Notes under the pieces: generated by a model | The model's input: the letters and a program-made list of their open reading frames with translations, nothing else | The model's database searches: none | Told to the model about the DNA's origin: nothing | Shown: positions 1 to 64,000 of the stretch, one piece after another | Layout: each line of letters opens with the position of its first letter | How positions within the stretch are numbered: position 1 is the stretch's first letter | DNA from: Flavobacteriales bacterium 33_180_T64 | GTDB lineage: Bacteria > Bacteroidota > Bacteroidia > Flavobacteriales > Flavobacteriaceae | NCBI GenBank assembly: GCA_002162685.1 | Contig: MAAQ01000013.1 | Coordinates: 186,001 to 250,000 of the forward strand | Direction: 5' to 3' | DNA: 64,000 nucleotides | Program-made: the position numbers and the translations under genes

Positions 1-416
1 GTGAACAAATTCCTGAGTTTTCTGGAATGTTCCAAAAAGAAGTCGCTAAACGAATTTGTTCTAAAGAAGGCTCTAAAGTCTATGGAATTCTTTCAGTTTT
101 AACACAAGCATTCTACGAAGCTGAGTATTTGTTTACAGTACCACCAACAGTGTTTAATCCGCCACCAAAAATAGATTCTGGTGTTTTACGACTTAAAAGG
201 AAAGAGAACTTCACACTTCCTTGTAATGAAAAATTATTTTTTAGAGTGGTAAAAACAGCATTTCAACAACGCAGAAAGACCTTACGAAACAGTTTAAAAA
301 CCTTCAATCTTTCAGATAATTTAAAAGCAAATGTTATATTTGACAAACGTCCAGAACAACTGAGTGTAGATTCTTTTATAGAACTTACACAATACATTGA
401 AAATGACGATGCTTAA
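1..416 (+). CDS. rsmA: 16S rRNA dimethyladenosine transferase RsmA/KsgA, C-terminal part (5' truncated by the window)
   Basis: The reading frame is already open at the window edge (frame beginning at base 3) and runs to TAA at 414-416. The first visible residues, [18 protein letters not shown], match the KsgA region between the methyltransferase core and the C-terminal helical domain. Next comes [21 protein letters not shown], the usual PPP-K-V/I-D-S signature, and then the small helical domain with [11 protein letters not shown]. The enzyme dimethylates two adjacent adenines near the 3' end of 16S rRNA during 30S maturation. The SAM-binding half lies outside the window. The mgtE gene follows after 17 nt on the same strand, so the two are probably co-transcribed. 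Confidence 0.93.
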
Positions 417-433
417 TAGCAAAACCTTCAAGT

Positions 434-1804
434 TTGATCGAAGAGAAAGAAAATATCCAATTTGAACTTACCAATGAACTCATTGAAAAAGTAGAACTTC
501 TTGTTACTCATAATGAAGACAAAGAATTAAAACTGCTTTTAAAAGAGTTTCACTATGCTGATGTTGCCGAAATTTTAGATGAACTCGATTTAGACGATTC
601 AATTTACGTTATCAAATTGTTAGATTCTGAAACGACATCAGATATCTTAACAGAACTTGATGAGGACATCAGAGAAAAAGTACTTGAAAATCTTTCAGCA
701 AAAGAAATTGCCGAAGAAGTTGAAGAGTTAGATACCGATGATGCAGCCGATATTATTGCCGAACTACCCGAAGAACGTCAAGCTGAAGTTATTTCTAGAA
801 TTGAAGACGAAGAACATCGAGAAGAAATTACAGAACTTCTAACCTATGATAAAGATACAGCTGGTAGCCTTATGGCAAAAGAATTGGTTAAGGTTTATGA
901 AACCTGGACCGTAGCAGGATGCTTACGTCGCATTAGAAGCCAAGCAAAAGAAGTTACGAGAGTACATTCAATTTACGTTGTAGATAAAGAAGAAAAATTA
1001 ATTGGTCGCTTATCCCTAAAAGATTTAATTGTCGCCAAAAGCGAACAAAAAATAGCCGAAATTTCTAATAGTAATGTAGATTATGTTAATATAAATGACG
1101 ATGTTGAAGATGTCGCTAAAGTGATGGTGAAATATGATTTAGAAGCCATTCCTGTTATTGACGATAAACATACCTTATTAGGTAGAATTACTATTGATGA
1201 TATTGTCGATGTATTAAAAGAAGAAGCCGATAAAGATTACCAATTAGCAGCAGGTATTACACAAGATGTAGAAGCAGATGATAGTATTTTAGAACTTACT
1301 AGAGCACGTTTACCTTGGTTGTTTTTAGGACTCGTTGGCGGTATTGGTGCTTTTTTAATCATGAAAAATTTTGATGATTTATTTAACGAATATGTTATTC
1401 TCTTTTTATTCACACCACTAATTGCAGCCATGGCAGGAAATGTTGGTGTACAATCCAGCGCTATAATTGTACAAGGTTTAGCTAATGATGATGTTAAAGG
1501 AAGTATCAATAATCGATTGATAAAGGAAATGTTTTTAGCTGCCCTTAATGGTATTATTCTCGCCATATTTTTATTCCTTTTTGTATGGATTTATAAAAAC
1601 GATATTTATACAGCATTAGCCATTTCTGTTTCGTTAGTTGTTGTTATCATCGTCGCTGGAATAATAGGCACCTTTGTTCCATTATTTCTAGACAAACGAG
1701 GTATAGATCCAGCCATAGCTACAGGTCCATTTATTACCACAAGTAATGATATTTTTGGAATTCTTATTTATTTCTGGATTGCTAAATTGATTTTAGGTAT
1801 TTAA
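434..1804 (+). CDS. mgtE: Magnesium transporter MgtE
   Basis: 456 residues, the usual length for MgtE. An acidic, Leu-rich MgtE_N superhelix (about residues 25-130) is followed by two CBS domains (about 135-255; IYVVDKEEKLIGRLSLKDL and IPVIDDKHTLLGRITIDDI). The C-terminal half is the five-helix membrane domain with the pore motif PLIAAMAGNVGVQSSAI. It is a Mg2+-gated inner-membrane Mg2+ channel: the cytosolic N and CBS domains sense Mg2+ and close the pore. The only in-frame start near the domain edge is TTG at 434; an in-frame TGA at 404-406 blocks anything further upstream. It lies 17 nt downstream of rsmA. Confidence 0.93.
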   Translation: MIEEKENIQFELTNELIEKVELLVTHNEDKELKLLLKEFHYADVAEILDELDLDDSIYVIKLLDSETTSDILTELDEDIREKVLENLSAKEIAEEVEELDTDDAADIIAELPEERQAEVISRIEDEEHREEITELLTYDKDTAGSLMAKELVKVYETWTVAGCLRRIRSQAKEVTRVHSIYVVDKEEKLIGRLSLKDLIVAKSEQKIAEISNSNVDYVNINDDVEDVAKVMVKYDLEAIPVIDDKHTLLGRITIDDIVDVLKEEADKDYQLAAGITQDVEADDSILELTRARLPWLFLGLVGGIGAFLIMKNFDDLFNEYVILFLFTPLIAAMAGNVGVQSSAIIVQGLANDDVKGSINNRLIKEMFLAALNGIILAIFLFLFVWIYKNDIYTALAISVSLVVVIIVAGIIGTFVPLFLDKRGIDPAIATGPFITTSNDIFGILIYFWIAKLILGI

Positions 1805-1810
1805 AATTCT

Positions 1811-1887
1811 GGCGTTCCCTTTCAGGTCGTGCTTTTCGTTACAATCTTTTACAAAAGCAAAAGGATTTCCTCTACAATCACTAACGC
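1811..1887 (+). repeat. Intergenic element with GGCGTT...AACGC ends, copy A
   Basis: The 121-nt gap between mgtE and the cupin gene holds a block that starts GGCGTTCCC and ends CTAACGC, so its ends are short inverted repeats. Internal words (GGTCGTGCTTTTCG, AAAAGGATTTCC) recur in part in the reverse-complemented block at 23452-23546. I have an unverified memory of similar blocks between genes in other Flavobacteriaceae. No reading frame is evident in it. Confidence 0.55.
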
Positions 1888-1925
1888 AAAACTTCGTAAC
1901 TTTAAACACATAAAATCATTTTATC

Positions 1926-2291
1926 ATGCAACCCATAAACATTAAAGAAAAGCATTCCCTTTTTACCAAACAATGGCACCCACACCGTATTGCCACAGTA
2001 GATAATATGCAAGTTCTGCTCGCTAAAATAAAAGGCGAATTTGTATGGCATAGCCATGATGATGAGGATGAATTATTTCAAGTCATAAAAGGAACGTTAT
2101 ACATGCAATTTAGAGACCGAACTGAAATTATAAAAGAAGGCGAAATGATTGTAATCCCTAAAGGTGTAGAGCATAATCCATTAACAAAAAATGATGAAGA
2201 GGTTCATTTACTCCTTTTTGAAAAACTCAATACTGCTCATACTGGAAACGTAAAACATGAACGTACGCAAACAGAATATCCTTTAATATAA
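1926..2291 (+). CDS. Small cupin-domain protein
   Basis: 121 residues forming a single cupin_2 barrel. The first cupin motif is WHSHDDEDELFQVIKGTLYM, with likely metal ligands His42, His44 and Glu49. The second is EGEMIVIPKGVEHNP, with His83. The complete ligand set suggests a metal-dependent dioxygenase, isomerase or sensor, but the substrate cannot be inferred. The start is ATG at 1926. A possible -7 element, TAACTTTA, sits at 1897-1904, immediately after the intergenic element at 1811-1887. Genes of this type are common and mostly uncharacterised in flavobacteria. Confidence 0.85.
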   Translation: MQPINIKEKHSLFTKQWHPHRIATVDNMQVLLAKIKGEFVWHSHDDEDELFQVIKGTLYMQFRDRTEIIKEGEMIVIPKGVEHNPLTKNDEEVHLLLFEKLNTAHTGNVKHERTQTEYPLI

Positions 2292-2388
2292 TTACAATAA
2301 ACATCATGCTGAACTCATGTGTTCATAACTATTTATTTTAAATTATAGTACTCATGAATCTTCAATCTCAACAGCTCATTATTTACAT

Positions 2389-3324
2389 ATGAAAATCCTT
2401 CACCTAGATACCAATCATCCATTACTAATAGAGCAACTTAATACACTTGGTTTCACCAATGATGAGGATTATACGTCTTCAAAAGAAGCTATTGAAAAAA
2501 TTATTCATCATTATGACGGATTCATAATTCGTAGCCGATTTAAAATTGATTCCACCTTCTTAGATGCAGCAAAACATCTAAAATTTATTGGTCGCGTTGG
2601 TGCAGGATTAGAAAACATAGATTGTGAATATGCTACACACAAAAACATTAAACTCATTGCAGCTCCTGAAGGGAATCGTAATGCAGTTGGCGAACATAGC
2701 TTAGCCATGTTATTATCCCTTTTTAATAAATTAAATAGCGCCAATAACGAAGTTCGAAATGGCAAATGGCAACGAGAAGCAAATCGAGGTATAGAACTCG
2801 ACGGAAAAACTATTGGTCTTATTGGTTATGGAAATATGGGAAAAGCTTTTGCTAAAAAACTTAGAGGTTTTGATGTTACTATACTTTGCTATGATATTAA
2901 ACCAAATGTTAGTGATACAAATGCCATACAAGTGTCGCTAGAGGAACTTCAAAGCAAAGCCGATGTGTTAAGTTTACATACTCCTGAAACGCCTTTGACC
3001 ATCAATATGGTAAACACTACATTTATTAATGGATTTAAAAAACCGTTTTGGCTCATTAATACAGCTCGTGGAAAAAGTGTTGTTACAAAAGATTTAGTTT
3101 CTGCATTAGAATCTGGCAATATATTAGGCGCTGGATTAGATGTTTTAGAATACGAAAAATCATCTTTTGAAAACCTATTTACTTCAGACATACCAAAAGC
3201 TTTCAAATATCTTACTTCAGCACCAAATGTGATTTTAACACCTCATGTTGCCGGTTGGACAGTTGAGAGCAAACAAAAATTAGCACAAACTATTGTCGAT
3301 AAAATAAAAGCAAAATTTTGCTAA
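2389..3324 (+). CDS. D-2-hydroxyacid dehydrogenase, phosphoglycerate dehydrogenase-like
   Basis: 311 residues with the two-domain fold of NAD-dependent D-2-hydroxyacid dehydrogenases. The Rossmann motif is IGLIGYGNMGKAFAKKL (about residues 142-158). The catalytic triad is recognisable: Arg in NTARGKS, Glu in GLDVLEYE, His in TPHVAGWT. It resembles SerA but lacks the C-terminal ACT regulatory domain, like many Bacteroidota homologues, so the substrate (3-phosphoglycerate or another 2-hydroxyacid) is open. It stands alone; no serC or serB lies nearby. The stop is 9 nt from the next gene, a LuxR-type regulator. Confidence 0.85.
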   Translation: MKILHLDTNHPLLIEQLNTLGFTNDEDYTSSKEAIEKIIHHYDGFIIRSRFKIDSTFLDAAKHLKFIGRVGAGLENIDCEYATHKNIKLIAAPEGNRNAVGEHSLAMLLSLFNKLNSANNEVRNGKWQREANRGIELDGKTIGLIGYGNMGKAFAKKLRGFDVTILCYDIKPNVSDTNAIQVSLEELQSKADVLSLHTPETPLTINMVNTTFINGFKKPFWLINTARGKSVVTKDLVSALESGNILGAGLDVLEYEKSSFENLFTSDIPKAFKYLTSAPNVILTPHVAGWTVESKQKLAQTIVDKIKAKFC

Positions 3325-3333
3325 ATTTAAAAC

Positions 3334-3744
3334 GTGAAAAAAACTATTCTTATTTTCGGATTGCTCATTTTGGCATTACTACTGCTCTTTCGGCTTAGTA
3401 AATATGCTATTATGTCAGGGGATTTAAATTTAGAATTTGCCATTGCAATAATTGCTATTGTTTTCTTTTTTGTTGGCACCTATCTTAATAAAAAGAGTTT
3501 TCAAAAACACTCAAAAGTTTCTACTGAGATTAATCATAAAAAAATTAAAGCTCTTGAAATTAGCAAACGCGAATACGAAGTGCTTTTAGGAATTTCTGAA
3601 GGGCTATCAAATAAAGAAATTGGCGAAAAATTATTTGTCTCAGAAAGCACGATAAAAACTCATGTTTCAAATCTACTTTCAAAATTAAATGCAAAGCGCC
3701 GTACGCAAGCACTTCAAATAGCAAAAGACCTTCAAATCATATAA
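3334..3744 (+). CDS. Membrane-anchored LuxR-family (HTH) transcriptional regulator
   Basis: 136 residues starting at GTG 3334. Two hydrophobic helices occupy about residues 5-20 and 33-50. A C-terminal LuxR/GerE helix-turn-helix follows: ISKREYEVLLGISEGLSNKE and then VSESTIKTHVSNLLSKLNA. There is no receiver domain, so this is not a classical response regulator; activity probably depends on the membrane segment. The DUF4199 gene lies 108 nt downstream. A 22-bp-period direct repeat sits just before that gene's promoter, and this regulator is an obvious candidate to bind it. This arrangement (small membrane LuxR protein next to a DUF4199 gene) is familiar in Flavobacteriia. Confidence 0.8.
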   Translation: MKKTILIFGLLILALLLLFRLSKYAIMSGDLNLEFAIAIIAIVFFFVGTYLNKKSFQKHSKVSTEINHKKIKALEISKREYEVLLGISEGLSNKEIGEKLFVSESTIKTHVSNLLSKLNAKRRTQALQIAKDLQII

Positions 3745-3759
3745 AAAAACAGACCATCA

Positions 3760-3798
3760 GTACTAAAGAATGAGTCTTTTGGTACTAAAGTATGAATC
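3760..3798 (+). promoter_or_regulatory. Direct-repeat operator candidate upstream of the DUF4199 gene
   Basis: Two near-identical 17-mers, GTACTAAAGAATGAGTC at 3760-3776 and GTACTAAAGTATGAATC at 3782-3798, lie exactly 22 bp apart (two helical turns). They end 19 nt before a perfect TAnnTTTG element. The position over the -33 zone suits a dimeric activator, possibly the LuxR-type protein encoded just upstream. Confidence 0.6.
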
Positions 3799-3817
3799 CT
3801 ATATGCTCTAGTAATTC

Positions 3818-3825
3818 TACTTTTG
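3818..3825 (+). promoter_or_regulatory. Bacteroidota -7 element for the DUF4199 gene
   Basis: TACTTTTG matches the TAnnTTTG consensus and is 27 nt before the ATG at 3853. No TTTG-type -33 element is present at the expected distance. That fits a promoter depending on an activator at the direct repeats 3760-3798. Confidence 0.5.
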
Positions 3826-3852
3826 GAGTCTTAATATTAAACCCTTCACATT

Positions 3853-4314
3853 ATGAAAAACACAGTTATTAAATTTGGACTTTATGGACTTCTTACAGGT
3901 TTTGTTATTTTCGCCTTACACTTAATTTTAGGCATTAAAAACCTGGACTCTTCAACGAATGAAATTCTAGGGTATATTTCTATATTCCTCTCGCTTTCAT
4001 TTATCTTTTTTGGCATAAAACATTATAGAGATCATGTAAATGATGGTGTGATCTCAATAAGTAAAGCTATTATTATTGGTCTTCTTATTTCGATTCTAGT
4101 CGCTATTGGAATAGCAATTGCCGATTTTATTTACACAAAGTTTATTGATCCTTCTTTCTTCAGTAATTATGAGCAGCAACTTATTGAACAAGGAAGAGAG
4201 AGCGAAATTATTAAAATGACAAGCACAACAGCCGCTTTATTTATGCTGGTACTCGTAACTATCATCGGATTTATCATATCTTTAATTTCCGGATTAATCC
4301 TTCAACGCAAATAA
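3853..4314 (+). CDS. DUF4199 family membrane protein
   Basis: 153 residues with four predicted transmembrane helices (about 7-27, 38-55, 72-95 and 127-150) and a soluble stretch near 100-125 (FFSNYEQQLIEQGRESEIIK). The pattern and the sequence GIKHYRDHVNDGVISISKA fit DUF4199, a Bacteroidota inner-membrane family of unknown function. The direct-repeat operator and -7 element upstream suggest it is the main target of the neighbouring LuxR-type regulator. The stop is 6 nt before the next ATG. Confidence 0.8.
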   Translation: MKNTVIKFGLYGLLTGFVIFALHLILGIKNLDSSTNEILGYISIFLSLSFIFFGIKHYRDHVNDGVISISKAIIIGLLISILVAIGIAIADFIYTKFIDPSFFSNYEQQLIEQGRESEIIKMTSTTAALFMLVLVTIIGFIISLISGLILQRK

Positions 4315-4320
4315 AATATC

Positions 4321-4776
4321 ATGCAATACAAAGCAACATCTCCCGAAGATTATATTAGTCAATTACCAGAAGAGCGTATAGCTCCAATACAAAGAATTAG
4401 GCAAATTATTCTCGACAACCTTCCTAAAGGAATGGAAGAACAAATGAACTATGGTATGTTGGGTTTTGTGATACCGCATTCAGTATATCCAGATGGTTAT
4501 CATTGTGATACAAAACTACCGCTTCCATTTATGAATTTGGCGTCACAAAAAAACTTTATTGCAGTATATCATATGGGAATGTATGCAAAAAAAGAGGTTT
4601 TAGATTGGTTTACTTCAGAATATACCAAACGTTGTAAATACAAATTAGATATGGGCAAAAGTTGTGTTCGATTTAAAAAAATGGAAGATATTCCTTATGA
4701 TTTAATAGGAGAACTCACTGCAAAAATGAGTACTGAAGAATGGATTACTATCTATGAAGCAGCAATTAAGAAATAA
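4321..4776 (+). CDS. DUF1801 domain protein
   Basis: 151 residues with the DUF1801/YdhG fold: an N-terminal helix (SPEDYISQLPEERIAPIQRIRQIILDNLP), then EEQMNYGMLGFVIP, then KNFIAVYHMGMY and GKSCVRFKKMEDIP. The family is small and cytosolic and has no assigned biochemical role. It starts 6 nt after the DUF4199 stop, so it is probably in the same transcript. The VOC-family gene follows after 47 nt. Confidence 0.82.
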   Translation: MQYKATSPEDYISQLPEERIAPIQRIRQIILDNLPKGMEEQMNYGMLGFVIPHSVYPDGYHCDTKLPLPFMNLASQKNFIAVYHMGMYAKKEVLDWFTSEYTKRCKYKLDMGKSCVRFKKMEDIPYDLIGELTAKMSTEEWITIYEAAIKK

Positions 4777-4823
4777 ATTTAATACAATTATTTTATCAAC
4801 AAGAACAAAATAAAACGATTCAA

Positions 4824-5210
4824 ATGGAAAAACGTGTTACAGGAATTGGTGGTCTTTTTTTTAAAACTAAAGATCCAAAAGCATCAAAAGACTGGTACAA
4901 TAAACACCTAGGTTTTAATACCGATGATTATGGCAGTACTTTTTGGTGGAAAGACAAAGAAGGCAACGATTGTTCTACACAATGGAGTCCATTTAAAGAG
5001 AATACTAAATACTTTGAGCCATCAAAAAAAGAATTCATGTTTAATTATCGTGTTGAAAATTTAAAACAATTATTAGTGACTTTAAAAGAAGAAGGTGTCA
5101 CAATAGTTGGAGAAATGGAAGAGTACGATTATGGGAAGTTTGGATGGATACTTGATAATGAAGGACATAAAATAGAACTTTGGGAACCCATTGATCAAGC
5201 TTTTAAGTAA
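4824..5210 (+). CDS. VOC (glyoxalase/bleomycin-resistance) family protein
   Basis: 128 residues forming one vicinal-oxygen-chelate module pair: GIGGLFFKTKDPKASKDWYNKHLGF, then FMFNYRVENLKQLLVTLKEEGV, ending GWILDNEGHKIELWEP. The Glu in IELWEP is the usual metal ligand of the last strand. This could be a lyase, dioxygenase or binding protein; the sequence does not say which. After its stop, GAGTAGT (5211-5217) and ACTACTC (5238-5244) form a short hairpin without a T tract. Confidence 0.82.
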   Translation: MEKRVTGIGGLFFKTKDPKASKDWYNKHLGFNTDDYGSTFWWKDKEGNDCSTQWSPFKENTKYFEPSKKEFMFNYRVENLKQLLVTLKEEGVTIVGEMEEYDYGKFGWILDNEGHKIELWEPIDQAFK

Positions 5211-5262
5211 GAGTAGTGTAACAAAATTCAAGTTTATACTACTCATAAAATAAACAATTACA

Positions 5263-5685
5263 ATGGCTGAAGAAAACATCAATCTTGAAGACGATCTCAA
5301 TAATGCTATTGAACCTACAGAAGAAACGAAGAATGATTCTTCTGATCCCATTAATGATAAAGCCACAGATATAAAAGAGAAAGCAAAAGAGCTAGCTTCT
5401 AATGCGAAAGAAGCACTCGTAAATGCAAAAGATAAGGCCCAAGAATTTATTCAAGAAGATGCTCAAGAACTACTTAGCAATGCTAAAGAAAAAACTTCAG
5501 AATTAGTCAATGATACCAATAAAAAACTAGAAGAACTCTCAACTTTTGCAAAAGAAAAAACCTCTGAACTTATTGATGAAACTGAAGAAAAACTAGAAGA
5601 TTTAACCGAAGACGCAAAAGAAGCCTATACCGACGCAAAAGACAAAACTAAAGGATTCTTTAAAAGGCTATTTGGAAAAAACTAA
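5263..5685 (+). CDS. LEA-like amphipathic helical protein
   Basis: 140 residues, highly charged and nearly all predicted helix. Loose 11-residue units of the type A-K-E-K-T-S-E-L-x-x-x recur from about residue 37 to 125 (AKELASNAKEALVNAKDKAQ; FAKEKTSELIDETEEKLEDL). It has no signal peptide or membrane segment and ends in a basic patch, FFKRLFGKN. This composition resembles group-3 LEA or YtxH-type proteins, linked in other organisms to desiccation or envelope stress; that function is inference here. The next gene shares the same helical repeat at its N-terminus, which suggests duplication. Confidence 0.65.
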   Translation: MAEENINLEDDLNNAIEPTEETKNDSSDPINDKATDIKEKAKELASNAKEALVNAKDKAQEFIQEDAQELLSNAKEKTSELVNDTNKKLEELSTFAKEKTSELIDETEEKLEDLTEDAKEAYTDAKDKTKGFFKRLFGKN

Positions 5686-5738
5686 ATGTAATTAGTTGAT
5701 TTTTATTAACTTTATAACTTAACCATAATACAAACAAA

Positions 5739-6215
5739 ATGTCTGACGATAACAAAAATTTAAGTGATGACCTAAACGACATGTTAGGAGATGCAAAAGA
5801 AGGTGCAAAAAAAGCAGCTGATAAAGTAAGCGAAAAAGCAAGTGAATTTGCCGATGATGCTAAAGAATTTGCTGGCGAAGCCAAAGAAAAAGCTGCAGAG
5901 TTTGCTGAGGAAGCCAAAGAGGTCTTTAGCGATGGTAAAAATGTAGCAATTATAGCACACTTCACTTTAATAGGATGGGTTATTGCTTTAGTAATGAATA
6001 ATGGAAATAGAACTGAATTTGGTTCTTTTTATATTCGACAAGTTTTAGGCTTAGCAATTTGTAGCTTAATCAGCATAATTCCATTAATAGGTTGGCTATT
6101 TGCAATTGTTGTATTTGTAGCATGGATTATTAGTCTAATAAATGCTTTAAGTGGTAAAATGACTCCAACATTCCTTTTTGGAAAGCAATTTCAGGAATGG
6201 TTTAAATCACTATAA
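5739..6215 (+). CDS. Membrane protein with N-terminal LEA-like helix and DUF4870-like membrane domain
   Basis: 158 residues. Residues 1-65 are an Ala/Lys/Glu-rich amphipathic helix (AKKAADKVSEKASEFADDAK) like that in the preceding gene. Residues 70-158 contain a hydrophobic domain with three helices (NVAIIAHFTLIGWVIALVMN; FYIRQVLGLAICSLISIIPL; LFAIVVFVAWIISLINALSG). The membrane half resembles the short DUF4870/Tic20-like family. The two halves suggest a membrane-tethered helical filament or lipid-interacting protein. A terminator-like hairpin follows at 6215-6256. Confidence 0.65.
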   Translation: MSDDNKNLSDDLNDMLGDAKEGAKKAADKVSEKASEFADDAKEFAGEAKEKAAEFAEEAKEVFSDGKNVAIIAHFTLIGWVIALVMNNGNRTEFGSFYIRQVLGLAICSLISIIPLIGWLFAIVVFVAWIISLINALSGKMTPTFLFGKQFQEWFKSL

Positions 6216-6256
6216 ATTTAGAGCCAGGAAAAGAATATTTCTGGCTTTTAAATTAT
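6215..6256 (+). terminator. Rho-independent terminator after the LEA-like/DUF4870-like gene
   Basis: AGCCAG (6222-6227) pairs with CTGGCT (6241-6246), extended by an AT stem on both sides, and is followed by TTATTTTT. It separates this transcript from the ars cluster. Confidence 0.55.
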
Positions 6257-6261
6257 TTTTG

Positions 6262-6289
6262 TTATCGTAATATTGCAATATTACGATAA
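6262..6289 (+). promoter_or_regulatory. Perfect 28-bp palindrome, probable ArsR operator
   Basis: The half-site TTATCGTAATATTG (6262-6275) is followed directly by its exact reverse complement (6276-6289). It lies 31 nt before the arsR ATG and covers the -33 region. This is the expected position for an ArsR/SmtB repressor that autoregulates its operon. Confidence 0.8.
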
Positions 6290-6304
6290 ATTGTATTATC
6301 TTTA
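6272..6304 (+). promoter_or_regulatory. ars operon promoter
   Basis: A -33-like ATTG at 6272-6275 and a -7-like TATCTTTA at 6297-6304 (consensus TAnnTTTG) are 21 nt apart. The palindrome 6262-6289 overlaps the -33 element, so repressor binding would block the polymerase. Confidence 0.5.
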
Positions 6305-6320
6305 CACTAAATTAGAAATA

Positions 6321-6644
6321 ATGGGAGTGACGAAAAGATTTATTTTTACCGATAGTATTAATGAAATAGCAAATATTGCAAAGGTGTTTGCACATCCTGC
6401 TAGAGTAGCAATTTTAAAACATATTAGCGAACAAGAAGGGTGTATATGCAATGATTTAGTTCACGAAATTGGCTTATCTCAAGCGACCATTTCACAACAC
6501 TTGTCTGTTATTGGAGATGCAGGATTATTAAAAGGCAGGTTTGAAGGTAAAAAAAAATGTTACTGCATTAACCTAGAACGCTTTGAAGAATTTCAAACGT
6601 TATTAAACTCATTCTTTATTAAAACAACGGCTAACTGTTGCTAA
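6321..6644 (+). CDS. arsR: ArsR/SmtB-family metalloid-responsive repressor
   Basis: 107 residues from ATG 6321. An upstream ATG at 6273 would start inside the operator and -33 element, so it is unlikely. The winged helix is clear: IAKVFAHPARVAILKHI, then LSQATISQHLSVIGDAGLLK. The recognition-helix region carries a CIC pair (EGCICNDLV), as in arsenite-sensing ArsR, and the protein ends in NCC, adding two vicinal cysteines. It probably represses itself and the two downstream genes and releases DNA on binding As(III) or Sb(III). Confidence 0.88.
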   Translation: MGVTKRFIFTDSINEIANIAKVFAHPARVAILKHISEQEGCICNDLVHEIGLSQATISQHLSVIGDAGLLKGRFEGKKKCYCINLERFEEFQTLLNSFFIKTTANCC

Positions 6645-6694
6645 TTAATAATCGACTTATAATAACTCATACTTAAACTAAACTATAAATTAAT

Positions 6695-7192
6695 ATGAAA
6701 ACGCAAGACTTATTTTCAATATTAGAGCAAAATCAGGATAAATCTTTACACTTTGAATATGCTCCAAATGCTTTTGTAGGTGCAAATTATCACATTACTG
6801 AAGTAAAACATCTTAAGATAGATTCTGTAGATTGTGGAGCTCAAACCGATTCTTGGAATGAAACAATTATACAATTATGGGAAAGCCCTATGGAATCTTA
6901 TAAAACAGAATATATGTCGGTTTTAAAAGCGCTTGGAATTCTAAAAAAAGTAGGCAAAATAAAACCTTACGATTTTGGTGCTGAAGTCAAATTTGAATAC
7001 AGTAATAAAACATTTAATACGGCTCAACTTTTTGTTAATGATTATATAATTGAAGACAACAAACTTATAATTAAATTAGGCGTAGAAAAAACAGCTTGTA
7101 AAGCAAATGATATTTGTGGTATTGTAGATAAAACTAAAGAGCTTATATCTGAAGTTGAAGCTTGTTGTTCTCCAGAAAGTAACTGCTGCTAA
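6695..7192 (+). CDS. DUF6428 family protein of the ars cluster
   Basis: 165 residues, cytosolic, with no membrane segment. It begins MKTQDLFSILEQNQDKSLHF and continues with NYHITEVKHLKIDSVDCGAQ, features I associate with DUF6428, which typically sits between arsR and arsC in Bacteroidota. The C-terminus is cysteine-rich (a CC pair, then ESNCC at the end), suggesting metalloid binding or delivery; that role is inference. It lies 50 nt after arsR and 12 nt before the arsenate reductase gene. Its last codons and the first non-coding bases nearly duplicate the end of arsR. Confidence 0.75.
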   Translation: MKTQDLFSILEQNQDKSLHFEYAPNAFVGANYHITEVKHLKIDSVDCGAQTDSWNETIIQLWESPMESYKTEYMSVLKALGILKKVGKIKPYDFGAEVKFEYSNKTFNTAQLFVNDYIIEDNKLIIKLGVEKTACKANDICGIVDKTKELISEVEACCSPESNCC

Positions 7193-7204
7193 TTAATAAA
7201 TTAT

Positions 7205-7621
7205 ATGAAAAACATTCTCGTTCTCTGTACTGGCAACTCCTGTAGAAGTCAAATGGCTCATGGTTATCTAAATAAATTTGCAAAAGAAAAAGCTGCTATT
7301 TATAGTGCTGGCATTGAAACTCATGGTTTAAACCCTGGAGCAGTTTCTATTATGAAAGAAGATGGTATTGATCTTTCTAATCATACATCTAACCATGTTG
7401 ACGAATATGAAACAATAGACTTTGATTATATTATAACCGTCTGTGATCATGCTAATGAAAATTGCCCATTCATTCCTAGTAAAAATGCACTAAGATTACA
7501 TCATAATTTTTTTGATCCATCAAAAGTAAATGGAACAGATGAAGAAAAACATGCTGCTTTTCTAAAAGCTAGAAATGAGATTAAAGTATATTTTGAAAAT
7601 TTTATATTTAAGTATCTTTAA
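7205..7621 (+). CDS. arsC: Thioredoxin-coupled arsenate reductase (low-molecular-weight phosphatase fold)
   Basis: 138 residues closely resembling the staphylococcal pI258-type ArsC. The P-loop is C8TGNSCR14 (the CX5R motif). The redox cysteines are all present: Cys8, Cys13, Cys80 and Cys87 (in TVCDHANENCP). SAGIETHGLNP and NHTSNHVDEY are also characteristic. The enzyme reduces arsenate to arsenite with electrons from thioredoxin. No Acr3 or ArsB arsenite pump follows: the next gene is on the opposite strand and its stop codon overlaps this one. Confidence 0.88.
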   Translation: MKNILVLCTGNSCRSQMAHGYLNKFAKEKAAIYSAGIETHGLNPGAVSIMKEDGIDLSNHTSNHVDEYETIDFDYIITVCDHANENCPFIPSKNALRLHHNFFDPSKVNGTDEEKHAAFLKARNEIKVYFENFIFKYL

Positions 7622-9456
7622 GATCCTTCTGTATTTCCATTAGAAAACTTTTGTTCTAACTCAGCTTGAAACTCTTCCATAACAGGTTTTACAGTACTTT
7701 CTGGCAAGTCGGCAATTTTAATATACATTAATCCGTCAACCGAATTATTAAACAATGGATCGACATTAAATGCAACAAGTCTTGCATTTTGTTTAATGTA
7801 TTTTTTAAGAAGAACAGGTAATCGTAATGCTCCTGGCTCTATCTCATCAATTATTTTATCAAACTTATTTAAATCAGCTTCAGTAGCATCAAAAACAAAA
7901 TCTTTATCTGCATCTTTTAGTTTCACCTTAAATTCTTTTTTAGGGTGTACATATTGAGCTACATAAGGATCATAATAATGTGATTTCATAAATTCAATCA
8001 TTAACGACTTTGAGAAATTTGAAAATTGGTTACTTATACTTACACCACCAATTAAATATTTATGCTCAGGGTAGCGTAAAGTTGTATGAACAATACCTTT
8101 CCAAAGCAAAAATAAAGGCATTGGCTTTTGCTGGTATTCTTTTATGATAAAAGCTCTACCCATTTCAATAGATTCACTCATCATCTTATAGAGTTCAGGC
8201 TCAAACCTAAAAAGATCTTGAAGGTAGAACCCATCAATACCATATCGTGCATAAATTTTAGATCCTAATCCCATTCTGTAAGCTCCAGCTAGTTTCTTAG
8301 CTTCTGTATCCCATAAAAACATATGATGATAGTAAGTATCAAAACTATCTAAATCAATAGCTTCATTTGTACCTTCTCCTATCTCTCTAAAAGTGATTTC
8401 ACGCAAACGTCCAATCTCATGAAGAATATTTGGAATATGTTTAGTATCGGTGAGATACACTTCGTAGTTTTTACTTACAAGTAATCTAAAATCACTTTCT
8501 CTAAGTGCATCAACCTCTGCTGCCATTTTTTCGGTACTTACCGAACCAACTATACGTTTTGGTGACTTTGCTGGTGGTTTTAAAGTGTTAGATAAGTTAT
8601 CAAAAATCTTAGATTTATCCTCAAAAGTATTAGACAACATATATGTTTTTCTTCTAATGAACTCTGAAAAATCGGCAATAGTTTTTTGCTCCTTTTGAGC
8701 ATTAACTGAAATAGGTTTTCCTATTCTAACTTTAATAATTCGATTTTTTTGGGTGAGTACTTCTGAGGGGAGCTTTGCTGTTCTAAACGTATCACTAATT
8801 TTTGATAATTTATAAAACAACTTGCTGTTTTTAGCGTGAAAATAAATTGGAACCACTGGTACTTCAGCCTTTTTTATAAGCTTCATTGCGGCTTCTTCCC
8901 ATGGTTTATCAACAACTAATTTTCCATCTTTATATGTAGACACTTCACCAGCAGGAAATACGCCTAAAGGATGACCATCTCGTAAATGCAAAATTGAACT
9001 CTTAAAACCAGCAATACTCGATTTCACATCTTTACGATCCTCAAAGGGATTAACAGGCATGATATAAGGCTTCAAAGGTTCTATTCTATGTAATAAAAAA
9101 TTGGCTATAATTTTAAAATCTTGTCGTTGCTCAATCATGAGTTTAAGCAATAAAATTCCATCAATACCACCTAGCGGATGATTAGATACGGTAATAAATG
9201 CACCTGATTTTGGTAAACGCTTTAAATCTTCTTCTGGAATTTCAAACTTAATTTGAAAATCATCTAGAATAGCATCTAAAAACTCAACATCATTTAAATG
9301 CTTATTGCGTTTATAAACTTTATTTATTGTCGATATTTTTAAGACTTTCATGAGTAACCATCCAAAGAATGTACCTACAAAACCATACTTATCTGCTTTA
9401 ATTGCTTTTGCAACTTCTTTTGCGGTAACTAATCCTGTGTCTTGCTGTTTGGTCAT
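7618..9456 (-). CDS. Fused lysophospholipid acyltransferase (PlsC) and GNAT N-acyltransferase, OlsF-like
   Basis: 612 residues in two parts. Residues about 30-290 are a PlsC-type acyltransferase with SNHPLGGIDG (His93, Asp99) and GVFPAGEVSTYK. Residues about 310-600 are an N-acyl-amino-acid synthase/hemolysin-type GNAT domain (REITFREIGEGTNEAIDLDSFD; GRAFIIKEYQQKPMPLFLLW). This order, O-acyltransferase then N-acyltransferase, is that of OlsF, which makes ornithine lipid in one protein; in Bacteroides, separate GlsA and GlsB make glycine lipids. It probably makes an amino-acid-containing membrane lipid, with the head group undetermined. Last gene of a probable GNAT-lysC-OlsF-like transcript. 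Confidence 0.8.
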   Translation of the reverse strand: MTKQQDTGLVTAKEVAKAIKADKYGFVGTFFGWLLMKVLKISTINKVYKRNKHLNDVEFLDAILDDFQIKFEIPEEDLKRLPKSGAFITVSNHPLGGIDGILLLKLMIEQRQDFKIIANFLLHRIEPLKPYIMPVNPFEDRKDVKSSIAGFKSSILHLRDGHPLGVFPAGEVSTYKDGKLVVDKPWEEAAMKLIKKAEVPVVPIYFHAKNSKLFYKLSKISDTFRTAKLPSEVLTQKNRIIKVRIGKPISVNAQKEQKTIADFSEFIRRKTYMLSNTFEDKSKIFDNLSNTLKPPAKSPKRIVGSVSTEKMAAEVDALRESDFRLLVSKNYEVYLTDTKHIPNILHEIGRLREITFREIGEGTNEAIDLDSFDTYYHHMFLWDTEAKKLAGAYRMGLGSKIYARYGIDGFYLQDLFRFEPELYKMMSESIEMGRAFIIKEYQQKPMPLFLLWKGIVHTTLRYPEHKYLIGGVSISNQFSNFSKSLMIEFMKSHYYDPYVAQYVHPKKEFKVKLKDADKDFVFDATEADLNKFDKIIDEIEPGALRLPVLLKKYIKQNARLVAFNVDPLFNNSVDGLMYIKIADLPESTVKPVMEEFQAELEQKFSNGNTEGS

Positions 9457-9478
9457 GAGTGTAAATGTACTAAATAAA

Positions 9479-10729
9479 CTATTTAGTTACTATTTGTATT
9501 GTTTCTTGTGTTAACTGTTTTAATAGCAATTCCTTACCTGTCTCTACCGAAGAAATTGCCTGTTCATTATAATGTCTCACAGTATAAAGACTAACATTTT
9601 CATAAGATGTTACTTTAAATTTTGCTTTTAAATGCTGAAGCAATCGCTCAAGATTACTATAGGTGTTTTCAAAACATACTGAAAAACTAATCGCTGAATT
9701 TTGAATGACATCTACTTTCATTTTGTAATGGTGTAGTAACTTAAATATTTCACTAATATTTTCTTCAACTATATAACTAAAATCTAAAGAGGATAACGAT
9801 ACTAACACCTGATCTTTCTTAACAATAAAACAAGGGACATTAGGTTCTATTTTCATGCCTTTCCCTACCCTTGTTCCTGCGTTTTCAGGTTCTAGAAAAG
9901 ATTTCACAAACAACGGGATTTCCTTTTGTTGCAAAGGCTGCAATGTTTTTGGGTGAATGACAGAAGCGCCATAAAATGCTAACTCAATAGCTTCTCTATA
10001 AGAAATACTATTAAGTAATCGTGCATTTTCAAAATAACGAGGATCTGCATTTAAAACACCTGGAACATCTTTCCATATCGTAGCGCTTTCGGCATTAAGG
10101 CAATAAGCAAAAATTGCAGCCGTATAATCACTTCCTTCACGCCCAAGAGTTGTGGTGAAATTGTTAGCATCACTTCCTAAAAATCCTTGAGTAATATTTA
10201 AAATTTTAGTGTTAAAATTTGCTTTAATACGTGATTGTGTTTGTTCCCAATTAACATTTGCTCTACGGTAATAATCATCTGTTTTAATAAACTCACGAAC
10301 GTCTAACCATTTATTTTCAAATCCGATGTGGTTAAGATACCTGCTTATAATTGTTGTAGACATTAGTTCTCCAAAACCGATAACTTGATCATAAACAAAA
10401 TTGTAATCGGGAGATTTATTTCGACCAAAAAAGCTATCTAAATCTTTAAAAACAGAAGCGATATCTTTAAATATTGGATGATGGGTGTTCTCAAAAAGGT
10501 CTAATAAAATTTCGTTATGATATTTTTTTACATCTTGAATTGAACTCTGTAATTCAGGTTTGTTATCAAAATAATTTTTAATTACAATTTCAAGTGCATT
10601 TGTGGTTTTACCCATTGCAGAAACAACTACAAGCGTGTTTTCATAACCAACTTGTTGTAATACTGCCGCCAAATTTTTAACACCCTCAGCATTTTTTACT
10701 GATGCTCCTCCAAATTTAAATACTTGCAT
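9479..10729 (-). CDS. lysC: Aspartate kinase (monofunctional)
   Basis: 416 residues. The amino-acid kinase domain begins MQVFKFGGASVKNAEGVKN and carries the substrate motif TLGREGSDYTAAIFA and the region WKDVPGVLNADPR. A C-terminal ACT-like segment (about 300-400) suggests allosteric control by a pathway end product. It phosphorylates L-aspartate at the entrance to lysine, threonine and methionine synthesis. No homoserine dehydrogenase domain is fused. It lies 1 nt after the GNAT gene and 22 nt before the acyltransferase gene. Confidence 0.92.
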   Translation of the reverse strand: MQVFKFGGASVKNAEGVKNLAAVLQQVGYENTLVVVSAMGKTTNALEIVIKNYFDNKPELQSSIQDVKKYHNEILLDLFENTHHPIFKDIASVFKDLDSFFGRNKSPDYNFVYDQVIGFGELMSTTIISRYLNHIGFENKWLDVREFIKTDDYYRRANVNWEQTQSRIKANFNTKILNITQGFLGSDANNFTTTLGREGSDYTAAIFAYCLNAESATIWKDVPGVLNADPRYFENARLLNSISYREAIELAFYGASVIHPKTLQPLQQKEIPLFVKSFLEPENAGTRVGKGMKIEPNVPCFIVKKDQVLVSLSSLDFSYIVEENISEIFKLLHHYKMKVDVIQNSAISFSVCFENTYSNLERLLQHLKAKFKVTSYENVSLYTVRHYNEQAISSVETGKELLLKQLTQETIQIVTK

Positions 10730-10730
10730 T

Positions 10731-11210
10731 CTAGATATTTTCTAAATAATTTTCTATTGCCTTTTCATTCATGTGTACGACATACCAATCTCGTTTTACA
10801 TCTGCACCTTTTTTCTCATAAAATTTAATTGCAGGTGTATTCCAATCTAAAACCTCCCAACTCACACGTCTAACACCTAAACTATAACCATATTTTACAA
10901 CCTCATTTAAAAGTGCTGTCCCCATACCTGAACCTCTTTGTTTTTGACTTATAACTAAATCTTCAAGATGAAGTACACTTCCTTTCCAAGTAGAGAAACG
11001 GTTATATACTAAAGCAATCCCTTCAATTATGCCATCACATTCTGCAACAAAACACACAAACTGTTTTGGAACTTCAAAACCACCTTTTTCCAAATCTTTA
11101 ACTGTAACTTTAACAGCATCTGGCTCTTTTTCAAAAACAGCAAGTTCAACTATAAGCTCTAAGACTCTAGACATATCTGTTTTGATTGCTTGACGAATTG
11201 AAAATGACAT
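10731..11210 (-). CDS. GNAT-family N-acetyltransferase
   Basis: 159 residues with one GNAT domain. The acetyl-CoA loop is KQRGSGMGTALLNEVV, preceded by VLHLEDLVIS and followed by WNTPAIKFYEKKGAD. HLEDLVI and the overall length resemble the diamine/spermidine acetyltransferase branch, but the substrate is not certain. It is the first gene of the minus-strand group with lysC; only 1 nt separates them. Its promoter is probably the TATCTTTG element 15 nt upstream. Confidence 0.82.
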   Translation of the reverse strand: MSFSIRQAIKTDMSRVLELIVELAVFEKEPDAVKVTVKDLEKGGFEVPKQFVCFVAECDGIIEGIALVYNRFSTWKGSVLHLEDLVISQKQRGSGMGTALLNEVVKYGYSLGVRRVSWEVLDWNTPAIKFYEKKGADVKRDWYVVHMNEKAIENYLENI

Positions 11211-11225
11211 AAATTTTCTTTAGTT

Positions 11226-11258
11226 CAAAGATAGTTTAAACTTGATGATTTTATCATA
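11226..11258 (-). promoter_or_regulatory. Promoter of the GNAT-lysC-acyltransferase transcript
   Basis: On the minus strand TATCTTTG (11233-11226) matches TAnnTTTG exactly. A TATG at 11258-11255 stands 21 nt upstream as a poor -33 element. The start codon is only 15 nt from the -7 element, so the leader is very short. Confidence 0.45.
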
Positions 11259-11325
11259 TAATAATATAGCGATAACGTTGTAGTTGATTAAAAAAATGAG
11301 ATATTTGCAAAAACATCTACACTAT

Positions 11326-12330
11326 ATGTCTCGGAAAAATCAAACTCTTGGTGAATTTATAATTGAAAATCAATCTTCTTTTAAATACACCTCCGGAGAA
11401 TTATCTCGTCTCATAAATTCTATTCGTCTTGCTGCTAAAGTGGTAAATCACGAAGTTAATAAAGCTGGTTTAGTTGATATTATTGGTGCGGCAGGTGACA
11501 CTAATATTCAAGGTGAAGATCAACAAAAATTGGATGTTTATGCTAACAATAAGTTTATCCAAGCAATGACTAAACGAAATATTGTTTGCGGGATAGCAAG
11601 TGAAGAAGAAGACGATTTTATTTCTATTAATAGTCAAGATGAAAATCATCAAAACAAGTATGTTGTTTTGATTGACCCTTTAGATGGTTCTTCAAATATT
11701 GATGTCAATGTTTCAGTAGGAACAATCTTTTCTATCTATAGAAGGGTTACTCCTGTTGGAACTCCAGTTACAATAGACGATTTTCTTCAAAAAGGAAATC
11801 AGCAAGTCGCTGCAGGTTATATTATATATGGCACTTCAACAATGATTGTATATACTACTGGTGATGGTGTTAACGGATTCACACTAAATCCTGCAATTGG
11901 AACCTTTTATTTATCACATCCTAATATGTTATTCCCAGAAGACGGAAAAATCTATTCGGTAAATGAAGGGAATTATAGTCACTTTCCTCAAGGCATAAAA
12001 AACTATATTAAATATTGTCAAATGGAAGAAGGAGATCGACCTTACACTAGCAGGTATATAGGTTCTTTAGTTTCAGATTTTCATAGAAACATGATAAAAG
12101 GAGGCATTTACATGTATCCAAAAAGCTCTAAAAACCCTAACGGTAAATTACGTTTATTATATGAATGCAATCCTATGGCATATATTGCTGAGCAAGCTAA
12201 TGGAAAAGCTAGTGATGGATTTATGAGAATTATGGATATTGAACCTACAGAACTTCATCAACGCGTACCATTTATCTGCGGAAGTAAAAATATGGTAGAA
12301 AAAACTGAAGAATTTATGCGTAATGCATAA
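11326..12330 (+). CDS. fbp: Fructose-1,6-bisphosphatase class I
   Basis: 334 residues from ATG 11326. A TTG at 11284 is also in frame, but homologues begin with the same [12 protein letters not shown] sequence, so ATG 11326 is preferred. The metal-binding signature [33 protein letters not shown] and the C-terminal [20 protein letters not shown] are diagnostic. It hydrolyses fructose-1,6-bisphosphate to fructose-6-phosphate in gluconeogenesis. It is monocistronic, closed by the strong hairpin at 12352-12380. Confidence 0.95.
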
Positions 12331-12351
12331 TATTAACTAGATATAGCAATA

Positions 12352-12380
12352 AAAAAAGCCACTAAAATAGTGGCTTTTTT
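12352..12380. terminator. Bidirectional terminator between fbp and the TerB-like gene
   Basis: A perfect 13-bp stem: AAAAAAGCCACTA (12352-12364) and TAGTGGCTTTTTT (12368-12380) with a 3-nt loop. A and T tracts on both sides let it work for both convergent genes. Confidence 0.85.
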
Positions 12381-12401
12381 TTATATTATAAAGATGAAAT
12401 C

Positions 12402-12833
12402 TTATCTATTCATCGTTTTAATCTCTTCTGTAAACGTATCTAAATCAACACCATTATTTACAAGTGTTAAAGCTTTATCAACAACATACTTTACATTTTC
12501 TGTAGAAAACCCTAAACCAATAGCAATTTTACGTAGCACAACCTCTTCGTGATCTCCTTTTATATGATCTACATAAACCATACGTGATAAATCATATAAA
12601 CGTTCTAAACGTATATCATATGAACTCGGAGGATTAATTGGATGTGTTTTATAATTTTTTAGTATTTGCTTATACTCGATATCGCTTACATCTAAGCGTC
12701 TTGCCAAACGGTCTAAAAAAGCGTGTTCTTCATCTGTTATAATTCCATCGTCCATAGCAACTCTAACGATTGCTGCAAAGTGATCTTCATTACGTTTTTT
12801 AAATCCGCTATCAAATAAATCTGAAAATGACAT
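12402..12833 (-). CDS. TerB-like (tellurite resistance TerB family) cytosolic protein
   Basis: 143 residues from ATG 12833 (MSFSDLFDSGFKKRNEDHFA); a start 72 nt further upstream would overlap the promoter. The helical bundle has the TerB acidic pattern: AIVRVAMDDGIITDEEHAFLDRLA, then VDHIKGDHEEVVLRKIAIGL. TerB folds bind divalent metals, but no other ter gene is nearby, so the tellurite label should not be read as a function. It faces fbp and diverges from mfd. Confidence 0.78.
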   Translation of the reverse strand: MSFSDLFDSGFKKRNEDHFAAIVRVAMDDGIITDEEHAFLDRLARRLDVSDIEYKQILKNYKTHPINPPSSYDIRLERLYDLSRMVYVDHIKGDHEEVVLRKIAIGLGFSTENVKYVVDKALTLVNNGVDLDTFTEEIKTMNR

Positions 12834-12859
12834 ATATATATTGTTTTTTTTAAGAGCCA

Positions 12860-12891
12860 CAAAGATAGTTTTATTAATACATTTTAACAAT
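12860..12891 (-). promoter_or_regulatory. Promoter of the TerB-like gene
   Basis: On the minus strand, a -33-like ATTG (12891-12888) stands 20 nt before TATCTTTG (12867-12860), an exact TAnnTTTG. The start codon at 12833 is 26 nt downstream. Confidence 0.55.
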
Positions 12892-12911
12892 ATACGATAG
12901 TACAAAAATTT

Positions 12912-12919
12912 TATATTTG
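12912..12919 (+). promoter_or_regulatory. -7 element of the mfd promoter
   Basis: TATATTTG matches TAnnTTTG and lies 17 nt before the TTG start of mfd. No good -33 element was found at the usual distance. It is divergent from the TerB-like gene promoter. Confidence 0.4.
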
Positions 12920-12936
12920 TATAAAATTAAAATGCC

Positions 12937-15900
12937 TTGAGTAAAACCAGTCTCTTGCAAACGTATGCACAGACTTTGCAATTGCAAAATCTGCAAACAT
13001 CTATTGCCAATCCTCAAAATAAACTCCATTTAAAAGGTCTTGTTGGCTCCTCATTATCACTCATAATTAGTGAAACTTTTAAAAACTCAGCCTTACCTTT
13101 TTTACTCATATTTAATGATAAAGAAGAAGCTGCTTTTTACCTCAATGATTTAGAAGCATTACTTAATAATAAAGATGTTCTTTTTTATCCAGGAAGCTAC
13201 CGTAGGCCTTATCAAATTGAAGAAACGAATAATGCCAATGTCTTACTAAGAGCTGAAGTTTTAAACCGAATTAATTCTCGTAAAAAACCTGCAATTATAG
13301 TTACGTATCCTGATGCACTTTTCGAAAAAGTAGTGACGCGTCGTGAGTTAGAAAAAAATACTCTAAAAATTGCTATTAATGATAAGTTATCTATAGGTTT
13401 TGTTAACGAAATTTTATTTGAATATCAATTTAAACGTGTTGATTTTGTAACTGAACCAGGAGAGTTTTCTGTTCGTGGTGGCATTGTTGATGTCTTTTCT
13501 TTTTCACATGATGAACCGTATCGTATCGAGTTTTTTGGCGATGATGTTGATAGCATTAGAACCTTTGATGTCGAAACACAACTCTCTACAGAACAAATTA
13601 AAAAGATTAGTGTCATTCCAAATGTTGCTAATAAATTTCTAGAAGAAAATAGACAAAGCTTCTTAAAATATATCGCTCAAAAAACGGTTGTATTTTCAAA
13701 AAATACAGACTTACTTTTCTCAAGAATTGATAATTTTTTCGGAAAAGCAAAAGATACATTTAAAACCTTGTCTTCAGAATTAAAACATTCAGAACCTGAA
13801 AAATTATTTTGTGATTCTGAATTATTGAAACGACAATTATTAGATTTTGGTTTAGTCGAATTTGGAACGACGAGCCTGTTTTCAGCAAAACAAATAAAAT
13901 TTAACACCACTCCTCAACCCTCATTTAATAAACAATTTAATTTATTAATTGACGATTTAAACTCCAACCATAATAAAGGATACACTAATTATATTGCTTG
14001 CTCAAGCGAGCAACAGGCCAAACGTTTTCATGATATTTTTGAAGATGTAGATCAAGAAGTACATTACAAAACTATTGTATTATCCTTATATCAAGGATTT
14101 GTAGATCATGATGAAAAAATAACGTGTTATACAGATCATCAAATTTTTGAGCGTTACCATAAATTTCATCTTAAAAACGGTTATGCAAAAAAGCAGGCTA
14201 TTACTCTTAAAGAGCTAACCAATTTAGATATTGGAGATTATGTCACACACATAGATCATGGTATTGGAAAATTTGGTGGGCTTCAAAAAATTGATGTTGA
14301 AGGAAAAAAGCAAGAAGCAATAAAATTAGTTTACGGCGAACGTGATATCCTGTATTTAAGTATTCACTCATTGCATAAAATAACCAAGTTTAATGGTAAA
14401 GATGGTAAGCCTCCAAAAGTATACAAACTTGGGAGCAAAGCATGGAAAACTCTTAAACAGAAAACAAAATCTCGTGTAAAAGAAATTGCATTTAATTTAA
14501 TTCAAGTCTATGCAAAACGTAAACTAGAAAAAGGATATCAATACAAAACAGATAGCTACCTTCAACATGAATTAGAAGCGTCATTTATTTATGAAGACAC
14601 ACCAGATCAAATCACTTCTACTGCAGATATCAAGGCAGATATGGAAAGTGAACGACCTATGGATCGTTTGGTATGTGGAGATGTAGGTTTTGGAAAAACC
14701 GAAGTCGCTATTAGAGCCGCTTTTAAAGCTGTAGATAACGGAAAACAAGTTGCCATTTTAGTGCCTACAACAATTCTTGCCTATCAGCATCATAAAACAA
14801 TTTCCGAACGCCTTAAAGACTTCCCTGTCACTGTAGATTATCTTAACCGCTTTAGAACCGCTAAAGAAAAGCGAGAAACACTCGAGAAACTTGAGAAAGG
14901 GCATGTAGATATTATTATAGGGACACATCAACTCGTTAATAAAAAAGTAAAATTTAAAGACATTGGTTTACTCATTGTTGATGAAGAACAAAAATTTGGT
15001 GTTGCTGTAAAAGAGAAACTAAAAACACTTAAGGATAATGTTGATGTCTTGACATTAACAGCGACTCCAATACCAAGAACATTACAGTTTAGCTTAATGG
15101 CTGCTCGAGATTTGTCGGTCATAACAACTGCACCACCAAACCGATACCCTATTGAGAGTCACGTCGTTCGTTTTAATGAAGAAATCATTAGAGACGCAGT
15201 CTCTTATGAAATTCAACGTGGCGGACAAGTGTTCTTTATTCATAATCGTATTGAAAATATCAAAGAGGTAGCAGGTATGGTTCAACGTCTAGTACCTGAT
15301 GCCAAAATTGGGATTGGTCATGGGCAAATGGAAGGTAAAAAGCTAGAGCAATTAATGCTCGCTTTTATGAATGGTGAATTTGATGTTTTAGTGAGTACTA
15401 CTATAGTAGAAAGTGGATTAGACGTTCCAAATGCAAATACTATTTTTATTAATAATGCCAATAATTTTGGTTTAAGTGATCTACACCAAATGCGTGGCCG
15501 TGTTGGTAGAAGTAATAAAAAAGCCTTCTGTTATTTTATTACGCCAGAACATTCTGCAATGACTAATGATGCTAGAAAACGTATTACTGCGTTAGAACAG
15601 TTTACCGAATTAGGAAGTGGCTTTAATATTGCTATGAAAGATTTAGAAATTCGTGGCGCTGGTGATTTATTAGGTGGTGAACAAAGTGGTTTTATTAACG
15701 ATATTGGATTTGACACCTATCAAAAAATATTAAATGAAGCCATTGAAGAACTCAAAGAAAATGAGTTTGCAGATTTATATAATGATGAAGGAAAAGAAAA
15801 AAATTACGTTAAAGATATTACTATCGACACCGATTTTGAGCTTCTATTTCCTGATAATTATGTCAATAATATTACTGAACGCCTTAATCTCTATACCAAG

Positions 15901-16266
15901 CTAAACACACTCAAAACCGAAGACGAGTTACAAATCTTTGAAACCGAAATTATTGACCGCTTTGGTGAATTACCAATTCAAGTTATTGACTTACTAAATA
16001 GTGTTCGTATAAAATGGATTGCTACAAAAATTGGTTTAGAAAAAATCATCATGAAAAAGGGGCGTTTTGTTGGCTATTTTATAAACAACCAACAAAGTGC
16101 ATTCTATCAAAGTGATTATTTCACTAAGGTGTTACAGTTTATACAAACACGACCAAAAGATTGTAAGATGAAAGAAAAGCAAACCCGAAACGGATTGCGT
16201 CTCCTATTAACTTTCGAGCATATTAAATCGGTTAAACAAGCGCTAAGCAGACTCCAGGAGATATGA
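12937..16266 (+). CDS. mfd: Transcription-repair coupling factor Mfd
   Basis: 1109 residues, normal for Mfd. N-terminal UvrB-like modules (VDFVTEPGEFSVRGGIVDVF) come first. The CarD-like RNA polymerase-interacting domain is near residues 430-510 (GDYVTHIDHGIGKFGGLQ). The SF2 translocase has Walker A GDVGFGKTEVAIRAA, the DEEQ box IVDEEQKFGV, TATPIPRTL and QMRGRVGRS. A TRCF C-terminal domain follows. It displaces stalled RNA polymerase and recruits UvrA to lesions. The start is TTG 12937; no in-frame ATG fits. The next gene overlaps by 4 nt (ATGA). Confidence 0.96.
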   Translation: MSKTSLLQTYAQTLQLQNLQTSIANPQNKLHLKGLVGSSLSLIISETFKNSALPFLLIFNDKEEAAFYLNDLEALLNNKDVLFYPGSYRRPYQIEETNNANVLLRAEVLNRINSRKKPAIIVTYPDALFEKVVTRRELEKNTLKIAINDKLSIGFVNEILFEYQFKRVDFVTEPGEFSVRGGIVDVFSFSHDEPYRIEFFGDDVDSIRTFDVETQLSTEQIKKISVIPNVANKFLEENRQSFLKYIAQKTVVFSKNTDLLFSRIDNFFGKAKDTFKTLSSELKHSEPEKLFCDSELLKRQLLDFGLVEFGTTSLFSAKQIKFNTTPQPSFNKQFNLLIDDLNSNHNKGYTNYIACSSEQQAKRFHDIFEDVDQEVHYKTIVLSLYQGFVDHDEKITCYTDHQIFERYHKFHLKNGYAKKQAITLKELTNLDIGDYVTHIDHGIGKFGGLQKIDVEGKKQEAIKLVYGERDILYLSIHSLHKITKFNGKDGKPPKVYKLGSKAWKTLKQKTKSRVKEIAFNLIQVYAKRKLEKGYQYKTDSYLQHELEASFIYEDTPDQITSTADIKADMESERPMDRLVCGDVGFGKTEVAIRAAFKAVDNGKQVAILVPTTILAYQHHKTISERLKDFPVTVDYLNRFRTAKEKRETLEKLEKGHVDIIIGTHQLVNKKVKFKDIGLLIVDEEQKFGVAVKEKLKTLKDNVDVLTLTATPIPRTLQFSLMAARDLSVITTAPPNRYPIESHVVRFNEEIIRDAVSYEIQRGGQVFFIHNRIENIKEVAGMVQRLVPDAKIGIGHGQMEGKKLEQLMLAFMNGEFDVLVSTTIVESGLDVPNANTIFINNANNFGLSDLHQMRGRVGRSNKKAFCYFITPEHSAMTNDARKRITALEQFTELGSGFNIAMKDLEIRGAGDLLGGEQSGFINDIGFDTYQKILNEAIEELKENEFADLYNDEGKEKNYVKDITIDTDFELLFPDNYVNNITERLNLYTKLNTLKTEDELQIFETEIIDRFGELPIQVIDLLNSVRIKWIATKIGLEKIIMKKGRFVGYFINNQQSAFYQSDYFTKVLQFIQTRPKDCKMKEKQTRNGLRLLLTFEHIKSVKQALSRLQEI

Positions 16267-17132
16267 AAAACGCACATATAAAACATGTGTTTTGGCTTAC
16301 TCTTGCTACTATTTTTATTAGTACATCTGGAGCATTAGGGAAGTTTATTGATATGCCAATTCCTGTTATTATATGGTGGAGATGTGCCTTAGCTGCCCTT
16401 TTTTTATTTGCCTTTTGTAAGTTTAAAACGATTAAATTAAAGGTACATTCTAATCAAGACAAACTTACTTTTTTTATCGCAGCTCTATTTTTAGGAGCGC
16501 ATTGGATTACCTATTTCTATGCTTTAAAATTATCTAATGTGGCTATTGGAATGTTGTCATTATTTACATTTCCTGTATTCACAGCTATTTTAGAACCCTT
16601 GTTTTCGAAAGTGAAATTTGATCCAATTCATATCATTCTTGGTGGGTTAGTGTTACTTGGTATTTATATTTTAGCTCCAGAATTTAATTTAGAAAACTCG
16701 CAGTTAAAAGGTGTACTCTTTGGTTTGCTTTCGGCTATTTGTTTTGCGATTAGAACATTGATGCTTAAACAACATGTTTTGGTATATAATGGTAGTATAC
16801 TTATGTTTTATCAGGTTTTAATTCTAACTATTGTATTAGTGCCTGCACTATTTTTAATGGATACTTCTGCGATAAAAACTCAATTCTCTTATGTTATGCT
16901 ACTGGCGTTTTTAACAACAGCCGTTGGTCATACAATGTTTATTAATAGTCTAAAACACTTCAAAGTAAGTACAGCAAGTATTATTGCAAGTACGCAACCT
17001 GTTTTTGGAATTATAATCGCGTTTTTATTCTTAAATGAAATTCCAACATGGAATATCTTTTTAGGAGGAACATTAATTATATCTACGGTTATTATTGAAA
17101 GTGTTCGCTCAAATCGCACAACAAAAGAATAA
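16263..17132 (+). CDS. DMT-superfamily (EamA) transporter
   Basis: 289 residues with about ten transmembrane helices in two EamA repeats (about 8-135 and 150-285). Characteristic stretches are VIIWWRCALAALFLFAF and the second-repeat end ASTQPVFGIIIAFLFLNE. This inner-membrane family exports amino acids, nucleosides or other metabolites; the substrate is unknown here. The ATG overlaps the mfd stop by 4 nt, so translation is probably coupled to mfd. Confidence 0.85.
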   Translation: MKNAHIKHVFWLTLATIFISTSGALGKFIDMPIPVIIWWRCALAALFLFAFCKFKTIKLKVHSNQDKLTFFIAALFLGAHWITYFYALKLSNVAIGMLSLFTFPVFTAILEPLFSKVKFDPIHIILGGLVLLGIYILAPEFNLENSQLKGVLFGLLSAICFAIRTLMLKQHVLVYNGSILMFYQVLILTIVLVPALFLMDTSAIKTQFSYVMLLAFLTTAVGHTMFINSLKHFKVSTASIIASTQPVFGIIIAFLFLNEIPTWNIFLGGTLIISTVIIESVRSNRTTKE

Positions 17133-17193
17133 AATTCTGATATTTGGCTTGATATTTGAAATTGAAAATGTGTTTAAATAAAGATAAATACCA

Positions 17194-18504
17194 ATGAAAA
17201 AACTGATACTACTCTTAGCGCTTATTCCAACACTTATATATGCTCAAAATACTATTAGTGGTGTGTTCGTTCCTGCCGAACAATATACTTACGCATTTTT
17301 ATATCATGCAACTCCTACTGGAGCAGAATATGTTAATAGAGCTGAACTTTCTGAAGATGGTAGCTTTAGTATTGTTCTGGACTCTACAATGAATGCTGGA
17401 ATTTATAAAATTGTATATGCCTTACCTCCTGAGGAAAATAATTTTGATTTTATTTATAATGGAAAAGAATCGGTTGCATTCTCTTTTAATCTAGATAACG
17501 GATTAGAATTCACAAAAAGTAATGATAATAAACTTTGGGCTTCCTACATTAAAAGTATGGATATGGTTAATATGACCATTAGTAATTTTTACACACAAGA
17601 AAGCACAGATAAAAAAGCCTTTGCAGATATTATAAAAACACTAAGCAACACTCAAAAAGCTTATGAAGAGTCTTCTAAAGACATGCTGTCTTCTGCTTTT
17701 GTAAAAGCAAATTCACCTTATATTCCTGAAACTTTCGAAGACTTATCAACCTACTCAAAAAATTTAAAACGCACCTATTTAAAAAATGTTGACTTTAGCA
17801 ATACCTTATTACAAAGTTCAGACTTTTTAGTAGATCGTGTGTTGGCTTATATCTTCGGAATGTCTGCCAATACAAGTAATGAGACCTATAAAAAAGATGT
17901 AGATGATTTAATGGCTAGTATTGGTGAAGGTAATATTCATATTAAAACCATTTTATTTGAAATGATTTGGACACGTTTTAAAGATCTTGATAATCCAGAA
18001 TTAGCAAATTACGTTTCTGACAATCATTTATTAGAACTCTCTAAGCAAACAGGATATCAAGCTTTAACAGAACAGCTCATAGTTTATAAAAATAATAGTA
18101 TTGGTAATAAAGCTGGAAACTTTGATTTGACCATCACTAAAGATGAAAAAACTATTACAACAACCTTACATGATTTAGATATTGCCAATCAATATGTACT
18201 GCTTTTTTGGAGTAGTACTTGTGGGCATTGCTTAGAAGAATTACCAAAAATTAAAGCATTACTAGCCGATAAAAAAGATGTAAAAGTTATTGCATTTGGT
18301 CTTGAAGATGATGCTATAGGTTGGCAAAAAGCCATCGTTAATTATCCAGATTTTATTCATGTCTTAGGCTTAGGAAAATGGGATAACCCAACATCTAACA
18401 CCTATGGTATAGAATCTACTCCTTCGTTTTTTGTACTAGACAAAGACAAGACAATTATAGCTAAGCCTTATGATGCTGAAGCTTTAAAAGCTATTTTAGA
18501 ATAA
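17194..18504 (+). CDS. Secreted TlpA/AhpC-type thioredoxin-like protein
   Basis: 436 residues. A signal peptide (MKKLILLLALIPTLIYAQ) is followed by an N-terminal beta-rich segment of the DUF4369 kind (about 20-110), a helical middle, and a C-terminal thioredoxin fold (about 305-436). The active site is WSSTCGHCLEELPKIKAL, a CGHC redox pair, and ESTPSFFVLDKDK holds the cis-Pro loop. It probably acts in the periplasm as a disulfide reductase, as in cytochrome maturation or as a general thiol-redox lipoprotein relative. It is 61 nt after the transporter gene. Confidence 0.82.
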   Translation: MKKLILLLALIPTLIYAQNTISGVFVPAEQYTYAFLYHATPTGAEYVNRAELSEDGSFSIVLDSTMNAGIYKIVYALPPEENNFDFIYNGKESVAFSFNLDNGLEFTKSNDNKLWASYIKSMDMVNMTISNFYTQESTDKKAFADIIKTLSNTQKAYEESSKDMLSSAFVKANSPYIPETFEDLSTYSKNLKRTYLKNVDFSNTLLQSSDFLVDRVLAYIFGMSANTSNETYKKDVDDLMASIGEGNIHIKTILFEMIWTRFKDLDNPELANYVSDNHLLELSKQTGYQALTEQLIVYKNNSIGNKAGNFDLTITKDEKTITTTLHDLDIANQYVLLFWSSTCGHCLEELPKIKALLADKKDVKVIAFGLEDDAIGWQKAIVNYPDFIHVLGLGKWDNPTSNTYGIESTPSFFVLDKDKTIIAKPYDAEALKAILE

Positions 18505-18531
18505 AATCGTTTTGGGTAATTCCGTAAATGA

Positions 18532-18560
18532 CTTGTACAGACAAAAAACAATAAAATTTG
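18532..18560 (+). promoter_or_regulatory. Candidate promoter of the GH26-like gene
   Basis: CTTG (18532-18535) and AAAATTTG (18553-18560) are 17 nt apart and fit the -33/-7 pattern with one mismatch each. The preferred ATG is 21 nt downstream. Confidence 0.35.
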
Positions 18561-18581
18561 ACGCTAGTCAAAACTGAAAGA

Positions 18582-19706
18582 ATGAATAGTTTACAGTTAA
18601 CTTTAGGTTTTTTTATACTAAGTGTCTTGGGTTCACAACAATTGATTTATGCACAAAATTCTGAAATTGCAAACAACACAAACTTAGCGAAATTTGAACC
18701 TGCAGATGGAAAATGTCTTTTTTTTATTGGTCAAGATCTAGGAGCTGTTGGCGGACTTGCTACATACAATAATGGTTACTGTGATTATTTTGATCCTCCT
18801 GCTGGATTTACAACCTATACCAATTTATCTCCAGGAGATCAATCTTTCGGATATACCAATAACGGTAATGACGGTCTTAAGCGTGTATCAAACTGGGGCG
18901 CTGGAGATGTTTGTGCACAATGCTTAGTAGACGATCCCGATTTTAAATATAGTGCAATCTCTATTGGTTTATCTATAGTAAACCACGAGAAAGCTATCGC
19001 TAAAGGCAAACACGATGAGCTTATAAAAGAACTGGCTCTCTGGATTAAAGGCTTAGGACAACGACCTGTGTTTCTTCGAATTGGTTATGAATTTGATGGA
19101 TGGGAATGGAATCACTATACAAAAAAGCATTATTTAGCTGCTTGGAAACATATTCATAATATGTTTAACGAAATGACGGTTTCTAATGTTGCTTTTGTTT
19201 GGCAATCTAAAGGAGTAGGATCAAATCAAAAAATTCTTGAAGACTGGTATCCAGGAGACGATTTGGTAGATTGGTGCGGGTATTCCTATTTTGGAAATCC
19301 AGATGAAGAGATGCTAACTTTTGCTAGAAAACATAAAAAACCGGTGTTTATCGCCGAAGCTACACCTGTATTCCAGATTGATAATCTGTATTTCAACACA
19401 CAGCTTACAGATACTAAAATAGCAGAACGCGCATGGAAACAATGGTTTATTCCATTCTTTGACACCATAAATCAAAATTCTGATGTTATAAAAGCGTTTA
19501 GCTATATCAATGTAAATTGGTCTATTCAACCCATGTGGATAAATAATCCAACCTTTCAAAAAGTCGATTCTCGAATACAAGCTAGTGACTTAATCTCAAA
19601 AAAGTGGACTGAGGAAATCAAAAAGCCGCGATACCTAAAATCGAATCCTGAATTATGGAATCAACTAGGGATAAGCTATTTAATCGACGAACGTAACAAC
19701 GATTAA
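18582..19706 (+). CDS. Secreted glycoside hydrolase, GH26-like (beta-mannanase superfamily)
   Basis: 374 residues from ATG 18582; a TTG at 18558 is in frame, but the signal peptide begins cleanly at MNSLQLTLGFFILSVLGSQQ. The (beta/alpha)8 core shows RPVFLRIGYEFDGWEWNHY, with the Glu expected for the acid/base, VAFVWQSKGVG, LVDWCGYSYFGNPDEE, and KPVFIAEATPVF, whose Glu is the likely nucleophile. Together these suggest the GH26 or a related clan-A family. No SusC/SusD pair or polysaccharide utilisation locus surrounds it, so the substrate is open. Confidence 0.72.
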   Translation: MNSLQLTLGFFILSVLGSQQLIYAQNSEIANNTNLAKFEPADGKCLFFIGQDLGAVGGLATYNNGYCDYFDPPAGFTTYTNLSPGDQSFGYTNNGNDGLKRVSNWGAGDVCAQCLVDDPDFKYSAISIGLSIVNHEKAIAKGKHDELIKELALWIKGLGQRPVFLRIGYEFDGWEWNHYTKKHYLAAWKHIHNMFNEMTVSNVAFVWQSKGVGSNQKILEDWYPGDDLVDWCGYSYFGNPDEEMLTFARKHKKPVFIAEATPVFQIDNLYFNTQLTDTKIAERAWKQWFIPFFDTINQNSDVIKAFSYINVNWSIQPMWINNPTFQKVDSRIQASDLISKKWTEEIKKPRYLKSNPELWNQLGISYLIDERNND

Positions 19707-19776
19707 TCTTTTTTTACAAAATTTACTCGAAGTTAAAATACCTTAAAGTTAGCCTCTTTTAGAATCAACACTACAG

Positions 19777-19812
19777 AAAAACGCCCAACTCAAATACATG
19801 AGATGGACGTTT
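19777..19812. terminator. Hairpin between the convergent GH26-like and lipoprotein genes
   Basis: AAAACG (19777-19782) and CGTTT (19808-19812) close an imperfect stem that includes CTCA/TGAG. It may terminate transcription from both sides; the T tract is weak. Confidence 0.35.
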
Positions 19813-19837
19813 CTGGAGCTAAATAACCAACCAAAAC

Positions 19838-20788
19838 TTAGCGCCTTGTGTTTACCCTAGGGTTATCTTTTTTAGCAGATTTCTGCTTACGTTTTTTTAA
19901 TTGTTTTGTGCCTTCAATACGCTTTCCTGTCGCATCGGCTTCTCTTAAGAATTCAATATATCCACGTCCTGTAAATTCATATACAGTTTCTGATGATGGA
20001 TGAAACAATTCTATCCTTTGATCATTAATAACGCTCAACTCGAAATATTCATTGTCGAAGAAATCATAATCTAGTGTTAATGTTTTTAAATACATAGTAT
20101 TGCTAATATCTCCCACACCATAAATGCCTGTGTAATCCCAGTAAATATTATCTGGATTTCCAATGTTTACATCTTGAGAACTTTTAAACTCTGAATCATT
20201 ACCGCCAGCTAAAAACTGAAGGTAGTTTTCATTATCAAACTCATTAATCGCTCCCATGTCACTTGTATATGTTTTTTCCCAAGCTTCATATTCTTGTAAG
20301 AAATAATGAATGTTATCATAAAACACATAATCATAATCAAATGTATTTCTCTGGTATCCATTTAAGAAATATGACGTGTCATTAAACGGATTATATAACT
20401 CTATAGTATTACTGTCTATTTGGTATACATCAAAGGTTTCATAACCATCGATATCGTGATTAATATCTAAAATCATATTATAGGCATCATAGGTTCCTAC
20501 ATCAATACCATAACCATTACCTTGATTTCCAAAGCCAACTAAATTATTATTTGCATACAAAACGCCATTTCTAAACGACACCGTAAATGCTATTTGCAAA
20601 AATGGTGTTTCTCCATTTCCTAGCGTTTGATTAATGTCTACATACCATAACTCGTGAGAGCTTAATAACTGATTTAATGTAATACCAGGTTGATTATCTA
20701 AATCATTTACAATAATCTCTTCGGTATAACACGATGTAAATAATGTTGCTATTAAAGCAAATCCTAAAAGTAGTTTTAGTGTTTTCAT
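19838..20788 (-). CDS. Lipoprotein of unknown function with a basic C-terminal tail
   Basis: 316 residues. The lipoprotein signal ends ATLFTSCYTEE. The mature part is acidic and aromatic, with two similar beta-rich halves (residues about 40-140, ending SYFLNGYQRN, and about 150-275, ending VYEFTGRGYIEFL), which suggests an internal duplication. The last 35 residues switch abruptly to Lys/Arg-rich (KQLKKRKQKSAKKDNPRVNT). I have seen similar flavobacterial proteins labelled as nicotinate-nucleotide adenylyltransferases, but nothing here supports that enzyme. Probably surface or periplasmic; function unknown. Confidence 0.7.
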   Translation of the reverse strand: MKTLKLLLGFALIATLFTSCYTEEIIVNDLDNQPGITLNQLLSSHELWYVDINQTLGNGETPFLQIAFTVSFRNGVLYANNNLVGFGNQGNGYGIDVGTYDAYNMILDINHDIDGYETFDVYQIDSNTIELYNPFNDTSYFLNGYQRNTFDYDYVFYDNIHYFLQEYEAWEKTYTSDMGAINEFDNENYLQFLAGGNDSEFKSSQDVNIGNPDNIYWDYTGIYGVGDISNTMYLKTLTLDYDFFDNEYFELSVINDQRIELFHPSSETVYEFTGRGYIEFLREADATGKRIEGTKQLKKRKQKSAKKDNPRVNTRR

Positions 20789-20930
20789 AAGTCCCTTTTT
20801 ATCTAAAAACTGATTTTGAAATCTAATTCATAATCTTATGTTTTTAGGGTTATTACTTCCAGAGTTTCAAAACGCGTGCCAAAAATGAAAGTCTATTGTT
20901 TTCAGTACGACAAAAACCCTATATTTTATG

Positions 20931-20938
20931 TATTTTTG
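20931..20938 (+). promoter_or_regulatory. -7 element of the gpsA promoter
   Basis: TATTTTTG matches TAnnTTTG and lies 24 nt before the preferred gpsA ATG. It falls inside the longest open frame, which supports the shorter start. Confidence 0.4.
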
Positions 20939-20962
20939 AATGACACTAATTATATTCCATTT

Positions 20963-21964
20963 ATGAGTCAACCATTAAAATATGCAGTATTTGGTGCAGG
21001 AAGTTGGGCAACAGCCATTGTAAAGATGCTAAGTGAAAATTTAGATCCCATCGGTTGGTACATGCGAAGTGCTTATACTAAAGAGCATTTACTAAAAGAA
21101 CAGCACAACCCTAGTTATTTAAGTTCTGTTGAGTTTAAAACTGAGCAACTAAAAATTAGCAATGATATTAATGAAATTGCTGAATGGGCTGATGTACTAA
21201 TTTTTGTGATTCCGTCGGCTTTTATACATAGTGAATTAGAAAAACTTACCATTGATATTTCTAAAAAAACAATTGTTTCTGCTGTTAAAGGTATTATGCC
21301 ACAATCTGGATTATTAGTAGGTGAGCACTTTCATGATATTTATAATATTCCGTTTGAAAACATAGCCGTTATTGCTGGACCTTGTCATGCAGAAGAAGTC
21401 GCTCTTGAACGTTTATCCTATTTAACAATTTCATGTGCTGATGCCGAAAAAGCGCAAGCCATTGCTGATACACTCTCAAGCAACTATATCAAAACTAAAA
21501 TTAGCGATGATATTATTGGTACCGAATATGCTGTTATGCTCAAAAATATTTATGCAATTGCTGCTGGTATTGCGCATGGTTTAGGTTATGGAGATAACTT
21601 CCAGAGTGTATTGATGAGTAATGCTATTCGTGAAATGAAACGTTTCATAAAAAAGATGCATAAAATGAAACGTAATATTAATAACTCGGCCTATTTAGGT
21701 GATTTATTAGTAACAGGATATTCTACATTTTCGCGTAATCGTATGTTTGGAAACATGATTGGCAAAGGCTATACCGTAAAATCTGCTCAGATGGAAATGA
21801 GTATGGTTGCTGAAGGCTATTATGCGACTAAAAGTGCACATGAACTTAATTTAAAGAACCAGAAAAAAACGCAATTACCAATAATTAATGCGGTTTATGA
21901 GATTCTTTATGAGAATAAAAATCCTAAGAAAGTATTTAAAAAACTAACGGATAAGTTGGATTAA
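20963..21964 (+). CDS. gpsA: NAD(P)H-dependent glycerol-3-phosphate dehydrogenase
   Basis: 333 residues from ATG 20963 (MSQPLKYAVFGAGSWATAIV). The frame stays open 87 nt upstream, but a -7 element lies there and homologues start near the glycine loop. FGAGSWATAI binds NAD(P)H; IAGPCHAEEVALER and the catalytic-Lys region YAVMLKNIYAIAAGIAHGLG fit GpsA, as does the length. It reduces dihydroxyacetone phosphate to sn-glycerol-3-phosphate for phospholipid synthesis. It faces the pheS-side gene across 23 nt. Confidence 0.92.
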   Translation: MSQPLKYAVFGAGSWATAIVKMLSENLDPIGWYMRSAYTKEHLLKEQHNPSYLSSVEFKTEQLKISNDINEIAEWADVLIFVIPSAFIHSELEKLTIDISKKTIVSAVKGIMPQSGLLVGEHFHDIYNIPFENIAVIAGPCHAEEVALERLSYLTISCADAEKAQAIADTLSSNYIKTKISDDIIGTEYAVMLKNIYAIAAGIAHGLGYGDNFQSVLMSNAIREMKRFIKKMHKMKRNINNSAYLGDLLVTGYSTFSRNRMFGNMIGKGYTVKSAQMEMSMVAEGYYATKSAHELNLKNQKKTQLPIINAVYEILYENKNPKKVFKKLTDKLD

Positions 21965-21987
21965 AGCATCTTGTTTTATACGAATTA

Positions 21988-22383
21988 TTACTTCACCAAA
22001 ATCCCTTTTAACTGCATCAAAGGAATGGTCTGTAAGGCATTTGCGTTTATCGTATTCTTTCTAAATACATAGGTCTTGTCTAACATTTGATTGCCCTCAA
22101 AAAAAGTGACTCTAAACTCATTATTAAGTTTAAGCACTTCGTTTTGCATAAATTCTATTTTGGCATAACTTCTTGCAGGCAATAGTTTTATGGTATGACG
22201 CATTACTGGTGTGATCTTCGCTTCGGAATATCCTTTAGACACAATTAAAACGGTATCTAGATCGACATCTTTATTGTTTATAATATAGGCATTCCAATCA
22301 TCAGTTTTATATTCTGGATGCTGTTCTTGTACTACAGCAACAAACACCTCTTCTACTATTGGAATTTGAATGTCTTTTTTCAC
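21988..22383 (-). CDS. Conserved hypothetical protein downstream of pheS
   Basis: 131 residues, cytosolic, beta-rich, with no signal peptide. It begins MKKDIQIPIVEEVFVAVVQE and has VLIVSKGYSEAKITPVMRHT in the middle. I do not recognise a named domain, although the order pheS then a gene of this type seems common in Flavobacteriaceae. Only 3 nt separate it from pheS, so the two are co-transcribed. Confidence 0.7.
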   Translation of the reverse strand: MKKDIQIPIVEEVFVAVVQEQHPEYKTDDWNAYIINNKDVDLDTVLIVSKGYSEAKITPVMRHTIKLLPARSYAKIEFMQNEVLKLNNEFRVTFFEGNQMLDKTYVFRKNTINANALQTIPLMQLKGILVK

Positions 22384-22386
22384 AAC

Positions 22387-23406
22387 TTACAAGGCGCTTT
22401 TAAACTGCTCTAAAAAACGAACATCATTTTCACTTAGCAAACGAATATCGCTAATCTGATGAAGTAATAACGCAATACGATCGATTCCCATACCAAAAGC
22501 AAAACCTGAGTATTCTTTAGAATCAATACCACAGTTTTCTAATACATTAGGATCTACCATACCACAACCCATTATTTCTAACCAACCTGTCCCTTTAGTC
22601 ATTTTATAATCGGTTTCAGTCTCTAATCCCCAATATACATCTACCTCAGCACTTGGCTCAGTAAACGGAAAATATGATGGACGTAAACGAATTTTGGATT
22701 TCCCGAACATTTCGGTTGTGAAATATTGTAAGGTTTGTTTTAAATCGGAAAAACTCACATCTTTATCAATATACAAACCTTCTACCTGATGAAAAAAACA
22801 GTGTGAACGTCCAGAAATAGCTTCATTACGGAACACACGACCAGGTGAAATGGTACGAATTGGTGGTTTATTATTTTCCATATAACGTACTTGTACCGAA
22901 CTTGTATGTGTTCGTAACAAAACGTCTGGATTAGTTTGAATGAAAAACGTATCCTGCATATCACGCGCAGGATGATATTCTGGCAGGTTTAATGCGGTAA
23001 AATTATGCCAATCATCTTCAATTTCTGGGCCTTCACTAACATTAAATCCTATACGAGAAAAGATATCAATAATTTGGTTTTTGACAATAGAAATTGGGTG
23101 ACGCCCACCAATCTCAATTGGCGCTCCAGGTCGTGATAAATCACCATATATACCTGCAGTTTCTTCTTTACTTTCTAGGTCTTCTTTTAAGGCATTTACC
23201 TTTTCTTCAGCCGTTTTTTTAAGCTGATTTATGGTTTGACCAAACTCTTTTTTCTGCTCGTTTGCTACATTTTTAAACTCAGCAAAATAATGTTTTAAAA
23301 GTCCTTTAGACCCTAAATATTTAATACGGAATGCCTCAACCTCTTCTTTAGATTGTGCCTTAAAAGCGTCAGCTTCTGCGATGAGTTCTTTTATCTTATC
23401 TATCAT
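22387..23406 (-). CDS. pheS: Phenylalanyl-tRNA synthetase alpha subunit
   Basis: 339 residues. The N-terminal coiled coil that contacts tRNA (about 1-85) contains KYLGSKGLLKHYF and ENFTALNLPEYHPARDMQDT-type class II motifs follow: residues near 125-145 read HNFTALNLPEYHPARDMQD, then motif 2 RVFRNEAISGRSHCFFHQVE and motif 3 GFAFGMGIDRIALLLHQI. It pairs with PheT, encoded elsewhere, to charge tRNA-Phe. The start MIDKIKELIAEADAFKAQ agrees with homologues. A TAAATTTG element lies 20 nt upstream. Confidence 0.95.
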   Translation of the reverse strand: MIDKIKELIAEADAFKAQSKEEVEAFRIKYLGSKGLLKHYFAEFKNVANEQKKEFGQTINQLKKTAEEKVNALKEDLESKEETAGIYGDLSRPGAPIEIGGRHPISIVKNQIIDIFSRIGFNVSEGPEIEDDWHNFTALNLPEYHPARDMQDTFFIQTNPDVLLRTHTSSVQVRYMENNKPPIRTISPGRVFRNEAISGRSHCFFHQVEGLYIDKDVSFSDLKQTLQYFTTEMFGKSKIRLRPSYFPFTEPSAEVDVYWGLETETDYKMTKGTGWLEIMGCGMVDPNVLENCGIDSKEYSGFAFGMGIDRIALLLHQISDIRLLSENDVRFLEQFKSAL

Positions 23407-23425
23407 AATACCTGAAAATGGAACG

Positions 23426-23433
23426 CAAATTTA
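23426..23433 (-). promoter_or_regulatory. -7 element of the pheS promoter
   Basis: Read on the minus strand this is TAAATTTG, an exact TAnnTTTG, 19 nt before the pheS start. No clear -33 element was found. The repeat element at 23452-23546 ends just upstream of it. Confidence 0.45.
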
Positions 23434-23451
23434 ATGATTTTATCGAGATTT

Positions 23452-23546
23452 GCGTTAAGGATGGAGGTTTTGTTGGAGCTCCTCAAAGAGAGCGACTACC
23501 GAGAGCCTGACCCTCTGAAGTACTTTGCGCAAGAGGGTAACGCCCA
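23452..23546 (-). repeat. Intergenic element with GGCGTT...AACGC ends, copy B
   Basis: On the minus strand it begins GGGCGTTACCCTC and ends CCTTAACGC, so its ends form inverted repeats like those of copy A at 1811-1887. It is distinctly more GC-rich than the genome around it. An internal hairpin, ACCCTCT (23510-23516) with AGAGGGT (23532-23538), could fold in RNA. It lies between the 118-residue hypothetical gene and pheS, oriented towards pheS. Confidence 0.6.
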
Positions 23547-23550
23547 GTTT

Positions 23551-23907
23551 TTAATCTATAAATTGTGTTTCTACAAAATAGTTAACAATAGCGTCTTTCA
23601 TTAAAATGCTTTGCTCTCCTGCTTTTAAAGGTGGTAACTGCTCTTTAACTTTATAATGTGGCCAACCTTCATCATCAACAAAATCGAATTCATAATACCC
23701 ATAAGGTGTTAACAATTTGCAAATAGCAATATGCATTAAATCAAGTTTATGATCTTTTTTAAATCGCCTGTCTAATTGTCCTAACTCCTGTACGCCAATT
23801 AAATAAATAATGGCATCTATATCTAGAGCATCACCATCTGCAAATTTTGCTGATAATTTCTCGACTACTTGTTCCCAACGCTCTTTTAATTGTTCGTCTC
23901 TTGCCAT
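23551..23907 (-). CDS. Conserved hypothetical protein (118 residues)
   Basis: A small cytosolic protein: MARDEQLKERWEQVVEKLSA, then DALDIDAIIYLIGVQELGQL, then DLMHIAICKLLTPYGYYEFD. It is mostly helical with a short C-terminal beta part. The sequence looks well conserved, as in a core Bacteroidota family, but I know no function for it. A good TAACTTTG promoter element lies 28 nt upstream. Confidence 0.72.
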   Translation of the reverse strand: MARDEQLKERWEQVVEKLSAKFADGDALDIDAIIYLIGVQELGQLDRRFKKDHKLDLMHIAICKLLTPYGYYEFDFVDDEGWPHYKVKEQLPPLKAGEQSILMKDAIVNYFVETQFID

Positions 23908-23934
23908 ATGTTTTCTCTAAAGAAAATTAATTTA

Positions 23935-23942
23935 CAAAGTTA
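23935..23942 (-). promoter_or_regulatory. -7 element of the 118-residue hypothetical gene
   Basis: TAACTTTG on the minus strand matches TAnnTTTG and lies 27 nt before the ATG at 23907. The -33 element is unclear. Confidence 0.4.
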
Positions 23943-23973
23943 GTAAACTATAAATGGATGATTAGCGTTATTA

Positions 23974-24003
23974 TTTTAAAATGAGAAAAATTATGTACGT
24001 TTG
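23974..24003 (+). promoter_or_regulatory. Promoter of the cvpA-like gene
   Basis: TACGTTTG (23996-24003) is an exact TAnnTTTG, 17 nt before the ATG at 24021. A T-rich TTTTA stands 17-18 nt upstream as a weak -33 element. It is divergent from the promoter at 23935-23942. Confidence 0.45.
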
Positions 24004-24020
24004 TTAAAATTGACTACACC

Positions 24021-24548
24021 ATGGCATTGATTGATATAATTATAGGAGCGCTATTACTTTTTGGGCTTATAAGAGGAATTATGAAAGGACTTTTTGTTGA
24101 AGTCGCATCACTTGTTGCACTTATTGCTGGTGTTTATGGTGCCATCCATTTTAGTAATTTTGCTGCAGAATTTTTAGAAAGCAAAGTTGATTGGGATGAG
24201 AAATACATTAACATTGTTGCGTTTGCAATTACTTTTGTTATTATCGTTTTAATCATTGCACTTGCCGGAAAAGCCTTAACTAAACTAGCTGATTTTGCTG
24301 CTTTAGGTATTTTAAATAAGTTGCTTGGTGGTGTATTTGGTGCTCTTAAATTTGGGTTGATTTTAAGTGTGCTTCTTATTGTTTTTGACAACTTAAATAA
24401 TACAATTCCGTTTGCTGATGAAGACGATTTAAAAGACTCTATACTTTATAAACCGGTTAAAAGTTTAGCGCCTATGTTATTTCCTAGTATTTTAAATAAA
24501 GGAAAAGAAGATCCTAACGATGTTGAAGAAAATACTACTGAAACATAA
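24021..24548 (+). CDS. CvpA family membrane protein
   Basis: 175 residues with four transmembrane helices: IDIIIGALLLFGLIRGIMKG, VASLVALIAGVYGAIHF, INIVAFAITFVIIVLIIALA and GVFGALKFGLILSVLLIVF. The tail is acidic. This is the CvpA fold, named for colicin V production in E. coli and otherwise linked to envelope stress. Gly-rich GLIRGIMKGLFVEVASL is the family signature. It is monocistronic, closed by the hairpin at 24546-24578. Confidence 0.85.
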   Translation: MALIDIIIGALLLFGLIRGIMKGLFVEVASLVALIAGVYGAIHFSNFAAEFLESKVDWDEKYINIVAFAITFVIIVLIIALAGKALTKLADFAALGILNKLLGGVFGALKFGLILSVLLIVFDNLNNTIPFADEDDLKDSILYKPVKSLAPMLFPSILNKGKEDPNDVEENTTET

Positions 24549-24578
24549 AAAACTGCCTACTTATGTATAGACAGTTTT
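24546..24578. terminator. Bidirectional terminator between cvpA-like gene and carbonic anhydrase gene
   Basis: AAAAACTG (about 24547-24554) pairs with CAGTTTTT (24571-24578), with further pairing of CTA and TAG inside. It is flanked by A and T tracts and sits between convergent genes. Confidence 0.7.
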
Positions 24579-24601
24579 TAAATTCAATGTATATAATATG
24601 A

Positions 24602-25231
24602 TTATAACATATTTACTTTTCCTGTATGAAGACTATACACAGCTCCAACAATTTTGATCTCTCCATTGTCTTCCATTTCTGTTAAGATTTGGCTCTTTTC
24701 ACGAATACGATCTATCGTTAATTTCACATTATTCTCTACTGTTTTAGCAACAAAAGCTTTGTTTGATGAATTAGCTTCACCTTCAACTTCATCTGCTGAT
24801 TGCTTTACAGCTGGCATAATATTAGCTAACATTGCAGTAATATTTCCCAACTCAACACCATCACAAGCTGCTTTTACAGCACCACAACTTTCATGACCTA
24901 GAACGAGTACCAATTTGCTTCCTGCGGCTTTGCATGAATATTCTAAACTTCCTAAGATATCTACGTTCTCAAAGTTTCCTGCTACTCTTGCAACAAAGAT
25001 ATCGCCAATAGCTTGATCTAAAACAGTTTCTACAGGTACACGAGAATCGATACAGGATAATACTACTGCTTTTGGAAATTGTCCTCCAATAGTTTGATTT
25101 ACTAAAGCAGCATTATCTGTTGCTTGAGAATTTTGATTTATAAAACGGGTATTCCCCTCTAATAAATCTTGTAATACACCATCAGGTGTTAATGCGACTT
25201 GTACGTCTTTTGTTATGGCTCTATTTTTCAT
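24602..25231 (-). CDS. Beta-class carbonic anhydrase
   Basis: 209 residues, cytosolic. The zinc ligands and catalytic dyad are present: Cys60-Ile-Asp62-Ser-Arg64 (SCIDSRVP) and His113-Glu-Ser-Cys116 (LGHESCGAVKAA). It interconverts CO2 and bicarbonate. There is no signal peptide. The SulP transporter gene ends 45 nt upstream on the same strand. With two SulP genes in the cluster, the enzyme probably supplies or consumes bicarbonate inside the cell, for anaplerotic carboxylation or pH balance. Confidence 0.92.
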   Translation of the reverse strand: MKNRAITKDVQVALTPDGVLQDLLEGNTRFINQNSQATDNAALVNQTIGGQFPKAVVLSCIDSRVPVETVLDQAIGDIFVARVAGNFENVDILGSLEYSCKAAGSKLVLVLGHESCGAVKAACDGVELGNITAMLANIMPAVKQSADEVEGEANSSNKAFVAKTVENNVKLTIDRIREKSQILTEMEDNGEIKIVGAVYSLHTGKVNML

Positions 25232-25276
25232 TTCGTCTTTGTTTTAATATTTATTCTTAAAATAATAAGTGATTCG

Positions 25277-27139
25277 TTACTCGTTACTTTCTACATTTGT
25301 TTTAATCCACTCTACACATTCATCAAAGGTTTTAAAAATACACTTTTCTGAAATAAAATCTGGAATAATATCAATACGTTCCATCATGTATCTTGGTTGC
25401 TTTAATAGCTCTACAAATACAACTTGAATGTCTCTGCTTTTTAGATCTTGAAGCATATCTTCCATAGCATACAGGCCTGATTGATCCATATATTGCATAC
25501 GACCTAGTCTCATAATTACCGTTTTAGCTGTATCTGGTATTTGTGTTGCTAATTGTTGAAAATCTGACTTAGAACCAAAAAACAAAGGGCCTCTTAAGTG
25601 TTTGATAAAAACTTTATTTTCTAGCTGCTTTGGGAAATCTTTTTCATCTTTCCAAGCTTGCTCTTTTAATGGTTTTACATTCGATCGTTCAGCAGTTAAA
25701 TCGCCTATCTTTTTCATAAACATTAACGATGCAATTACCAGCCCTATACCTACTGCATAAATTAAATCCCAAAACGTAGACAATACTAAAACGATAAGCA
25801 TTACTAATACTTCTGAGCTTAATTTAATACGTCCTAGTTTAATATCTCTTGGCAAAGCAGGAATGGCCTTTAAGCCTTTATAATCCATCACACCTATCCC
25901 AACTGTGACCAAAATTCCCGCTAAAACAGCAGCCGGAATTTTAGAAGCTATGGGACCTAATGCAAGCATAATCACTAATAACATAATGCCTGCAATCATT
26001 CCAGACAATTTGGTCTTTCCTCCTGCATTAATATTTACAACAGTTCTAATTGTTGCTCCTGCTCCAGGAATGCCTCCAAAAATAGCAGCAATACTATTAC
26101 CAATACCTTGACCTATTAACTCCTTATTTGGTTTATGTTTTGTCTTAGTCATATTATCTGCAACCACAGATGTTAATAACGAGTCTATAGCTCCTAAAAG
26201 AGATAAAGTAAGTGCTGTAAATATGTATGGTGTAATACTTCCCAAACTAAAACTAGTGAACATTTCCAGCTTAGGAATTGGAATACCACCAGGAATTTCT
26301 GAAATTGGCCTATAACCTAAGTTAAATCCATAGGCAATACCAGACATAACAATTAAGGCAACCAATGTACTTGGGACGACTTTCGTAATACGCTTAAATC
26401 CATAAATAATAAATATAGTACCTAAAGCTAATGCCAGTTCTAACCAATTAATATTCTTTAGTGCTCGTGGTAATACCTTAATTGCACCTATTGTACCTGA
26501 GGCTTCTGCTGCAGCTAAAGTTTTTGATTCATTTAAAATTTCCTCCGGTTTAATTTGATCGGCTCTATCTATAGTTTCTTTAAAATTTTCAAGCACTAAA
26601 ACACCTTTGCCTGCTTCTTCTTTTAAAATATTTTTTAATATGACCTCTTCTGCCTGTGGTTTAAATTGCTCTACAAAAGCCACATCTTCTTTTGGATAAT
26701 ATCCAATTGAAGGGAATATTTGTGTAAGTAAAATTATAACGCCAATAGCAGTCATAAAACCAGAAACAACAGGGTAAGGAATATATTTTATATACTTTCC
26801 TAAACCTATAAAACCAAGGCCTATTTGTATTAAGCCAGCAAAGAGAAATACAATTAAAATAACAGGTAATGCTTTTTCTACACTACCATCATTTGCAGCA
26901 ACAATTCCTGCTATAAACACCATACTTACTGCTGTCATTGGTGCTGTTGGCCCTGAAATTTGAGTGCTAGTCCCGCCAAAAAGAGCGGCAAAAAAACTGA
27001 TGAATATTGCACCATATAAACCTGCTTCAGGTCCTAAACCTGAAGATACACCAAAAGCAAGCGCTAAAGGTAAGGCTACTATTCCTGCTGTGATACCACC
27101 AAAAGCATCTCCTTTGATATTTGAAAATAAATTTCTCAT
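25277..27139 (-). CDS. SulP-family inorganic anion transporter (620 residues)
   Basis: The membrane part (about 1-470) begins with GDAFGGITAGIVALPLALAF, the SulP signature helix, and carries SGPTAPMTAVSMVF and GAGATIRTVVNINAGGKTKL. A cytosolic STAS domain follows (about 500-600; VFIKHLRGPLFFGSKSDF, MRLGRMQYMDQSGLYAM). A soluble insert of about 80 residues, rich in Glu/Lys, lies near 150-235. SulP proteins carry bicarbonate, sulfate or other anions. Placement next to carbonic anhydrase favours bicarbonate; no sulfur-assimilation gene is near. It is 64 nt from the DUF2490 gene. Confidence 0.9.
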   Translation of the reverse strand: MRNLFSNIKGDAFGGITAGIVALPLALAFGVSSGLGPEAGLYGAIFISFFAALFGGTSTQISGPTAPMTAVSMVFIAGIVAANDGSVEKALPVILIVFLFAGLIQIGLGFIGLGKYIKYIPYPVVSGFMTAIGVIILLTQIFPSIGYYPKEDVAFVEQFKPQAEEVILKNILKEEAGKGVLVLENFKETIDRADQIKPEEILNESKTLAAAEASGTIGAIKVLPRALKNINWLELALALGTIFIIYGFKRITKVVPSTLVALIVMSGIAYGFNLGYRPISEIPGGIPIPKLEMFTSFSLGSITPYIFTALTLSLLGAIDSLLTSVVADNMTKTKHKPNKELIGQGIGNSIAAIFGGIPGAGATIRTVVNINAGGKTKLSGMIAGIMLLVIMLALGPIASKIPAAVLAGILVTVGIGVMDYKGLKAIPALPRDIKLGRIKLSSEVLVMLIVLVLSTFWDLIYAVGIGLVIASLMFMKKIGDLTAERSNVKPLKEQAWKDEKDFPKQLENKVFIKHLRGPLFFGSKSDFQQLATQIPDTAKTVIMRLGRMQYMDQSGLYAMEDMLQDLKSRDIQVVFVELLKQPRYMMERIDIIPDFISEKCIFKTFDECVEWIKTNVESNE

Positions 27140-27203
27140 AATTTAGTTTTTACACATTCTCTAAGTTATCTTAATTTTTTAAAAATTCCAACTTCATTTT
27201 TAT

Positions 27204-27878
27204 TTAGAAATTAACAAATGCTATAATATTAATTTGATCTCTCCCAGAGCTTTCAAAAAACTGATTCATATAACCTAACTCTAATCGTAATGCTTTTGAG
27301 AATTTATAACCTAAACCTCCATAACTTCTATTTCTATCAAAAATAGAAGCTTCAGTATTCAGAAATATCTCATTATATACCGAAAGGTATAATGGGTTCT
27401 TTTGATCTTCTTTATCTTGAAGTGGTATCTTAATTCCTAAAAAATACCTGAAACGCATTTTAAAATTATCTTCAACGAAACGCTGTTCAAGTCTATAACG
27501 ATGACTTAAGCCGAACTTACCAATCCTTTGTTTTGTTACAAACTGTTGAAAAATACGATGCTCTTCTACTGATTCTTTATCATTAGTATCAGATATATAA
27601 TTTTTAGACAAAATATAACCGTAACCCAAGAGGATATTATTATTGTTTTCGGTTAAATTATAACCCAAGCCTGTACGCAATAATAACTGTTCTAAATCAC
27701 CAATAACATCATAATTTCTATATTGAATTTCGCTATGGATATTCCAGTTTGTATTGAGCTTTTTATTACCAATATAAATGAGCCAGTTTCCAAGATTGCT
27801 GTCTTGTGCTATAACTGTTTTTGGTAATATAAATACCATGAAAAGAACAAAAATTAAGGTAAGGTTTAAATGTTTCAT
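27204..27878 (-). CDS. DUF2490 outer-membrane beta-barrel protein
   Basis: 224 residues with a signal peptide (MKHLNLTLIFVLFMVFILPK...VIAQ). The mature part alternates short strands such as NWNIHSEIQYRNYDVIGDLE and FGLSHRYRLEQRFVEDNFKM, the pattern of DUF2490, and ends in Phe (IIAFVNF) as outer-membrane barrels do. In this cluster it may be an outer-membrane channel for anions feeding the SulP transporters; that is inference. It lies 15 nt from the universal stress gene. Confidence 0.8.
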   Translation of the reverse strand: MKHLNLTLIFVLFMVFILPKTVIAQDSNLGNWLIYIGNKKLNTNWNIHSEIQYRNYDVIGDLEQLLLRTGLGYNLTENNNNILLGYGYILSKNYISDTNDKESVEEHRIFQQFVTKQRIGKFGLSHRYRLEQRFVEDNFKMRFRYFLGIKIPLQDKEDQKNPLYLSVYNEIFLNTEASIFDRNRSYGGLGYKFSKALRLELGYMNQFFESSGRDQINIIAFVNF

Positions 27879-27893
27879 ATATAATTTTTGTGC

Positions 27894-28715
27894 TTAGTTC
27901 GTGATGATATGTCTTTCATTCGTCAAGAATAAAGAAACGCTAACCTTATTAATAATATTATTAATTTCAGATTTTATAATACTTTGTTTTTCTATATTAC
28001 TTTCTCTATTTATACATAATAGATTAACCTTGTTTTTTATCAAATAGCTAGAAAGTGTATTAAATGCACTATCACTTTTTTCAAATACATAATCTACAGT
28101 TTTATTTGTGGTACTAATTAATTTTTCTTTGTTGCAATTCGTTTTATCTACAATGCGAAACGATTTCAAAGGTAGATTTGTATGACCTATTAATTCGTTC
28201 GTAAAATTTAAGCTTAATAGTTGCTTTTCATTATTAAAAAAGCCTAATATAAATTCTTCATTAGGCTCCAAACCGTATGTATCTGATACAATCAACACTG
28301 CTCCTTTGTGTACATTTAAAACAAAATCAGTAATATTTTCTCTAATAAAACTCAGTGGTTTGTGGTTTCTTTTCCCTAAAACAATGACATCTGGCTGAGA
28401 TACTTTGATGTAATTTTCTATTTCACTTTTTAGGTTTCCGAAAGCAAAAGACCTACTGATGTTTACATTATAATCTTTAGAAATAGGTTCTATAAGATTT
28501 TGTATTTTCTTCTTAATTACAATGTATTCTTTATTTATTGTTCGTATTGCAGATAATTGACTGTCTGTTTCTACGATATCTATTGGTTTTTTTACATGAA
28601 AAAACTCAATATTTGCACCTATCATTTTAGACAAACTAATTGCATTTTTTAATGTACTATTTGTTTTTTCTTTTAAATCTGAAAGCACCAATATTTTATA
28701 TTTATTATTCTTCAT
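27894..28715 (-). CDS. Universal stress protein, two-domain
   Basis: 273 residues. The first Usp domain (about 1-145) starts MKNNKYKILVLSDLKEKTNS and keeps the nucleotide-binding region VIVLGKRNHKPLSFI, then HKGAVLIVSD. The second (about 150-270) is more degenerate. Usp proteins bind ATP or other ligands and modulate stress or transport. Usp partners beside SulP transporters occur in other bacteria, so a regulatory link is plausible. It lies 12 nt after the second SulP gene. Confidence 0.8.
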   Translation of the reverse strand: MKNNKYKILVLSDLKEKTNSTLKNAISLSKMIGANIEFFHVKKPIDIVETDSQLSAIRTINKEYIVIKKKIQNLIEPISKDYNVNISRSFAFGNLKSEIENYIKVSQPDVIVLGKRNHKPLSFIRENITDFVLNVHKGAVLIVSDTYGLEPNEEFILGFFNNEKQLLSLNFTNELIGHTNLPLKSFRIVDKTNCNKEKLISTTNKTVDYVFEKSDSAFNTLSSYLIKNKVNLLCINRESNIEKQSIIKSEINNIINKVSVSLFLTNERHIITN

Positions 28716-28727
28716 AATGCTTTTATT

Positions 28728-30308
28728 TTAGGCTGTTTTTGATCTTAGCTTAAAGAATTCTATAAAACTATTTGGGTTTTCAATGATTCCTAGTTCTGAA
28801 ATCAACTGAATATCAATATGCCGCTCTCTAGCTTTATATGCAAAATCATCTAAAATTTCTATGATATCGTTATCTAAATATCTCGTTTTTCTAACATCTA
28901 ACTCTAAATACGTATCTCTAGGTAAACTGTTTAGTTCCTTTAAAATAGCTCCTTTATTAAAGAACGTTACCTCTTCAGCAAGTGTCATCTTTATTTTATG
29001 CTTTCCATTACTTCTGTCTTCAATATGTAAAAAGTGAGAGTTTTGATAACTTTTTATCAATATCACAACGACACCAACGGCTAATCCCAATCCTATACCT
29101 AACAATAAATTTGTAAAAACAATACCAATAACAGTAACAAAAAATGGTATCGATTGTTTCCATCCTAAACTATACATTGTCTTGAATAAAGATGGCTTTG
29201 CTAATTTAAATCCAACAATAAATAAAATTGCTGCAAGAACAGATAATGGAATCAAATTCAATAATCTAGGAATTAAGATTACTGAGATTAACAATAAAAG
29301 GCCATGAATAATGGCCGACATTTTACTACGTCCTCCAGATTGGATATTTGCTGAACTTCTAACAATTACTTGAGTAATTGGTAAACCGCCTATCAAACCA
29401 GAAATAATATTTCCTATCCCTTGCGCTAACAGTTCTTTATTTGTTGGTGTTACATTTTTATTTGGATCGATTTTATCGGTTGCTTCAACGCAGAGTAATG
29501 TTTCTAAACTTGCTACTAAAGCTATAGTAAATGCAACAATCCATACCTCAGGATTAGTAATAGCCGAAAAATTTGGAAAACTAAATTGCTCAAAAAAGGA
29601 AGCTGCATCTTCTGGTATTGGCACAGTAACCAAATGAGATTGATCAATCGCTAATATTTCATGTGATTGAGTTAACGCATAAAAAATAATTCCAACAACA
29701 ACTACGACTAATGGACCTTGAATTATCTGAAATAACTTTCCCTTTTTTGAAAGCACTTTATCCCATAATAACAAAATACCTAGTCCTATAACTCCAATTA
29801 AAGCAGAGCCTAGAGTTATGTGGTTTACAGCATTTATTATTTCTAAAAATGCATTTTCTCCATCTAATTGAAAGAAAGCAAAATTACGCTCAGTATCTGG
29901 GTCATAACCAAAAAAATAAGGGATTTGTTTTAAAATAATAATGATCCCTATTCCTGTTAACATCCCTTTAATAACCGAGGAAGGAAAATAATAAGCAATA
30001 ATTCCTGCTTTAAGAAAACCTAATATTAACTGAATGACACCTCCAATGACAACAGCAAGTAAAAAATTCTGATAACCACCTAAAGTTCCAATAGCAATTA
30101 AAACAATAGCAGCTAAACCTGCTGCTGGCCCACTAACTCCAATTTTAGAGCCACTTAATCCACCTACAACAATCCCTCCTATAATTCCAGAAATAAGTCC
30201 AGAGAAAAGAGGCGCTCCACTTGCTAATGCAATCCCAAGACATAAGGGTAATGCAACAAAAAATACGACTATACTCGCAGGTAAGTCATTTTTAATAGTT
30301 TTAAACAT
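28728..30308 (-). CDS. SulP-family inorganic anion transporter (about 526 residues)
   Basis: The preferred start is ATG 30308 (MFKTIKNDLPASIVVFFVAL), where SulP homology begins; another in-frame ATG lies four codons upstream at 30320. The membrane core includes SGAPLFSGLISGIIGGIVVG, SGPAAGLAAIVLIAIGTLGG and ITQVIVRSSANIQSGGRSKM. A C-terminal STAS domain (about 430-510) has YLELDVRKTRYLDNDIIEIL. It is clearly divergent from the 620-residue paralogue in this cluster. Bicarbonate is the likeliest cargo given the neighbouring carbonic anhydrase. Confidence 0.88.
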   Translation of the reverse strand: MFKTIKNDLPASIVVFFVALPLCLGIALASGAPLFSGLISGIIGGIVVGGLSGSKIGVSGPAAGLAAIVLIAIGTLGGYQNFLLAVVIGGVIQLILGFLKAGIIAYYFPSSVIKGMLTGIGIIIILKQIPYFFGYDPDTERNFAFFQLDGENAFLEIINAVNHITLGSALIGVIGLGILLLWDKVLSKKGKLFQIIQGPLVVVVVGIIFYALTQSHEILAIDQSHLVTVPIPEDAASFFEQFSFPNFSAITNPEVWIVAFTIALVASLETLLCVEATDKIDPNKNVTPTNKELLAQGIGNIISGLIGGLPITQVIVRSSANIQSGGRSKMSAIIHGLLLLISVILIPRLLNLIPLSVLAAILFIVGFKLAKPSLFKTMYSLGWKQSIPFFVTVIGIVFTNLLLGIGLGLAVGVVVILIKSYQNSHFLHIEDRSNGKHKIKMTLAEEVTFFNKGAILKELNSLPRDTYLELDVRKTRYLDNDIIEILDDFAYKARERHIDIQLISELGIIENPNSFIEFFKLRSKTA

Positions 30309-30393
30309 ATATAAATTCATTTATACTAAAGAGCAAGCTCAATAGTTATTTTTAATAATTTCTTTGTGGACGGTTTCGTCCATTTTTTAAAAA

Positions 30394-30696
30394 TTATAAA
30401 ATGAATTCAGGTGGTGGAGAAATTAAATTAAGGTGTGGTTTAGGGTAATTTTTATAAGAGTAACCTAAATACTCTTTATCATCAGTTATTGATAAATCTT
30501 CTGTTTCTGAATTTAATTCAAAAACACATACTTCGAATTCTTTATTTTTTTCACTCCCTTTATCTTCTTCTTCTTCAGAAATATCATAAAGTAGAGATAT
30601 ATCTATAGAACTGTCAATAGTCATAAGTATCGTTGGCGCAGTAATAAGCGACAAAAATAGTATTGAAAAAAAAGCGACTATTATAGTTCTATTCAT
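30394..30696 (-). CDS. Small membrane-anchored protein at the head of the SulP cluster
   Basis: 100 residues. One N-terminal hydrophobic segment (TIIVAFFSILFLSLITAPTI) is followed by an acidic stretch (DISEEEEDKGSEKNKEFEVC) and a Pro-rich end (PKPHLNLISPPPEFIL). It has no recognised domain. The spacing to the downstream SulP gene is 73-85 nt. I recall similar small proteins at this position in other Flavobacteriia, which suggests it belongs to the cluster; function unknown. Confidence 0.6.
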   Translation of the reverse strand: MNRTIIVAFFSILFLSLITAPTILMTIDSSIDISLLYDISEEEEDKGSEKNKEFEVCVFELNSETEDLSITDDKEYLGYSYKNYPKPHLNLISPPPEFIL

Positions 30697-30756
30697 AGAT
30701 TAAAAATATAAGCGACAAATATAAAATTTGATTTTTATAATTTCGTTAAAGAAAAT

Positions 30757-31515
30757 CTAAAAGGCTTTTAGCATTTTAATATCAGTATTCAAAACCCAAC
30801 CTGTTTTTCCATCGGTTATTCTTATTTCTTTCCAATTCTTAATCGTATCAATAATCTGAACCTTTGTTCCTTCATGGAGTTTAAAAGCCTCTGAGCTTCT
30901 TAAATTAGGTTCACTCTTAATTTGTGCTTCTTGCGCAAAAACAATTGCTGGCTGATCACTTTCTACAAGCTTATATTTATTAAATGCTAATGTTACAGCA
31001 ATACTTGACAAAAACAAACAAGCAATGCTAGAAATAAATGCAATTCTTTTTTTAGAGGTGCTTAGAGAAAAATAGTATATTAAAAATAAGATGACAAATG
31101 CAAAGACTAAACCAACAGCTAGTTTTGCCCAATTATCAAAACTTGTAGTATTTGTGACATTCTTAATGAGTCTAGAAAATCCAACCTCAGGAAGTATATC
31201 TATCGCATCTATGGTCATATTTCTTGCGTAAGCAATATTGTTTTTAATATCCTCATCATTAGGTCTTAATAACAATGCTTTTTCATAATAATAGATACTT
31301 GGCGCAATATGATTTAACTTATAATGTGCATTTGCAATATTAAAATATAAATCTGCCGAATGTACATCTGTTTCTAAAATAGCATTGTACTCTTCTATAG
31401 CTTCGGTGTAATTCCCTTCAGTATATAAACTATTAGCGTGCTCAAAAACTTTATTATTTTGAGCAAAAAACGATATGCTATATAGAAATGCGAGTATGTA
31501 AATCAATGGTTTCAT
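30757..31515 (-). CDS. batE: BatE: TPR and SH3-domain membrane protein
   Basis: 252 residues. A signal peptide (MKPLIYILAFLYSISFFAQN) is followed by TPR repeats (about 22-100; NEAIEEYNAIL-like units such as GNYTEAIEEYNAILETDVHS and ADLYFNIANAHYKLNHI). Two membrane helices lie near 130-185. A bacterial SH3 domain ends the protein (about 195-250; KSEPNLRSSEAFKLHEGTKV). It is the last gene of the bat operon and probably scaffolds the Bat complex at the inner membrane. The gap to batD is 2 nt. Confidence 0.85.
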   Translation of the reverse strand: MKPLIYILAFLYSISFFAQNNKVFEHANSLYTEGNYTEAIEEYNAILETDVHSADLYFNIANAHYKLNHIAPSIYYYEKALLLRPNDEDIKNNIAYARNMTIDAIDILPEVGFSRLIKNVTNTTSFDNWAKLAVGLVFAFVILFLIYYFSLSTSKKRIAFISSIACLFLSSIAVTLAFNKYKLVESDQPAIVFAQEAQIKSEPNLRSSEAFKLHEGTKVQIIDTIKNWKEIRITDGKTGWVLNTDIKMLKAF

Positions 31516-31517
31516 CT

Positions 31518-33290
31518 CTACTTTATTTCTTTATCAATAATTGAAATTGTTGAAGCCGCTTTATCGTAATCTTGTTGCATTTCTACATTAGTAATCGGTG
31601 TATATCTTGCCAATTCACAATGCTCTAAAATACTAATAAACTCTTTTACGGTAGGCACATTAACCTGGCGCTCGACTAATACATTTTCTATTTTTTCTTT
31701 ACTAAATTCACTGGTTTCAATATGAAGTTTAGCTTTTAAATAATTATGTAATGCTTTCTCAAGAGCGATATAAAAAGCGTCTTTATGACCTAACGCTTTT
31801 TTAGCTTCACTCAAGTATCGTTTCGCTAATTTATCGGCTTTTCTAATTTTATTTCCAAAGACATCTGCATTTCGTTCCTCTTTTTTCTGGCGATAGACCA
31901 TGGCTAATGGAATGGCTAATAGCGGCAATATTAGTGAACTCCAAAACCCAGTAGATTTAAAGAAATTATTGGTTTGAATCGGTTTTAAATTTGCATTTGT
32001 TTTTATAAATGCGAACTGATCACTATTTAAGGTTATTTCTTTGCTACCATTTGCTATAGCGATGTGATTATCACCTAATGAATTATTAATTGGACCTTCA
32101 ATAACATCTATAATAATTTCTCCAGAAGACACACGCTTATAGGTTTCTGTTTCTAAATCAAAATATGAAAATGAGATACTTGGTATTGGGTATTTTCCTT
32201 GATACTGAGGAACAATTGTATAACTATCTGATATAGAACCTTGCATTCCGCTAAGATTTGTTCTAATATTTTCATTATGCTCTGGCTCATAAACTTCAAG
32301 AGAGCTTGGAACCGTTAATTTTGGTAATTGAAATAAACTTAAATTTCCTTTGCCTGTTACCTCAACTCTAGCCTGTAAAGATTCGGATGCATTTAATTCA
32401 GATTTAGAAGTAATCACATTAAACTTAAAATTTCCAACTGCTCCAGTAAAATCATCTGGCTTCCCTTTTTCAGGTAAAGGTTTTACTTTTATCGTTCTAC
32501 TTCCAGCAGAAACCGTTCTATTCACTTGAGCCATATGTCTTCCTCCAAAAATATCACGTCGATTTGTTGGAACTTCTACAGTAACATCAAGTGTTAATGG
32601 TTCAATTTCTAAGGCTCCTGTTTTTTGTGGGTAGAGTACCGTTTTTCTAAGAACTACATATCTATAATCTTCTCCTTTATAAGTTCCGTTTTGAATTCTA
32701 AGCCCTTTAGTTTCAATTTTTTGACTCCAAAAATCATTATACCTAGGGTTATTAACTTCTCGCCAGTTACTCACACCTGTAGTTGCAGATACATATAATT
32801 TATATACTACTGTAACGGCTTCGTTTATATAAGGATCTGATTTAGATACTTCAGCAACCAAATGTATGTTTTCAGATGCAACACCTTCAACATTATAAGG
32901 GTCATTTGGTCGTTTTACTGCATTTATAATTTGAATACTAAAAGCTTGGGTTTTGTATACTTCACCACCAATTTCAATACTTGCTTGTTTGATTTTAATG
33001 TTCCCTTTTTTCTTTGGCGCTAAAAAATAACTATATGTTTTTGTATAAGCATGTACTCCATTACGCCAAGAATTACTTACTGATGTATTTGGACCTCCAA
33101 CAACATTAAAGTTTGCAAAATCTGGCGGATTAAAATTATCGCCATCTTTATTCATAACGAAGTCAATACGTAATCGCTCGTTTACACCTAATTTCTTCTT
33201 ACTTACTTTAGCTTCAAATTTCACTTGAGCTGTTGCTATACTTGTTATAAGTATAATAATTAGTAATGCTATGTGTTTTAAGATTTTCAT
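31518..33290 (-). CDS. batD: BatD: large membrane-anchored Bat protein
   Basis: 590 residues with a signal peptide (MKILKHIALLIIILITSIAT) and beta-sandwich periplasmic domains (about 20-420; VKFEAKVSKKKLGVNERLRI, KGNIKIKQASIEIGGEVYKT). One membrane helix lies near 445-465, followed by a helical cytosolic tail. This is the BatD/oxygen-tolerance family. Bat proteins are required for aerotolerance in Bacteroides and virulence in Francisella, but the biochemical role remains unclear. It lies 64 nt after batC. Confidence 0.88.
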   Translation of the reverse strand: MKILKHIALLIIILITSIATAQVKFEAKVSKKKLGVNERLRIDFVMNKDGDNFNPPDFANFNVVGGPNTSVSNSWRNGVHAYTKTYSYFLAPKKKGNIKIKQASIEIGGEVYKTQAFSIQIINAVKRPNDPYNVEGVASENIHLVAEVSKSDPYINEAVTVVYKLYVSATTGVSNWREVNNPRYNDFWSQKIETKGLRIQNGTYKGEDYRYVVLRKTVLYPQKTGALEIEPLTLDVTVEVPTNRRDIFGGRHMAQVNRTVSAGSRTIKVKPLPEKGKPDDFTGAVGNFKFNVITSKSELNASESLQARVEVTGKGNLSLFQLPKLTVPSSLEVYEPEHNENIRTNLSGMQGSISDSYTIVPQYQGKYPIPSISFSYFDLETETYKRVSSGEIIIDVIEGPINNSLGDNHIAIANGSKEITLNSDQFAFIKTNANLKPIQTNNFFKSTGFWSSLILPLLAIPLAMVYRQKKEERNADVFGNKIRKADKLAKRYLSEAKKALGHKDAFYIALEKALHNYLKAKLHIETSEFSKEKIENVLVERQVNVPTVKEFISILEHCELARYTPITNVEMQQDYDKAASTISIIDKEIK

Positions 33291-33354
33291 CTCAATATCT
33301 AGGTTCTTTTTTATTTAACTGTGATTACAATTATATTCGTCTCAGGGTCAATTT

Positions 33355-34191
33355 TTACCAATCTTTTTCTGGCTTCACTTTAACCCCTTTTTGTTTTTGA
33401 GCATTGATTTTATCAAGAACTTTCTGTTCTTGATTGTTCATTGCTTCTAACAAATTTTTAATTTGCTGTGGTGATAATTGACCTGGCTGCGGCTTGGGTT
33501 TACCTTTTTGTTTTTTATCGTCTTGTTTATCTCCTTTGTCTTGATCTTTTTCATCCTTAGGCTTTCCTTCGTCATCCTTTTGATCGTCTCCATCTTTTTT
33601 GTCTTGGTCACCTTCGTCTTTAGGGTCTTCTTTTTTCTGGTCGTCTTCTTTCTGGTCTTTATCCTTATTTTCGTCGTCTTTATCTTCGTCTTTGTTCTCC
33701 TCTTCTTTATCTTTCTTCTCCTGTTGTTGAGCAGCACACTCCTTAGCTACTACTAAGTTATAACGTGTTTCATCATCCGTTGGGTCGTTTCGTAAGGCAC
33801 TTTTATATGCTTCGACGGCTTCTTTACATTGCGCTTCTTTCATTAAAATATTACCAATATTATGATAAGCCTTATGTTTTTCAGTTTTGGTAATTGCCTT
33901 TTCTACAGCTTGTGTATGACGATATAAAGCTTCGTCATAATTTCCTTTCTCGTAATGTGTATTACCTAAATTATAAGTTCCTGCAACTATAGAAGGGGCT
34001 TTAGAAATGGCCTTTCTATATTCTTTTTCTGCGGAAATATAATTATCTGCTTCAATCAACTCATTACCATCATAGACATAGCTATTGGCTTTTTCTAATG
34101 TTAATTGCTGTGCTCTTTCTCTAGCCTCCTTGTCTTGAGCAAAAGAAAGTGTTGTCAATAAGACTGCACAAATGATAACTAATTTTTTCAT
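33355..34191 (-). CDS. batC: BatC: TPR protein with low-complexity charged tail
   Basis: 278 residues: a signal peptide (MKKLVIICAVLLTTLSFAQ), then TPR units (about 25-150; ADNYISAEKEYRKAISKAPS, CKEAVEAYKSALRNDPTDDE). A long Lys/Asp/Glu/Gln-rich run occupies about residues 155-235. The end reads QLSPQQIKNLLEAMNNQEQK, a motif typical of BatC. The low-complexity codons open long false frames on both strands. It lies 2 nt from the extra gene at 34194. Confidence 0.85.
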   Translation of the reverse strand: MKKLVIICAVLLTTLSFAQDKEARERAQQLTLEKANSYVYDGNELIEADNYISAEKEYRKAISKAPSIVAGTYNLGNTHYEKGNYDEALYRHTQAVEKAITKTEKHKAYHNIGNILMKEAQCKEAVEAYKSALRNDPTDDETRYNLVVAKECAAQQQEKKDKEEENKDEDKDDENKDKDQKEDDQKKEDPKDEGDQDKKDGDDQKDDEGKPKDEKDQDKGDKQDDKKQKGKPKPQPGQLSPQQIKNLLEAMNNQEQKVLDKINAQKQKGVKVKPEKDW

Positions 34192-34193
34192 CT

Positions 34194-34700
34194 TTATTTC
34201 TTTTCTTTAAAAACGGAGTCGATATATACATCGCTCCATCTACCATCAATATATGATCCTATTTTGAAGTTATACGTCGAATCATCAACATATTCCCACA
34301 TTTCGGTTAACATCTCTCCTTCATAATAATATTGATATACAATATTTTTATCTTCAGCAAAAACAGTTCCTTTTGTTAGATTTCCGAAGGCATCAAACTC
34401 CCAAAACTTTATGGTTTTCGAACTCCCATCGTATTGTCTAATACCATGATTACGATTTCCTAATTCGGTCTGCTCTTCATCTACAAACCCTTTGGTTTCA
34501 ACAACGACAAGTGTTCCTTGCAAATCGTATTTCATTCGAACTTCTTGCTTAAAAGCTGTTCCGCTTTTCCATTCGCCTTCGATACACCACGTTTTATCAA
34601 CTAAATTTTCAAATAACGATAGCTCTTTTAATTGCCCAATAGCCAGCATTGGTACAAAAAGAAGCAATAAGGCTATTTTAATTTGATTTACGTTCATCAT
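34194..34700 (-). CDS. Secreted DUF1579-like protein within the bat operon
   Basis: 168 residues with a signal peptide (MNVNQIKIALLLLFVPMLAIGQ). The mature part is a lipocalin-like beta protein: CIEGEWKSGTAFKQEVRMKY, then GIRQYDGSSKTIKFWEFDAF and EGEMLTEMWEYVDDSTYNFK. The pattern resembles DUF1579 or other heme/lipid-binding small barrels. It is not one of the usual Bat proteins, yet it lies 2 nt from batC and 76 nt from batB on the same strand. The second Met (residue 2) may be the true start. Confidence 0.65.
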   Translation of the reverse strand: MMNVNQIKIALLLLFVPMLAIGQLKELSLFENLVDKTWCIEGEWKSGTAFKQEVRMKYDLQGTLVVVETKGFVDEEQTELGNRNHGIRQYDGSSKTIKFWEFDAFGNLTKGTVFAEDKNIVYQYYYEGEMLTEMWEYVDDSTYNFKIGSYIDGRWSDVYIDSVFKEKK

Positions 34701-34776
34701 GTGTAAATGCCAAGATAAAAAACTAACAGTTTGTTATAGTTAAAGATTTTATAAAATATATATAACGACTACTGGA

Positions 34777-35820
34777 TTACATATTCTCATTAAAAAGATT
34801 TAAACGTTTTAACCATCCCGTTTTACGTTCTAGGAAGAAAATATCAATGAATAAAAAGAAAAAACCAAAACCTAAAAACCATTGAAACTGATCTTTATAA
34901 TCTGCAAACTCTTTAGCTTCAAATTCGGTTTTATCCATACGGTTTAAAATATCTTTAATTTCTTCTATAACATCAGACGTATTATTCCCTTTTATATACA
35001 CACCATTAGCTTCATCGGCAATTTCTTTGAGTGTCTCTTCATTTAGTTTTGTGACAACAGTTTCACCTTGACTATCTTTTTTATAGTTTAAAAGCACACC
35101 ATTTCGTTTAATAGGAATAGGTCCGCCTTTGACATCTCCAACACCAATAGTAAAAATCCTAATACCTTCGTCACTGGCTTCTTCAGCTACATTACTTGCT
35201 GCATTACTATGATCTTCCCCATCAGAAATAATAATAAGAACACGATTAGTTTGTTCTTCATCATCAAAATAAGTCTTTGCCAATTCTATGGCTTCATTGA
35301 TTGCTGTTCCTTGAGAGGACAACATATCTGTATTCATATTTTGAAGAAACATTTTTGCCGAAGCGTAATCTGTTGTAATTGGTAATTGCGGAAATGCTTT
35401 TCCTGCGTAAGCAATAATACCAACACGATCACTTGCTAAATTATTGATGATTTGCGTGACGAGTTGTTTTGATTTTTCTAATCGATTTGGCGCAATATCT
35501 TCTGCTAGCATGCTTTTAGATACATCTACAGCAAATACAATATCTACACCTTGACGTTTTACTGTTTCTAATTTGGTTCCTATTTTAGGGTTTACCAAAG
35601 CGATAGCTAAACATGAAAAAGCCAAACACAATACAATCACTTTTAAAATAGATTTTAATAAGGACTGATTAGGGCTTAATCGTTTTAATAACGTGCTATT
35701 TGAAAATCGTTTTTGCGTTCTGTATTTCCAGAATTGAAGTACAGCAAATAGCATGATAACTGCTGGAATTAACAGTAGTATCCAAAACCAGACTTTTTCT
35801 TCTAATTGAAAATCAAACAT
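34777..35820 (-). CDS. batB: BatB: von Willebrand factor A membrane protein
   Basis: 347 residues. Two N-terminal membrane helices flank residue 50. A VWA domain follows (about 90-290) with a complete MIDAS: DVSKSMLAEDIAPNRL, TDYASAKMFL and IIISDGEDHS. A C-terminal helix anchors it (QWFLGFGFFFLFIDIFFLE). It is a paralogue of the adjacent batA. Metal-dependent VWA domains mediate protein contacts, often with the MoxR ATPase of the same operon. The gap to batA is 5 nt. Confidence 0.9.
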   Translation of the reverse strand: MFDFQLEEKVWFWILLLIPAVIMLFAVLQFWKYRTQKRFSNSTLLKRLSPNQSLLKSILKVIVLCLAFSCLAIALVNPKIGTKLETVKRQGVDIVFAVDVSKSMLAEDIAPNRLEKSKQLVTQIINNLASDRVGIIAYAGKAFPQLPITTDYASAKMFLQNMNTDMLSSQGTAINEAIELAKTYFDDEEQTNRVLIIISDGEDHSNAASNVAEEASDEGIRIFTIGVGDVKGGPIPIKRNGVLLNYKKDSQGETVVTKLNEETLKEIADEANGVYIKGNNTSDVIEEIKDILNRMDKTEFEAKEFADYKDQFQWFLGFGFFFLFIDIFFLERKTGWLKRLNLFNENM

Positions 35821-35825
35821 ATCTT

Positions 35826-36830
35826 TTATACAAAACTTCTAAAAACGGTTAATCGAAGTAGGACTTCTAAAATCACGAAACCTAATGCTAATAGTACCAA
35901 CGGACGATATTTTTCGTCGTAAGTTGTATACTTTATTTCTTCAATTTCGGTTTTTTCTAATTTATTTATTTCGTTGTAAATTTCTTTTAACTTTTTATTA
36001 TTGGTCGCTCTAAAATATTTTCCGCCAGTGACGTCTGCAATTTCATTTAATAAATCTTCATCTATTTCTACTTGTACTCGTCTGTATTGAAAACTTCCGT
36101 TGGGTAAAATAGAGTATGGTGATAGTGCCATACCATTGGTACCTAAACCAATCGTATAAACTTTAATCCCATATTCGACGGCTAATTCACTAGCAATTTT
36201 AGGGTCTATAAAGCCTGAATTATTAACACCATCTGTCAATAAAATAATCACTTTGCTCTTAGCTTTACTCTCTTTAATACGGTTTACAGAAGTGGCTAAA
36301 CCCATCCCTATGGCTGTTCCGCCTTCAATAATTGTATTGTATTTAATATCTCTTAACGAGCGTAACACAATCGCTTTATCACTTGTTATGGGTGTTTTTG
36401 TATAGCTTTCTCCTGCGTATTCCACTAAACCAATTCTATCGTTTGGTCGCCCTTGAATAAACTCTGCCGCAACTTTTTTTAAGGCTTCTAAACGGTTTGG
36501 TAATAAATCTTTTGCTAACATACTTGCCGATACATCAATTGCCATAACAATATCAATACCTTTGGTTGTTTTTGTTTTGGTTGTTTCGTCTGATGTTCTT
36601 GGTCTTGCTAATGCTGTTATTAAGAACGCTAAAGCCAATAAACGAAACACAAATAATAATGGTCTTAGTTTTGGTAAAAATGAATTTCCAACCTTAAATC
36701 CTTTTATGCTTGAAATTTTAAGTTCTGCCGTTTGACGTTTTCTTTTGAAAACATACCAAAGAATAGCTAATGGTAGTAATAAAAATAACCAGAAAAACTC
36801 TTTATTTAGAAACTCTACACCTTCAAACAT
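35826..36830 (-). CDS. batA: BatA: von Willebrand factor A membrane protein
   Basis: 334 residues. Membrane helices near 10-25 and 55-75 precede a VWA domain (about 90-290) with the MIDAS DVSASMLAKDLLPNRL, TSDKAIVLRSL and IILLTDGVNNSG. A last helix is near 305-330 (RPLVLLALGFVILEVLLRL). The start overlaps the upstream BatD-like gene's stop by 1 nt, so translation is coupled. Confidence 0.9.
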   Translation of the reverse strand: MFEGVEFLNKEFFWLFLLLPLAILWYVFKRKRQTAELKISSIKGFKVGNSFLPKLRPLLFVFRLLALAFLITALARPRTSDETTKTKTTKGIDIVMAIDVSASMLAKDLLPNRLEALKKVAAEFIQGRPNDRIGLVEYAGESYTKTPITSDKAIVLRSLRDIKYNTIIEGGTAIGMGLATSVNRIKESKAKSKVIILLTDGVNNSGFIDPKIASELAVEYGIKVYTIGLGTNGMALSPYSILPNGSFQYRRVQVEIDEDLLNEIADVTGGKYFRATNNKKLKEIYNEINKLEKTEIEEIKYTTYDEKYRPLVLLALGFVILEVLLRLTVFRSFV

Positions 36831-38506
36831 TAGTCTTCTATTTTTTTAAGTTCTACAGAATTTAAAACGCGTTCCATAATTTCATTAGCATACTCATCTT
36901 CATTATTCCAAAGTAAAATGACTTGTTGTAGTACATTTTCTCCTGTAAAAGCTAAAATAATATATTCACCTGATCTAAACTCATCTTCAACACCTGTTGG
37001 AAAATCACCAGTTCCATAGGCTTTTAAACCTTCGGCTGCATTTGGAGTAATAAACTGTTCTTTTTTAACAATTAGATTTTTAACACCATTGTTTTCATAG
37101 CTTTTAAGGTTACCCTCTATCGCAAGGTTTAAATCTATTTTATGTTCTTCGCCTTTTTCTTCGCCTTCACTTTGGTTTTGGTTTTGAAACTTTGTGGTAC
37201 TCACAACAATATTCATATTGCTATTTAAATCACCATAATTAAACATGGTAATTTTAACGTTTTGAACGGTGTCTATAGACTGACTTTCAATACGTTCTAA
37301 AACCACAGGAGTATCAATCATTATTGGTGGTACACCATAATCACTATTCACCCAATCTCCTTCTAACAATGCTTTACTCTCATTACCTATAATAGTATCT
37401 GTTACATGTTTAAATCCGTATTTAAGTCCAAAACCAGCAAATGTTGCAATTAAAATTAAAACACTGGCTGCTATAGTTAGCCAAACTTTCTTCCGTTTTT
37501 TCTTCCGTTCTTGTTCTTCTCTATATTGCTGATCTAATAATTTCTCTTCTTCAGTTGGTTCAGGCAATGCCTCTTTTACCTGATCAATCTCAACATCAAT
37601 TGTCGTTCTATCTAGTTTAGCGAGTTCTATATCAGGCGCAGATTTAGCAAATTTTACTAAATCGGCACGCTTCAATATGGTTTCAATATTTTTAATATCG
37701 TCGCTACTCAATTCAATTTGATTGGCATCACGAAGTATATTTAATCGATCTACTAATTCGTCTGTTGTACTTTCTAAAGCGCGATCGTAGACCTTTTCGT
37801 CAAGATACTTTCTAATAATAAAGGTTAATTCTGAATAGTAATCTTTTAATTCTGATCGCTGAAGGTAATTGCTTTCATCTAATTTTTTAAGTGCTAGTTT
37901 TGCTCTATCATATGGAGGAAGCAAAGCAATTTCCTCTTCTTCTGTCAATGGTTTTTTTCTCCAAATAAACCAGTACAATAAGAACCCAACTAGAACTAAA
38001 ATTAGCAAAACAATAACAAGGTATATCCACCAATTGCTCGATGCTTTTTTGACCTCAATCATTGGTTTAATATCATACAGTTTCTGTTTTGAAGTATCTA
38101 CAACAATTGTATTAACCTCAACATTTAAAGAATCTGTAAAAAATGTCTTAGTGCCAATAATTATCTTTTGCTTCGGAATAACATAAGATCCAGAATCAAA
38201 CTGTGTCAATCCATATGTTTTTATCAAATTTAGCTTAGCATTATTTTTTGTTGTATCTATCTTATAAGATTCAATCATTTCTAAAGGCAAAAAGGATTGG
38301 CCTTCAGGAAACACAACTAAATCTGTAGTATCTACTTCAACTTGAATTTTATAGGTGATTTGTTCCCCAATTCTAATTTCAGTCGTATCGATTGTAGCTG
38401 TAACTTGAGCATTTAAAGTAATACTAAACAACAAACAGCAAATAATAAGCAAGATAACCTGCTTACTAGTATTCTCAATTCTATTTTTAAGTATTAATCC
38501 TTTCAC
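36830..38506 (-). CDS. Membrane protein of the bat operon with BatD-like N-terminus
   Basis: 558 residues. A signal-anchor near residues 17-34 is followed by a beta-rich periplasmic part (about 35-155; VTATIDTTEIRIGEQITYKI) resembling the start of BatD. A membrane helix (NWWIYLVIVLLILVLVGFLL) and a helical cytosolic domain with charged linker come next. A second membrane helix lies near 340-360 and a C-terminal extracytoplasmic domain near 370-550. It is a regular but unnamed member of flavobacterial bat operons between the DUF58 gene and batA. Confidence 0.75.
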   Translation of the reverse strand: MKGLILKNRIENTSKQVILLIICCLLFSITLNAQVTATIDTTEIRIGEQITYKIQVEVDTTDLVVFPEGQSFLPLEMIESYKIDTTKNNAKLNLIKTYGLTQFDSGSYVIPKQKIIIGTKTFFTDSLNVEVNTIVVDTSKQKLYDIKPMIEVKKASSNWWIYLVIVLLILVLVGFLLYWFIWRKKPLTEEEEIALLPPYDRAKLALKKLDESNYLQRSELKDYYSELTFIIRKYLDEKVYDRALESTTDELVDRLNILRDANQIELSSDDIKNIETILKRADLVKFAKSAPDIELAKLDRTTIDVEIDQVKEALPEPTEEEKLLDQQYREEQERKKKRKKVWLTIAASVLILIATFAGFGLKYGFKHVTDTIIGNESKALLEGDWVNSDYGVPPIMIDTPVVLERIESQSIDTVQNVKITMFNYGDLNSNMNIVVSTTKFQNQNQSEGEEKGEEHKIDLNLAIEGNLKSYENNGVKNLIVKKEQFITPNAAEGLKAYGTGDFPTGVEDEFRSGEYIILAFTGENVLQQVILLWNNEDEYANEIMERVLNSVELKKIED

Positions 38507-38511
38507 TTTAA

Positions 38512-39378
38512 TTATCCTCTTCTTTTAAAATATCCAAGTAATTTTTTTACATAACTTTCATCAACACGACAATCTATGGTTCCAGAACCAGATTTAGTAA
38601 ATACGTCTTTGAAATAATTTACCTTCTCATTATAGTATTTACTATAGTTAAGTCTTACTGTTTTTGAAGCCGTATTAACTAATACTAATTCTCCAGTCTC
38701 TTCATCTTCCATTTGAACCATTCCTAAATTTGGAATCGTTTCTTCGTGTTTATCATATACTCTTATTCCTGTAATATCATGACGTCCTGCTGCGATTTTT
38801 AAGTTTTGTTTATAGTCTTCAGCAATAAAATCACTAAGAACAAATACGATCGCTTTCTTTTTCATCACATTAGATAAAAACTTAAGAGCTTCAGCAATAT
38901 TGGTCAGCTTACTTTTAGGTTTAAATTCTATAAGTTCACGAATAATTCGCAATACATGCGAACGTCCTTTTTTGGGAGGAATGTATAATTCGATACCATC
39001 AGAAAACAAAATGAGACCAATTTTATCATTATTTTGAGTTGCAGAAAACGCTAATGTTGCTGCAATTTCTGTCACAATTTCATTCTTAAACTGTTGATCT
39101 GTTCCAAAGAGTTCTGATCCTGAAATATCAACCATTAACATCATTGTTAATTCACGTTCTTCTTCAAAAATTTTGATATAAGGCTCACTATAGCGTGCGG
39201 TAACATTCCAATCTATATTACGAACATCATCACCAAATTGATATTGTCGAACTTCAGAAAAAGTCATACCACGACCTTTGAAAGTCGAATGGTATTCGCC
39301 TCCAAATATATGATCAGACAAACGACGTGTCTTAATCTCTATTTTTCGTACTTTTTTTAATAATTCTTTAGTATCCAT
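38512..39378 (-). CDS. DUF58 domain protein of the bat operon
   Basis: 288 residues, cytosolic. The DUF58 signature GRGMTFSEVRQYQFGDDVRN is followed by DWNVTARYSEPYIKIFEEER. A VWA-like fold follows with MMLMVDISGSELFG, whose DxSxS resembles a MIDAS. Such proteins pair with MoxR ATPases and the Bat VWA proteins. It lies 5 nt from the BatD-like gene and 97 nt after moxR; that gap holds two hairpins. Confidence 0.88.
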   Translation of the reverse strand: MDTKELLKKVRKIEIKTRRLSDHIFGGEYHSTFKGRGMTFSEVRQYQFGDDVRNIDWNVTARYSEPYIKIFEEERELTMMLMVDISGSELFGTDQQFKNEIVTEIAATLAFSATQNNDKIGLILFSDGIELYIPPKKGRSHVLRIIRELIEFKPKSKLTNIAEALKFLSNVMKKKAIVFVLSDFIAEDYKQNLKIAAGRHDITGIRVYDKHEETIPNLGMVQMEDEETGELVLVNTASKTVRLNYSKYYNEKVNYFKDVFTKSGSGTIDCRVDESYVKKLLGYFKRRG

Positions 39379-39392
39379 TTATATCCTTTGTC

Positions 39393-39468
39393 ATTTTGCA
39401 TTTAAAGCAAAATCTATCTAATTAAATTGCTAACAACTAATAATGAGATTCCTGATTTACACAGGAAT
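39393..39468 (-). repeat. Two intergenic hairpins between moxR and the DUF58 gene
   Basis: ATTTTGC (39393-39399) pairs with GCAAAAT (39407-39413), and ATTCCTG (39448-39454) pairs with CAGGAAT (39462-39468). The second belongs to the widespread ATTCCTG/CAGGAAT type of short intergenic palindrome. Neither is followed by a convincing T tract. They could set the moxR:DUF58 expression ratio by RNA processing. Confidence 0.5.
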
Positions 39469-39475
39469 GACAATT

Positions 39476-40477
39476 TTATGGCACTTCGATTTCATTTACG
39501 ATCTTATTAATGATATCTTCTGAAGACACATTTTCAGCTTCAGCTTCATAAGTAATTCCAATTCTATGACGTAATACATCATGTACTACAGCACGAACAT
39601 CTTCTGGTATTACATAACCACGACGCTTAATAAAGGCATAACATTTTGCTGCAGAAGCTAAATTTATACTACCACGAGGTGAAGCTCCAAAAGAGATAAG
39701 CGGTTTTAAATCTGCTAATCGGTATTGTTCTGGATAACGCGTTGCAAAAATAATGTCTAAAATATATTTTTCAATTTTCTCATCCATATAAACCTCTCTA
39801 ACAGCCTCTTGTGCTTTTAGTATTTGAGCAACAGAAACTACAGGGTTTACTTTATCCCATGTTCCTTTAAGATTGGCTCTCATTATGAGTTGTTCTTCGG
39901 CCTGTTTAGGATAATCTATAACTGTTTTCAACATAAAACGGTCAATTTGAGCTTCTGGCAATGGGTACGTTCCTTCTTGCTCAACGGGATTTTGAGTTGC
40001 CATAACCAAAAATGGTTTATCTAAAATAAACGTCTCATCACCAATAGTTACTTGCTTCTCTTGCATCGCTTCAAGTAAAGCAGATTGTACTTTGGCTGGA
40101 GCTCTATTAATCTCATCGGCAAGTACAAAGTTTGCGAAAATTGGACCTTTTTTAATTGAGAAATCATTCTCTTTCATGTTGTAAATTAATGTCCCAGTGA
40201 CATCTGCCGGCAATAAATCTGGTGTAAACTGTATTCTACTAAAACTACCATCAACGGCTTGAGATAACGTGTTAATAGCAAGTGTCTTTGCTAGTCCAGG
40301 AACACCTTCTAATAAAATATGTCCTTGTCCAAGTAAACCTATAAGTAATCGTTCTACCATGTGTTTTTGTCCAACGATGACTTTATTTATTTCCATCATC
40401 AACAAATCAACAAAAGCACTTTCTTTTTCTATTTTCTCATTAATGCTCTTAATGTCAATCGTACCTGTTTGTTCCAT
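39476..40477 (-). CDS. MoxR-family AAA+ ATPase
   Basis: 333 residues. Walker A is in HILLEGVPGLAKTLAINTLS, Walker B in FVLADEINRAPAKVQSALLE, and the sensor region in VMATQNPVEQEGTYPLPEAQ, all diagnostic of MoxR ATPases. It probably remodels or activates the VWA proteins BatA and BatB. It is the first gene of the bat operon; a lipoprotein terminator upstream (40576-40604) separates it from the previous transcript. Confidence 0.93.
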   Translation of the reverse strand: MEQTGTIDIKSINEKIEKESAFVDLLMMEINKVIVGQKHMVERLLIGLLGQGHILLEGVPGLAKTLAINTLSQAVDGSFSRIQFTPDLLPADVTGTLIYNMKENDFSIKKGPIFANFVLADEINRAPAKVQSALLEAMQEKQVTIGDETFILDKPFLVMATQNPVEQEGTYPLPEAQIDRFMLKTVIDYPKQAEEQLIMRANLKGTWDKVNPVVSVAQILKAQEAVREVYMDEKIEKYILDIIFATRYPEQYRLADLKPLISFGASPRGSINLASAAKCYAFIKRRGYVIPEDVRAVVHDVLRHRIGITYEAEAENVSSEDIINKIVNEIEVP

Positions 40478-40575
40478 TATTTATATGTTTTAAACGTTAT
40501 GAGTCGCTCTGTTTAGTTTAGGACGCAAATTGTTAAAAAAATTTCTGTGTTGCTGTTAAGAATTGGTTAAAACTT

Positions 40576-40604
40576 AAAAAACAGCACTAATAGCGCTGTT
40601 TTTT
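40576..40604 (-). terminator. Terminator of the DUF4382 lipoprotein gene
   Basis: AAAAAACAGC (40576-40585) and GCTGTTTTTT (40595-40604) form a perfect 10-bp stem with a 9-nt loop. On the minus strand it lies 26 nt after the lipoprotein stop and separates it from moxR. Confidence 0.75.
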
Positions 40605-40630
40605 GTTTTTTATAAAAAAATAATCTCTTA

Positions 40631-41203
40631 CTAGAATAGTTCAAATCGTCTTAATAATGTGTTCATTTTAGGGTTGAGGTTTGCTTCTCCTTCAGTAGAA
40701 AAACTAATAGACTCGTCAATATTAAATTCTATTAAAAAATCGTATAACCTATTAGCGTTCAGTTGTTTTTCAATAACATTAATTGATGCATTTTGATATT
40801 CAGGAGCTATATTCAGAACATACTCAAGTCCGTTTTTAACAGTCGTGTTTTGATTTCCTAAAACTAATTTGATGTTATAAATAAAACCTATTGGTACTTC
40901 TTCAAAATCGACTAAGGTTATCACATGATCATCAGTAATTTCTGTTAAATCATGAATTCCAGTATTAACTGTATTTAAACTTACCCAAGCATTAGGATCT
41001 GTTTCATCTTCCAAAATTCTAAGTTGTACATCTAATATTTCAATATTTGCTTTACTTAACACGCTTTGGGTACCTTGAATCTTAACGCTAACTAAACTAC
41101 TATTCTCGAAAGTTTCTGTTTCAAATTCTTTAGAACAACTACTTAACAAAAACACGAATAAAACGCTATAAATTGCAGCTTTGTAATGGCTTAAAAATTT
41201 CAT
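40631..41203 (-). CDS. DUF4382-like lipoprotein
   Basis: 190 residues. The lipobox is VFLLSSCSKEFE. The rest is a beta sandwich with KANIEILDVQLRILEDETDP, ITDDHVITLVDFEEVPIGFI and ANRLYDFLIEFNIDESISFS. This pattern is that of DUF4382, a family of carboxypeptidase-like or adhesion-type lipoproteins of unknown role. It is monocistronic, ended by the hairpin at 40576-40604. Confidence 0.72.
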   Translation of the reverse strand: MKFLSHYKAAIYSVLFVFLLSSCSKEFETETFENSSLVSVKIQGTQSVLSKANIEILDVQLRILEDETDPNAWVSLNTVNTGIHDLTEITDDHVITLVDFEEVPIGFIYNIKLVLGNQNTTVKNGLEYVLNIAPEYQNASINVIEKQLNANRLYDFLIEFNIDESISFSTEGEANLNPKMNTLLRRFELF

Positions 41204-41307
41204 GATTTGGGAGTTTTAATAATTACATAACAATGATACTTTCTTCTTATAGATTTGACTATTTTTATACATGAATTGCATAAAAACCTATATAAACAGA
41301 AAAAAAA

Positions 41308-42171
41308 GTGAAATATTCTCGATTAATTGCAGGCACTATGACTTGGGGCGTTTGGGGTAAACAACTTCAAAAAAATCAAATGATTGAGCTCATGCAACAT
41401 TGTATTGACCAAGAAATCACAACTTTTGATCACGCAGACATTTATGGAGGCTATACTACTGAGATTGACTTTGGTATAGCGTTTTCAGAAAGTGGCATCA
41501 AAAGAAATACTATTGAACTCATAAGTAAGTGTGGTATACAACTTGAAAGTGACAATAGAACAAATACAGTCAAACATTATGATTATAGTAAATCTTATAT
41601 TATCTGGTCTGTTGAAACGTCTTTAAAAAATTTAAAAACTGATTATTTAGATTTATTATTATTACATAGACCAAGCCCATTAATGCAACCTGATGAAATT
41701 GCAGAAGCTGTTTCATATCTAAAGGAAAGAGGGTTAATTGCAAATTTTGGAGTCTCTAATTTCACTCCTTTACAAGTAGATTTACTCTCTAAATCTGTTG
41801 AAATTTCTGTTAATCAAATCGAATTTTCCTTAACACAACATACAGCAATGCATAATGGGTCTCTAGACCATATAACGACAAAAGCTATTACACCAATGGC
41901 TTGGTCGCCTTTAGGAACTGTTTTTAGAGAAGATAACGAACAAACAAGACGAATTCATAAACAACTTGGAGATTTATTAGAGAAATATAATGCTACAGAA
42001 GATCAACTATTATTGGCTTGGGTTTTAAGGCATCCATCGAAAATTCACCCCGTAATTGGAACCACAAATAAAAAAAGAATTTCTGATGCAGCAATTGCTG
42101 CTACTATTAACTTAGAATTAGAAGATTGGTTTAAAATCTTAGTGGCTTGTCAAGGTCACGAAGTCCCTTAA
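41308..42171 (+). CDS. Aldo/keto reductase
   Basis: 287 residues from GTG 41308. The catalytic tetrad is in place: Asp and Tyr in FDHADIYGGYTTE, Lys in IELISKCGIQ, and His in LLLLHRPSPLM. The cofactor end is HPVIGTTNKKRISDA. It is related to the YdhF/Tas-like oxidoreductases and would use NADPH to reduce aldehydes or ketones; the substrate is not predictable. No operon partner is evident. Confidence 0.88.
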   Translation: MKYSRLIAGTMTWGVWGKQLQKNQMIELMQHCIDQEITTFDHADIYGGYTTEIDFGIAFSESGIKRNTIELISKCGIQLESDNRTNTVKHYDYSKSYIIWSVETSLKNLKTDYLDLLLLHRPSPLMQPDEIAEAVSYLKERGLIANFGVSNFTPLQVDLLSKSVEISVNQIEFSLTQHTAMHNGSLDHITTKAITPMAWSPLGTVFREDNEQTRRIHKQLGDLLEKYNATEDQLLLAWVLRHPSKIHPVIGTTNKKRISDAAIAATINLELEDWFKILVACQGHEVP

Positions 42172-42344
42172 GCATTAAAAAACACATGAACTAAACAGAA
42201 ACAACAAATAGAATTAAGAAAGCTACAAGTCATAAATTTGTCATGTTTGGTATTAATTCTATATAGAATACGATAAAAATAATTACTAAAACTAGCTCTA
42301 TAGTAGCGGAAAAAAATTATGATTAACAGGTGACAAGATATAAG

Positions 42345-43082
42345 ATGAAAAAAAATGGAATACTCTGTGCTTTAGGAATTACTATTTTGGCTATTGTTTT
42401 TTTTGCATTTAAACGCAATCAAGACATTAGCGATTCTCGGTTTATTACTCACGTGGTCGATTTAAAAAAACAAACGCTAAAATTCTACCTACAAAATAAT
42501 GAAGGTATTCGCTTCAGAAATCATAAGGCATTAAAAGAAGAACTTAATAAACGAAGTCAAAAACTCATTTTTGCAATGAATGGTGGCATGTACTTAAAAG
42601 ATGGATCACCACAAGGTCTATATATAGAAAATGGAATTGTAAAAGCTCCAATAGACACAATAAAAACAGCTTATGGTAATTTTTATCTACAGCCTAATGG
42701 CATCTTTTATATTACTAAAAAAAACAAAGGTGTAATTTGTAAAACAATAGATTTTGCCCAAAGCCCTAACATTTCTTATGCTACACAATCTGGACCAATG
42801 CTTGTAATTAATAATACTATTCATCCGGTATTTTCAAAAGGGTCTAAACACTTACATATAAGGAATGGTGTTGGTATTTTACCTAACGGAAATGTATTGT
42901 TTGCAATGTCAAAAGAGTTGATAACATTATATGATTTTGCTGAGTTTTTTAAAAGCAACGGTTGTAAAAATGCGTTATATCTCGATGGATTTGTGTCGAG
43001 AACTTACCTTCCGAAAAAAAAATGGGAGCAATTAGATGGGAACTTTGGAGTTATCATTGGTGAAACTGAAACTATGAATTAA
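42345..43082 (+). CDS. Phosphodiester glycosidase (NAGPA-like) domain protein
   Basis: 245 residues from ATG 42345; a GTG at 42330 is also in frame. An N-terminal hydrophobic anchor (GILCALGITILAIVFFAF) exports the protein. The domain shows LIFAMNGGMYLKDGSPQGLY, ATQSGPMLVI and CKNALYLDGFVSR, the order seen in YigE/NAGPA phosphodiester glycosidases. It may hydrolyse a sugar-phosphodiester, for example in wall or exopolysaccharide turnover. The 173-nt region before it holds a 14-bp palindrome ATTCTATATAGAAT at 42256-42269. Confidence 0.78.
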   Translation: MKKNGILCALGITILAIVFFAFKRNQDISDSRFITHVVDLKKQTLKFYLQNNEGIRFRNHKALKEELNKRSQKLIFAMNGGMYLKDGSPQGLYIENGIVKAPIDTIKTAYGNFYLQPNGIFYITKKNKGVICKTIDFAQSPNISYATQSGPMLVINNTIHPVFSKGSKHLHIRNGVGILPNGNVLFAMSKELITLYDFAEFFKSNGCKNALYLDGFVSRTYLPKKKWEQLDGNFGVIIGETETMN

Positions 43083-43108
43083 AAAATTTCCTCTTTAGCA
43101 AAAGCACT

Positions 43109-44242
43109 ATGATTAATAAACGACTACTTATTAAAAACTTATTAGCTCACAATGATGAGAATAGTTTTTATGACAAAAAACGAAAAGTCGACATTACTCA
43201 TAAAGAAGGTAAAGCAAAGTTTTTAAAACATGTTTGTGCACTGTCTAACAGCAACCCGAAAAACAATTCTTATATCGTTATTGGCGTTGAAGATGAAGAT
43301 AATAAAATTATAGGTGTTAATTTTTTTGATGATAGTAAAATTCAAAACCTTATTAATGCATATCTCACAAACCCTCCAATTGTTCAATATGAAAATATAC
43401 CCTTTCCACATTTACCAGATAACAAAGTTGTAGGCCTAGTTACTATTAGAGCTATTAATAAAATTACTTCGCTTCGTAAAAATATTTGGAAATATTATGG
43501 TGGTTCGGTGTTTTTTAGAGATGGAAGCATAAGTATGCCTAAAGTTTTTGATTTCGAAATTAAAGATGCAAACTCTAAAACTGTAAGTGAAATAGAAACT
43601 CATGCTCAAAACAATATTGAATATACTTTAGATGGTGTTTTTGATTTTATGAATATGAGAAAAGATTTTAATCCACAATATAAAGTGTTTAAAGAGTATT
43701 TTGTGTTATGCTGGTCTGGGCAAGAAAAAATGATTAAAGGGGAGGTGTTCTTTTCTCGTGTTGACATTGAATTAATTAATGAACAGGTGCGTTTGTTTTT
43801 TTCTACTTTAGATGAAGTCTCAATCACTTATAACAACAACACATTTAAGATTATAGAATATGTAAGTCTAGGGTTTCAAAATGAAAATAAATATTACAAA
43901 TTAGAGGAAACCATTATTAATTTTGAAGATAATGCACATTACAATATTGAAACAAGGTTGCTCTTTAAACCACCACAATTTGACAAAAAAATATTACATC
44001 ATTATTATAATGCGAACAGTGCTATACTAGACAAATTAAAGAAAGGTTTAACACTAAGCAAAAATGAAGAACTAGATCTTAAAAATATTCCTGCTACTTA
44101 TCTTATTTGTTACTTTAACCAATTTCAAGATGCTATCATTAAATTAAATGAAGCTAAACCTTATTTTAAAAAACATAGTAAAGACGTTTACAATTCTTAC
44201 CAAGAAGTGGTTCGGATTTTGCGAAAAGTAAAGTACAGTTAA
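43109..44242 (+). CDS. AlbA_2 (Schlafen/AAA_4-type) domain protein
   Basis: 377 residues. An AlbA_2 domain spans about 20-130: EGKAKFLKHVCALSNSNPKN, NSYIVIGVEDEDNKIIGVNF and VGLVTIRAINKITSLRKNIW. The C-terminal 240 residues have no domain I recognise. The family occurs in helix-turn-helix or ATP-binding-annotated proteins, some with nuclease or defence roles, but none is shown here. It follows the glycosidase by 26 nt. A decayed copy of its 3' end lies at 45029-45108, 787 nt downstream. Confidence 0.75.
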   Translation: MINKRLLIKNLLAHNDENSFYDKKRKVDITHKEGKAKFLKHVCALSNSNPKNNSYIVIGVEDEDNKIIGVNFFDDSKIQNLINAYLTNPPIVQYENIPFPHLPDNKVVGLVTIRAINKITSLRKNIWKYYGGSVFFRDGSISMPKVFDFEIKDANSKTVSEIETHAQNNIEYTLDGVFDFMNMRKDFNPQYKVFKEYFVLCWSGQEKMIKGEVFFSRVDIELINEQVRLFFSTLDEVSITYNNNTFKIIEYVSLGFQNENKYYKLEETIINFEDNAHYNIETRLLFKPPQFDKKILHHYYNANSAILDKLKKGLTLSKNEELDLKNIPATYLICYFNQFQDAIIKLNEAKPYFKKHSKDVYNSYQEVVRILRKVKYS

Positions 44243-44289
44243 ACAGTCACTTAATTAGCTTTAATATTCTATTTAACTGTACTCATCAT

Positions 44290-44871
44290 TTAATTTACAT
44301 TATTATTCTCTTCTTTCTTAAAAGGACAAACAACAGCATGCGCAATAATATAAATTTCACCTTCAACGTCATCTACCTTATAAGGATCATTTGAAGTGCC
44401 TTCTGGGATATCATGACTATAAGGGTATTGCCCTGGGGCTACAGTAAATTGCCCATTCCTTTTTCTTGGGTATTTTTCATTTCCAACATACAAATGTGTC
44501 TCAAAGAAACCAAACCCTTCACTAGCAACAAAATCTACCAAAACATAACCATCTTCATACACAACATTTAAAGTTCCTATTAACGTTCCGTTTTCAAGAA
44601 GACATCGACCAGCTGCTTGATAAATTTGATAAGACTCATTATGTATTTCAGTAATAGGCCCTATAGACCAACCCCATCTATTAGAATTTAAGTCTTGATC
44701 ATTTAAAAAGCACGTAGCTTCATCTTCTTTGCCATAAGCAAATGCTGTTTCACATCCTTTTTCATCTTTTAATTCTCGATTTAAATTATTTTCATTATTT
44801 AACTCTTCTTTAGAACAAGAAGAAAAAAAAGCAAAAGAAGAAATAATAATTAACTTGAGTAGTAATTTCAT
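44290..44871 (-). CDS. Hypothetical lipoprotein with conserved Cys and aromatic motifs
   Basis: 193 residues. The lipobox is SFAFFSSCSKEE. The mature protein has several cysteines (GCETAFAYGKEDEATCF, RCLLENG, AHAVVCPF) and the stretch FFETHLYVGNEKYPRKRNG followed by APGQYPYSHDI. I have seen this last pattern in other Bacteroidota secreted proteins but cannot name a domain. Its upstream region shares AGTGCTATTAATCAAT with the sRNA-like units nearby. Confidence 0.7.
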   Translation of the reverse strand: MKLLLKLIIISSFAFFSSCSKEELNNENNLNRELKDEKGCETAFAYGKEDEATCFLNDQDLNSNRWGWSIGPITEIHNESYQIYQAAGRCLLENGTLIGTLNVVYEDGYVLVDFVASEGFGFFETHLYVGNEKYPRKRNGQFTVAPGQYPYSHDIPEGTSNDPYKVDDVEGEIYIIAHAVVCPFKKEENNNVN

Positions 44872-44883
44872 AATTCATTATTT

Positions 44884-44980
44884 ATTGATTAATAGCACTT
44901 TAAAATAAAAAATAAAACAAAGTAAAACAACTTAATTCGCTGAAAACCTAACAATTAGGCGTCAAAAACTAAATCCTAAA
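44884..44980 (-). promoter_or_regulatory. Promoter module of the 44290-44871 lipoprotein gene, divergent copy
   Basis: On the minus strand AGTGCTATTAATCAAT (44899-44884) is identical to 16 bases in the unit at 45344-45429. Next upstream is a weak -7-like TATTTTAA. Two TTAG-TTTT/TTAG-GTTT words about 21 nt apart occupy the place of the direct repeats in the other copies, but their similarity is low. Confidence 0.4.
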
Positions 44981-45028
44981 CTAATTGTATGAAAAACCTG
45001 ATTATTAATTAGGTGTCAGTTGTTGACA

Positions 45029-45108
45029 TATTCAAAAAAGCAAAACAAAGAAATTTACAATTCTCACCAAGAAGCAACTCGAATTTCACAAAAACTAAGT
45101 ACAGTTAA
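45029..45108 (+). pseudogene. Decayed fragment of the 3' end of an AlbA_2 protein gene
   Basis: The sequence matches the last 27 codons of the gene at 43109-44242. Its translation YSKKQNKEIYNSHQEATRIS aligns with YFKKHSKDVYNSYQEVVRIL. A one-base deletion then shifts the frame, so the DNA match continues to AAGTACAGTTAA while the protein match breaks. No upstream part of the gene is present. An open frame of 80 codons from 45020 is therefore not a gene. Confidence 0.7.
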
Positions 45109-45130
45109 TCTATTAAATTTTCAAAAAAAA

Positions 45131-45200
45131 ACCATTCATACAGTTTTTTTTACCTCTTATAGTTTTTTTTCTAGAGCATCCTTAATTTTTACGATTTTAG
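45131..45200 (+). promoter_or_regulatory. Regulated promoter module 1 (direct repeats plus weak -7)
   Basis: ACCATTCATACAG and TACCTCTTATAG, each followed by a run of T, form two direct repeats about 19 nt apart. The first base of the module is 62 nt from a -7-like GATTTTAG (45193-45200). The -7 is poor against TAnnTTTG, which suits activator dependence. A LytTR-type regulator is one candidate binder, by resemblance only. Confidence 0.5.
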
Positions 45201-45204
45201 CGCT

Positions 45205-45275
45205 GCTATTAATCAATTCACATAACCTTATTTTCACCTCGATGTTATCGAAAATAAAATAAGGTTTTTGTTTTT
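45205..45275 (+). ncRNA. Putative small RNA, unit 1
   Basis: No frame is open here. After the promoter module comes a roughly 70-nt segment ending in an outer stem AACCTTATTTT (45224-45234) with AAAATAAGGTT (45256-45266), a nested stem TCGAT (45239-45243) with ATCGA (45247-45251), and a T tract. Unit 2 has the same architecture with different bases. The 5' end is an estimate from the -7 position. Confidence 0.5.
45224..45275 (+). terminator. Terminator of unit 1
   Basis: The 11-bp stem 45224-45234/45256-45266 is followed by TTTTTGTTTTT on the plus strand, so it terminates plus-strand transcription. Confidence 0.65.
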
Positions 45276-45343
45276 CTGTCTTTTTTTATCTGAAATTGGA
45301 TTTTAAAACTAATTAATATTATCTTATTGTTTATAACATAATT

Positions 45344-45413
45344 ACCATTCATACAGTTTTTTTTACCTCTTATAGTTTTTTTTCTAAAGCCCACTAAATT
45401 TTTCCGATTTTAG
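45344..45413 (+). promoter_or_regulatory. Regulated promoter module 2 (direct repeats plus weak -7)
   Basis: About 90 percent identical by eye to module 1 across 45131-45216. The first base and the -7-like GATTTTAG (45406-45413) are again exactly 62 nt apart. Most differences fall between the second repeat and the -7 element. Confidence 0.5.
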
Positions 45414-45417
45414 TAGT

Positions 45418-45490
45418 GCTATTAATCAATTATATGAAACCTTATTTCGCAATCGACTTGTCGATATTGAAATAAGGTTTTTGTTTTTTT
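45418..45490 (+). ncRNA. Putative small RNA, unit 2
   Basis: Outer stem AAACCTTATTTC (45437-45448) with GAAATAAGGTTT (45469-45480), 12 bp perfect. Nested stem ATCGA (45452-45456) with TCGAT (45461-45465) and loop CTTG. The T tract TTGTTTTTTT follows. A 13-codon ATG frame inside the hairpin is not conserved in unit 1. It ends just before the convergent DUF1501 gene. Confidence 0.5.
45437..45490 (+). terminator. Terminator of unit 2
   Basis: A perfect 12-bp stem with a nested 5-bp stem and a plus-strand T tract. On the minus strand the T tract is poor, so it is oriented for unit 2 rather than for the DUF1501 gene. Confidence 0.65.
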
Positions 45491-45494
45491 TAAA

Positions 45495-46685
45495 TTAAAT
45501 GAAATCTAATTTTGAAAATGATTTGTTTAAAATCGTTTTATCTTCAACAGCTAACCATTTATCTAGAACTGTTGCATAAACAGATCTAAAGTCTACATTA
45601 TATTTTAAATCACCATTATCATCTAAATCTGATAAGCTAGCAAGTTTGTTATAAAAGCCTGGTGTTTTTAGTTGATTTCCAATAATAAACAAATTACTTG
45701 CTGCACCATGATCGGTCCCATTAGCAGCGTTTTGTTTTACACGTCTACCAAACTCTGAAAACGTAATAATAAGTGTATCATTAAAAGTGCCTTGTTGTTT
45801 CAAATCGCTAACAAAAGCTTCAATACTTTCAGCATAAACTTTCAATAAACGGGCTTGACTATTCAATTGTCCTGCATGCGTATCAAATCCATCGAGAGAT
45901 GAATAAAACACTTTAGTTTCTATTCCTGAATTTATCAATTTAGCCGTCGTCTTTAATTGTTTTCCAAAGGCATTACCTGGATATTCAAATGTATTGGAAA
46001 CGGTTTTATGTTTTTCAAAAATATACTTTGCCGATGACTCTGCAGCAATCATGGTTTTATATAAATATCCTAAATTATGCTCACTTAAATGTTCGTCTTG
46101 ATAATATTTTAATACGTTTTTAAAATAGGGGTCCTGTGACGTTTTAAAAAGTATATATGGATCTTTAACAGCTATACCATTAGATTTTTGCCCTTTTAAA
46201 ACTAACGATAAACTATCGTTTATTTCAATAGCATTGTAAGGCTTACTACCATATTCATCTAAATATCGTCCAATCCAACCTGTTTGCCAATTTTGATCTG
46301 ACCCACTTGCTGTTTGCCAAATATCTGTAGCTCTAAAATGTGATCGATTTGGATTTGGATACCCTACGTTGTTTATAATTGTTAAATACCCTTTATCATA
46401 TAGTTTTTTTAATGGCAATAAACTTGCATGAAATCCAAGTTCATCGGTTGCTTTTATAATATCATTTTTACCTAAAGCAATGCTTGGTCGATTGCGATAA
46501 TAATCGTCATTATTAAATGGTATAATTGTATTAAGACCATCATTTCCTCCCGAAAGCTGAATAATCACTAAACGCTTATACCCAAAACTAGTTGTAAGTG
46601 AATTCTCAAATGCTTTTACAAAACTTGGCACAAAAAATAAGCTACTTGCTAATGATGATTGTTTTAAAAAATGTCTTCTATCCAT
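45495..46685 (-). CDS. DUF1501 protein, Tat-exported
   Basis: 396 residues from ATG 46685 (MDRRHFLKQSSLASSLFFVP); the open frame 45 nt further upstream overlaps the DUF1800 gene and is not needed. RRHFLK is a twin-arginine signal. The fold is sulfatase/alkaline-phosphatase-like: LVIIQLSGGNDGLNTIIPFN, SSLDGFDTHAGQLNSQARLL and TFSEFGRRVKQNAANGTDHG, all DUF1501 hallmarks. It nearly always pairs with DUF1800, as here, with a 2-nt gap. The function is unknown; export of a folded metalloprotein by Tat is likely. Confidence 0.87.
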   Translation of the reverse strand: MDRRHFLKQSSLASSLFFVPSFVKAFENSLTTSFGYKRLVIIQLSGGNDGLNTIIPFNNDDYYRNRPSIALGKNDIIKATDELGFHASLLPLKKLYDKGYLTIINNVGYPNPNRSHFRATDIWQTASGSDQNWQTGWIGRYLDEYGSKPYNAIEINDSLSLVLKGQKSNGIAVKDPYILFKTSQDPYFKNVLKYYQDEHLSEHNLGYLYKTMIAAESSAKYIFEKHKTVSNTFEYPGNAFGKQLKTTAKLINSGIETKVFYSSLDGFDTHAGQLNSQARLLKVYAESIEAFVSDLKQQGTFNDTLIITFSEFGRRVKQNAANGTDHGAASNLFIIGNQLKTPGFYNKLASLSDLDDNGDLKYNVDFRSVYATVLDKWLAVEDKTILNKSFSKLDFI

Positions 46686-46687
46686 AA

Positions 46688-48061
46688 TTAACACATTTGA
46701 TATTCGGGTAATGACATTAACTGCACACAAAAATCTCTTTTTGAAGATTTGCTTAATGTTTCGGTATAAGTATTTGTTCCTTTACTTAATGTAGGTATGA
46801 TAAGATAAGTCCTTAACGTATTAAAAGATTCATTTTCAAAATGCCCATCAAATGTTCCCCAGTCTACTTTTACACTAACAAACTTATTTTTTCTTTTCTT
46901 TTGGTAATACTTTTTAAAACGATCTTCAAACTCACCTTTCTTTTTTATTGAAATTTCAGCGTTAGCTAAAAGAATTGATGGTAATTTTAAACGTACCATA
47001 ATTGTATTACTATTAATCCAATTTTTTCCACCTTTCCATCCAGCAACATTTGGAGGGTTTAAAAGTATTTGGCCTAAAAGGCTTTGTATTTTTAGAAGGT
47101 CCTTTGTGTTTTTAAACTGCACAGGAACGGTTCTACATATGCCTACTATAAGCTCTACTGGAGATTTTATTTTTGTGCCAATATGATCTTCAGAATAAAA
47201 CCAATCTGACATAAATATATGTCGCATAAGATTTTCAATATTATAATCTTTATAGAAAATTGTTGTCAATTCTTCTACACGAGTTTCATCAATACTTTCA
47301 TTTACAAAATAGCTAAATATTTTTCGACATACGAAACGAGCACATTGCTTTTGTTTTAATATGATATCAATAATATCATCACCATCATAGCGACCTGTAT
47401 GCCCAAAAAATGTTTTAAAATCGTAGTCATGCTGACGATCTCTTAACACAAACTCGCCTTCAAAATTGTTGTTATAACCTGTAAAAGCTCTCGCGCTTTC
47501 TTTTATATCTTGTTCAGTATAATGCCCCTCTCCTAACATAAACAACTCCATCAGCTCTCTTGCAAAATTCTCGTTAGGCTTTTGCTTTCTGTTTTGCTTG
47601 TTGTTTAAATACTTTAACATCGCTGCTTCTTTAGAAATAGCTTTAACAAAACCACCAAAATCACCTAAAGCATAAGCTCTTAATGTGTTATTATACTGTT
47701 GTACATGAAAAATATTCTGGTCACGACACACAAAATGATTGGCCCAGAATAATGTCATTTTCTCTCTTAATGTTTCATTTGAGGTTATAAGTCTGTTTAC
47801 CCAAAGCACATTAAATTCTTTAAGCTTTTCTGTGCTTTTATCAATAAATTCTTTTCGCTTACTCTTTTTGTCTATCAATATCTGTGCTGTAAAATGATCT
47901 AATTCCGAAGTATTGACTTCCAATCCTGTTAGACTTGAAGATTCTAAAAACAGCTGTTCTATAACTTGATGTTTCTGCTTTTTTGATAAGAGATGACGTT
48001 GATTTGGTGTTATTCCAAAACCTGCTCTCCAGTATAAATGCTGAATATCTTTCTGTTTCAT
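46688..48061 (-). CDS. DUF1800 protein
   Basis: 457 residues. The family marks are LYWRAGFGITPNQ, WANHFVCRDQNIF, ENFARELMELFMLGEGHYTE and SPVELIVGICR, followed by NPPNVAGWKGGKNWI. No signal peptide is evident. It is the standard partner of DUF1501. Both genes are read from a promoter with TATCTTTG at 48119-48126. Confidence 0.87.
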   Translation of the reverse strand: MKQKDIQHLYWRAGFGITPNQRHLLSKKQKHQVIEQLFLESSSLTGLEVNTSELDHFTAQILIDKKSKRKEFIDKSTEKLKEFNVLWVNRLITSNETLREKMTLFWANHFVCRDQNIFHVQQYNNTLRAYALGDFGGFVKAISKEAAMLKYLNNKQNRKQKPNENFARELMELFMLGEGHYTEQDIKESARAFTGYNNNFEGEFVLRDRQHDYDFKTFFGHTGRYDGDDIIDIILKQKQCARFVCRKIFSYFVNESIDETRVEELTTIFYKDYNIENLMRHIFMSDWFYSEDHIGTKIKSPVELIVGICRTVPVQFKNTKDLLKIQSLLGQILLNPPNVAGWKGGKNWINSNTIMVRLKLPSILLANAEISIKKKGEFEDRFKKYYQKKRKNKFVSVKVDWGTFDGHFENESFNTLRTYLIIPTLSKGTNTYTETLSKSSKRDFCVQLMSLPEYQMC

Positions 48062-48118
48062 ATATCTAAGACCTAAAAACGTTTTATAAGTTTAATTATA
48101 TGCTTTCAAAAATGGTTC

Positions 48119-48126
48119 CAAAGATA
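48119..48126 (-). promoter_or_regulatory. -7 element of the DUF1800-DUF1501 operon
   Basis: TATCTTTG on the minus strand, an exact TAnnTTTG, 57 nt before the DUF1800 start. The hairpin at 48134-48167 covers the -33 zone and may act as an operator. Confidence 0.45.
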
Positions 48127-48133
48127 AAAGCAT

Positions 48134-48167
48134 AAAAAAACCGTCTTATATAGATGAAACGGTTTTT
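48134..48167. terminator. Orphan terminator-like hairpin upstream of DUF1800
   Basis: AAAAACCGT (48136-48144) pairs with ACGGTTTTT (48159-48167), with A and T tracts outside. No gene ends into it from either side within the 353-nt gap 48062-48415. On the minus strand it could end a short transcript from about 48168-48260, which holds a small CTCC/GGAG hairpin. The rest of the gap is AT-rich and without a gene. Confidence 0.45.
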
Positions 48168-48266
48168 CTTATTAATTATTTTTATAAGTGTAATTAGGTT
48201 ACTCCATCAAGGAGCAACAACCAAATAGATATTTATCTAAAAAAACTCAATGCTACATAAATAACT

Positions 48267-48337
48267 ACCATTCATACAGTTTTTGTAACCACAGGTAATT
48301 TTTTTTATTAAACACCCTTATGTGTTTCCGACTTTTG
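48267..48337 (+). promoter_or_regulatory. Regulated promoter module 3, driving the cadherin-like lipoprotein gene
   Basis: ACCATTCATACAG (48267-48279) is shared exactly with modules 1 and 2. A diverged second repeat follows, then GACTTTTG (48330-48337), 63 nt from the first base, and TGCTATCAAC, like TGCTATTAATC in the other copies. The gene starts at 48416 after a leader of about 75 nt. Confidence 0.55.
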
Positions 48338-48415
48338 TAATGCTATCAACAAATATTATATATATATTTTACTTAACTGATATTGTTTATAAACCAATTT
48401 TAAAGACCACAAATT

Positions 48416-49363
48416 ATGAAAACAACATTCAAACTAACCAAAATATTAGCTTTTGCATTAATACTTATTGGATTTGCATGTAGTAATAATGATGATGATG
48501 TAGAAAATGCCGGAATTAGCGTTCAAGATCTAATCCTAAATTTTGATGAAAACCCAACTATAAATAACATTGTTGGCAATATCCAAGCTACAAGTAATAC
48601 TCCCTTAAGCTTTAGTATCACCTCTCAAACACCTTCTGGAGCATTAAGTATTAATCCAAGTACAGGAGAATTAACAGTAGCCAATGCTTTTGCATTCGAC
48701 TTTGAAACCAATCCAATAATTAATGCTGTAATTTCTATTAGTGATTCTAACACTTCTACCACATCGAATGCTACTATTAATTTAAATAACTTAGATGATA
48801 TAGCTTCTTTTTTAACGACCTCTGAAGCAGCATATGTCGCTGCAGAAGATGGTAATTGGATTGCCGTTACAGAAGCTGAATACAATACACTTGCCCTACG
48901 TTTAAATAACGTTTCTAAAGACGCTACATCTGATAGTGAATATAATTCTGAAATTATAACTACGTTTTCAAGCACAAATTTCACATTAGCAAGTGATAAT
49001 GGTCATAATATTCCTAATGCTAGCTATGTGTTTGCCTTTAAATATAACGCTCAAGCAGCTGGAACAATAAATAATAAAGTGCTTATATCTGATGATACGG
49101 TATCGGGAACATTTTCACAATTAGGAAATGTTCTCCCTAGTTCAACAACTGAAGACCAATTTTATGTCCTTAAGGGTAATAACAATCTAACTAATGCTAC
49201 AGGTTATCTTGGGTTTTATAATTCAACAGAAATGGGAATAAAAATTATAGATAATACTGGGAATTACGCTTATGGAAATTTAGAAGTCATGGATCTCCCT
49301 AGTTATTTCACCGAAGCTTATTTTTTATATCAAAGCTTAAGTACTACCCAAAAACAATGGTAA
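48416..49363 (+). CDS. Cadherin-like-repeat lipoprotein
   Basis: 315 residues. The lipobox is ILIGFACSNNDDD, with the acidic Asn/Asp linker of surface lipoproteins. A cadherin-like repeat covers about 33-125: IQATSNTPLSFSITSQTPSG, then ALSINPSTGELTVANAFAFD. The remaining 190 residues (TTSEAAYVAAEDGNWIAVTE onwards) have no domain I recognise. It is probably a surface-exposed binding protein. It is preceded by promoter module 3 and ended by the hairpin at 49408-49440. Confidence 0.75.
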   Translation: MKTTFKLTKILAFALILIGFACSNNDDDVENAGISVQDLILNFDENPTINNIVGNIQATSNTPLSFSITSQTPSGALSINPSTGELTVANAFAFDFETNPIINAVISISDSNTSTTSNATINLNNLDDIASFLTTSEAAYVAAEDGNWIAVTEAEYNTLALRLNNVSKDATSDSEYNSEIITTFSSTNFTLASDNGHNIPNASYVFAFKYNAQAAGTINNKVLISDDTVSGTFSQLGNVLPSSTTEDQFYVLKGNNNLTNATGYLGFYNSTEMGIKIIDNTGNYAYGNLEVMDLPSYFTEAYFLYQSLSTTQKQW

Positions 49364-49407
49364 AACTTAATAGACTGAGTTAGCTCAAAAACCTTTCTTT
49401 ATTATAT

Positions 49408-49440
49408 AAAACCCGCTTTAGAAAACTAAAGCGGGTTTTT
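49408..49440 (+). terminator. Terminator of the cadherin-like lipoprotein gene
   Basis: AAAACCCGCTTTAG (49408-49421) and CTAAAGCGGGTTTT (49426-49439) form a perfect 14-bp stem with a 4-nt loop and a T tract. Confidence 0.85.
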
Positions 49441-49513
49441 ACAACTAACTAATATAAGTCTCTTTTAAAGATTAAATTCACAGACTATTAGAAGTGATAT
49501 TATCCTTTAAAAT

Positions 49514-49996
49514 TTATAAATCACAGTCTTTCTCGAGTGTTAATATATGTTCAGATTCGCCTTCTAAGCCAAATAACATGCCTTCTAAGTGAAATACACC
49601 AACATCTAAAGATGTGATAAAATAGAAATCATTAATCTCATTAGTAAATGTAGTCGCTGAGATTGCAAGTACAATTTCACCAGTATTAACTTGCTGTGCC
49701 ACCCAAATTCCAAGATGTGTTGTTGTACCATCTGTAGCTACAAATGTTTCATCTACATTAAAACTAAAGGTATAATCAGCATATTCTAATGTGATGTCAT
49801 TGCCTTGGGCTAATAAATAAGTAATTACCCATTCACATTCTACTATAGTTGCATTTACAGTTTCTAAATCTAACTCTAACTGCGGAGGAATATCGATTTG
49901 GGATTCGTCATCGTTACAAGATGTAAAAAACATTAATACAAATAGGGCCAAAAAGGCAATCATTTTAATACTTGTAAGTTTCATGTCTAATTTCAT
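49514..49996 (-). CDS. Small lipoprotein of unknown function
   Basis: 160 residues from ATG 49996, or 156 from ATG 49984, where the signal MKLTSIKMIAFLALFVLMFF begins more cleanly. The lipobox is MFFTSCNDDE. The mature part is beta-rich (ITLEYADYTFSFNVDETFVA, HLGIWVAQQVNTGEIVLAIS) and ends HILTLEKDCDL. It looks like the lipocalin-like lipoproteins frequent in flavobacteria; no function is known to me. Confidence 0.68.
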   Translation of the reverse strand: MKLDMKLTSIKMIAFLALFVLMFFTSCNDDESQIDIPPQLELDLETVNATIVECEWVITYLLAQGNDITLEYADYTFSFNVDETFVATDGTTTHLGIWVAQQVNTGEIVLAISATTFTNEINDFYFITSLDVGVFHLEGMLFGLEGESEHILTLEKDCDL

Positions 49997-50155
49997 TGTC
50001 TAATAGGTTAAATTTCTTTTTCGTTTAACTATAAAACAACTTAACGCTTAAAAGTCCTTAAAATAAAATCAGCCTTTAACACTTCGATTTTTAAACTCTC
50101 ACAGCATCAATTATTGTTATACTTCCCTTTGTATCAAGAGTATTAATAACGATGT

Positions 50156-50380
50156 TTAAACGAATAAAAAGTTTGCAACAAAGAAATACCAATAACAGAA
50201 ACAAATAAGAATACCAACTAACATAAAAACAATGAATTGTAAAGTGTAATATTTTTCATCCCAACGATTAGAAATAACTGTGAATAAAAATATATAAACA
50301 AGCATTATAATAATAAATAATACTATAACACCTAATAGAATGAGAGCCTTAACCATACTGAATAAGTACATTACTAACAT
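50156..50380 (-). CDS. Small hypothetical membrane protein
   Basis: 74 residues with two hydrophobic helices (LILLGVIVLFIIIMLVYIFL and FIVFMLVGILICFCYWYFFV) and a short loop RWDEKYYT. The start may be ATG 50380, 50371 or 50353 (MVKALILL). I recognise no family. The coding case rests on the clean two-helix pattern alone. Confidence 0.45.
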   Translation of the reverse strand: MLVMYLFSMVKALILLGVIVLFIIIMLVYIFLFTVISNRWDEKYYTLQFIVFMLVGILICFCYWYFFVANFLFV

Positions 50381-50424
50381 TAAATGTTACAAACCAATTA
50401 AACTGTAATAAATACGATATGAAA

Positions 50425-50457
50425 TAAAAAAGCCACATCAATTGATGTGGTTTTTTT
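50425..50457 (-). terminator. Terminator of the aldehyde dehydrogenase gene
   Basis: CCACATCAAT/ATTGATGTGG (50433-50450) is a perfect palindrome flanked by A and T tracts, 26 nt after the ALDH stop. Confidence 0.7.
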
Positions 50458-50475
50458 ATTTATTAAAACTACAGA

Positions 50476-52029
50476 CTATAAATCAAATTTAATCCCTTGT
50501 GCTAAAGGTAATTCGTCTGAATAGTTTACTGTATTTGTTTGTCTTCTCATGTATACTTTCCAAGCATCAGATCCAGACTCACGCCCACCACCTGTTTCTT
50601 TTTCACCTCCAAAAGCACCACCAATTTCAGCACCAGACGTTCCGATATTTACATTAGCAATACCACAATCTGAACCAGCATATGATAAGAATTTTTCAGC
50701 TTCTTTCATTTCATTTGTCATAATTGCAGATGATAATCCTTGAGCAACACCATTTTGTTGATCAATAGCATTTTCTACCTCTCCCGAATATTTCATTAGA
50801 TATAAAATTGGCGCAAATGTTTCGTGTTGTACAATTTCAAAATGATTCTCAGCTTCAATAATAGCTGGTTTTACGTAGCATCCGCTTTCGTATCCTTCAC
50901 CTTCTAAAACACCACCTTCAACTAAAACATTTCCTCCTTCAGCTTTTGCTTTTTCAATAGCAGCTAAATATGTATTTACAGCATCATGATCAATTAATGG
51001 CCCAATATGATTCTTCTCATCTAATGGGTTTCCTATTGTTAATTGTCCATAAGCACCAACAATGGCATCTCTAACTTTATCATAAACAGATTCGTGAATA
51101 ATTAGACGACGTGTAGAAGTACAACGTTGTCCACAAGTTCCAACTGCACCAAATACAGCACCAGGAACAACCACTTTTAAATCTGCAGAAGGTGTAATAA
51201 TAATTGCATTGTTTCCACCTAACTCTAATAAGGATTTACCAAAACGTTCTGCTACTGTAGCTCCAACGATTCTTCCCATACGAGTAGATCCTGTTGCAGA
51301 TACTAAAGGAATTCTAGCATCTGTAGTCATCATCTCACCTACTTTGTAGTCTCCATTGATGATACAAGAAATTCCTTCTGGTAAATTATTTTCTTTTAAT
51401 ACATCAGCAATTATATTTTGACAAGCAACGGCACATAAAGGTGCTTTTTCAGACCCTTTCCACACACATACATCACCACAAATCCAAGCTAAAGCTGTAT
51501 TCCAAGCCCAAACAGCAACAGGAAAATTAAAAGCAGAGATAATACCAACAACACCAATTGGATGCCATTGCTCTCTCATAACATGTCCTGGACGTTCAGA
51601 TGGAATTGTTTGTCCGTTTAATTGTCTTGATAACCCAACAGCAAAATCACAGATATCAATCATTTCTTGAACTTCACCATAGCCTTCCTGTAGAGATTTC
51701 CCCATTTCGTAAGATACTAACTTACCTAACGGCTCTTTTAATTCTCTTAATTTATTTCCAAATTGACGAACGATTTCACCTCTTTGTGGCGCTGGCATAT
51801 TTCTGAAAGATTTAAAAGCTTCAGTTGCTGTAGCCATTACTATTTCATAATCTTCTCTTGTTGTCGTTTTTACTTTACCTATTAATTGCCCATCAACAGG
51901 AGAATAAGATTCAATAATATCACCATTAGAAAAATTATTTGAACCTGTAGAAGTTCCATCATTTACTTCATTTACACCTAATTGTTTTAAGGCGTCTTTT
52001 ATTCCGAAATCGGTAGCAGTAGCTTCCAT
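50476..52029 (-). CDS. Aldehyde dehydrogenase, ALDH7-like (aminoadipate-semialdehyde type)
   Basis: 517 residues. The NAD-dependent ALDH signatures are present: SLLELGGNNAIIITP with the catalytic Glu, and GTCGQRCTSTRRLI with the nucleophile Cys. EMGKSLQEGYGEVQEMIDIC and the ending KVYMRRQTNTVNYSDELPLA are typical of the ALDH7A/AmaB branch, which oxidises 2-aminoadipate-6-semialdehyde in lysine breakdown. No other lysine-degradation gene is close. It has its own terminator at 50425-50457. Confidence 0.88.
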   Translation of the reverse strand: MEATATDFGIKDALKQLGVNEVNDGTSTGSNNFSNGDIIESYSPVDGQLIGKVKTTTREDYEIVMATATEAFKSFRNMPAPQRGEIVRQFGNKLRELKEPLGKLVSYEMGKSLQEGYGEVQEMIDICDFAVGLSRQLNGQTIPSERPGHVMREQWHPIGVVGIISAFNFPVAVWAWNTALAWICGDVCVWKGSEKAPLCAVACQNIIADVLKENNLPEGISCIINGDYKVGEMMTTDARIPLVSATGSTRMGRIVGATVAERFGKSLLELGGNNAIIITPSADLKVVVPGAVFGAVGTCGQRCTSTRRLIIHESVYDKVRDAIVGAYGQLTIGNPLDEKNHIGPLIDHDAVNTYLAAIEKAKAEGGNVLVEGGVLEGEGYESGCYVKPAIIEAENHFEIVQHETFAPILYLMKYSGEVENAIDQQNGVAQGLSSAIMTNEMKEAEKFLSYAGSDCGIANVNIGTSGAEIGGAFGGEKETGGGRESGSDAWKVYMRRQTNTVNYSDELPLAQGIKFDL

Positions 52030-52093
52030 ATATGCTTAAATTTTATGAATTATTAAATTTTGATGCGAAGTTACTAATAAAAAGTCATTTCTA

Positions 52094-52125
52094 CTTGAAG
52101 CATCTTACTTAAAAATGTAACTTTA
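52094..52125 (+). promoter_or_regulatory. Promoter of the isoaspartyl peptidase gene
   Basis: CTTG (52094-52097) and TAACTTTA (52118-52125) are 20 nt apart, the normal -33/-7 spacing. The ATG is 25 nt downstream. Confidence 0.45.
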
Positions 52126-52150
52126 AAGCACTTATAAATTCGATCTAAAC

Positions 52151-53230
52151 ATGAGACCATCTATCCTTTTAATTTTTCTTTTTTTAATCTGTTTTAGCTG
52201 TGGTGAATTAGTACCAAATCCCGATGAGCATCCAGAGAATATAACTAGAAATTCTTCAGAGAATGACAAAATACCAAAAGCTGAATTTGCCATTATCATT
52301 CATGGAGGTGCTGGGACTATTCTAAAAAAGAATATGACTCCAGAACGTGAAGCCGAATACAAAAAGAAGCTAGAAGAAGCAATTAGAGTGGGTTATAACA
52401 TTTTAAAGAATGGAGGAACCAGTCTTGATGCTGTTCAAAGAACGATTAATGTAATGGAAGATTCTCCGCTCTTCAACGCTGGAAAAGGAGCTGTATTTAC
52501 CAATGCCGAAACCAACGAACTAGACGCATCTATAATGGATGGAAAAACATTAAATGCTGGTGCATCAGCAGGAACAACAAGCGTTAAAAACCCTATAAAT
52601 TTAGCAAGAATAATTATGGACAAATCGCCACACGTTATGATGGCTGGAGTTGGAGCAGAGACCTATGCTAAAGAACAAGGCTTAACACTTGTTGAACCAA
52701 ATTACTTTTTTACTGATAAACGATTTAAATCTCTTGAACGTGTAAAAGCTTCCGAAGCTAAAAAAGAAAATGATGCTAAAACAGCGTTCTATGATGCCGA
52801 TATTAAAAATTCAAAATTTGGAACTGTAGGCTGTGCTGCACTCGATAAAGATGGAAATCTTGCAGCTGGTACTTCAACAGGTGGCATGACTAATAAACGC
52901 TATGGTCGTGTTGGTGATTCGCCAATTATTGGAGCAGGAACCTATGCTAATAATAATTCATGCGCTGTATCAAGTACTGGTTGGGGGGAATATTTTATTC
53001 GTGCGATGGTAGCACATGATATTTCGGCATTAATGCAATACAAAGGCTTGACACTTAAAGAAGCTGCTCAAGAAGTGATACAAAATAAAGTCCCAGAACT
53101 TGGTGGTGATGGAGGTATTGTAGCTGTTGACCAAAACGGGAATATGGTTGCCGAATTTAATACCGCTGGCATGTATCGTGCTACAATGAATGATAAAGGT
53201 GAATTAAGAATTGGGATTTATAAAAAATAA
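52151..53230 (+). CDS. Isoaspartyl peptidase/L-asparaginase (Ntn-hydrolase), exported
   Basis: 359 residues. A signal sequence ending ICFSCGEL suggests a lipoprotein (Cys17). The N-terminal nucleophile fold has IIHGGAGTI, GTSLDAVQRTINVMEDSPLF and GASAGTTSV. Autocleavage is expected before Thr225 in KFGTVGCAALD. TSTGGMTNKRYGRVGDSPII binds substrate. It removes isoaspartyl residues or hydrolyses asparagine; the leader places it outside the cytosol. It precedes the A2M gene by 183 nt on the same strand. Confidence 0.87.
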   Translation: MRPSILLIFLFLICFSCGELVPNPDEHPENITRNSSENDKIPKAEFAIIIHGGAGTILKKNMTPEREAEYKKKLEEAIRVGYNILKNGGTSLDAVQRTINVMEDSPLFNAGKGAVFTNAETNELDASIMDGKTLNAGASAGTTSVKNPINLARIIMDKSPHVMMAGVGAETYAKEQGLTLVEPNYFFTDKRFKSLERVKASEAKKENDAKTAFYDADIKNSKFGTVGCAALDKDGNLAAGTSTGGMTNKRYGRVGDSPIIGAGTYANNNSCAVSSTGWGEYFIRAMVAHDISALMQYKGLTLKEAAQEVIQNKVPELGGDGGIVAVDQNGNMVAEFNTAGMYRATMNDKGELRIGIYKK

Positions 53231-53413
53231 TCCATTAAATTATTTCACCTACTAAAAACGAATTCTATCCAATTGATAACGAATTCTATTTTTTTAATTA
53301 CACATAACAAAACCTAAACCAAAAAGCTTATTGAATACTTTAACTTTATAGTATTCGACTATCAAATGATGGTTTGAACTTTTAAAATACAAACCAATAA
53401 ACAGATCCAAACC

Positions 53414-56400
53414 ATGAGACTAAAACAGCTTTCCACACTCATTTTGTGCTTCACTCTAATTCTTTCCTGCAAGAAAAAAGATGAAGTTACTCAAGAAACT
53501 GACAACTTATTTAAGTTTAGAGATTATATAAGTTATACATCTTCTGGTTTACAATCGGTTACCCAATCCATTACAATTAATTTAGCTAACGATGTTCAAG
53601 GTTGGGAAATAGACAAAGAAATTACAGATCATATTATACGTATTTCACCTCATACTGATGGCACATTAAAAGCAACCAATAAGCATACATTAGTTTTTAT
53701 TCCAGATGAGTATCTAGATCCAGGAACAGAATATACTGTTGTGGTAAAACTAGACAAGATATACAAAGATATGCCTAAGGATTATGAAGATTATGTGTTT
53801 CGATTTAAAACTATAACACCAAATTTCAGCATAAGCACAAACGATTTGCAATCTTATAGTAAAAAATGGCAATACTTAGAGGCTGTTATTAAATCTGCCG
53901 ATATCATTTCTATAGATAATGCCAAAACTTTAGTAGAGGCTACTCAAAATGGAAAAAAATTAAAATTACAATTCAATGAATTAAGTGATTATTCAAAGTA
54001 TTTTGAGTTTAGAATAGATAGTATTAACCGTTTAGTTGAAGATTCTGAAATTTTAATCAAATGGAATGGAAAGTCAATACATGCTGAAAACAAAGGCGAA
54101 AACAAAATTCAAATCCCTGGCATTAATAACTTCAAGATTGTTAATGTAGAAGCCTACAAAAGTCCAGAGCAATTTTTATACATTAACTTTTCTGATCCAA
54201 TTAAAGCACAGCAAAATTTTGATGGTTTAGTCACGATTCAAAACGTAAAAAATCCAAAATTTATTGTTGTTGGAAATGTTTTAAAAGTATATCCAGACAG
54301 AAAGTTAGTCGGTAATATTCAAGTTGATGTTTTTCAAGGCATTAAAAACTCTGATGGTTATAAACTAAAGCATCCATTTTCCGAAGCCATTTCTTTTGAA
54401 GAATTAAAACCACAAGTTCGCTTAATTAGCAACGGAACCATTTTACCTAATTCTAACGAGCTTAAATTCAATTTTGAGGCCGTTAATTTAAGTGCCGTAA
54501 ACCTTAGAGTCATTAAAATATTTGAAGATAATGTCCTACAATTTCTTCAAGACAATCCAATGAGTAGCAATAATCAACACGAAATAAAACGTGTTGGTCG
54601 TCGTATTGCAAAACAAACCATACAATTACAATCTGCAGCAGAAAACTTAGGAAAATGGAAAGCCTACAGTGTGGATTTATCAAAAATTTTTAAAGCCGAC
54701 CCTGGAGCTATTTACCGTGTCGAATTAGATTACAATAAAAACTATTCATTGTATGATTGTGAAGCAAATTCTAAAAGTGCTCTCAACGAAGATGATGAAT
54801 ATGATGACTACTATTACGAAGAAGACTATTATTATGAAGGTGATTATGCAGACACTAATACTGAAGATGAAGATCTAAAAGAAGAAGAATATTGGGATAA
54901 TCGCACCTATAGATATCGAAACTACACCTACAATTGGAGACAACGTAAAAACCCTTGTAACGATGCTTATTACAACGAAAATAAGATCATATCGCAAAAC
55001 CTCTTAGCTTCAAATTTAGGCGTCATTACAAAACAAGGTGCAGATAATACATACTATTTTGCCATCACTAATATTTTAAACACTAACCCTGAAGCAAATG
55101 CAACAATTAAGTTGTACAACTTTCAACAACAAAAAATTGGTTCTATATCTACTAATAATGAAGGTTTAGCAACATATAAAGCCAATAAACATGCTGCTTT
55201 TGCAATTATTGAAAAAGGAAACAATACAAGTTATTTAAGACTTACCGACGGAAATTCGCTGTCCTTAAGCAAGTTTGATGTCTCAGGAAACAGATTGCAA
55301 CGCGGACTTAAAGGTTACATTTATGGTGAACGTGGTGTATGGCGTCCTGGAGATTCATTATTCTTAACCTTTATGTTAAATGACAAAGCTAACGAGCTTC
55401 CAAAAGGACATCCTGTAAAAATGGAAGTCACTGACCCAAACGGCAAACTCGTTTACAAAAACGTTACAACAAATAACGTCAACAACTTCTATACGTTTAT
55501 TGTACCAACAGTTTCCGAAGGAAAAACAGGGAATTACAATGCAAAAGTATCTGTAGGAGGTGCTCAGTTTTATAAATCCTTAAAAGTTGAAACTGTAAAG
55601 CCAAATCGACTTAAAATTAAAGTCAACTTTGAACAAGATATACTTTCAAGCACAACACCATTAAACGGAACTCTTGATGTGAAATGGTTACATGGAGCTC
55701 CAGCAAAAAATATTAAAGCTGAAATCAAAGCCAAATTCAGTAGGTCATATACTAGTTTTAAAAATTACAAAGGTTACACCTTTACAGATCCTACACGTCA
55801 ATTTAATACCGAAGAACTCAATGTTTTTGAAGGTCATCTAGACGAGAATGGTCTCACTAAAATTGAAACAAAATTAGATATTGGCAAAAATGCACCAGGA
55901 ATGCTCAACGCGCAATTTTTAGTAAGAGCTTTTGAAAATGGAGGTGATTTTTCTCTAGATGCCTTCACCAAAACCTATTCACCATATGAATCGTATGTAG
56001 GGTTGCAGTCTCCAAAAGGCAACTATTATGGTTCTTATTTTACAGACACTAATCAAACTTTTGATTTAGCAGTTGTTGATAAAGATGGTAAGCCTGTAAA
56101 ACGTGATAATCTTGAAATTAAAGTCTATAAAGTAGAATGGCGTTGGTGGTGGAATTCTTCTTACGACAACTTATCTAATTATGTGTCGAGCAGCTATCAC
56201 AGACCCATTTTAAATAAAAAAGTATCAACTAATACTAACGGAAAAACAACATTTACAATTAAAATTCCAGAAAATGAAAGAGGCAGATACCTGATTAGAA
56301 TTTATGATCCTGTGAGTGGTCATGCTACTGGACGTACAGCTTATTTCTACAAAAACTGGTCAGGTATGTCAACTGGAAATGACAAAGAAGCGGCAAAAAT

Positions 56401-58999
56401 GTTAGTCTTTGCATCAGATAAGAATAAATATAATGTTGGGGAAACCGCAACAATTAAATTCCCCTCCGGTCATGAAGGACGTGCATTAGTAAGTATCGAA
56501 AACGGTTCTGAGGTTATTGAATATAAATGGGTAAAAACAAAAAAAGGAGAAACAACAGTTGCTATTCCTATCACTTCAGAAATGGCACCAAACGTATTTG
56601 TTAACATTTCATTATTGCAACCACACGCTATAACCAGTAACGATTTACCAATTCGATTATATGGTGTGATTCCTATTTTGGTAGAAGATCCTAAAACAAT
56701 TTTAGAGCCAGAATTAAGAATGCCTAGTGTACTAAGGCCAGAACAAGAGTTCGAAGTTGAAGTTTCAGAAAAAAACAAAAAATCAATGACTTATACTATC
56801 GCTATGGTAGAAGAAGGATTATTAGACTTAACACGATTTAAAACACCTAATGCTTGGAGTAAATTCTATTCTCGTGAAGCCCTTGGCGTAAAAACCTGGG
56901 ATATTTTTGATGATGTAATAGGTGCGTATTCAGGAAGCATAGACCAAGTGTTTGCTATTGGAGGTGATGGAAGCGCAGCTAAAGGTAAAAACAAAAAAGC
57001 CAATCGTTTTAAACCTGTAGTCACCTATTTAGGTCCTTTTAAATTAGAAGCTGGAAAACGAAAATTCCATAAAATTAAAATGCCTAATTATGTTGGAGCA
57101 GTTCGTACTATGGTTATTGCTGGAAACAATGACACTGAAGCTTATGGAAGTACAGACAAATCGGTAGAAGTTAAAAAACCTTTAATGGTATTAGCGACAC
57201 TTCCTAGAAAACTAAGTCCTGGTGAAAAAGTAACGCTTCCGGTAACTGTATTTGCTATGGAACCAAACGTAAAAAACGTGAACCTCAGCTTGAAATTAAG
57301 TGACGGTATTTCAGTTGTTGGAAACAACTCACAACAACTCACATTCGCAAAACCCGATGAGCAAATGGCTTACTTCAAGCTAGATGTAAGCAAAGCAAAA
57401 GGCATTAATACAATAGAAGTTATTGCCACTGGAAATGGTGAAAAATCGACATACAAAGTAGAATTAGATGTTGTAAATCCAAACCCAATAACCTCTAAAT
57501 ATGAAAATGCTAAATTAAGGGCAAAAACATCCCAATCCCTAGAATTTTCAACCTTTGGAGTTCCTGGAACAAATACAGCGACTGTAGAATTTTCAACATT
57601 GCCTCCAATGGATTTCTCAAAACGACTAGAGTACTTAATTCGTTATCCACATGGCTGTGTTGAGCAAACGACATCTAGTGTGTTTCCACAGTTATACTTA
57701 AGCGATATTTTTGATTTAAAATATGAAAAGAAGCAAGAAATTCAATCTAATATTGAAAACGGCATTAAACGTTTGGGGAATTTCCAACGACCAAATGGTG
57801 GTATGAGCTATTGGATAGGAGAACATACAGCCAATGATTGGGGAACAAGTTATTCTGGTCATTTTATGATAGAAGCTGAAAAGAAAGGGTTTGTATTACC
57901 ACTTACCTTTAAAAGTAACTGGTTACGTTATCAAAAACAAGCTGCTAGAGATTGGCGACCTAGCTATAGAAATCACAATTCTGATTTAGCTCAAGCCTAT
58001 CGTTTATATACATTGGCACTAGCAGGAAATCCAGATTTAGCATCTATGAATAGATTACGAGAGTTTAGTGAAATTTCTAATGAAGCTAAATGGCGGTTAG
58101 CTGCAGCCTATGCTTTAGCTGGTCAAAAAGAAGCTAGCGAACACTTATCAAGATTAGCTAATATTGATTTTAAACCGCCAAAATATAATTACTATACTTA
58201 TGGTTCGGTAGATAGAAATAGAGCAATGGCTTTAGAAACGATGATTATTACTAAAGATCCTAAAGCAAGAGAGCTTTCAGAATACATCGCCAAAGCCTTA
58301 TCAAGTGATCATTGGATGAGCACGCAAACCACTGCTTACAGCTTATTAGCCATGGCGAAATTAGTAGATGCTAACGGAGGAAAAGACATGAAGTTTAGCT
58401 ATACTTTTAATGGTAAAACAGAATTTATTGAAACCAAAAGCACCATTGCACAACGCGAATTACTAGTTAATGGTGGATTCAATACTTTGAAACTAGAAAA
58501 TGAAGCCAGTAATTTGGTTTATGTACGGGTTTTAAATTCTGGAAAACTACCTTTAGGACAAGAATTAACAGAACAACGTGGTTTGAGTGTCTCTGTAATT
58601 TATCAAGATTTAAAAGGAAATCGTCTGGATGCATCTAAGCTTCAACAAGGGCAAGATATTGTGGCTAGGGTAAGTGTGAGTAACTTAAAAAACCAATCGC
58701 TACGAGATGTGGCATTGACTCAAATTTTCCCTTCAGGCTGGGAAATTGTCAATACCCGTTTTACCGCTTTTGGAGATACTACAACGAGCTCAGCGCGTTA
58801 TACAGATATAAGAGATGATCGCGTGAATTTCTATTTTGATTTACCTTCAAAAGGGAAATATGGCACTAAGGTTTTTACCGTTATGCTCAATGCTGCTTAT
58901 CTAGGCACTTATTATTTACCAGGAACTCAAGTTGAAGCCATGTATGACAATGACTTCTTTGTAAGAAACAAAGGCCGTTGGATAACCGTTGAGAAATAA
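53414..58999 (+). CDS. Alpha-2-macroglobulin family lipoprotein with thioester
   Basis: 1861 residues with the lipoprotein signal ILSCKKKD (Cys19). Macroglobulin-like domains run to about 1300, including RLQRGLKGYIYGERGVWRPG near 640 and KPLMVLATLPRKLSPGEKVT near 1260. The thioester motif is RYPHGCVEQTTS with Cys1415. Residues about 458-525 are a striking Tyr/Asp/Glu-rich insert. Such proteins trap foreign proteases in the periplasm and guard the envelope, usually with PBP1C, whose gene lies at 61932. GAATACT (53333-53339) and AGTATTC (53350-53356) form a hairpin upstream. Confidence 0.92.
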   Translation: MRLKQLSTLILCFTLILSCKKKDEVTQETDNLFKFRDYISYTSSGLQSVTQSITINLANDVQGWEIDKEITDHIIRISPHTDGTLKATNKHTLVFIPDEYLDPGTEYTVVVKLDKIYKDMPKDYEDYVFRFKTITPNFSISTNDLQSYSKKWQYLEAVIKSADIISIDNAKTLVEATQNGKKLKLQFNELSDYSKYFEFRIDSINRLVEDSEILIKWNGKSIHAENKGENKIQIPGINNFKIVNVEAYKSPEQFLYINFSDPIKAQQNFDGLVTIQNVKNPKFIVVGNVLKVYPDRKLVGNIQVDVFQGIKNSDGYKLKHPFSEAISFEELKPQVRLISNGTILPNSNELKFNFEAVNLSAVNLRVIKIFEDNVLQFLQDNPMSSNNQHEIKRVGRRIAKQTIQLQSAAENLGKWKAYSVDLSKIFKADPGAIYRVELDYNKNYSLYDCEANSKSALNEDDEYDDYYYEEDYYYEGDYADTNTEDEDLKEEEYWDNRTYRYRNYTYNWRQRKNPCNDAYYNENKIISQNLLASNLGVITKQGADNTYYFAITNILNTNPEANATIKLYNFQQQKIGSISTNNEGLATYKANKHAAFAIIEKGNNTSYLRLTDGNSLSLSKFDVSGNRLQRGLKGYIYGERGVWRPGDSLFLTFMLNDKANELPKGHPVKMEVTDPNGKLVYKNVTTNNVNNFYTFIVPTVSEGKTGNYNAKVSVGGAQFYKSLKVETVKPNRLKIKVNFEQDILSSTTPLNGTLDVKWLHGAPAKNIKAEIKAKFSRSYTSFKNYKGYTFTDPTRQFNTEELNVFEGHLDENGLTKIETKLDIGKNAPGMLNAQFLVRAFENGGDFSLDAFTKTYSPYESYVGLQSPKGNYYGSYFTDTNQTFDLAVVDKDGKPVKRDNLEIKVYKVEWRWWWNSSYDNLSNYVSSSYHRPILNKKVSTNTNGKTTFTIKIPENERGRYLIRIYDPVSGHATGRTAYFYKNWSGMSTGNDKEAAKMLVFASDKNKYNVGETATIKFPSGHEGRALVSIENGSEVIEYKWVKTKKGETTVAIPITSEMAPNVFVNISLLQPHAITSNDLPIRLYGVIPILVEDPKTILEPELRMPSVLRPEQEFEVEVSEKNKKSMTYTIAMVEEGLLDLTRFKTPNAWSKFYSREALGVKTWDIFDDVIGAYSGSIDQVFAIGGDGSAAKGKNKKANRFKPVVTYLGPFKLEAGKRKFHKIKMPNYVGAVRTMVIAGNNDTEAYGSTDKSVEVKKPLMVLATLPRKLSPGEKVTLPVTVFAMEPNVKNVNLSLKLSDGISVVGNNSQQLTFAKPDEQMAYFKLDVSKAKGINTIEVIATGNGEKSTYKVELDVVNPNPITSKYENAKLRAKTSQSLEFSTFGVPGTNTATVEFSTLPPMDFSKRLEYLIRYPHGCVEQTTSSVFPQLYLSDIFDLKYEKKQEIQSNIENGIKRLGNFQRPNGGMSYWIGEHTANDWGTSYSGHFMIEAEKKGFVLPLTFKSNWLRYQKQAARDWRPSYRNHNSDLAQAYRLYTLALAGNPDLASMNRLREFSEISNEAKWRLAAAYALAGQKEASEHLSRLANIDFKPPKYNYYTYGSVDRNRAMALETMIITKDPKARELSEYIAKALSSDHWMSTQTTAYSLLAMAKLVDANGGKDMKFSYTFNGKTEFIETKSTIAQRELLVNGGFNTLKLENEASNLVYVRVLNSGKLPLGQELTEQRGLSVSVIYQDLKGNRLDASKLQQGQDIVARVSVSNLKNQSLRDVALTQIFPSGWEIVNTRFTAFGDTTTSSARYTDIRDDRVNFYFDLPSKGKYGTKVFTVMLNAAYLGTYYLPGTQVEAMYDNDFFVRNKGRWITVEK

Positions 59000-59009
59000 A
59001 TATATAAAT

Positions 59010-59045
59010 GACTTCACAGACTTTAAAACCTGTGAAGTCTAATTT
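59010..59045 (+). terminator. Palindrome after the A2M gene
   Basis: GACTTCACAG (59010-59019) and CTGTGAAGTC (59030-59039) are a perfect 10-bp inverted repeat with a 10-nt loop, followed by TAATTTT. This GACTTCACAG/CTGTGAAGTC type of palindrome is common between flavobacterial genes. It supports starting the next gene at 59053 rather than at 59008. Confidence 0.6.
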
Positions 59046-59052
59046 TAAAGTT

Positions 59053-59367
59053 ATGAAAGATAATAGCAGTACCTATTACGCAGTCATCTTCACTTCAATG
59101 CCTACCGAATACCAAGAAGGTTATACTGAAATGGCTAAGCAAATGGAGGTTTTAGCAAAACAACAAAACGGATTTATAAATATTGAAAGTGCAAAAAATG
59201 ATATAGGAATCACTGTTAGCTATTGGGAGAATTTAGAGGCTATTAAAAACTGGAAACAACAAACCGATCATTTATTTGCGCAACAAAAAGGGCGACAAGA
59301 TTGGTACAATTGGTATAAAGTAAGAATTTGTAAAGTAGAACGCGAGTATGAATTCTTTAAAAAGTAG
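59053..59367 (+). CDS. Antibiotic biosynthesis monooxygenase (ABM) fold protein
   Basis: 104 residues from ATG 59053 (MKDNSSTYYAVIFTSMPTEY). An ATG at 59008 is in frame, but the 15 added codons lie across an intergenic palindrome. The ferredoxin-like ABM fold is shown by YTEMAKQMEVLAKQQNGFIN, ISVSYWENLEAIKNWKQ-type strands (GITVSYWENLEAIKNWKQQT) and DWYNWYKVRICKVERE. The role may be heme or quinol oxidation or none; small ABM proteins are often uncharacterised. It faces the T9SS gene across 10 nt. Confidence 0.8.
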   Translation: MKDNSSTYYAVIFTSMPTEYQEGYTEMAKQMEVLAKQQNGFINIESAKNDIGITVSYWENLEAIKNWKQQTDHLFAQQKGRQDWYNWYKVRICKVEREYEFFKK

Positions 59368-59377
59368 ACTATTCATT

Positions 59378-61843
59378 TTAACGCTTTAAAGTAAAGTGCC
59401 CTCTAAACTCCTGTCCTTCAATAATAATTAAATACCAATAATCTGAAGCTGGTAAAAGGCTACCATTAAAAGTGCCTAACCAGTTGACAGAGCTGTTTTT
59501 TGCAAAGAACAATAATTTCCCATAGCGATCAAAAATGTAAACCTGTGATGAAGCGTAACATTCAATACCTGTTAAGCTGAAAACCTCATTAATTGTATCT
59601 CCATTTGGTGTGAAAAATTTAGGAATAAAAAAGTGTAAGTAATTAAAAGTTACTAAGTCATCACAATCCAATGATTTTACAACAATCTCATATTTTCCTC
59701 CATTAACATTATAAAAGACATTCTCTAATTGAAAATTTACGCCATCTAAAGAATATAAATAATCACCAGGATTAGACATATATATCACGATATTATTTCC
59801 ATCTGATTGAACACTTTCAATACTTGGTACTTCTGCCTGCTCCACAAAAATTGTTTTCTCCACGATTGAACATCCATTAGTGGTTACTACAGTATAAGTT
59901 CCACTGGAACTTACTGTTATAAATTCAGTAGTATCTGCCGTATTCCATAAATATGTTGCATTAGCAATGCCTGTACTCGCTTGCAAACTAAGATTTTCTC
60001 CTATACATAGTATTACAGATTCTTCAATGAAGTCAATAATTTGAGTCCCACTTATGTCCCAAACACAAGTTGTATCGTTAAATGCAGCTATCTCCCAACA
60101 TTCTAAATCTGTTGGTGCTTCAGGTTGTGTTCCGGTAATTTCCCAATCACAAATTGCATTATTAAAGGTTACTAATTCCCAGCACTCTAGACTGGTAGGC
60201 GCTTCAGGTTGCGCTCCTATAATTTCCCAATCACATGTTGTAGCATTAAATAATGTTGTTTCCCAACACTCTAAATTGGTTGGTGCTTCTGGTTGCGCTC
60301 CTGTGATTTCCCATGTACATAATGTATCATTAAAAGTTGCCAATTCCCAGCATTCTAAATTAGTAGGCGATTCAGGTTGTGTTCCGGTAATTTCCCAATC
60401 ACAGGTTATAGCATTAAATAATGTTGTTTCCCAACACTCTAAATTAGCTGGTACTTCAGGTTGTGTTCCAGTGATTTCCCATGTACATAATGCATCATTA
60501 AAAGCTGTTATTTGCCAACACTCAAGCCCAGTTGGTTCTAAAGGTTGTACTCCTGAAATTTCCCATGAACACGTAGTATCATTAAACGCAGCTATTTGCC
60601 AGCACGCAACGTTAGGTTGAGCTGGCTGTGTTCCAGAAATATCCCAACTACATGTATTTGTATTAAATGTAGCGACTTCCCAACATTCTAATACTGGAGG
60701 CAAAGGCTGTACTCCAGTAATATCCCAAGTACATGTTGTGTTATTAAATATTGTCGTTTCCCAGCACTCAATTGTAGGCTGTGTTGGTTGTGTTCCAATA
60801 ACATTCCAATTACAAATTGCATCATCAAACGTCGCTGTTTCCCAACATTCTAAAGTTGGAGCATTTGGTGCTTGATCTATAGAAACCACATAGGAGCTTG
60901 AAAAAGTGATACAATCTGAATTATTCAGATTTGTAGCAAATTCTGCCACTTTTGCTCGATAATATGTTGTGATTGTTACTCCTGATACATTCAAAGTTAC
61001 ATTTGTTGCTCCCAAAATATCTGTCCAATTGGTACCATCAGTGCTTTCTTGCCACTGATAAAAGTGATTGCTAAAAACAGCATTATCAGGCATTGCTGTT
61101 AATGTACTTGAATATGGTGTTTGACTACTACACAAAGACACCGTTGTACTGTTGGCAGTATCTGTAACAGAAATAAAATCGCCACAGCTTTTAAATACAA
61201 TATCATCAATTGCTAGATCATTTCCGCAGCCACCACTTCCATTGTTAATCATTTTGAGGATTACAGATGTTTGACTTGGTATAGTTTGAAAAACCAAAGC
61301 ATACTGTTGCCAGTTTGGTGTTACCGAACTCCCAATATTTCCGGTATTTCCAGAAGCTAATAAATTAGTATCAGTATTATCCCATATTTCAAACCTAACA
61401 TTTACTGGTATAGCGCCTGGACCACAGAACCCTCCTGTTGGAGTTAAGTTTATTATCCATGAAGAAAACTCATAAGATGTATTTTCACATAAACCATTGA
61501 TAGTTGTTCTATAAAACTCACCTACCGAAAAATCGGAATTTACTAAAAGCATTCTCCCATTTACATCATCTGGTGTTCTATCATCAACATCAAACCAATC
61601 GAAATAATTGGTATTACTCGTTACAGTATAAAGTCCGTCATCAGGAGCAATTCCATTCGCATATGTATATGTTGTAGCACCTAATGGTAAAGGCGAATCT
61701 TGAAGTCCTGTTCCAAAATTATCTTCAAAGATAGGATCTCCAGAATTCCCTTGACAAAACCCTAGCTGAGCGCTTACCTTTTCCGAAGAAAAAAAAATGC
61801 TGAAAATTATGATAAGATTAAGAATATTAAAGTACTTTCCCAC
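59378..61843 (-). CDS. T9SS type B sorting-domain protein with ten Cys/Trp repeats
   Basis: 821 residues from GTG 61843, with a signal peptide (IIIFSIFFSSEKVSAQLGF). Residues about 20-220 form an N-terminal beta module with Cys pairs (CENTSYEFSSWIINLTPTGG). Ten tandem units of 27-28 residues follow, each with E-C-W-E/Q ... F-N ... C-x-W-[DEN] ... G-[TAV]-Q. The C-terminal gliding-motility CHU_C/type B sorting domain reads FFTPNGDTINEVF, then VYIFDRYGKLLFFAK. It is exported and anchored by type IX secretion and is likely a surface adhesin or filament; the ligand is unknown. Confidence 0.87.
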   Translation of the reverse strand: MGKYFNILNLIIIFSIFFSSEKVSAQLGFCQGNSGDPIFEDNFGTGLQDSPLPLGATTYTYANGIAPDDGLYTVTSNTNYFDWFDVDDRTPDDVNGRMLLVNSDFSVGEFYRTTINGLCENTSYEFSSWIINLTPTGGFCGPGAIPVNVRFEIWDNTDTNLLASGNTGNIGSSVTPNWQQYALVFQTIPSQTSVILKMINNGSGGCGNDLAIDDIVFKSCGDFISVTDTANSTTVSLCSSQTPYSSTLTAMPDNAVFSNHFYQWQESTDGTNWTDILGATNVTLNVSGVTITTYYRAKVAEFATNLNNSDCITFSSSYVVSIDQAPNAPTLECWETATFDDAICNWNVIGTQPTQPTIECWETTIFNNTTCTWDITGVQPLPPVLECWEVATFNTNTCSWDISGTQPAQPNVACWQIAAFNDTTCSWEISGVQPLEPTGLECWQITAFNDALCTWEITGTQPEVPANLECWETTLFNAITCDWEITGTQPESPTNLECWELATFNDTLCTWEITGAQPEAPTNLECWETTLFNATTCDWEIIGAQPEAPTSLECWELVTFNNAICDWEITGTQPEAPTDLECWEIAAFNDTTCVWDISGTQIIDFIEESVILCIGENLSLQASTGIANATYLWNTADTTEFITVSSSGTYTVVTTNGCSIVEKTIFVEQAEVPSIESVQSDGNNIVIYMSNPGDYLYSLDGVNFQLENVFYNVNGGKYEIVVKSLDCDDLVTFNYLHFFIPKFFTPNGDTINEVFSLTGIECYASSQVYIFDRYGKLLFFAKNSSVNWLGTFNGSLLPASDYWYLIIIEGQEFRGHFTLKR
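60040..60854 (-). repeat. Ten-unit tandem repeat inside the T9SS protein gene
   Basis: Units of 81-84 bp encode 27-28 residues each. The last five are more alike (mostly ELATFND/ETTLFNA with TCDWEITG or LCTWEITG) than the first five, which suggests recent expansion near the C-terminal end. The antisense strand stays open for 188 codons (60054-60620) because of the repeated codon pattern. Confidence 0.85.
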
Positions 61844-61866
61844 GTATCTATATAAGATGAAACACT

Positions 61867-61894
61867 CAAACTTAATTATATTTAGAACAGCAAA
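61867..61894 (-). promoter_or_regulatory. Promoter of the T9SS gene
   Basis: TTTG (61894-61891) and TAAGTTTG (61874-61867) on the minus strand match both consensus elements, with a slightly short 16-nt spacer. The GTG start is 23 nt downstream. Confidence 0.5.
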
Positions 61895-61931
61895 CTAATG
61901 AAAAATCAACTACAACGTTATAGTGCAGTAC

Positions 61932-64000
61932 ATGTATAGATTATTTAACTATATAAAAGCCCACAAGAAGAAATCAATAGTGCTTTTAGTGCTTTTGGTT
62001 GTTTACTATTTTTGCTTACCAAAAGAGCTTTTTAAAGACCCTACGGCTACAGTAATTACTAGCAAGAATAATAAACTATTAGGCGCACATATTGCATCGG
62101 ACGGACAATGGCGATTTCCTCATAATGATGGCATTCCTGAAAAATTTAAAACGTGTATTGTTCAATTTGAAGATGAATACTTTTATGACCATCCAGGTTT
62201 TAATCCCATTTCAATTGTAAAAGCATTACGTGATAATATTAATTCTGGAGAAGTAAAACGTGGAGGAAGCACATTAACGCAGCAAGTTATTAGACTCTCT
62301 AGAAAAGGACAATCTAGAACCTATATAGAAAAGATTAAAGAAATTATTTTAGCTACACGATTAGAATTACGTGATTCTAAAGAAGACATACTAGCCTATT
62401 ACAGTAGTAATGCTCCTTTTGGCGGAAATGTTGTTGGTATTGATGCTGCATCTTGGCGTTATTTTAATAGAGATGCACAGCAACTTTCATGGGCAGAAAG
62501 TGCAACATTAGCCGTTTTACCTAATGCACCAAGTTTAATTTATCCTGGTAAAAACCAAAAACGTTTATTAGAAAAACGTGATCGATTACTCAAGAAACTA
62601 CTCGAAAACAAAATTATCGATTCATTAACTTATGACTTATCTATTGCAGAAAATTTGCCACAAAAACCATATGCATTACCGCAAATTGCTCCTCATTTAT
62701 TACAAAAAATAACACAATCTAATAGAGGTCAGCGTATCCAAACTACGATAGATACAAAGCTTCAAGAACGTGTTAATCATATTGTAAAAAATCAATACAA
62801 TATTTTAAAACAAAACGAAATTCATAATGCAGCTGTTTTAGTTCTAAATGTTCACACTAGAGAAGTATTAGCTTATGTTGGCAATACTCCAACAGATAGA
62901 GCACATCAAAAAGATGTAGATGTTATTGATAAACCTAGAAGCACTGGTAGTGTTTTAAAGCCTTTTTTATATGCAGCTATGTTGGATGCTGGAGATCTAT
63001 TACCAAATACATTAGTTACAGATGTGCCATCACAATTTGGAAGTTATAATCCAGAGAATTTCAATAAAGAATTTGATGGTGTTGTTCCTGCAAGCCGTGC
63101 ATTATCACGCTCTTTAAATGTTCCGGCTGTACGATTATTACAAGATTTTGGATTAGATCGTTTTCATCAATATTTAAAACAATTACAACTCAACGATTTA
63201 AAATATAATGCCAATCATTATGGTTTATCGCTCATTCTTGGTGGCGCAGAAAGCAATTTATGGGATTTAAGTAAAAGTTACGCAGCGATGTCTTCTACTT
63301 TAAATCATTTTTCTGAAACCTCAAGTGAATATTATTCAAACGAATTTACAGAACCTACGTTTATAGCTTCGGAAACCGTTGATTTTGGAAAAAGATCTAC
63401 TAATAAAACATTATTTGATGCCGCTTCTATTTATCTCACTTATGAAAGTTTAAAAAAAGTGAACAGACCTGAAGGAGACGAAAGTTGGGAGTTTTTTGAT
63501 AATTCCAAACAGATTGCATGGAAAACAGGAACTAGTTTTGGTTTTCGCGATGCTTGGGCTATTGGAACCACTAAAGATTATGTCGTTGGAGTTTGGGTAG
63601 GAAATGCAGATGGAGAAGGAAGACCTGGATTGGTTGGAGTGCAAACTGCAGCTCCAATTTTGTTTGATGTATTTGATATTCTTCCAAATAGTGAATGGTT
63701 TACAAAACCTTATGACGAAATGCAAGAGGTAACTATTTGTATAAAAAGTGGTCATCGTGCATCTTCAATATGTGATGAAATAGAACTCACTTATATTCAA
63801 AATAGTGGTTTAAAAACAAAACCTTGCCCATATCATATTTTAGCCCACGTTGATGCTACAGAAACTTACCAAGTTAATTCTTCTTGTGAAGACTTAAGTC
63901 ATATTAAACACAAACCATGGTTTGTATTGCCACCTCTTAAAGCCTATTACTACAAAAGTAAAAACCCGTTGTACAAAGCACTTCCAAAATTACGCTTAGA
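61932..64000 (+). CDS. pbpC: Penicillin-binding protein 1C (3' truncated by the window)
   Basis: At least 689 residues from ATG 61932; the frame is still open at the window end (family length about 770-800). A membrane anchor (SIVLLVLLVVYYFCL) precedes the GT51 glycosyltransferase with FEDEYFYDHPGF (Glu80) and RGGSTLTQQVIRLSRKGQSR. The transpeptidase domain has SVLK (Ser340-Lys343), SRSLNVP and K531TGTS. A C-terminal BiPBP_C-like part begins near 610 (CIKSGHRASSICDEI). It polymerises and may crosslink peptidoglycan, and is functionally linked to A2M. Confidence 0.95.
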   Translation, partial: MYRLFNYIKAHKKKSIVLLVLLVVYYFCLPKELFKDPTATVITSKNNKLLGAHIASDGQWRFPHNDGIPEKFKTCIVQFEDEYFYDHPGFNPISIVKALRDNINSGEVKRGGSTLTQQVIRLSRKGQSRTYIEKIKEIILATRLELRDSKEDILAYYSSNAPFGGNVVGIDAASWRYFNRDAQQLSWAESATLAVLPNAPSLIYPGKNQKRLLEKRDRLLKKLLENKIIDSLTYDLSIAENLPQKPYALPQIAPHLLQKITQSNRGQRIQTTIDTKLQERVNHIVKNQYNILKQNEIHNAAVLVLNVHTREVLAYVGNTPTDRAHQKDVDVIDKPRSTGSVLKPFLYAAMLDAGDLLPNTLVTDVPSQFGSYNPENFNKEFDGVVPASRALSRSLNVPAVRLLQDFGLDRFHQYLKQLQLNDLKYNANHYGLSLILGGAESNLWDLSKSYAAMSSTLNHFSETSSEYYSNEFTEPTFIASETVDFGKRSTNKTLFDAASIYLTYESLKKVNRPEGDESWEFFDNSKQIAWKTGTSFGFRDAWAIGTTKDYVVGVWVGNADGEGRPGLVGVQTAAPILFDVFDILPNSEWFTKPYDEMQEVTICIKSGHRASSICDEIELTYIQNSGLKTKPCPYHILAHVDATETYQVNSSCEDLSHIKHKPWFVLPPLKAYYYKSKNPLYKALPKLRL

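Follow-up and report, generated by a model that had tools for sequence, protein, structure and literature searches.

Tandem predicted small RNAs in a flavobacterium open with a 15-nt putative seed whose complement recurs near transcript ends

The window analyzed here, a 64,000-nt stretch of contig MAAQ01000013.1 from Flavobacteriales bacterium 33_180_T64, holds two tandem units on its plus strand, whose first bases are 45131 and 45344, a distance of 213 nt, and which are identical over their first 43 bases. Exactly 62 nt downstream of the first base of each (45193 and 45406) lies the -7-like sequence GATTTTAG, followed by an outer stem of 10-14 pairs (the count varies with the length of flank included in the fold), a nested 5-pair stem and a T tract. 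The spacing, the promoter-like element and the two-stem fold ending in T tracts had been read from the letters in a first-pass annotation, and each was borne out; a fold this stable arose in none of 200 dinucleotide shuffles (z of -3.7 and -6.0 for the hairpins alone). The two structured tandem units are not a product of chance. A DUF1501 and DUF1800 gene pair adjoins unit 2 (window 45495-48061, minus strand). The features of the locus, with the basis of each assignment, are as follows.

45131..45160, plus strand: LytTR-type direct repeat of unit 1, ACCATTCAT (45131-45139), 12 nt, ACCTCTTAT (45152-45160); sequence and match to the published form.
45193..45200, plus strand: -7-like promoter element GATTTTAG of unit 1; sequence and fixed distance to the seed.
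45204..45275, plus strand: predicted sRNA 1 (class A), 5' seed TGCTATTAATCAATT at 45204-45218; model R1, 79 bits.
45225..45265, plus strand: terminator hairpin of sRNA 1, T tract to 45275; fold, shuffles and covariation.
45344..45373, plus strand: LytTR-type direct repeat of unit 2 (45344-45352 and 45365-45373); sequence and 21-nt period.
45406..45413, plus strand: -7-like promoter element GATTTTAG of unit 2; sequence and fixed distance to the seed.
45417..45490, plus strand: predicted sRNA 2 (class A), 5' seed at 45417-45431; model R1, 90.7 bits.
45438..45479, plus strand: terminator hairpin of sRNA 2, T tract to about 45491; fold, shuffles and covariation.
48267..48355, plus strand: third promoter copy, ACCATTCAT, 12 nt, ACCACAGGT, then GACTTTTG at 48330 and a degenerate seed TGCTATCAACAAATA at 48341; sequence match.
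44883..44897, minus strand: seed-like TGCTATTAATCAATA, one mismatch, in sense within the 5' leader of a minus-strand lipoprotein gene (44871-44290).

Both window units are members of model R1, so their bit scores are self-included. The third promoter copy precedes a cadherin-domain lipoprotein gene (48416-49363), with the intervening stretch running to 48415.

With unit 2 as query, a match was obtained in all 23 Psychroserpens genomes, the weakest (G008) at E 0.002. Two or three units stand in tandem, 203-274 nt apart, at 19 of the 23 congeneric loci read, and a single unit at the other four. In one genome (G007, locus L021) there are three, two of them identical over the unit, pointing to a recent duplication. 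A pattern scan of named genomes, by which the genus is identified as Psychroserpens, returned 35 stretches with such a unit, some from MAGs, extending class A to Winogradskyella, Meridianimaribacter, Subsaxibacter, Arcticiflavibacter, Ichthyenterobacterium, Yeosuana and Aquaticitalea. The class A set itself comprises 65 sequences gathered by a regular expression written after the sequences had been read, of which 61 were aligned and four near-duplicates left out; the expression misses members (L023 and the second units of L019 and L020), and by requiring CC and GG-type stem letters it favors those two pairs.

Across the 61 aligned rows the 11-pair outer stem is formed in 96.6% of 671 cells. 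Changes on both sides occur at four pairs and in 35 cells, 26 of them at a single pair. The covariation score and the number of both-side-changed cells were reached by none of 500 shuffles and exceeded all slid versions of the alignment; as for pairs with changes on both sides, six of 500 shuffles and one slid version attained the observed number. The nested stem was excluded from this count, its place and length varying between rows. A GC-containing hairpin with a T tract, kept by compensatory change, is a hallmark of an intrinsically terminated sRNA, and class A possesses it. Thus the proposal that the hairpins covary stands for the outer stem, with the correction that the best-conserved part of the unit is its 5' end right after the promoter; restriction to this one locus without covariation, which would have refuted the proposal, is ruled out by the homologues in 23 of 23 congeners and in other genera.

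That most conserved stretch is TGCTATTAATCA, at the start. When folded from the first seed base, the class A RNAs leave the 15-nt seed wholly unpaired in 30 of 61 cases and involve three of its bases at most in 58. Folds of whole rows pair the first seed bases with the promoter letters TAGC in 22 of 61 rows; because these letters precede the predicted start, the RNAs were refolded from the first seed base.

The direct repeats that open the units can also be given a more definite form. The first-pass annotation saw the same repeats in both units, and they are indeed present in both; they now resolve as a 9-12-9 site, ACCATTCAT-12-ACCTCTTAT, of LytTR type. Sites of this kind are recognized as 9-bp direct repeats spaced 11-13 bp just upstream of a promoter, a description that both window units meet. 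The part of the published account available to us describes 9-12-9 repeats for the Streptococcus mutans LytTR regulators HdrR and BrsR, for instance ACCTCTTAG-12-ACCACTTAA for HdrR (PMC6193735). For 33 of the 65 class A units the best-fitting repeat period was 21 nt, with 13 or more of 16 box matches; a period-19 reading of the repeats (ACAG/ATAG) was dropped in favor of it. Winogradskyella units carry variant repeats, and the upstream copies are degenerate in some Psychroserpens tandems. The source genome encodes 27 LytTR domains, none of them inside the window. Judged from the repeats and these domains, with no binding data, a common regulator of LytTR type is probable for both units, but which one is unknown. 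The earlier suggestion of tandem sRNAs of about 70-75 nt under a common regulator gains support from the conserved promoter boxes, the conserved 5' end and the covarying hairpin, although transcription is inferred. A sigma-70-type scan, which found nine promoter-like sites against 4.9 expected and no terminator, was discarded, its consensus being unsuited to the clade.

What extends the locus beyond a pair of structured RNAs is the 15-mer at their 5' end. All 23 congeneric genomes contain an exact copy of TGCTATTAATCAATT; the reversed 15-mer, used as control, is in none of the 23. Across the family, 121 of 397 Flavobacteriaceae genomes carry the exact sequence and two carry the reversed one. 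The source genome has seven exact copies. A draw of 395 genomes across the phylum found it in five of 41 family genomes, a subset dominated by one genus, and in five of 354 others (control, two). The 15-mer is therefore near chance level outside Flavobacteriaceae and far from universal inside the family.

In the sense orientation, copies of the 15-mer open several dissimilar sRNA-like genes, which we designate classes A to E, and one small-peptide mRNA, class F. Class B has the box ATACGTAGAACTACGTAT and a terminator AAAGCTCTAA...TTAGAGC, and class C a distinct long promoter and a terminator GCGTCAG...CTGATGC; classes D and E are represented by two loci each among those read. The dissimilarity of the sRNA bodies was judged by eye, without a homology test, and classes B and C were gathered by regular expressions composed after reading the sequences and lack some members. 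The class B box (L048, L065, L145 and others) is palindromic, and similar TACGTA boxes precede the class F mRNAs; a LuxR-like regulator for it is no more than a guess. The conserved promoter region of class C (L047, L072, L166 and others) is unusually long (GCTTAATCTTTTTTAATTGC..CTTGTCGAAAAA..TATATTCGTC). Class F (L044, L150, L199) is an mRNA with the seed in its short leader, encoding a secreted-type peptide (MKKLLLSVAALMFATLLFSQ.., 46 residues in L044), and could possibly be a dual-function RNA. Variant seeds were sought in the divergent congeners G008 and G022. The class A and class C seeds of G008 (TGCTATTAATCAGTTTT, TGCTATTAATCGATTTT) differ only past the first 11 nt, a variation too small for testing coevolution of seed and site.

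The two orientations of the 15-mer keep different company. Among 216 distinct instances in the loci examined, 91 are intergenic with a terminator only downstream in sense, 45 have a terminator only on the other strand, 14 on both and 49 on neither, and 17 fall in ORFs of at least 100 aa; the terminator finder left 13 class C and eight class A members unflagged. Class A supplies 54 of the 91 sense instances. A -7-like T[TC]NG lies exactly 4 nt upstream of the seed in 75 of the 91 (49 of 54 in class A, 26 of 37 elsewhere), in one of the 45 antisense instances, and in none of 14 leader instances. The Fisher value for sense versus antisense, 5e-21, is overstated, as the copies share ancestry and the box pattern was settled on only once the sequences had been inspected. 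Even so, a promoter of its own at a fixed distance from the 5' end, as a terminated trans-acting sRNA is expected to have, is present. The idea that the 3'UTR copies are antisense promoters was rejected on the same count, only one of 45 having the box.

Antisense copies are located before terminators or in leaders. On the antisense (pairing) strand, 22 of 45 antisense copies have an ORF stop no more than 60 nt upstream, versus nine of 91 sense copies; the control, a nearby ORF stop on the sense strand, gave 14 of 45 and two of 91. Because convergent gene ends are common around antisense copies, this test is weaker than that of the -7 box. The strand pattern is what a pairing code would predict from sequence, with the seed in small RNAs and its complement in their partners.

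Many of these putative partners can be named. Sites near a stop codon and before a terminator occur in genes for a CAP-domain lipoprotein, fasciclin, YceI, a Dps-type ferritin, aldehyde dehydrogenase, isocitrate dehydrogenase, pirin, a CHRD lipoprotein and others. Where a stop is close by, as it is for 22 antisense instances, the site lies -2 to 41 nt from that stop. A KatG-type catalase/peroxidase gene has a site after its stop, seen by eye, with a terminator that the finder missed. OMP_b-brl_3 and seryl-tRNA-synthetase-like ORFs lie 219-384 nt from their sites and may be on separate transcripts. The antisense loci T2 and T3 have no convincing ORF nearby. T3 (L071, L131, L149, L167) is an intergenic anti-seed with short inverted arms at its flanks and a terminator downstream; it could be a dedicated sponge RNA, and several antisense sites without a nearby ORF may likewise be sponges.

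Two families, CAP and aminotransferase, were followed through protein searches; they were chosen since some members have the motif, while the searches themselves were motif-free. CAP lipoprotein orthologues were found in all 23 congeners, and the site is in the 3'UTR of 20 (13 exact, four with one mismatch, two with two and one with three); among the 23 scanned, it was not found in those of G008, G015 and G022. With three mismatches allowed, 500 letter-shuffled sites matched a mean of 0.2 and a maximum of 14 of 23, and at one mismatch a maximum of one, against 17 for the real site. The stretch ATTAATAGCA is kept in 19 of 20 CAP sites, the remaining one having a G.U-compatible change, and the spacer from stop to site is 7 to 24 nt.

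In other genera the complement turns up at the opposite end of a message. The motif scan gave 15 loci with a site 223-283 nt before an aminotransferase gene; in most of them a promoter-like TAAATTTAC lies shortly upstream, and the site sits within a near-repetitive AT-rich stretch. A 150-residue piece of the enzyme has its best likeness, below cut-off, to LegC-type sugar aminotransferases, from which a role in capsule or exopolysaccharide may be inferred. The protein scan matched in 114 genomes. Among the 30 best loci, the ones read, ranked by their similarity to a query in which the site is present, 17 have it and 13 do not. Fifteen of the 17 have a located MLTKTKI-type start (13 exact sites, two with one G.U-compatible change), with the site 216-293 nt before the ATG; the other two sites (L325, L327) are exact. 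Six of the 15 genomes were already known through the motif, and shuffled sites matched none of the 15 leaders in 200 trials. The nearest aminotransferase leader in the source genome has no site within three mismatches, its best being five. Conserved complementary sites in other transcripts, as required of a trans-acting sRNA, thus exist in CAP 3'UTRs and aminotransferase leaders. Predicted duplex energies of -19.7 to -25.9 kcal/mol lack a shuffled control and are not counted as evidence.

In our proposal, one intrinsically terminated, LytTR-controlled sRNA of about 72 nt is present in tandem as units 1 and 2, and several copies of it would be turned on by a LytTR regulator. The largely unpaired 5' end of this sRNA, 5'-UGCUAUUAAUCAAUU, with a core of about 11 nt, would act as a seed common to dissimilar sRNAs with other promoters, pairing with its complement just before mRNA terminators; related genera would offer a further site, close to where the long sugar-aminotransferase leader begins. 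Because the sites lie near transcript ends, where blocking of ribosome entry is unlikely, pairing would be expected to control transcript stability, by decay or protection, rather than ribosome access. We put the probability of such a shared-seed network, pairing near transcript ends and controlling stability, at roughly 0.72. It builds on observed anatomy, conservation, covariation and strand logic and on two target sites conserved in protein-based scans; it is by inference that the units are taken to be transcribed, to answer to this regulator, to pair inside cells and to alter stability, in whichever direction.

The same observations can be read otherwise. It is possible, if not favored, that the 3'UTR copies are no targets at all but give rise to terminator-protected decay fragments that soak up the sRNA set, with T2 and T3 as dedicated sponges. 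The closeness of anti-seeds to terminators and the absence of a convincing ORF upstream at T2 and T3 would suit this, and SroC and SkatA (from katA) are 3'UTR-derived sponges, according to the sections of the source available (PMC9438474); yet an anti-seed near the 5' end of an aminotransferase leader of about 250 nt is left unexplained. Rather improbable is that the 15-mer is bound by a protein, as a DNA site, an initially transcribed element or an RNA-protein site. Such a protein would have no need for opposite strands at promoters and 3'UTRs (75 of 91 versus one of 45), and a position between stop and terminator would be odd for a transcription factor, although protein binding would account for the sense copy in class F and for genomes with only the leader site, and the AT-rich, near-repetitive setting of that site fits it too.

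Least credible of all, and by a long way, is that the units are merely duplicated terminator hairpins or promoter debris beside the DUF1501 gene, with no functional RNA: the convergent end of that gene beside unit 2 and the near-palindromic hairpin, which the model matches on the minus strand as well, invite the thought, but it is on the plus strand that the hairpins run into long T tracts, and promoter, seed (outside the hairpin) and hairpin are conserved together across genera.

The shared-seed network has loose ends of its own. In ten genomes (G039, G131, G146, G166, G180, G267, G286, G328, G355, G359) the leader site is the only exact 15-mer, and the exact 15-mer scan found no seed partner in them. 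Seeds that diverge only beyond the core, like those of G008, are one explanation, and a different function of the leader site is the other. Class F mRNA, carrying the seed in sense, is likewise unexplained by pairing. As for chaperones, Hfq (PF17209) was detected in none of 19 genomes of the order and in five of 14 controls, and RRM_1 (PF00076) gave no match in the source genome at E 0.001 and was detected in two of 14 controls, one of them a Bacteroides. With neither found, pairing, if any, would be unaided or assisted by another protein.

No Rfam family matched the locus at curated score. Four weak matches at a permissive threshold (two miRNA and two streptococcal sRNA families) fell far below cut-offs and were dismissed. 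The only curated-score matches were Flavo-1 in the window and tRNA in 16 related loci, the presence of FopS in the Rfam copy being unconfirmed. Identity with Flavo-1 RNA (RF01705) was rejected, since its sole window match, at 1821-1892 on the minus strand (55.4 bits), is unrelated sequence. We found no published description of the motif or network among top-ranked results of the open-licence literature.

Among known systems FopS is the closest in build, as far as the available portion of its description allows. FopS/GibS of Bacteroides thetaiotaomicron are multicopy paralogous sRNAs with a free 5' seed and a terminator, and resemble the present RNAs as multicopy Bacteroidota sRNAs with surface functions among their targets (PMC11697453). 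According to the same partial text, they share a single body as paralogues, use sigma-ABfr promoters, bind the RRM-1 protein RbpB and pair near susC start codons (PMC11697453). The present system, by contrast, has dissimilar bodies with a common seed, no RRM_1 in the source genome, and sites in 3'UTRs and at leader 5' ends; an RRM-1 partner and pairing near start codons are FopS/GibS features that it does not show. LhrC1-7, Qrr and the Cia-dependent sRNAs are named in that portion as multicopy sRNAs (PMC11697453). They too occur in several copies with overlapping targets, but the body is common within each family. Their main sites are translation start regions. RybB, a 5'-terminal-seed sRNA, shares a conserved transcript 5' end as pairing region and envelope targets; it is Hfq-dependent, uses sites in coding sequences and ribosome-binding sites, and is a single gene.

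SroC and SkatA are comparable as mRNA-derived RNAs that pair with sRNAs, but in the excerpts available they are individual cases, with no identical 15-nt site across many unrelated 3'UTRs (PMC9438474). Rfp18 of Flavobacterium psychrophilum is also a structured flavobacterial sRNA, conserved in its genus; its pairing is predicted in the third stem-loop, and the accessible text notes no common 5' seed (PMC9723704). Identity with Rfp18 was set aside on these published features, incompletely available and without sequence comparison (PMC9723704). The unusual part of the present system is a common seed over dissimilar bodies combined with sites at transcript ends.

At its broadest, this amounts to a miRNA-like layout: one nearly invariant 5' seed placed on at least five dissimilar sRNAs, each with its own promoter type, and identical sites in stress and envelope 3'UTRs and capsule-type leaders, operating without Hfq or RRM chaperones in many Flavobacteriaceae. 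We regard that wider picture as an even bet. Flavobacteriaceae are major players in marine polysaccharide turnover, and how Hfq-less Bacteroidota use sRNAs is a gap in knowledge; since the 15-nt seed has partner sites that can be pinpointed in named genes, the question lends itself to direct testing. If the proposal is true, different signals, acting through LytTR boxes, TACGTA boxes and others, would converge on one pairing code whose sites lie at transcript ends and not at ribosome-binding sites.
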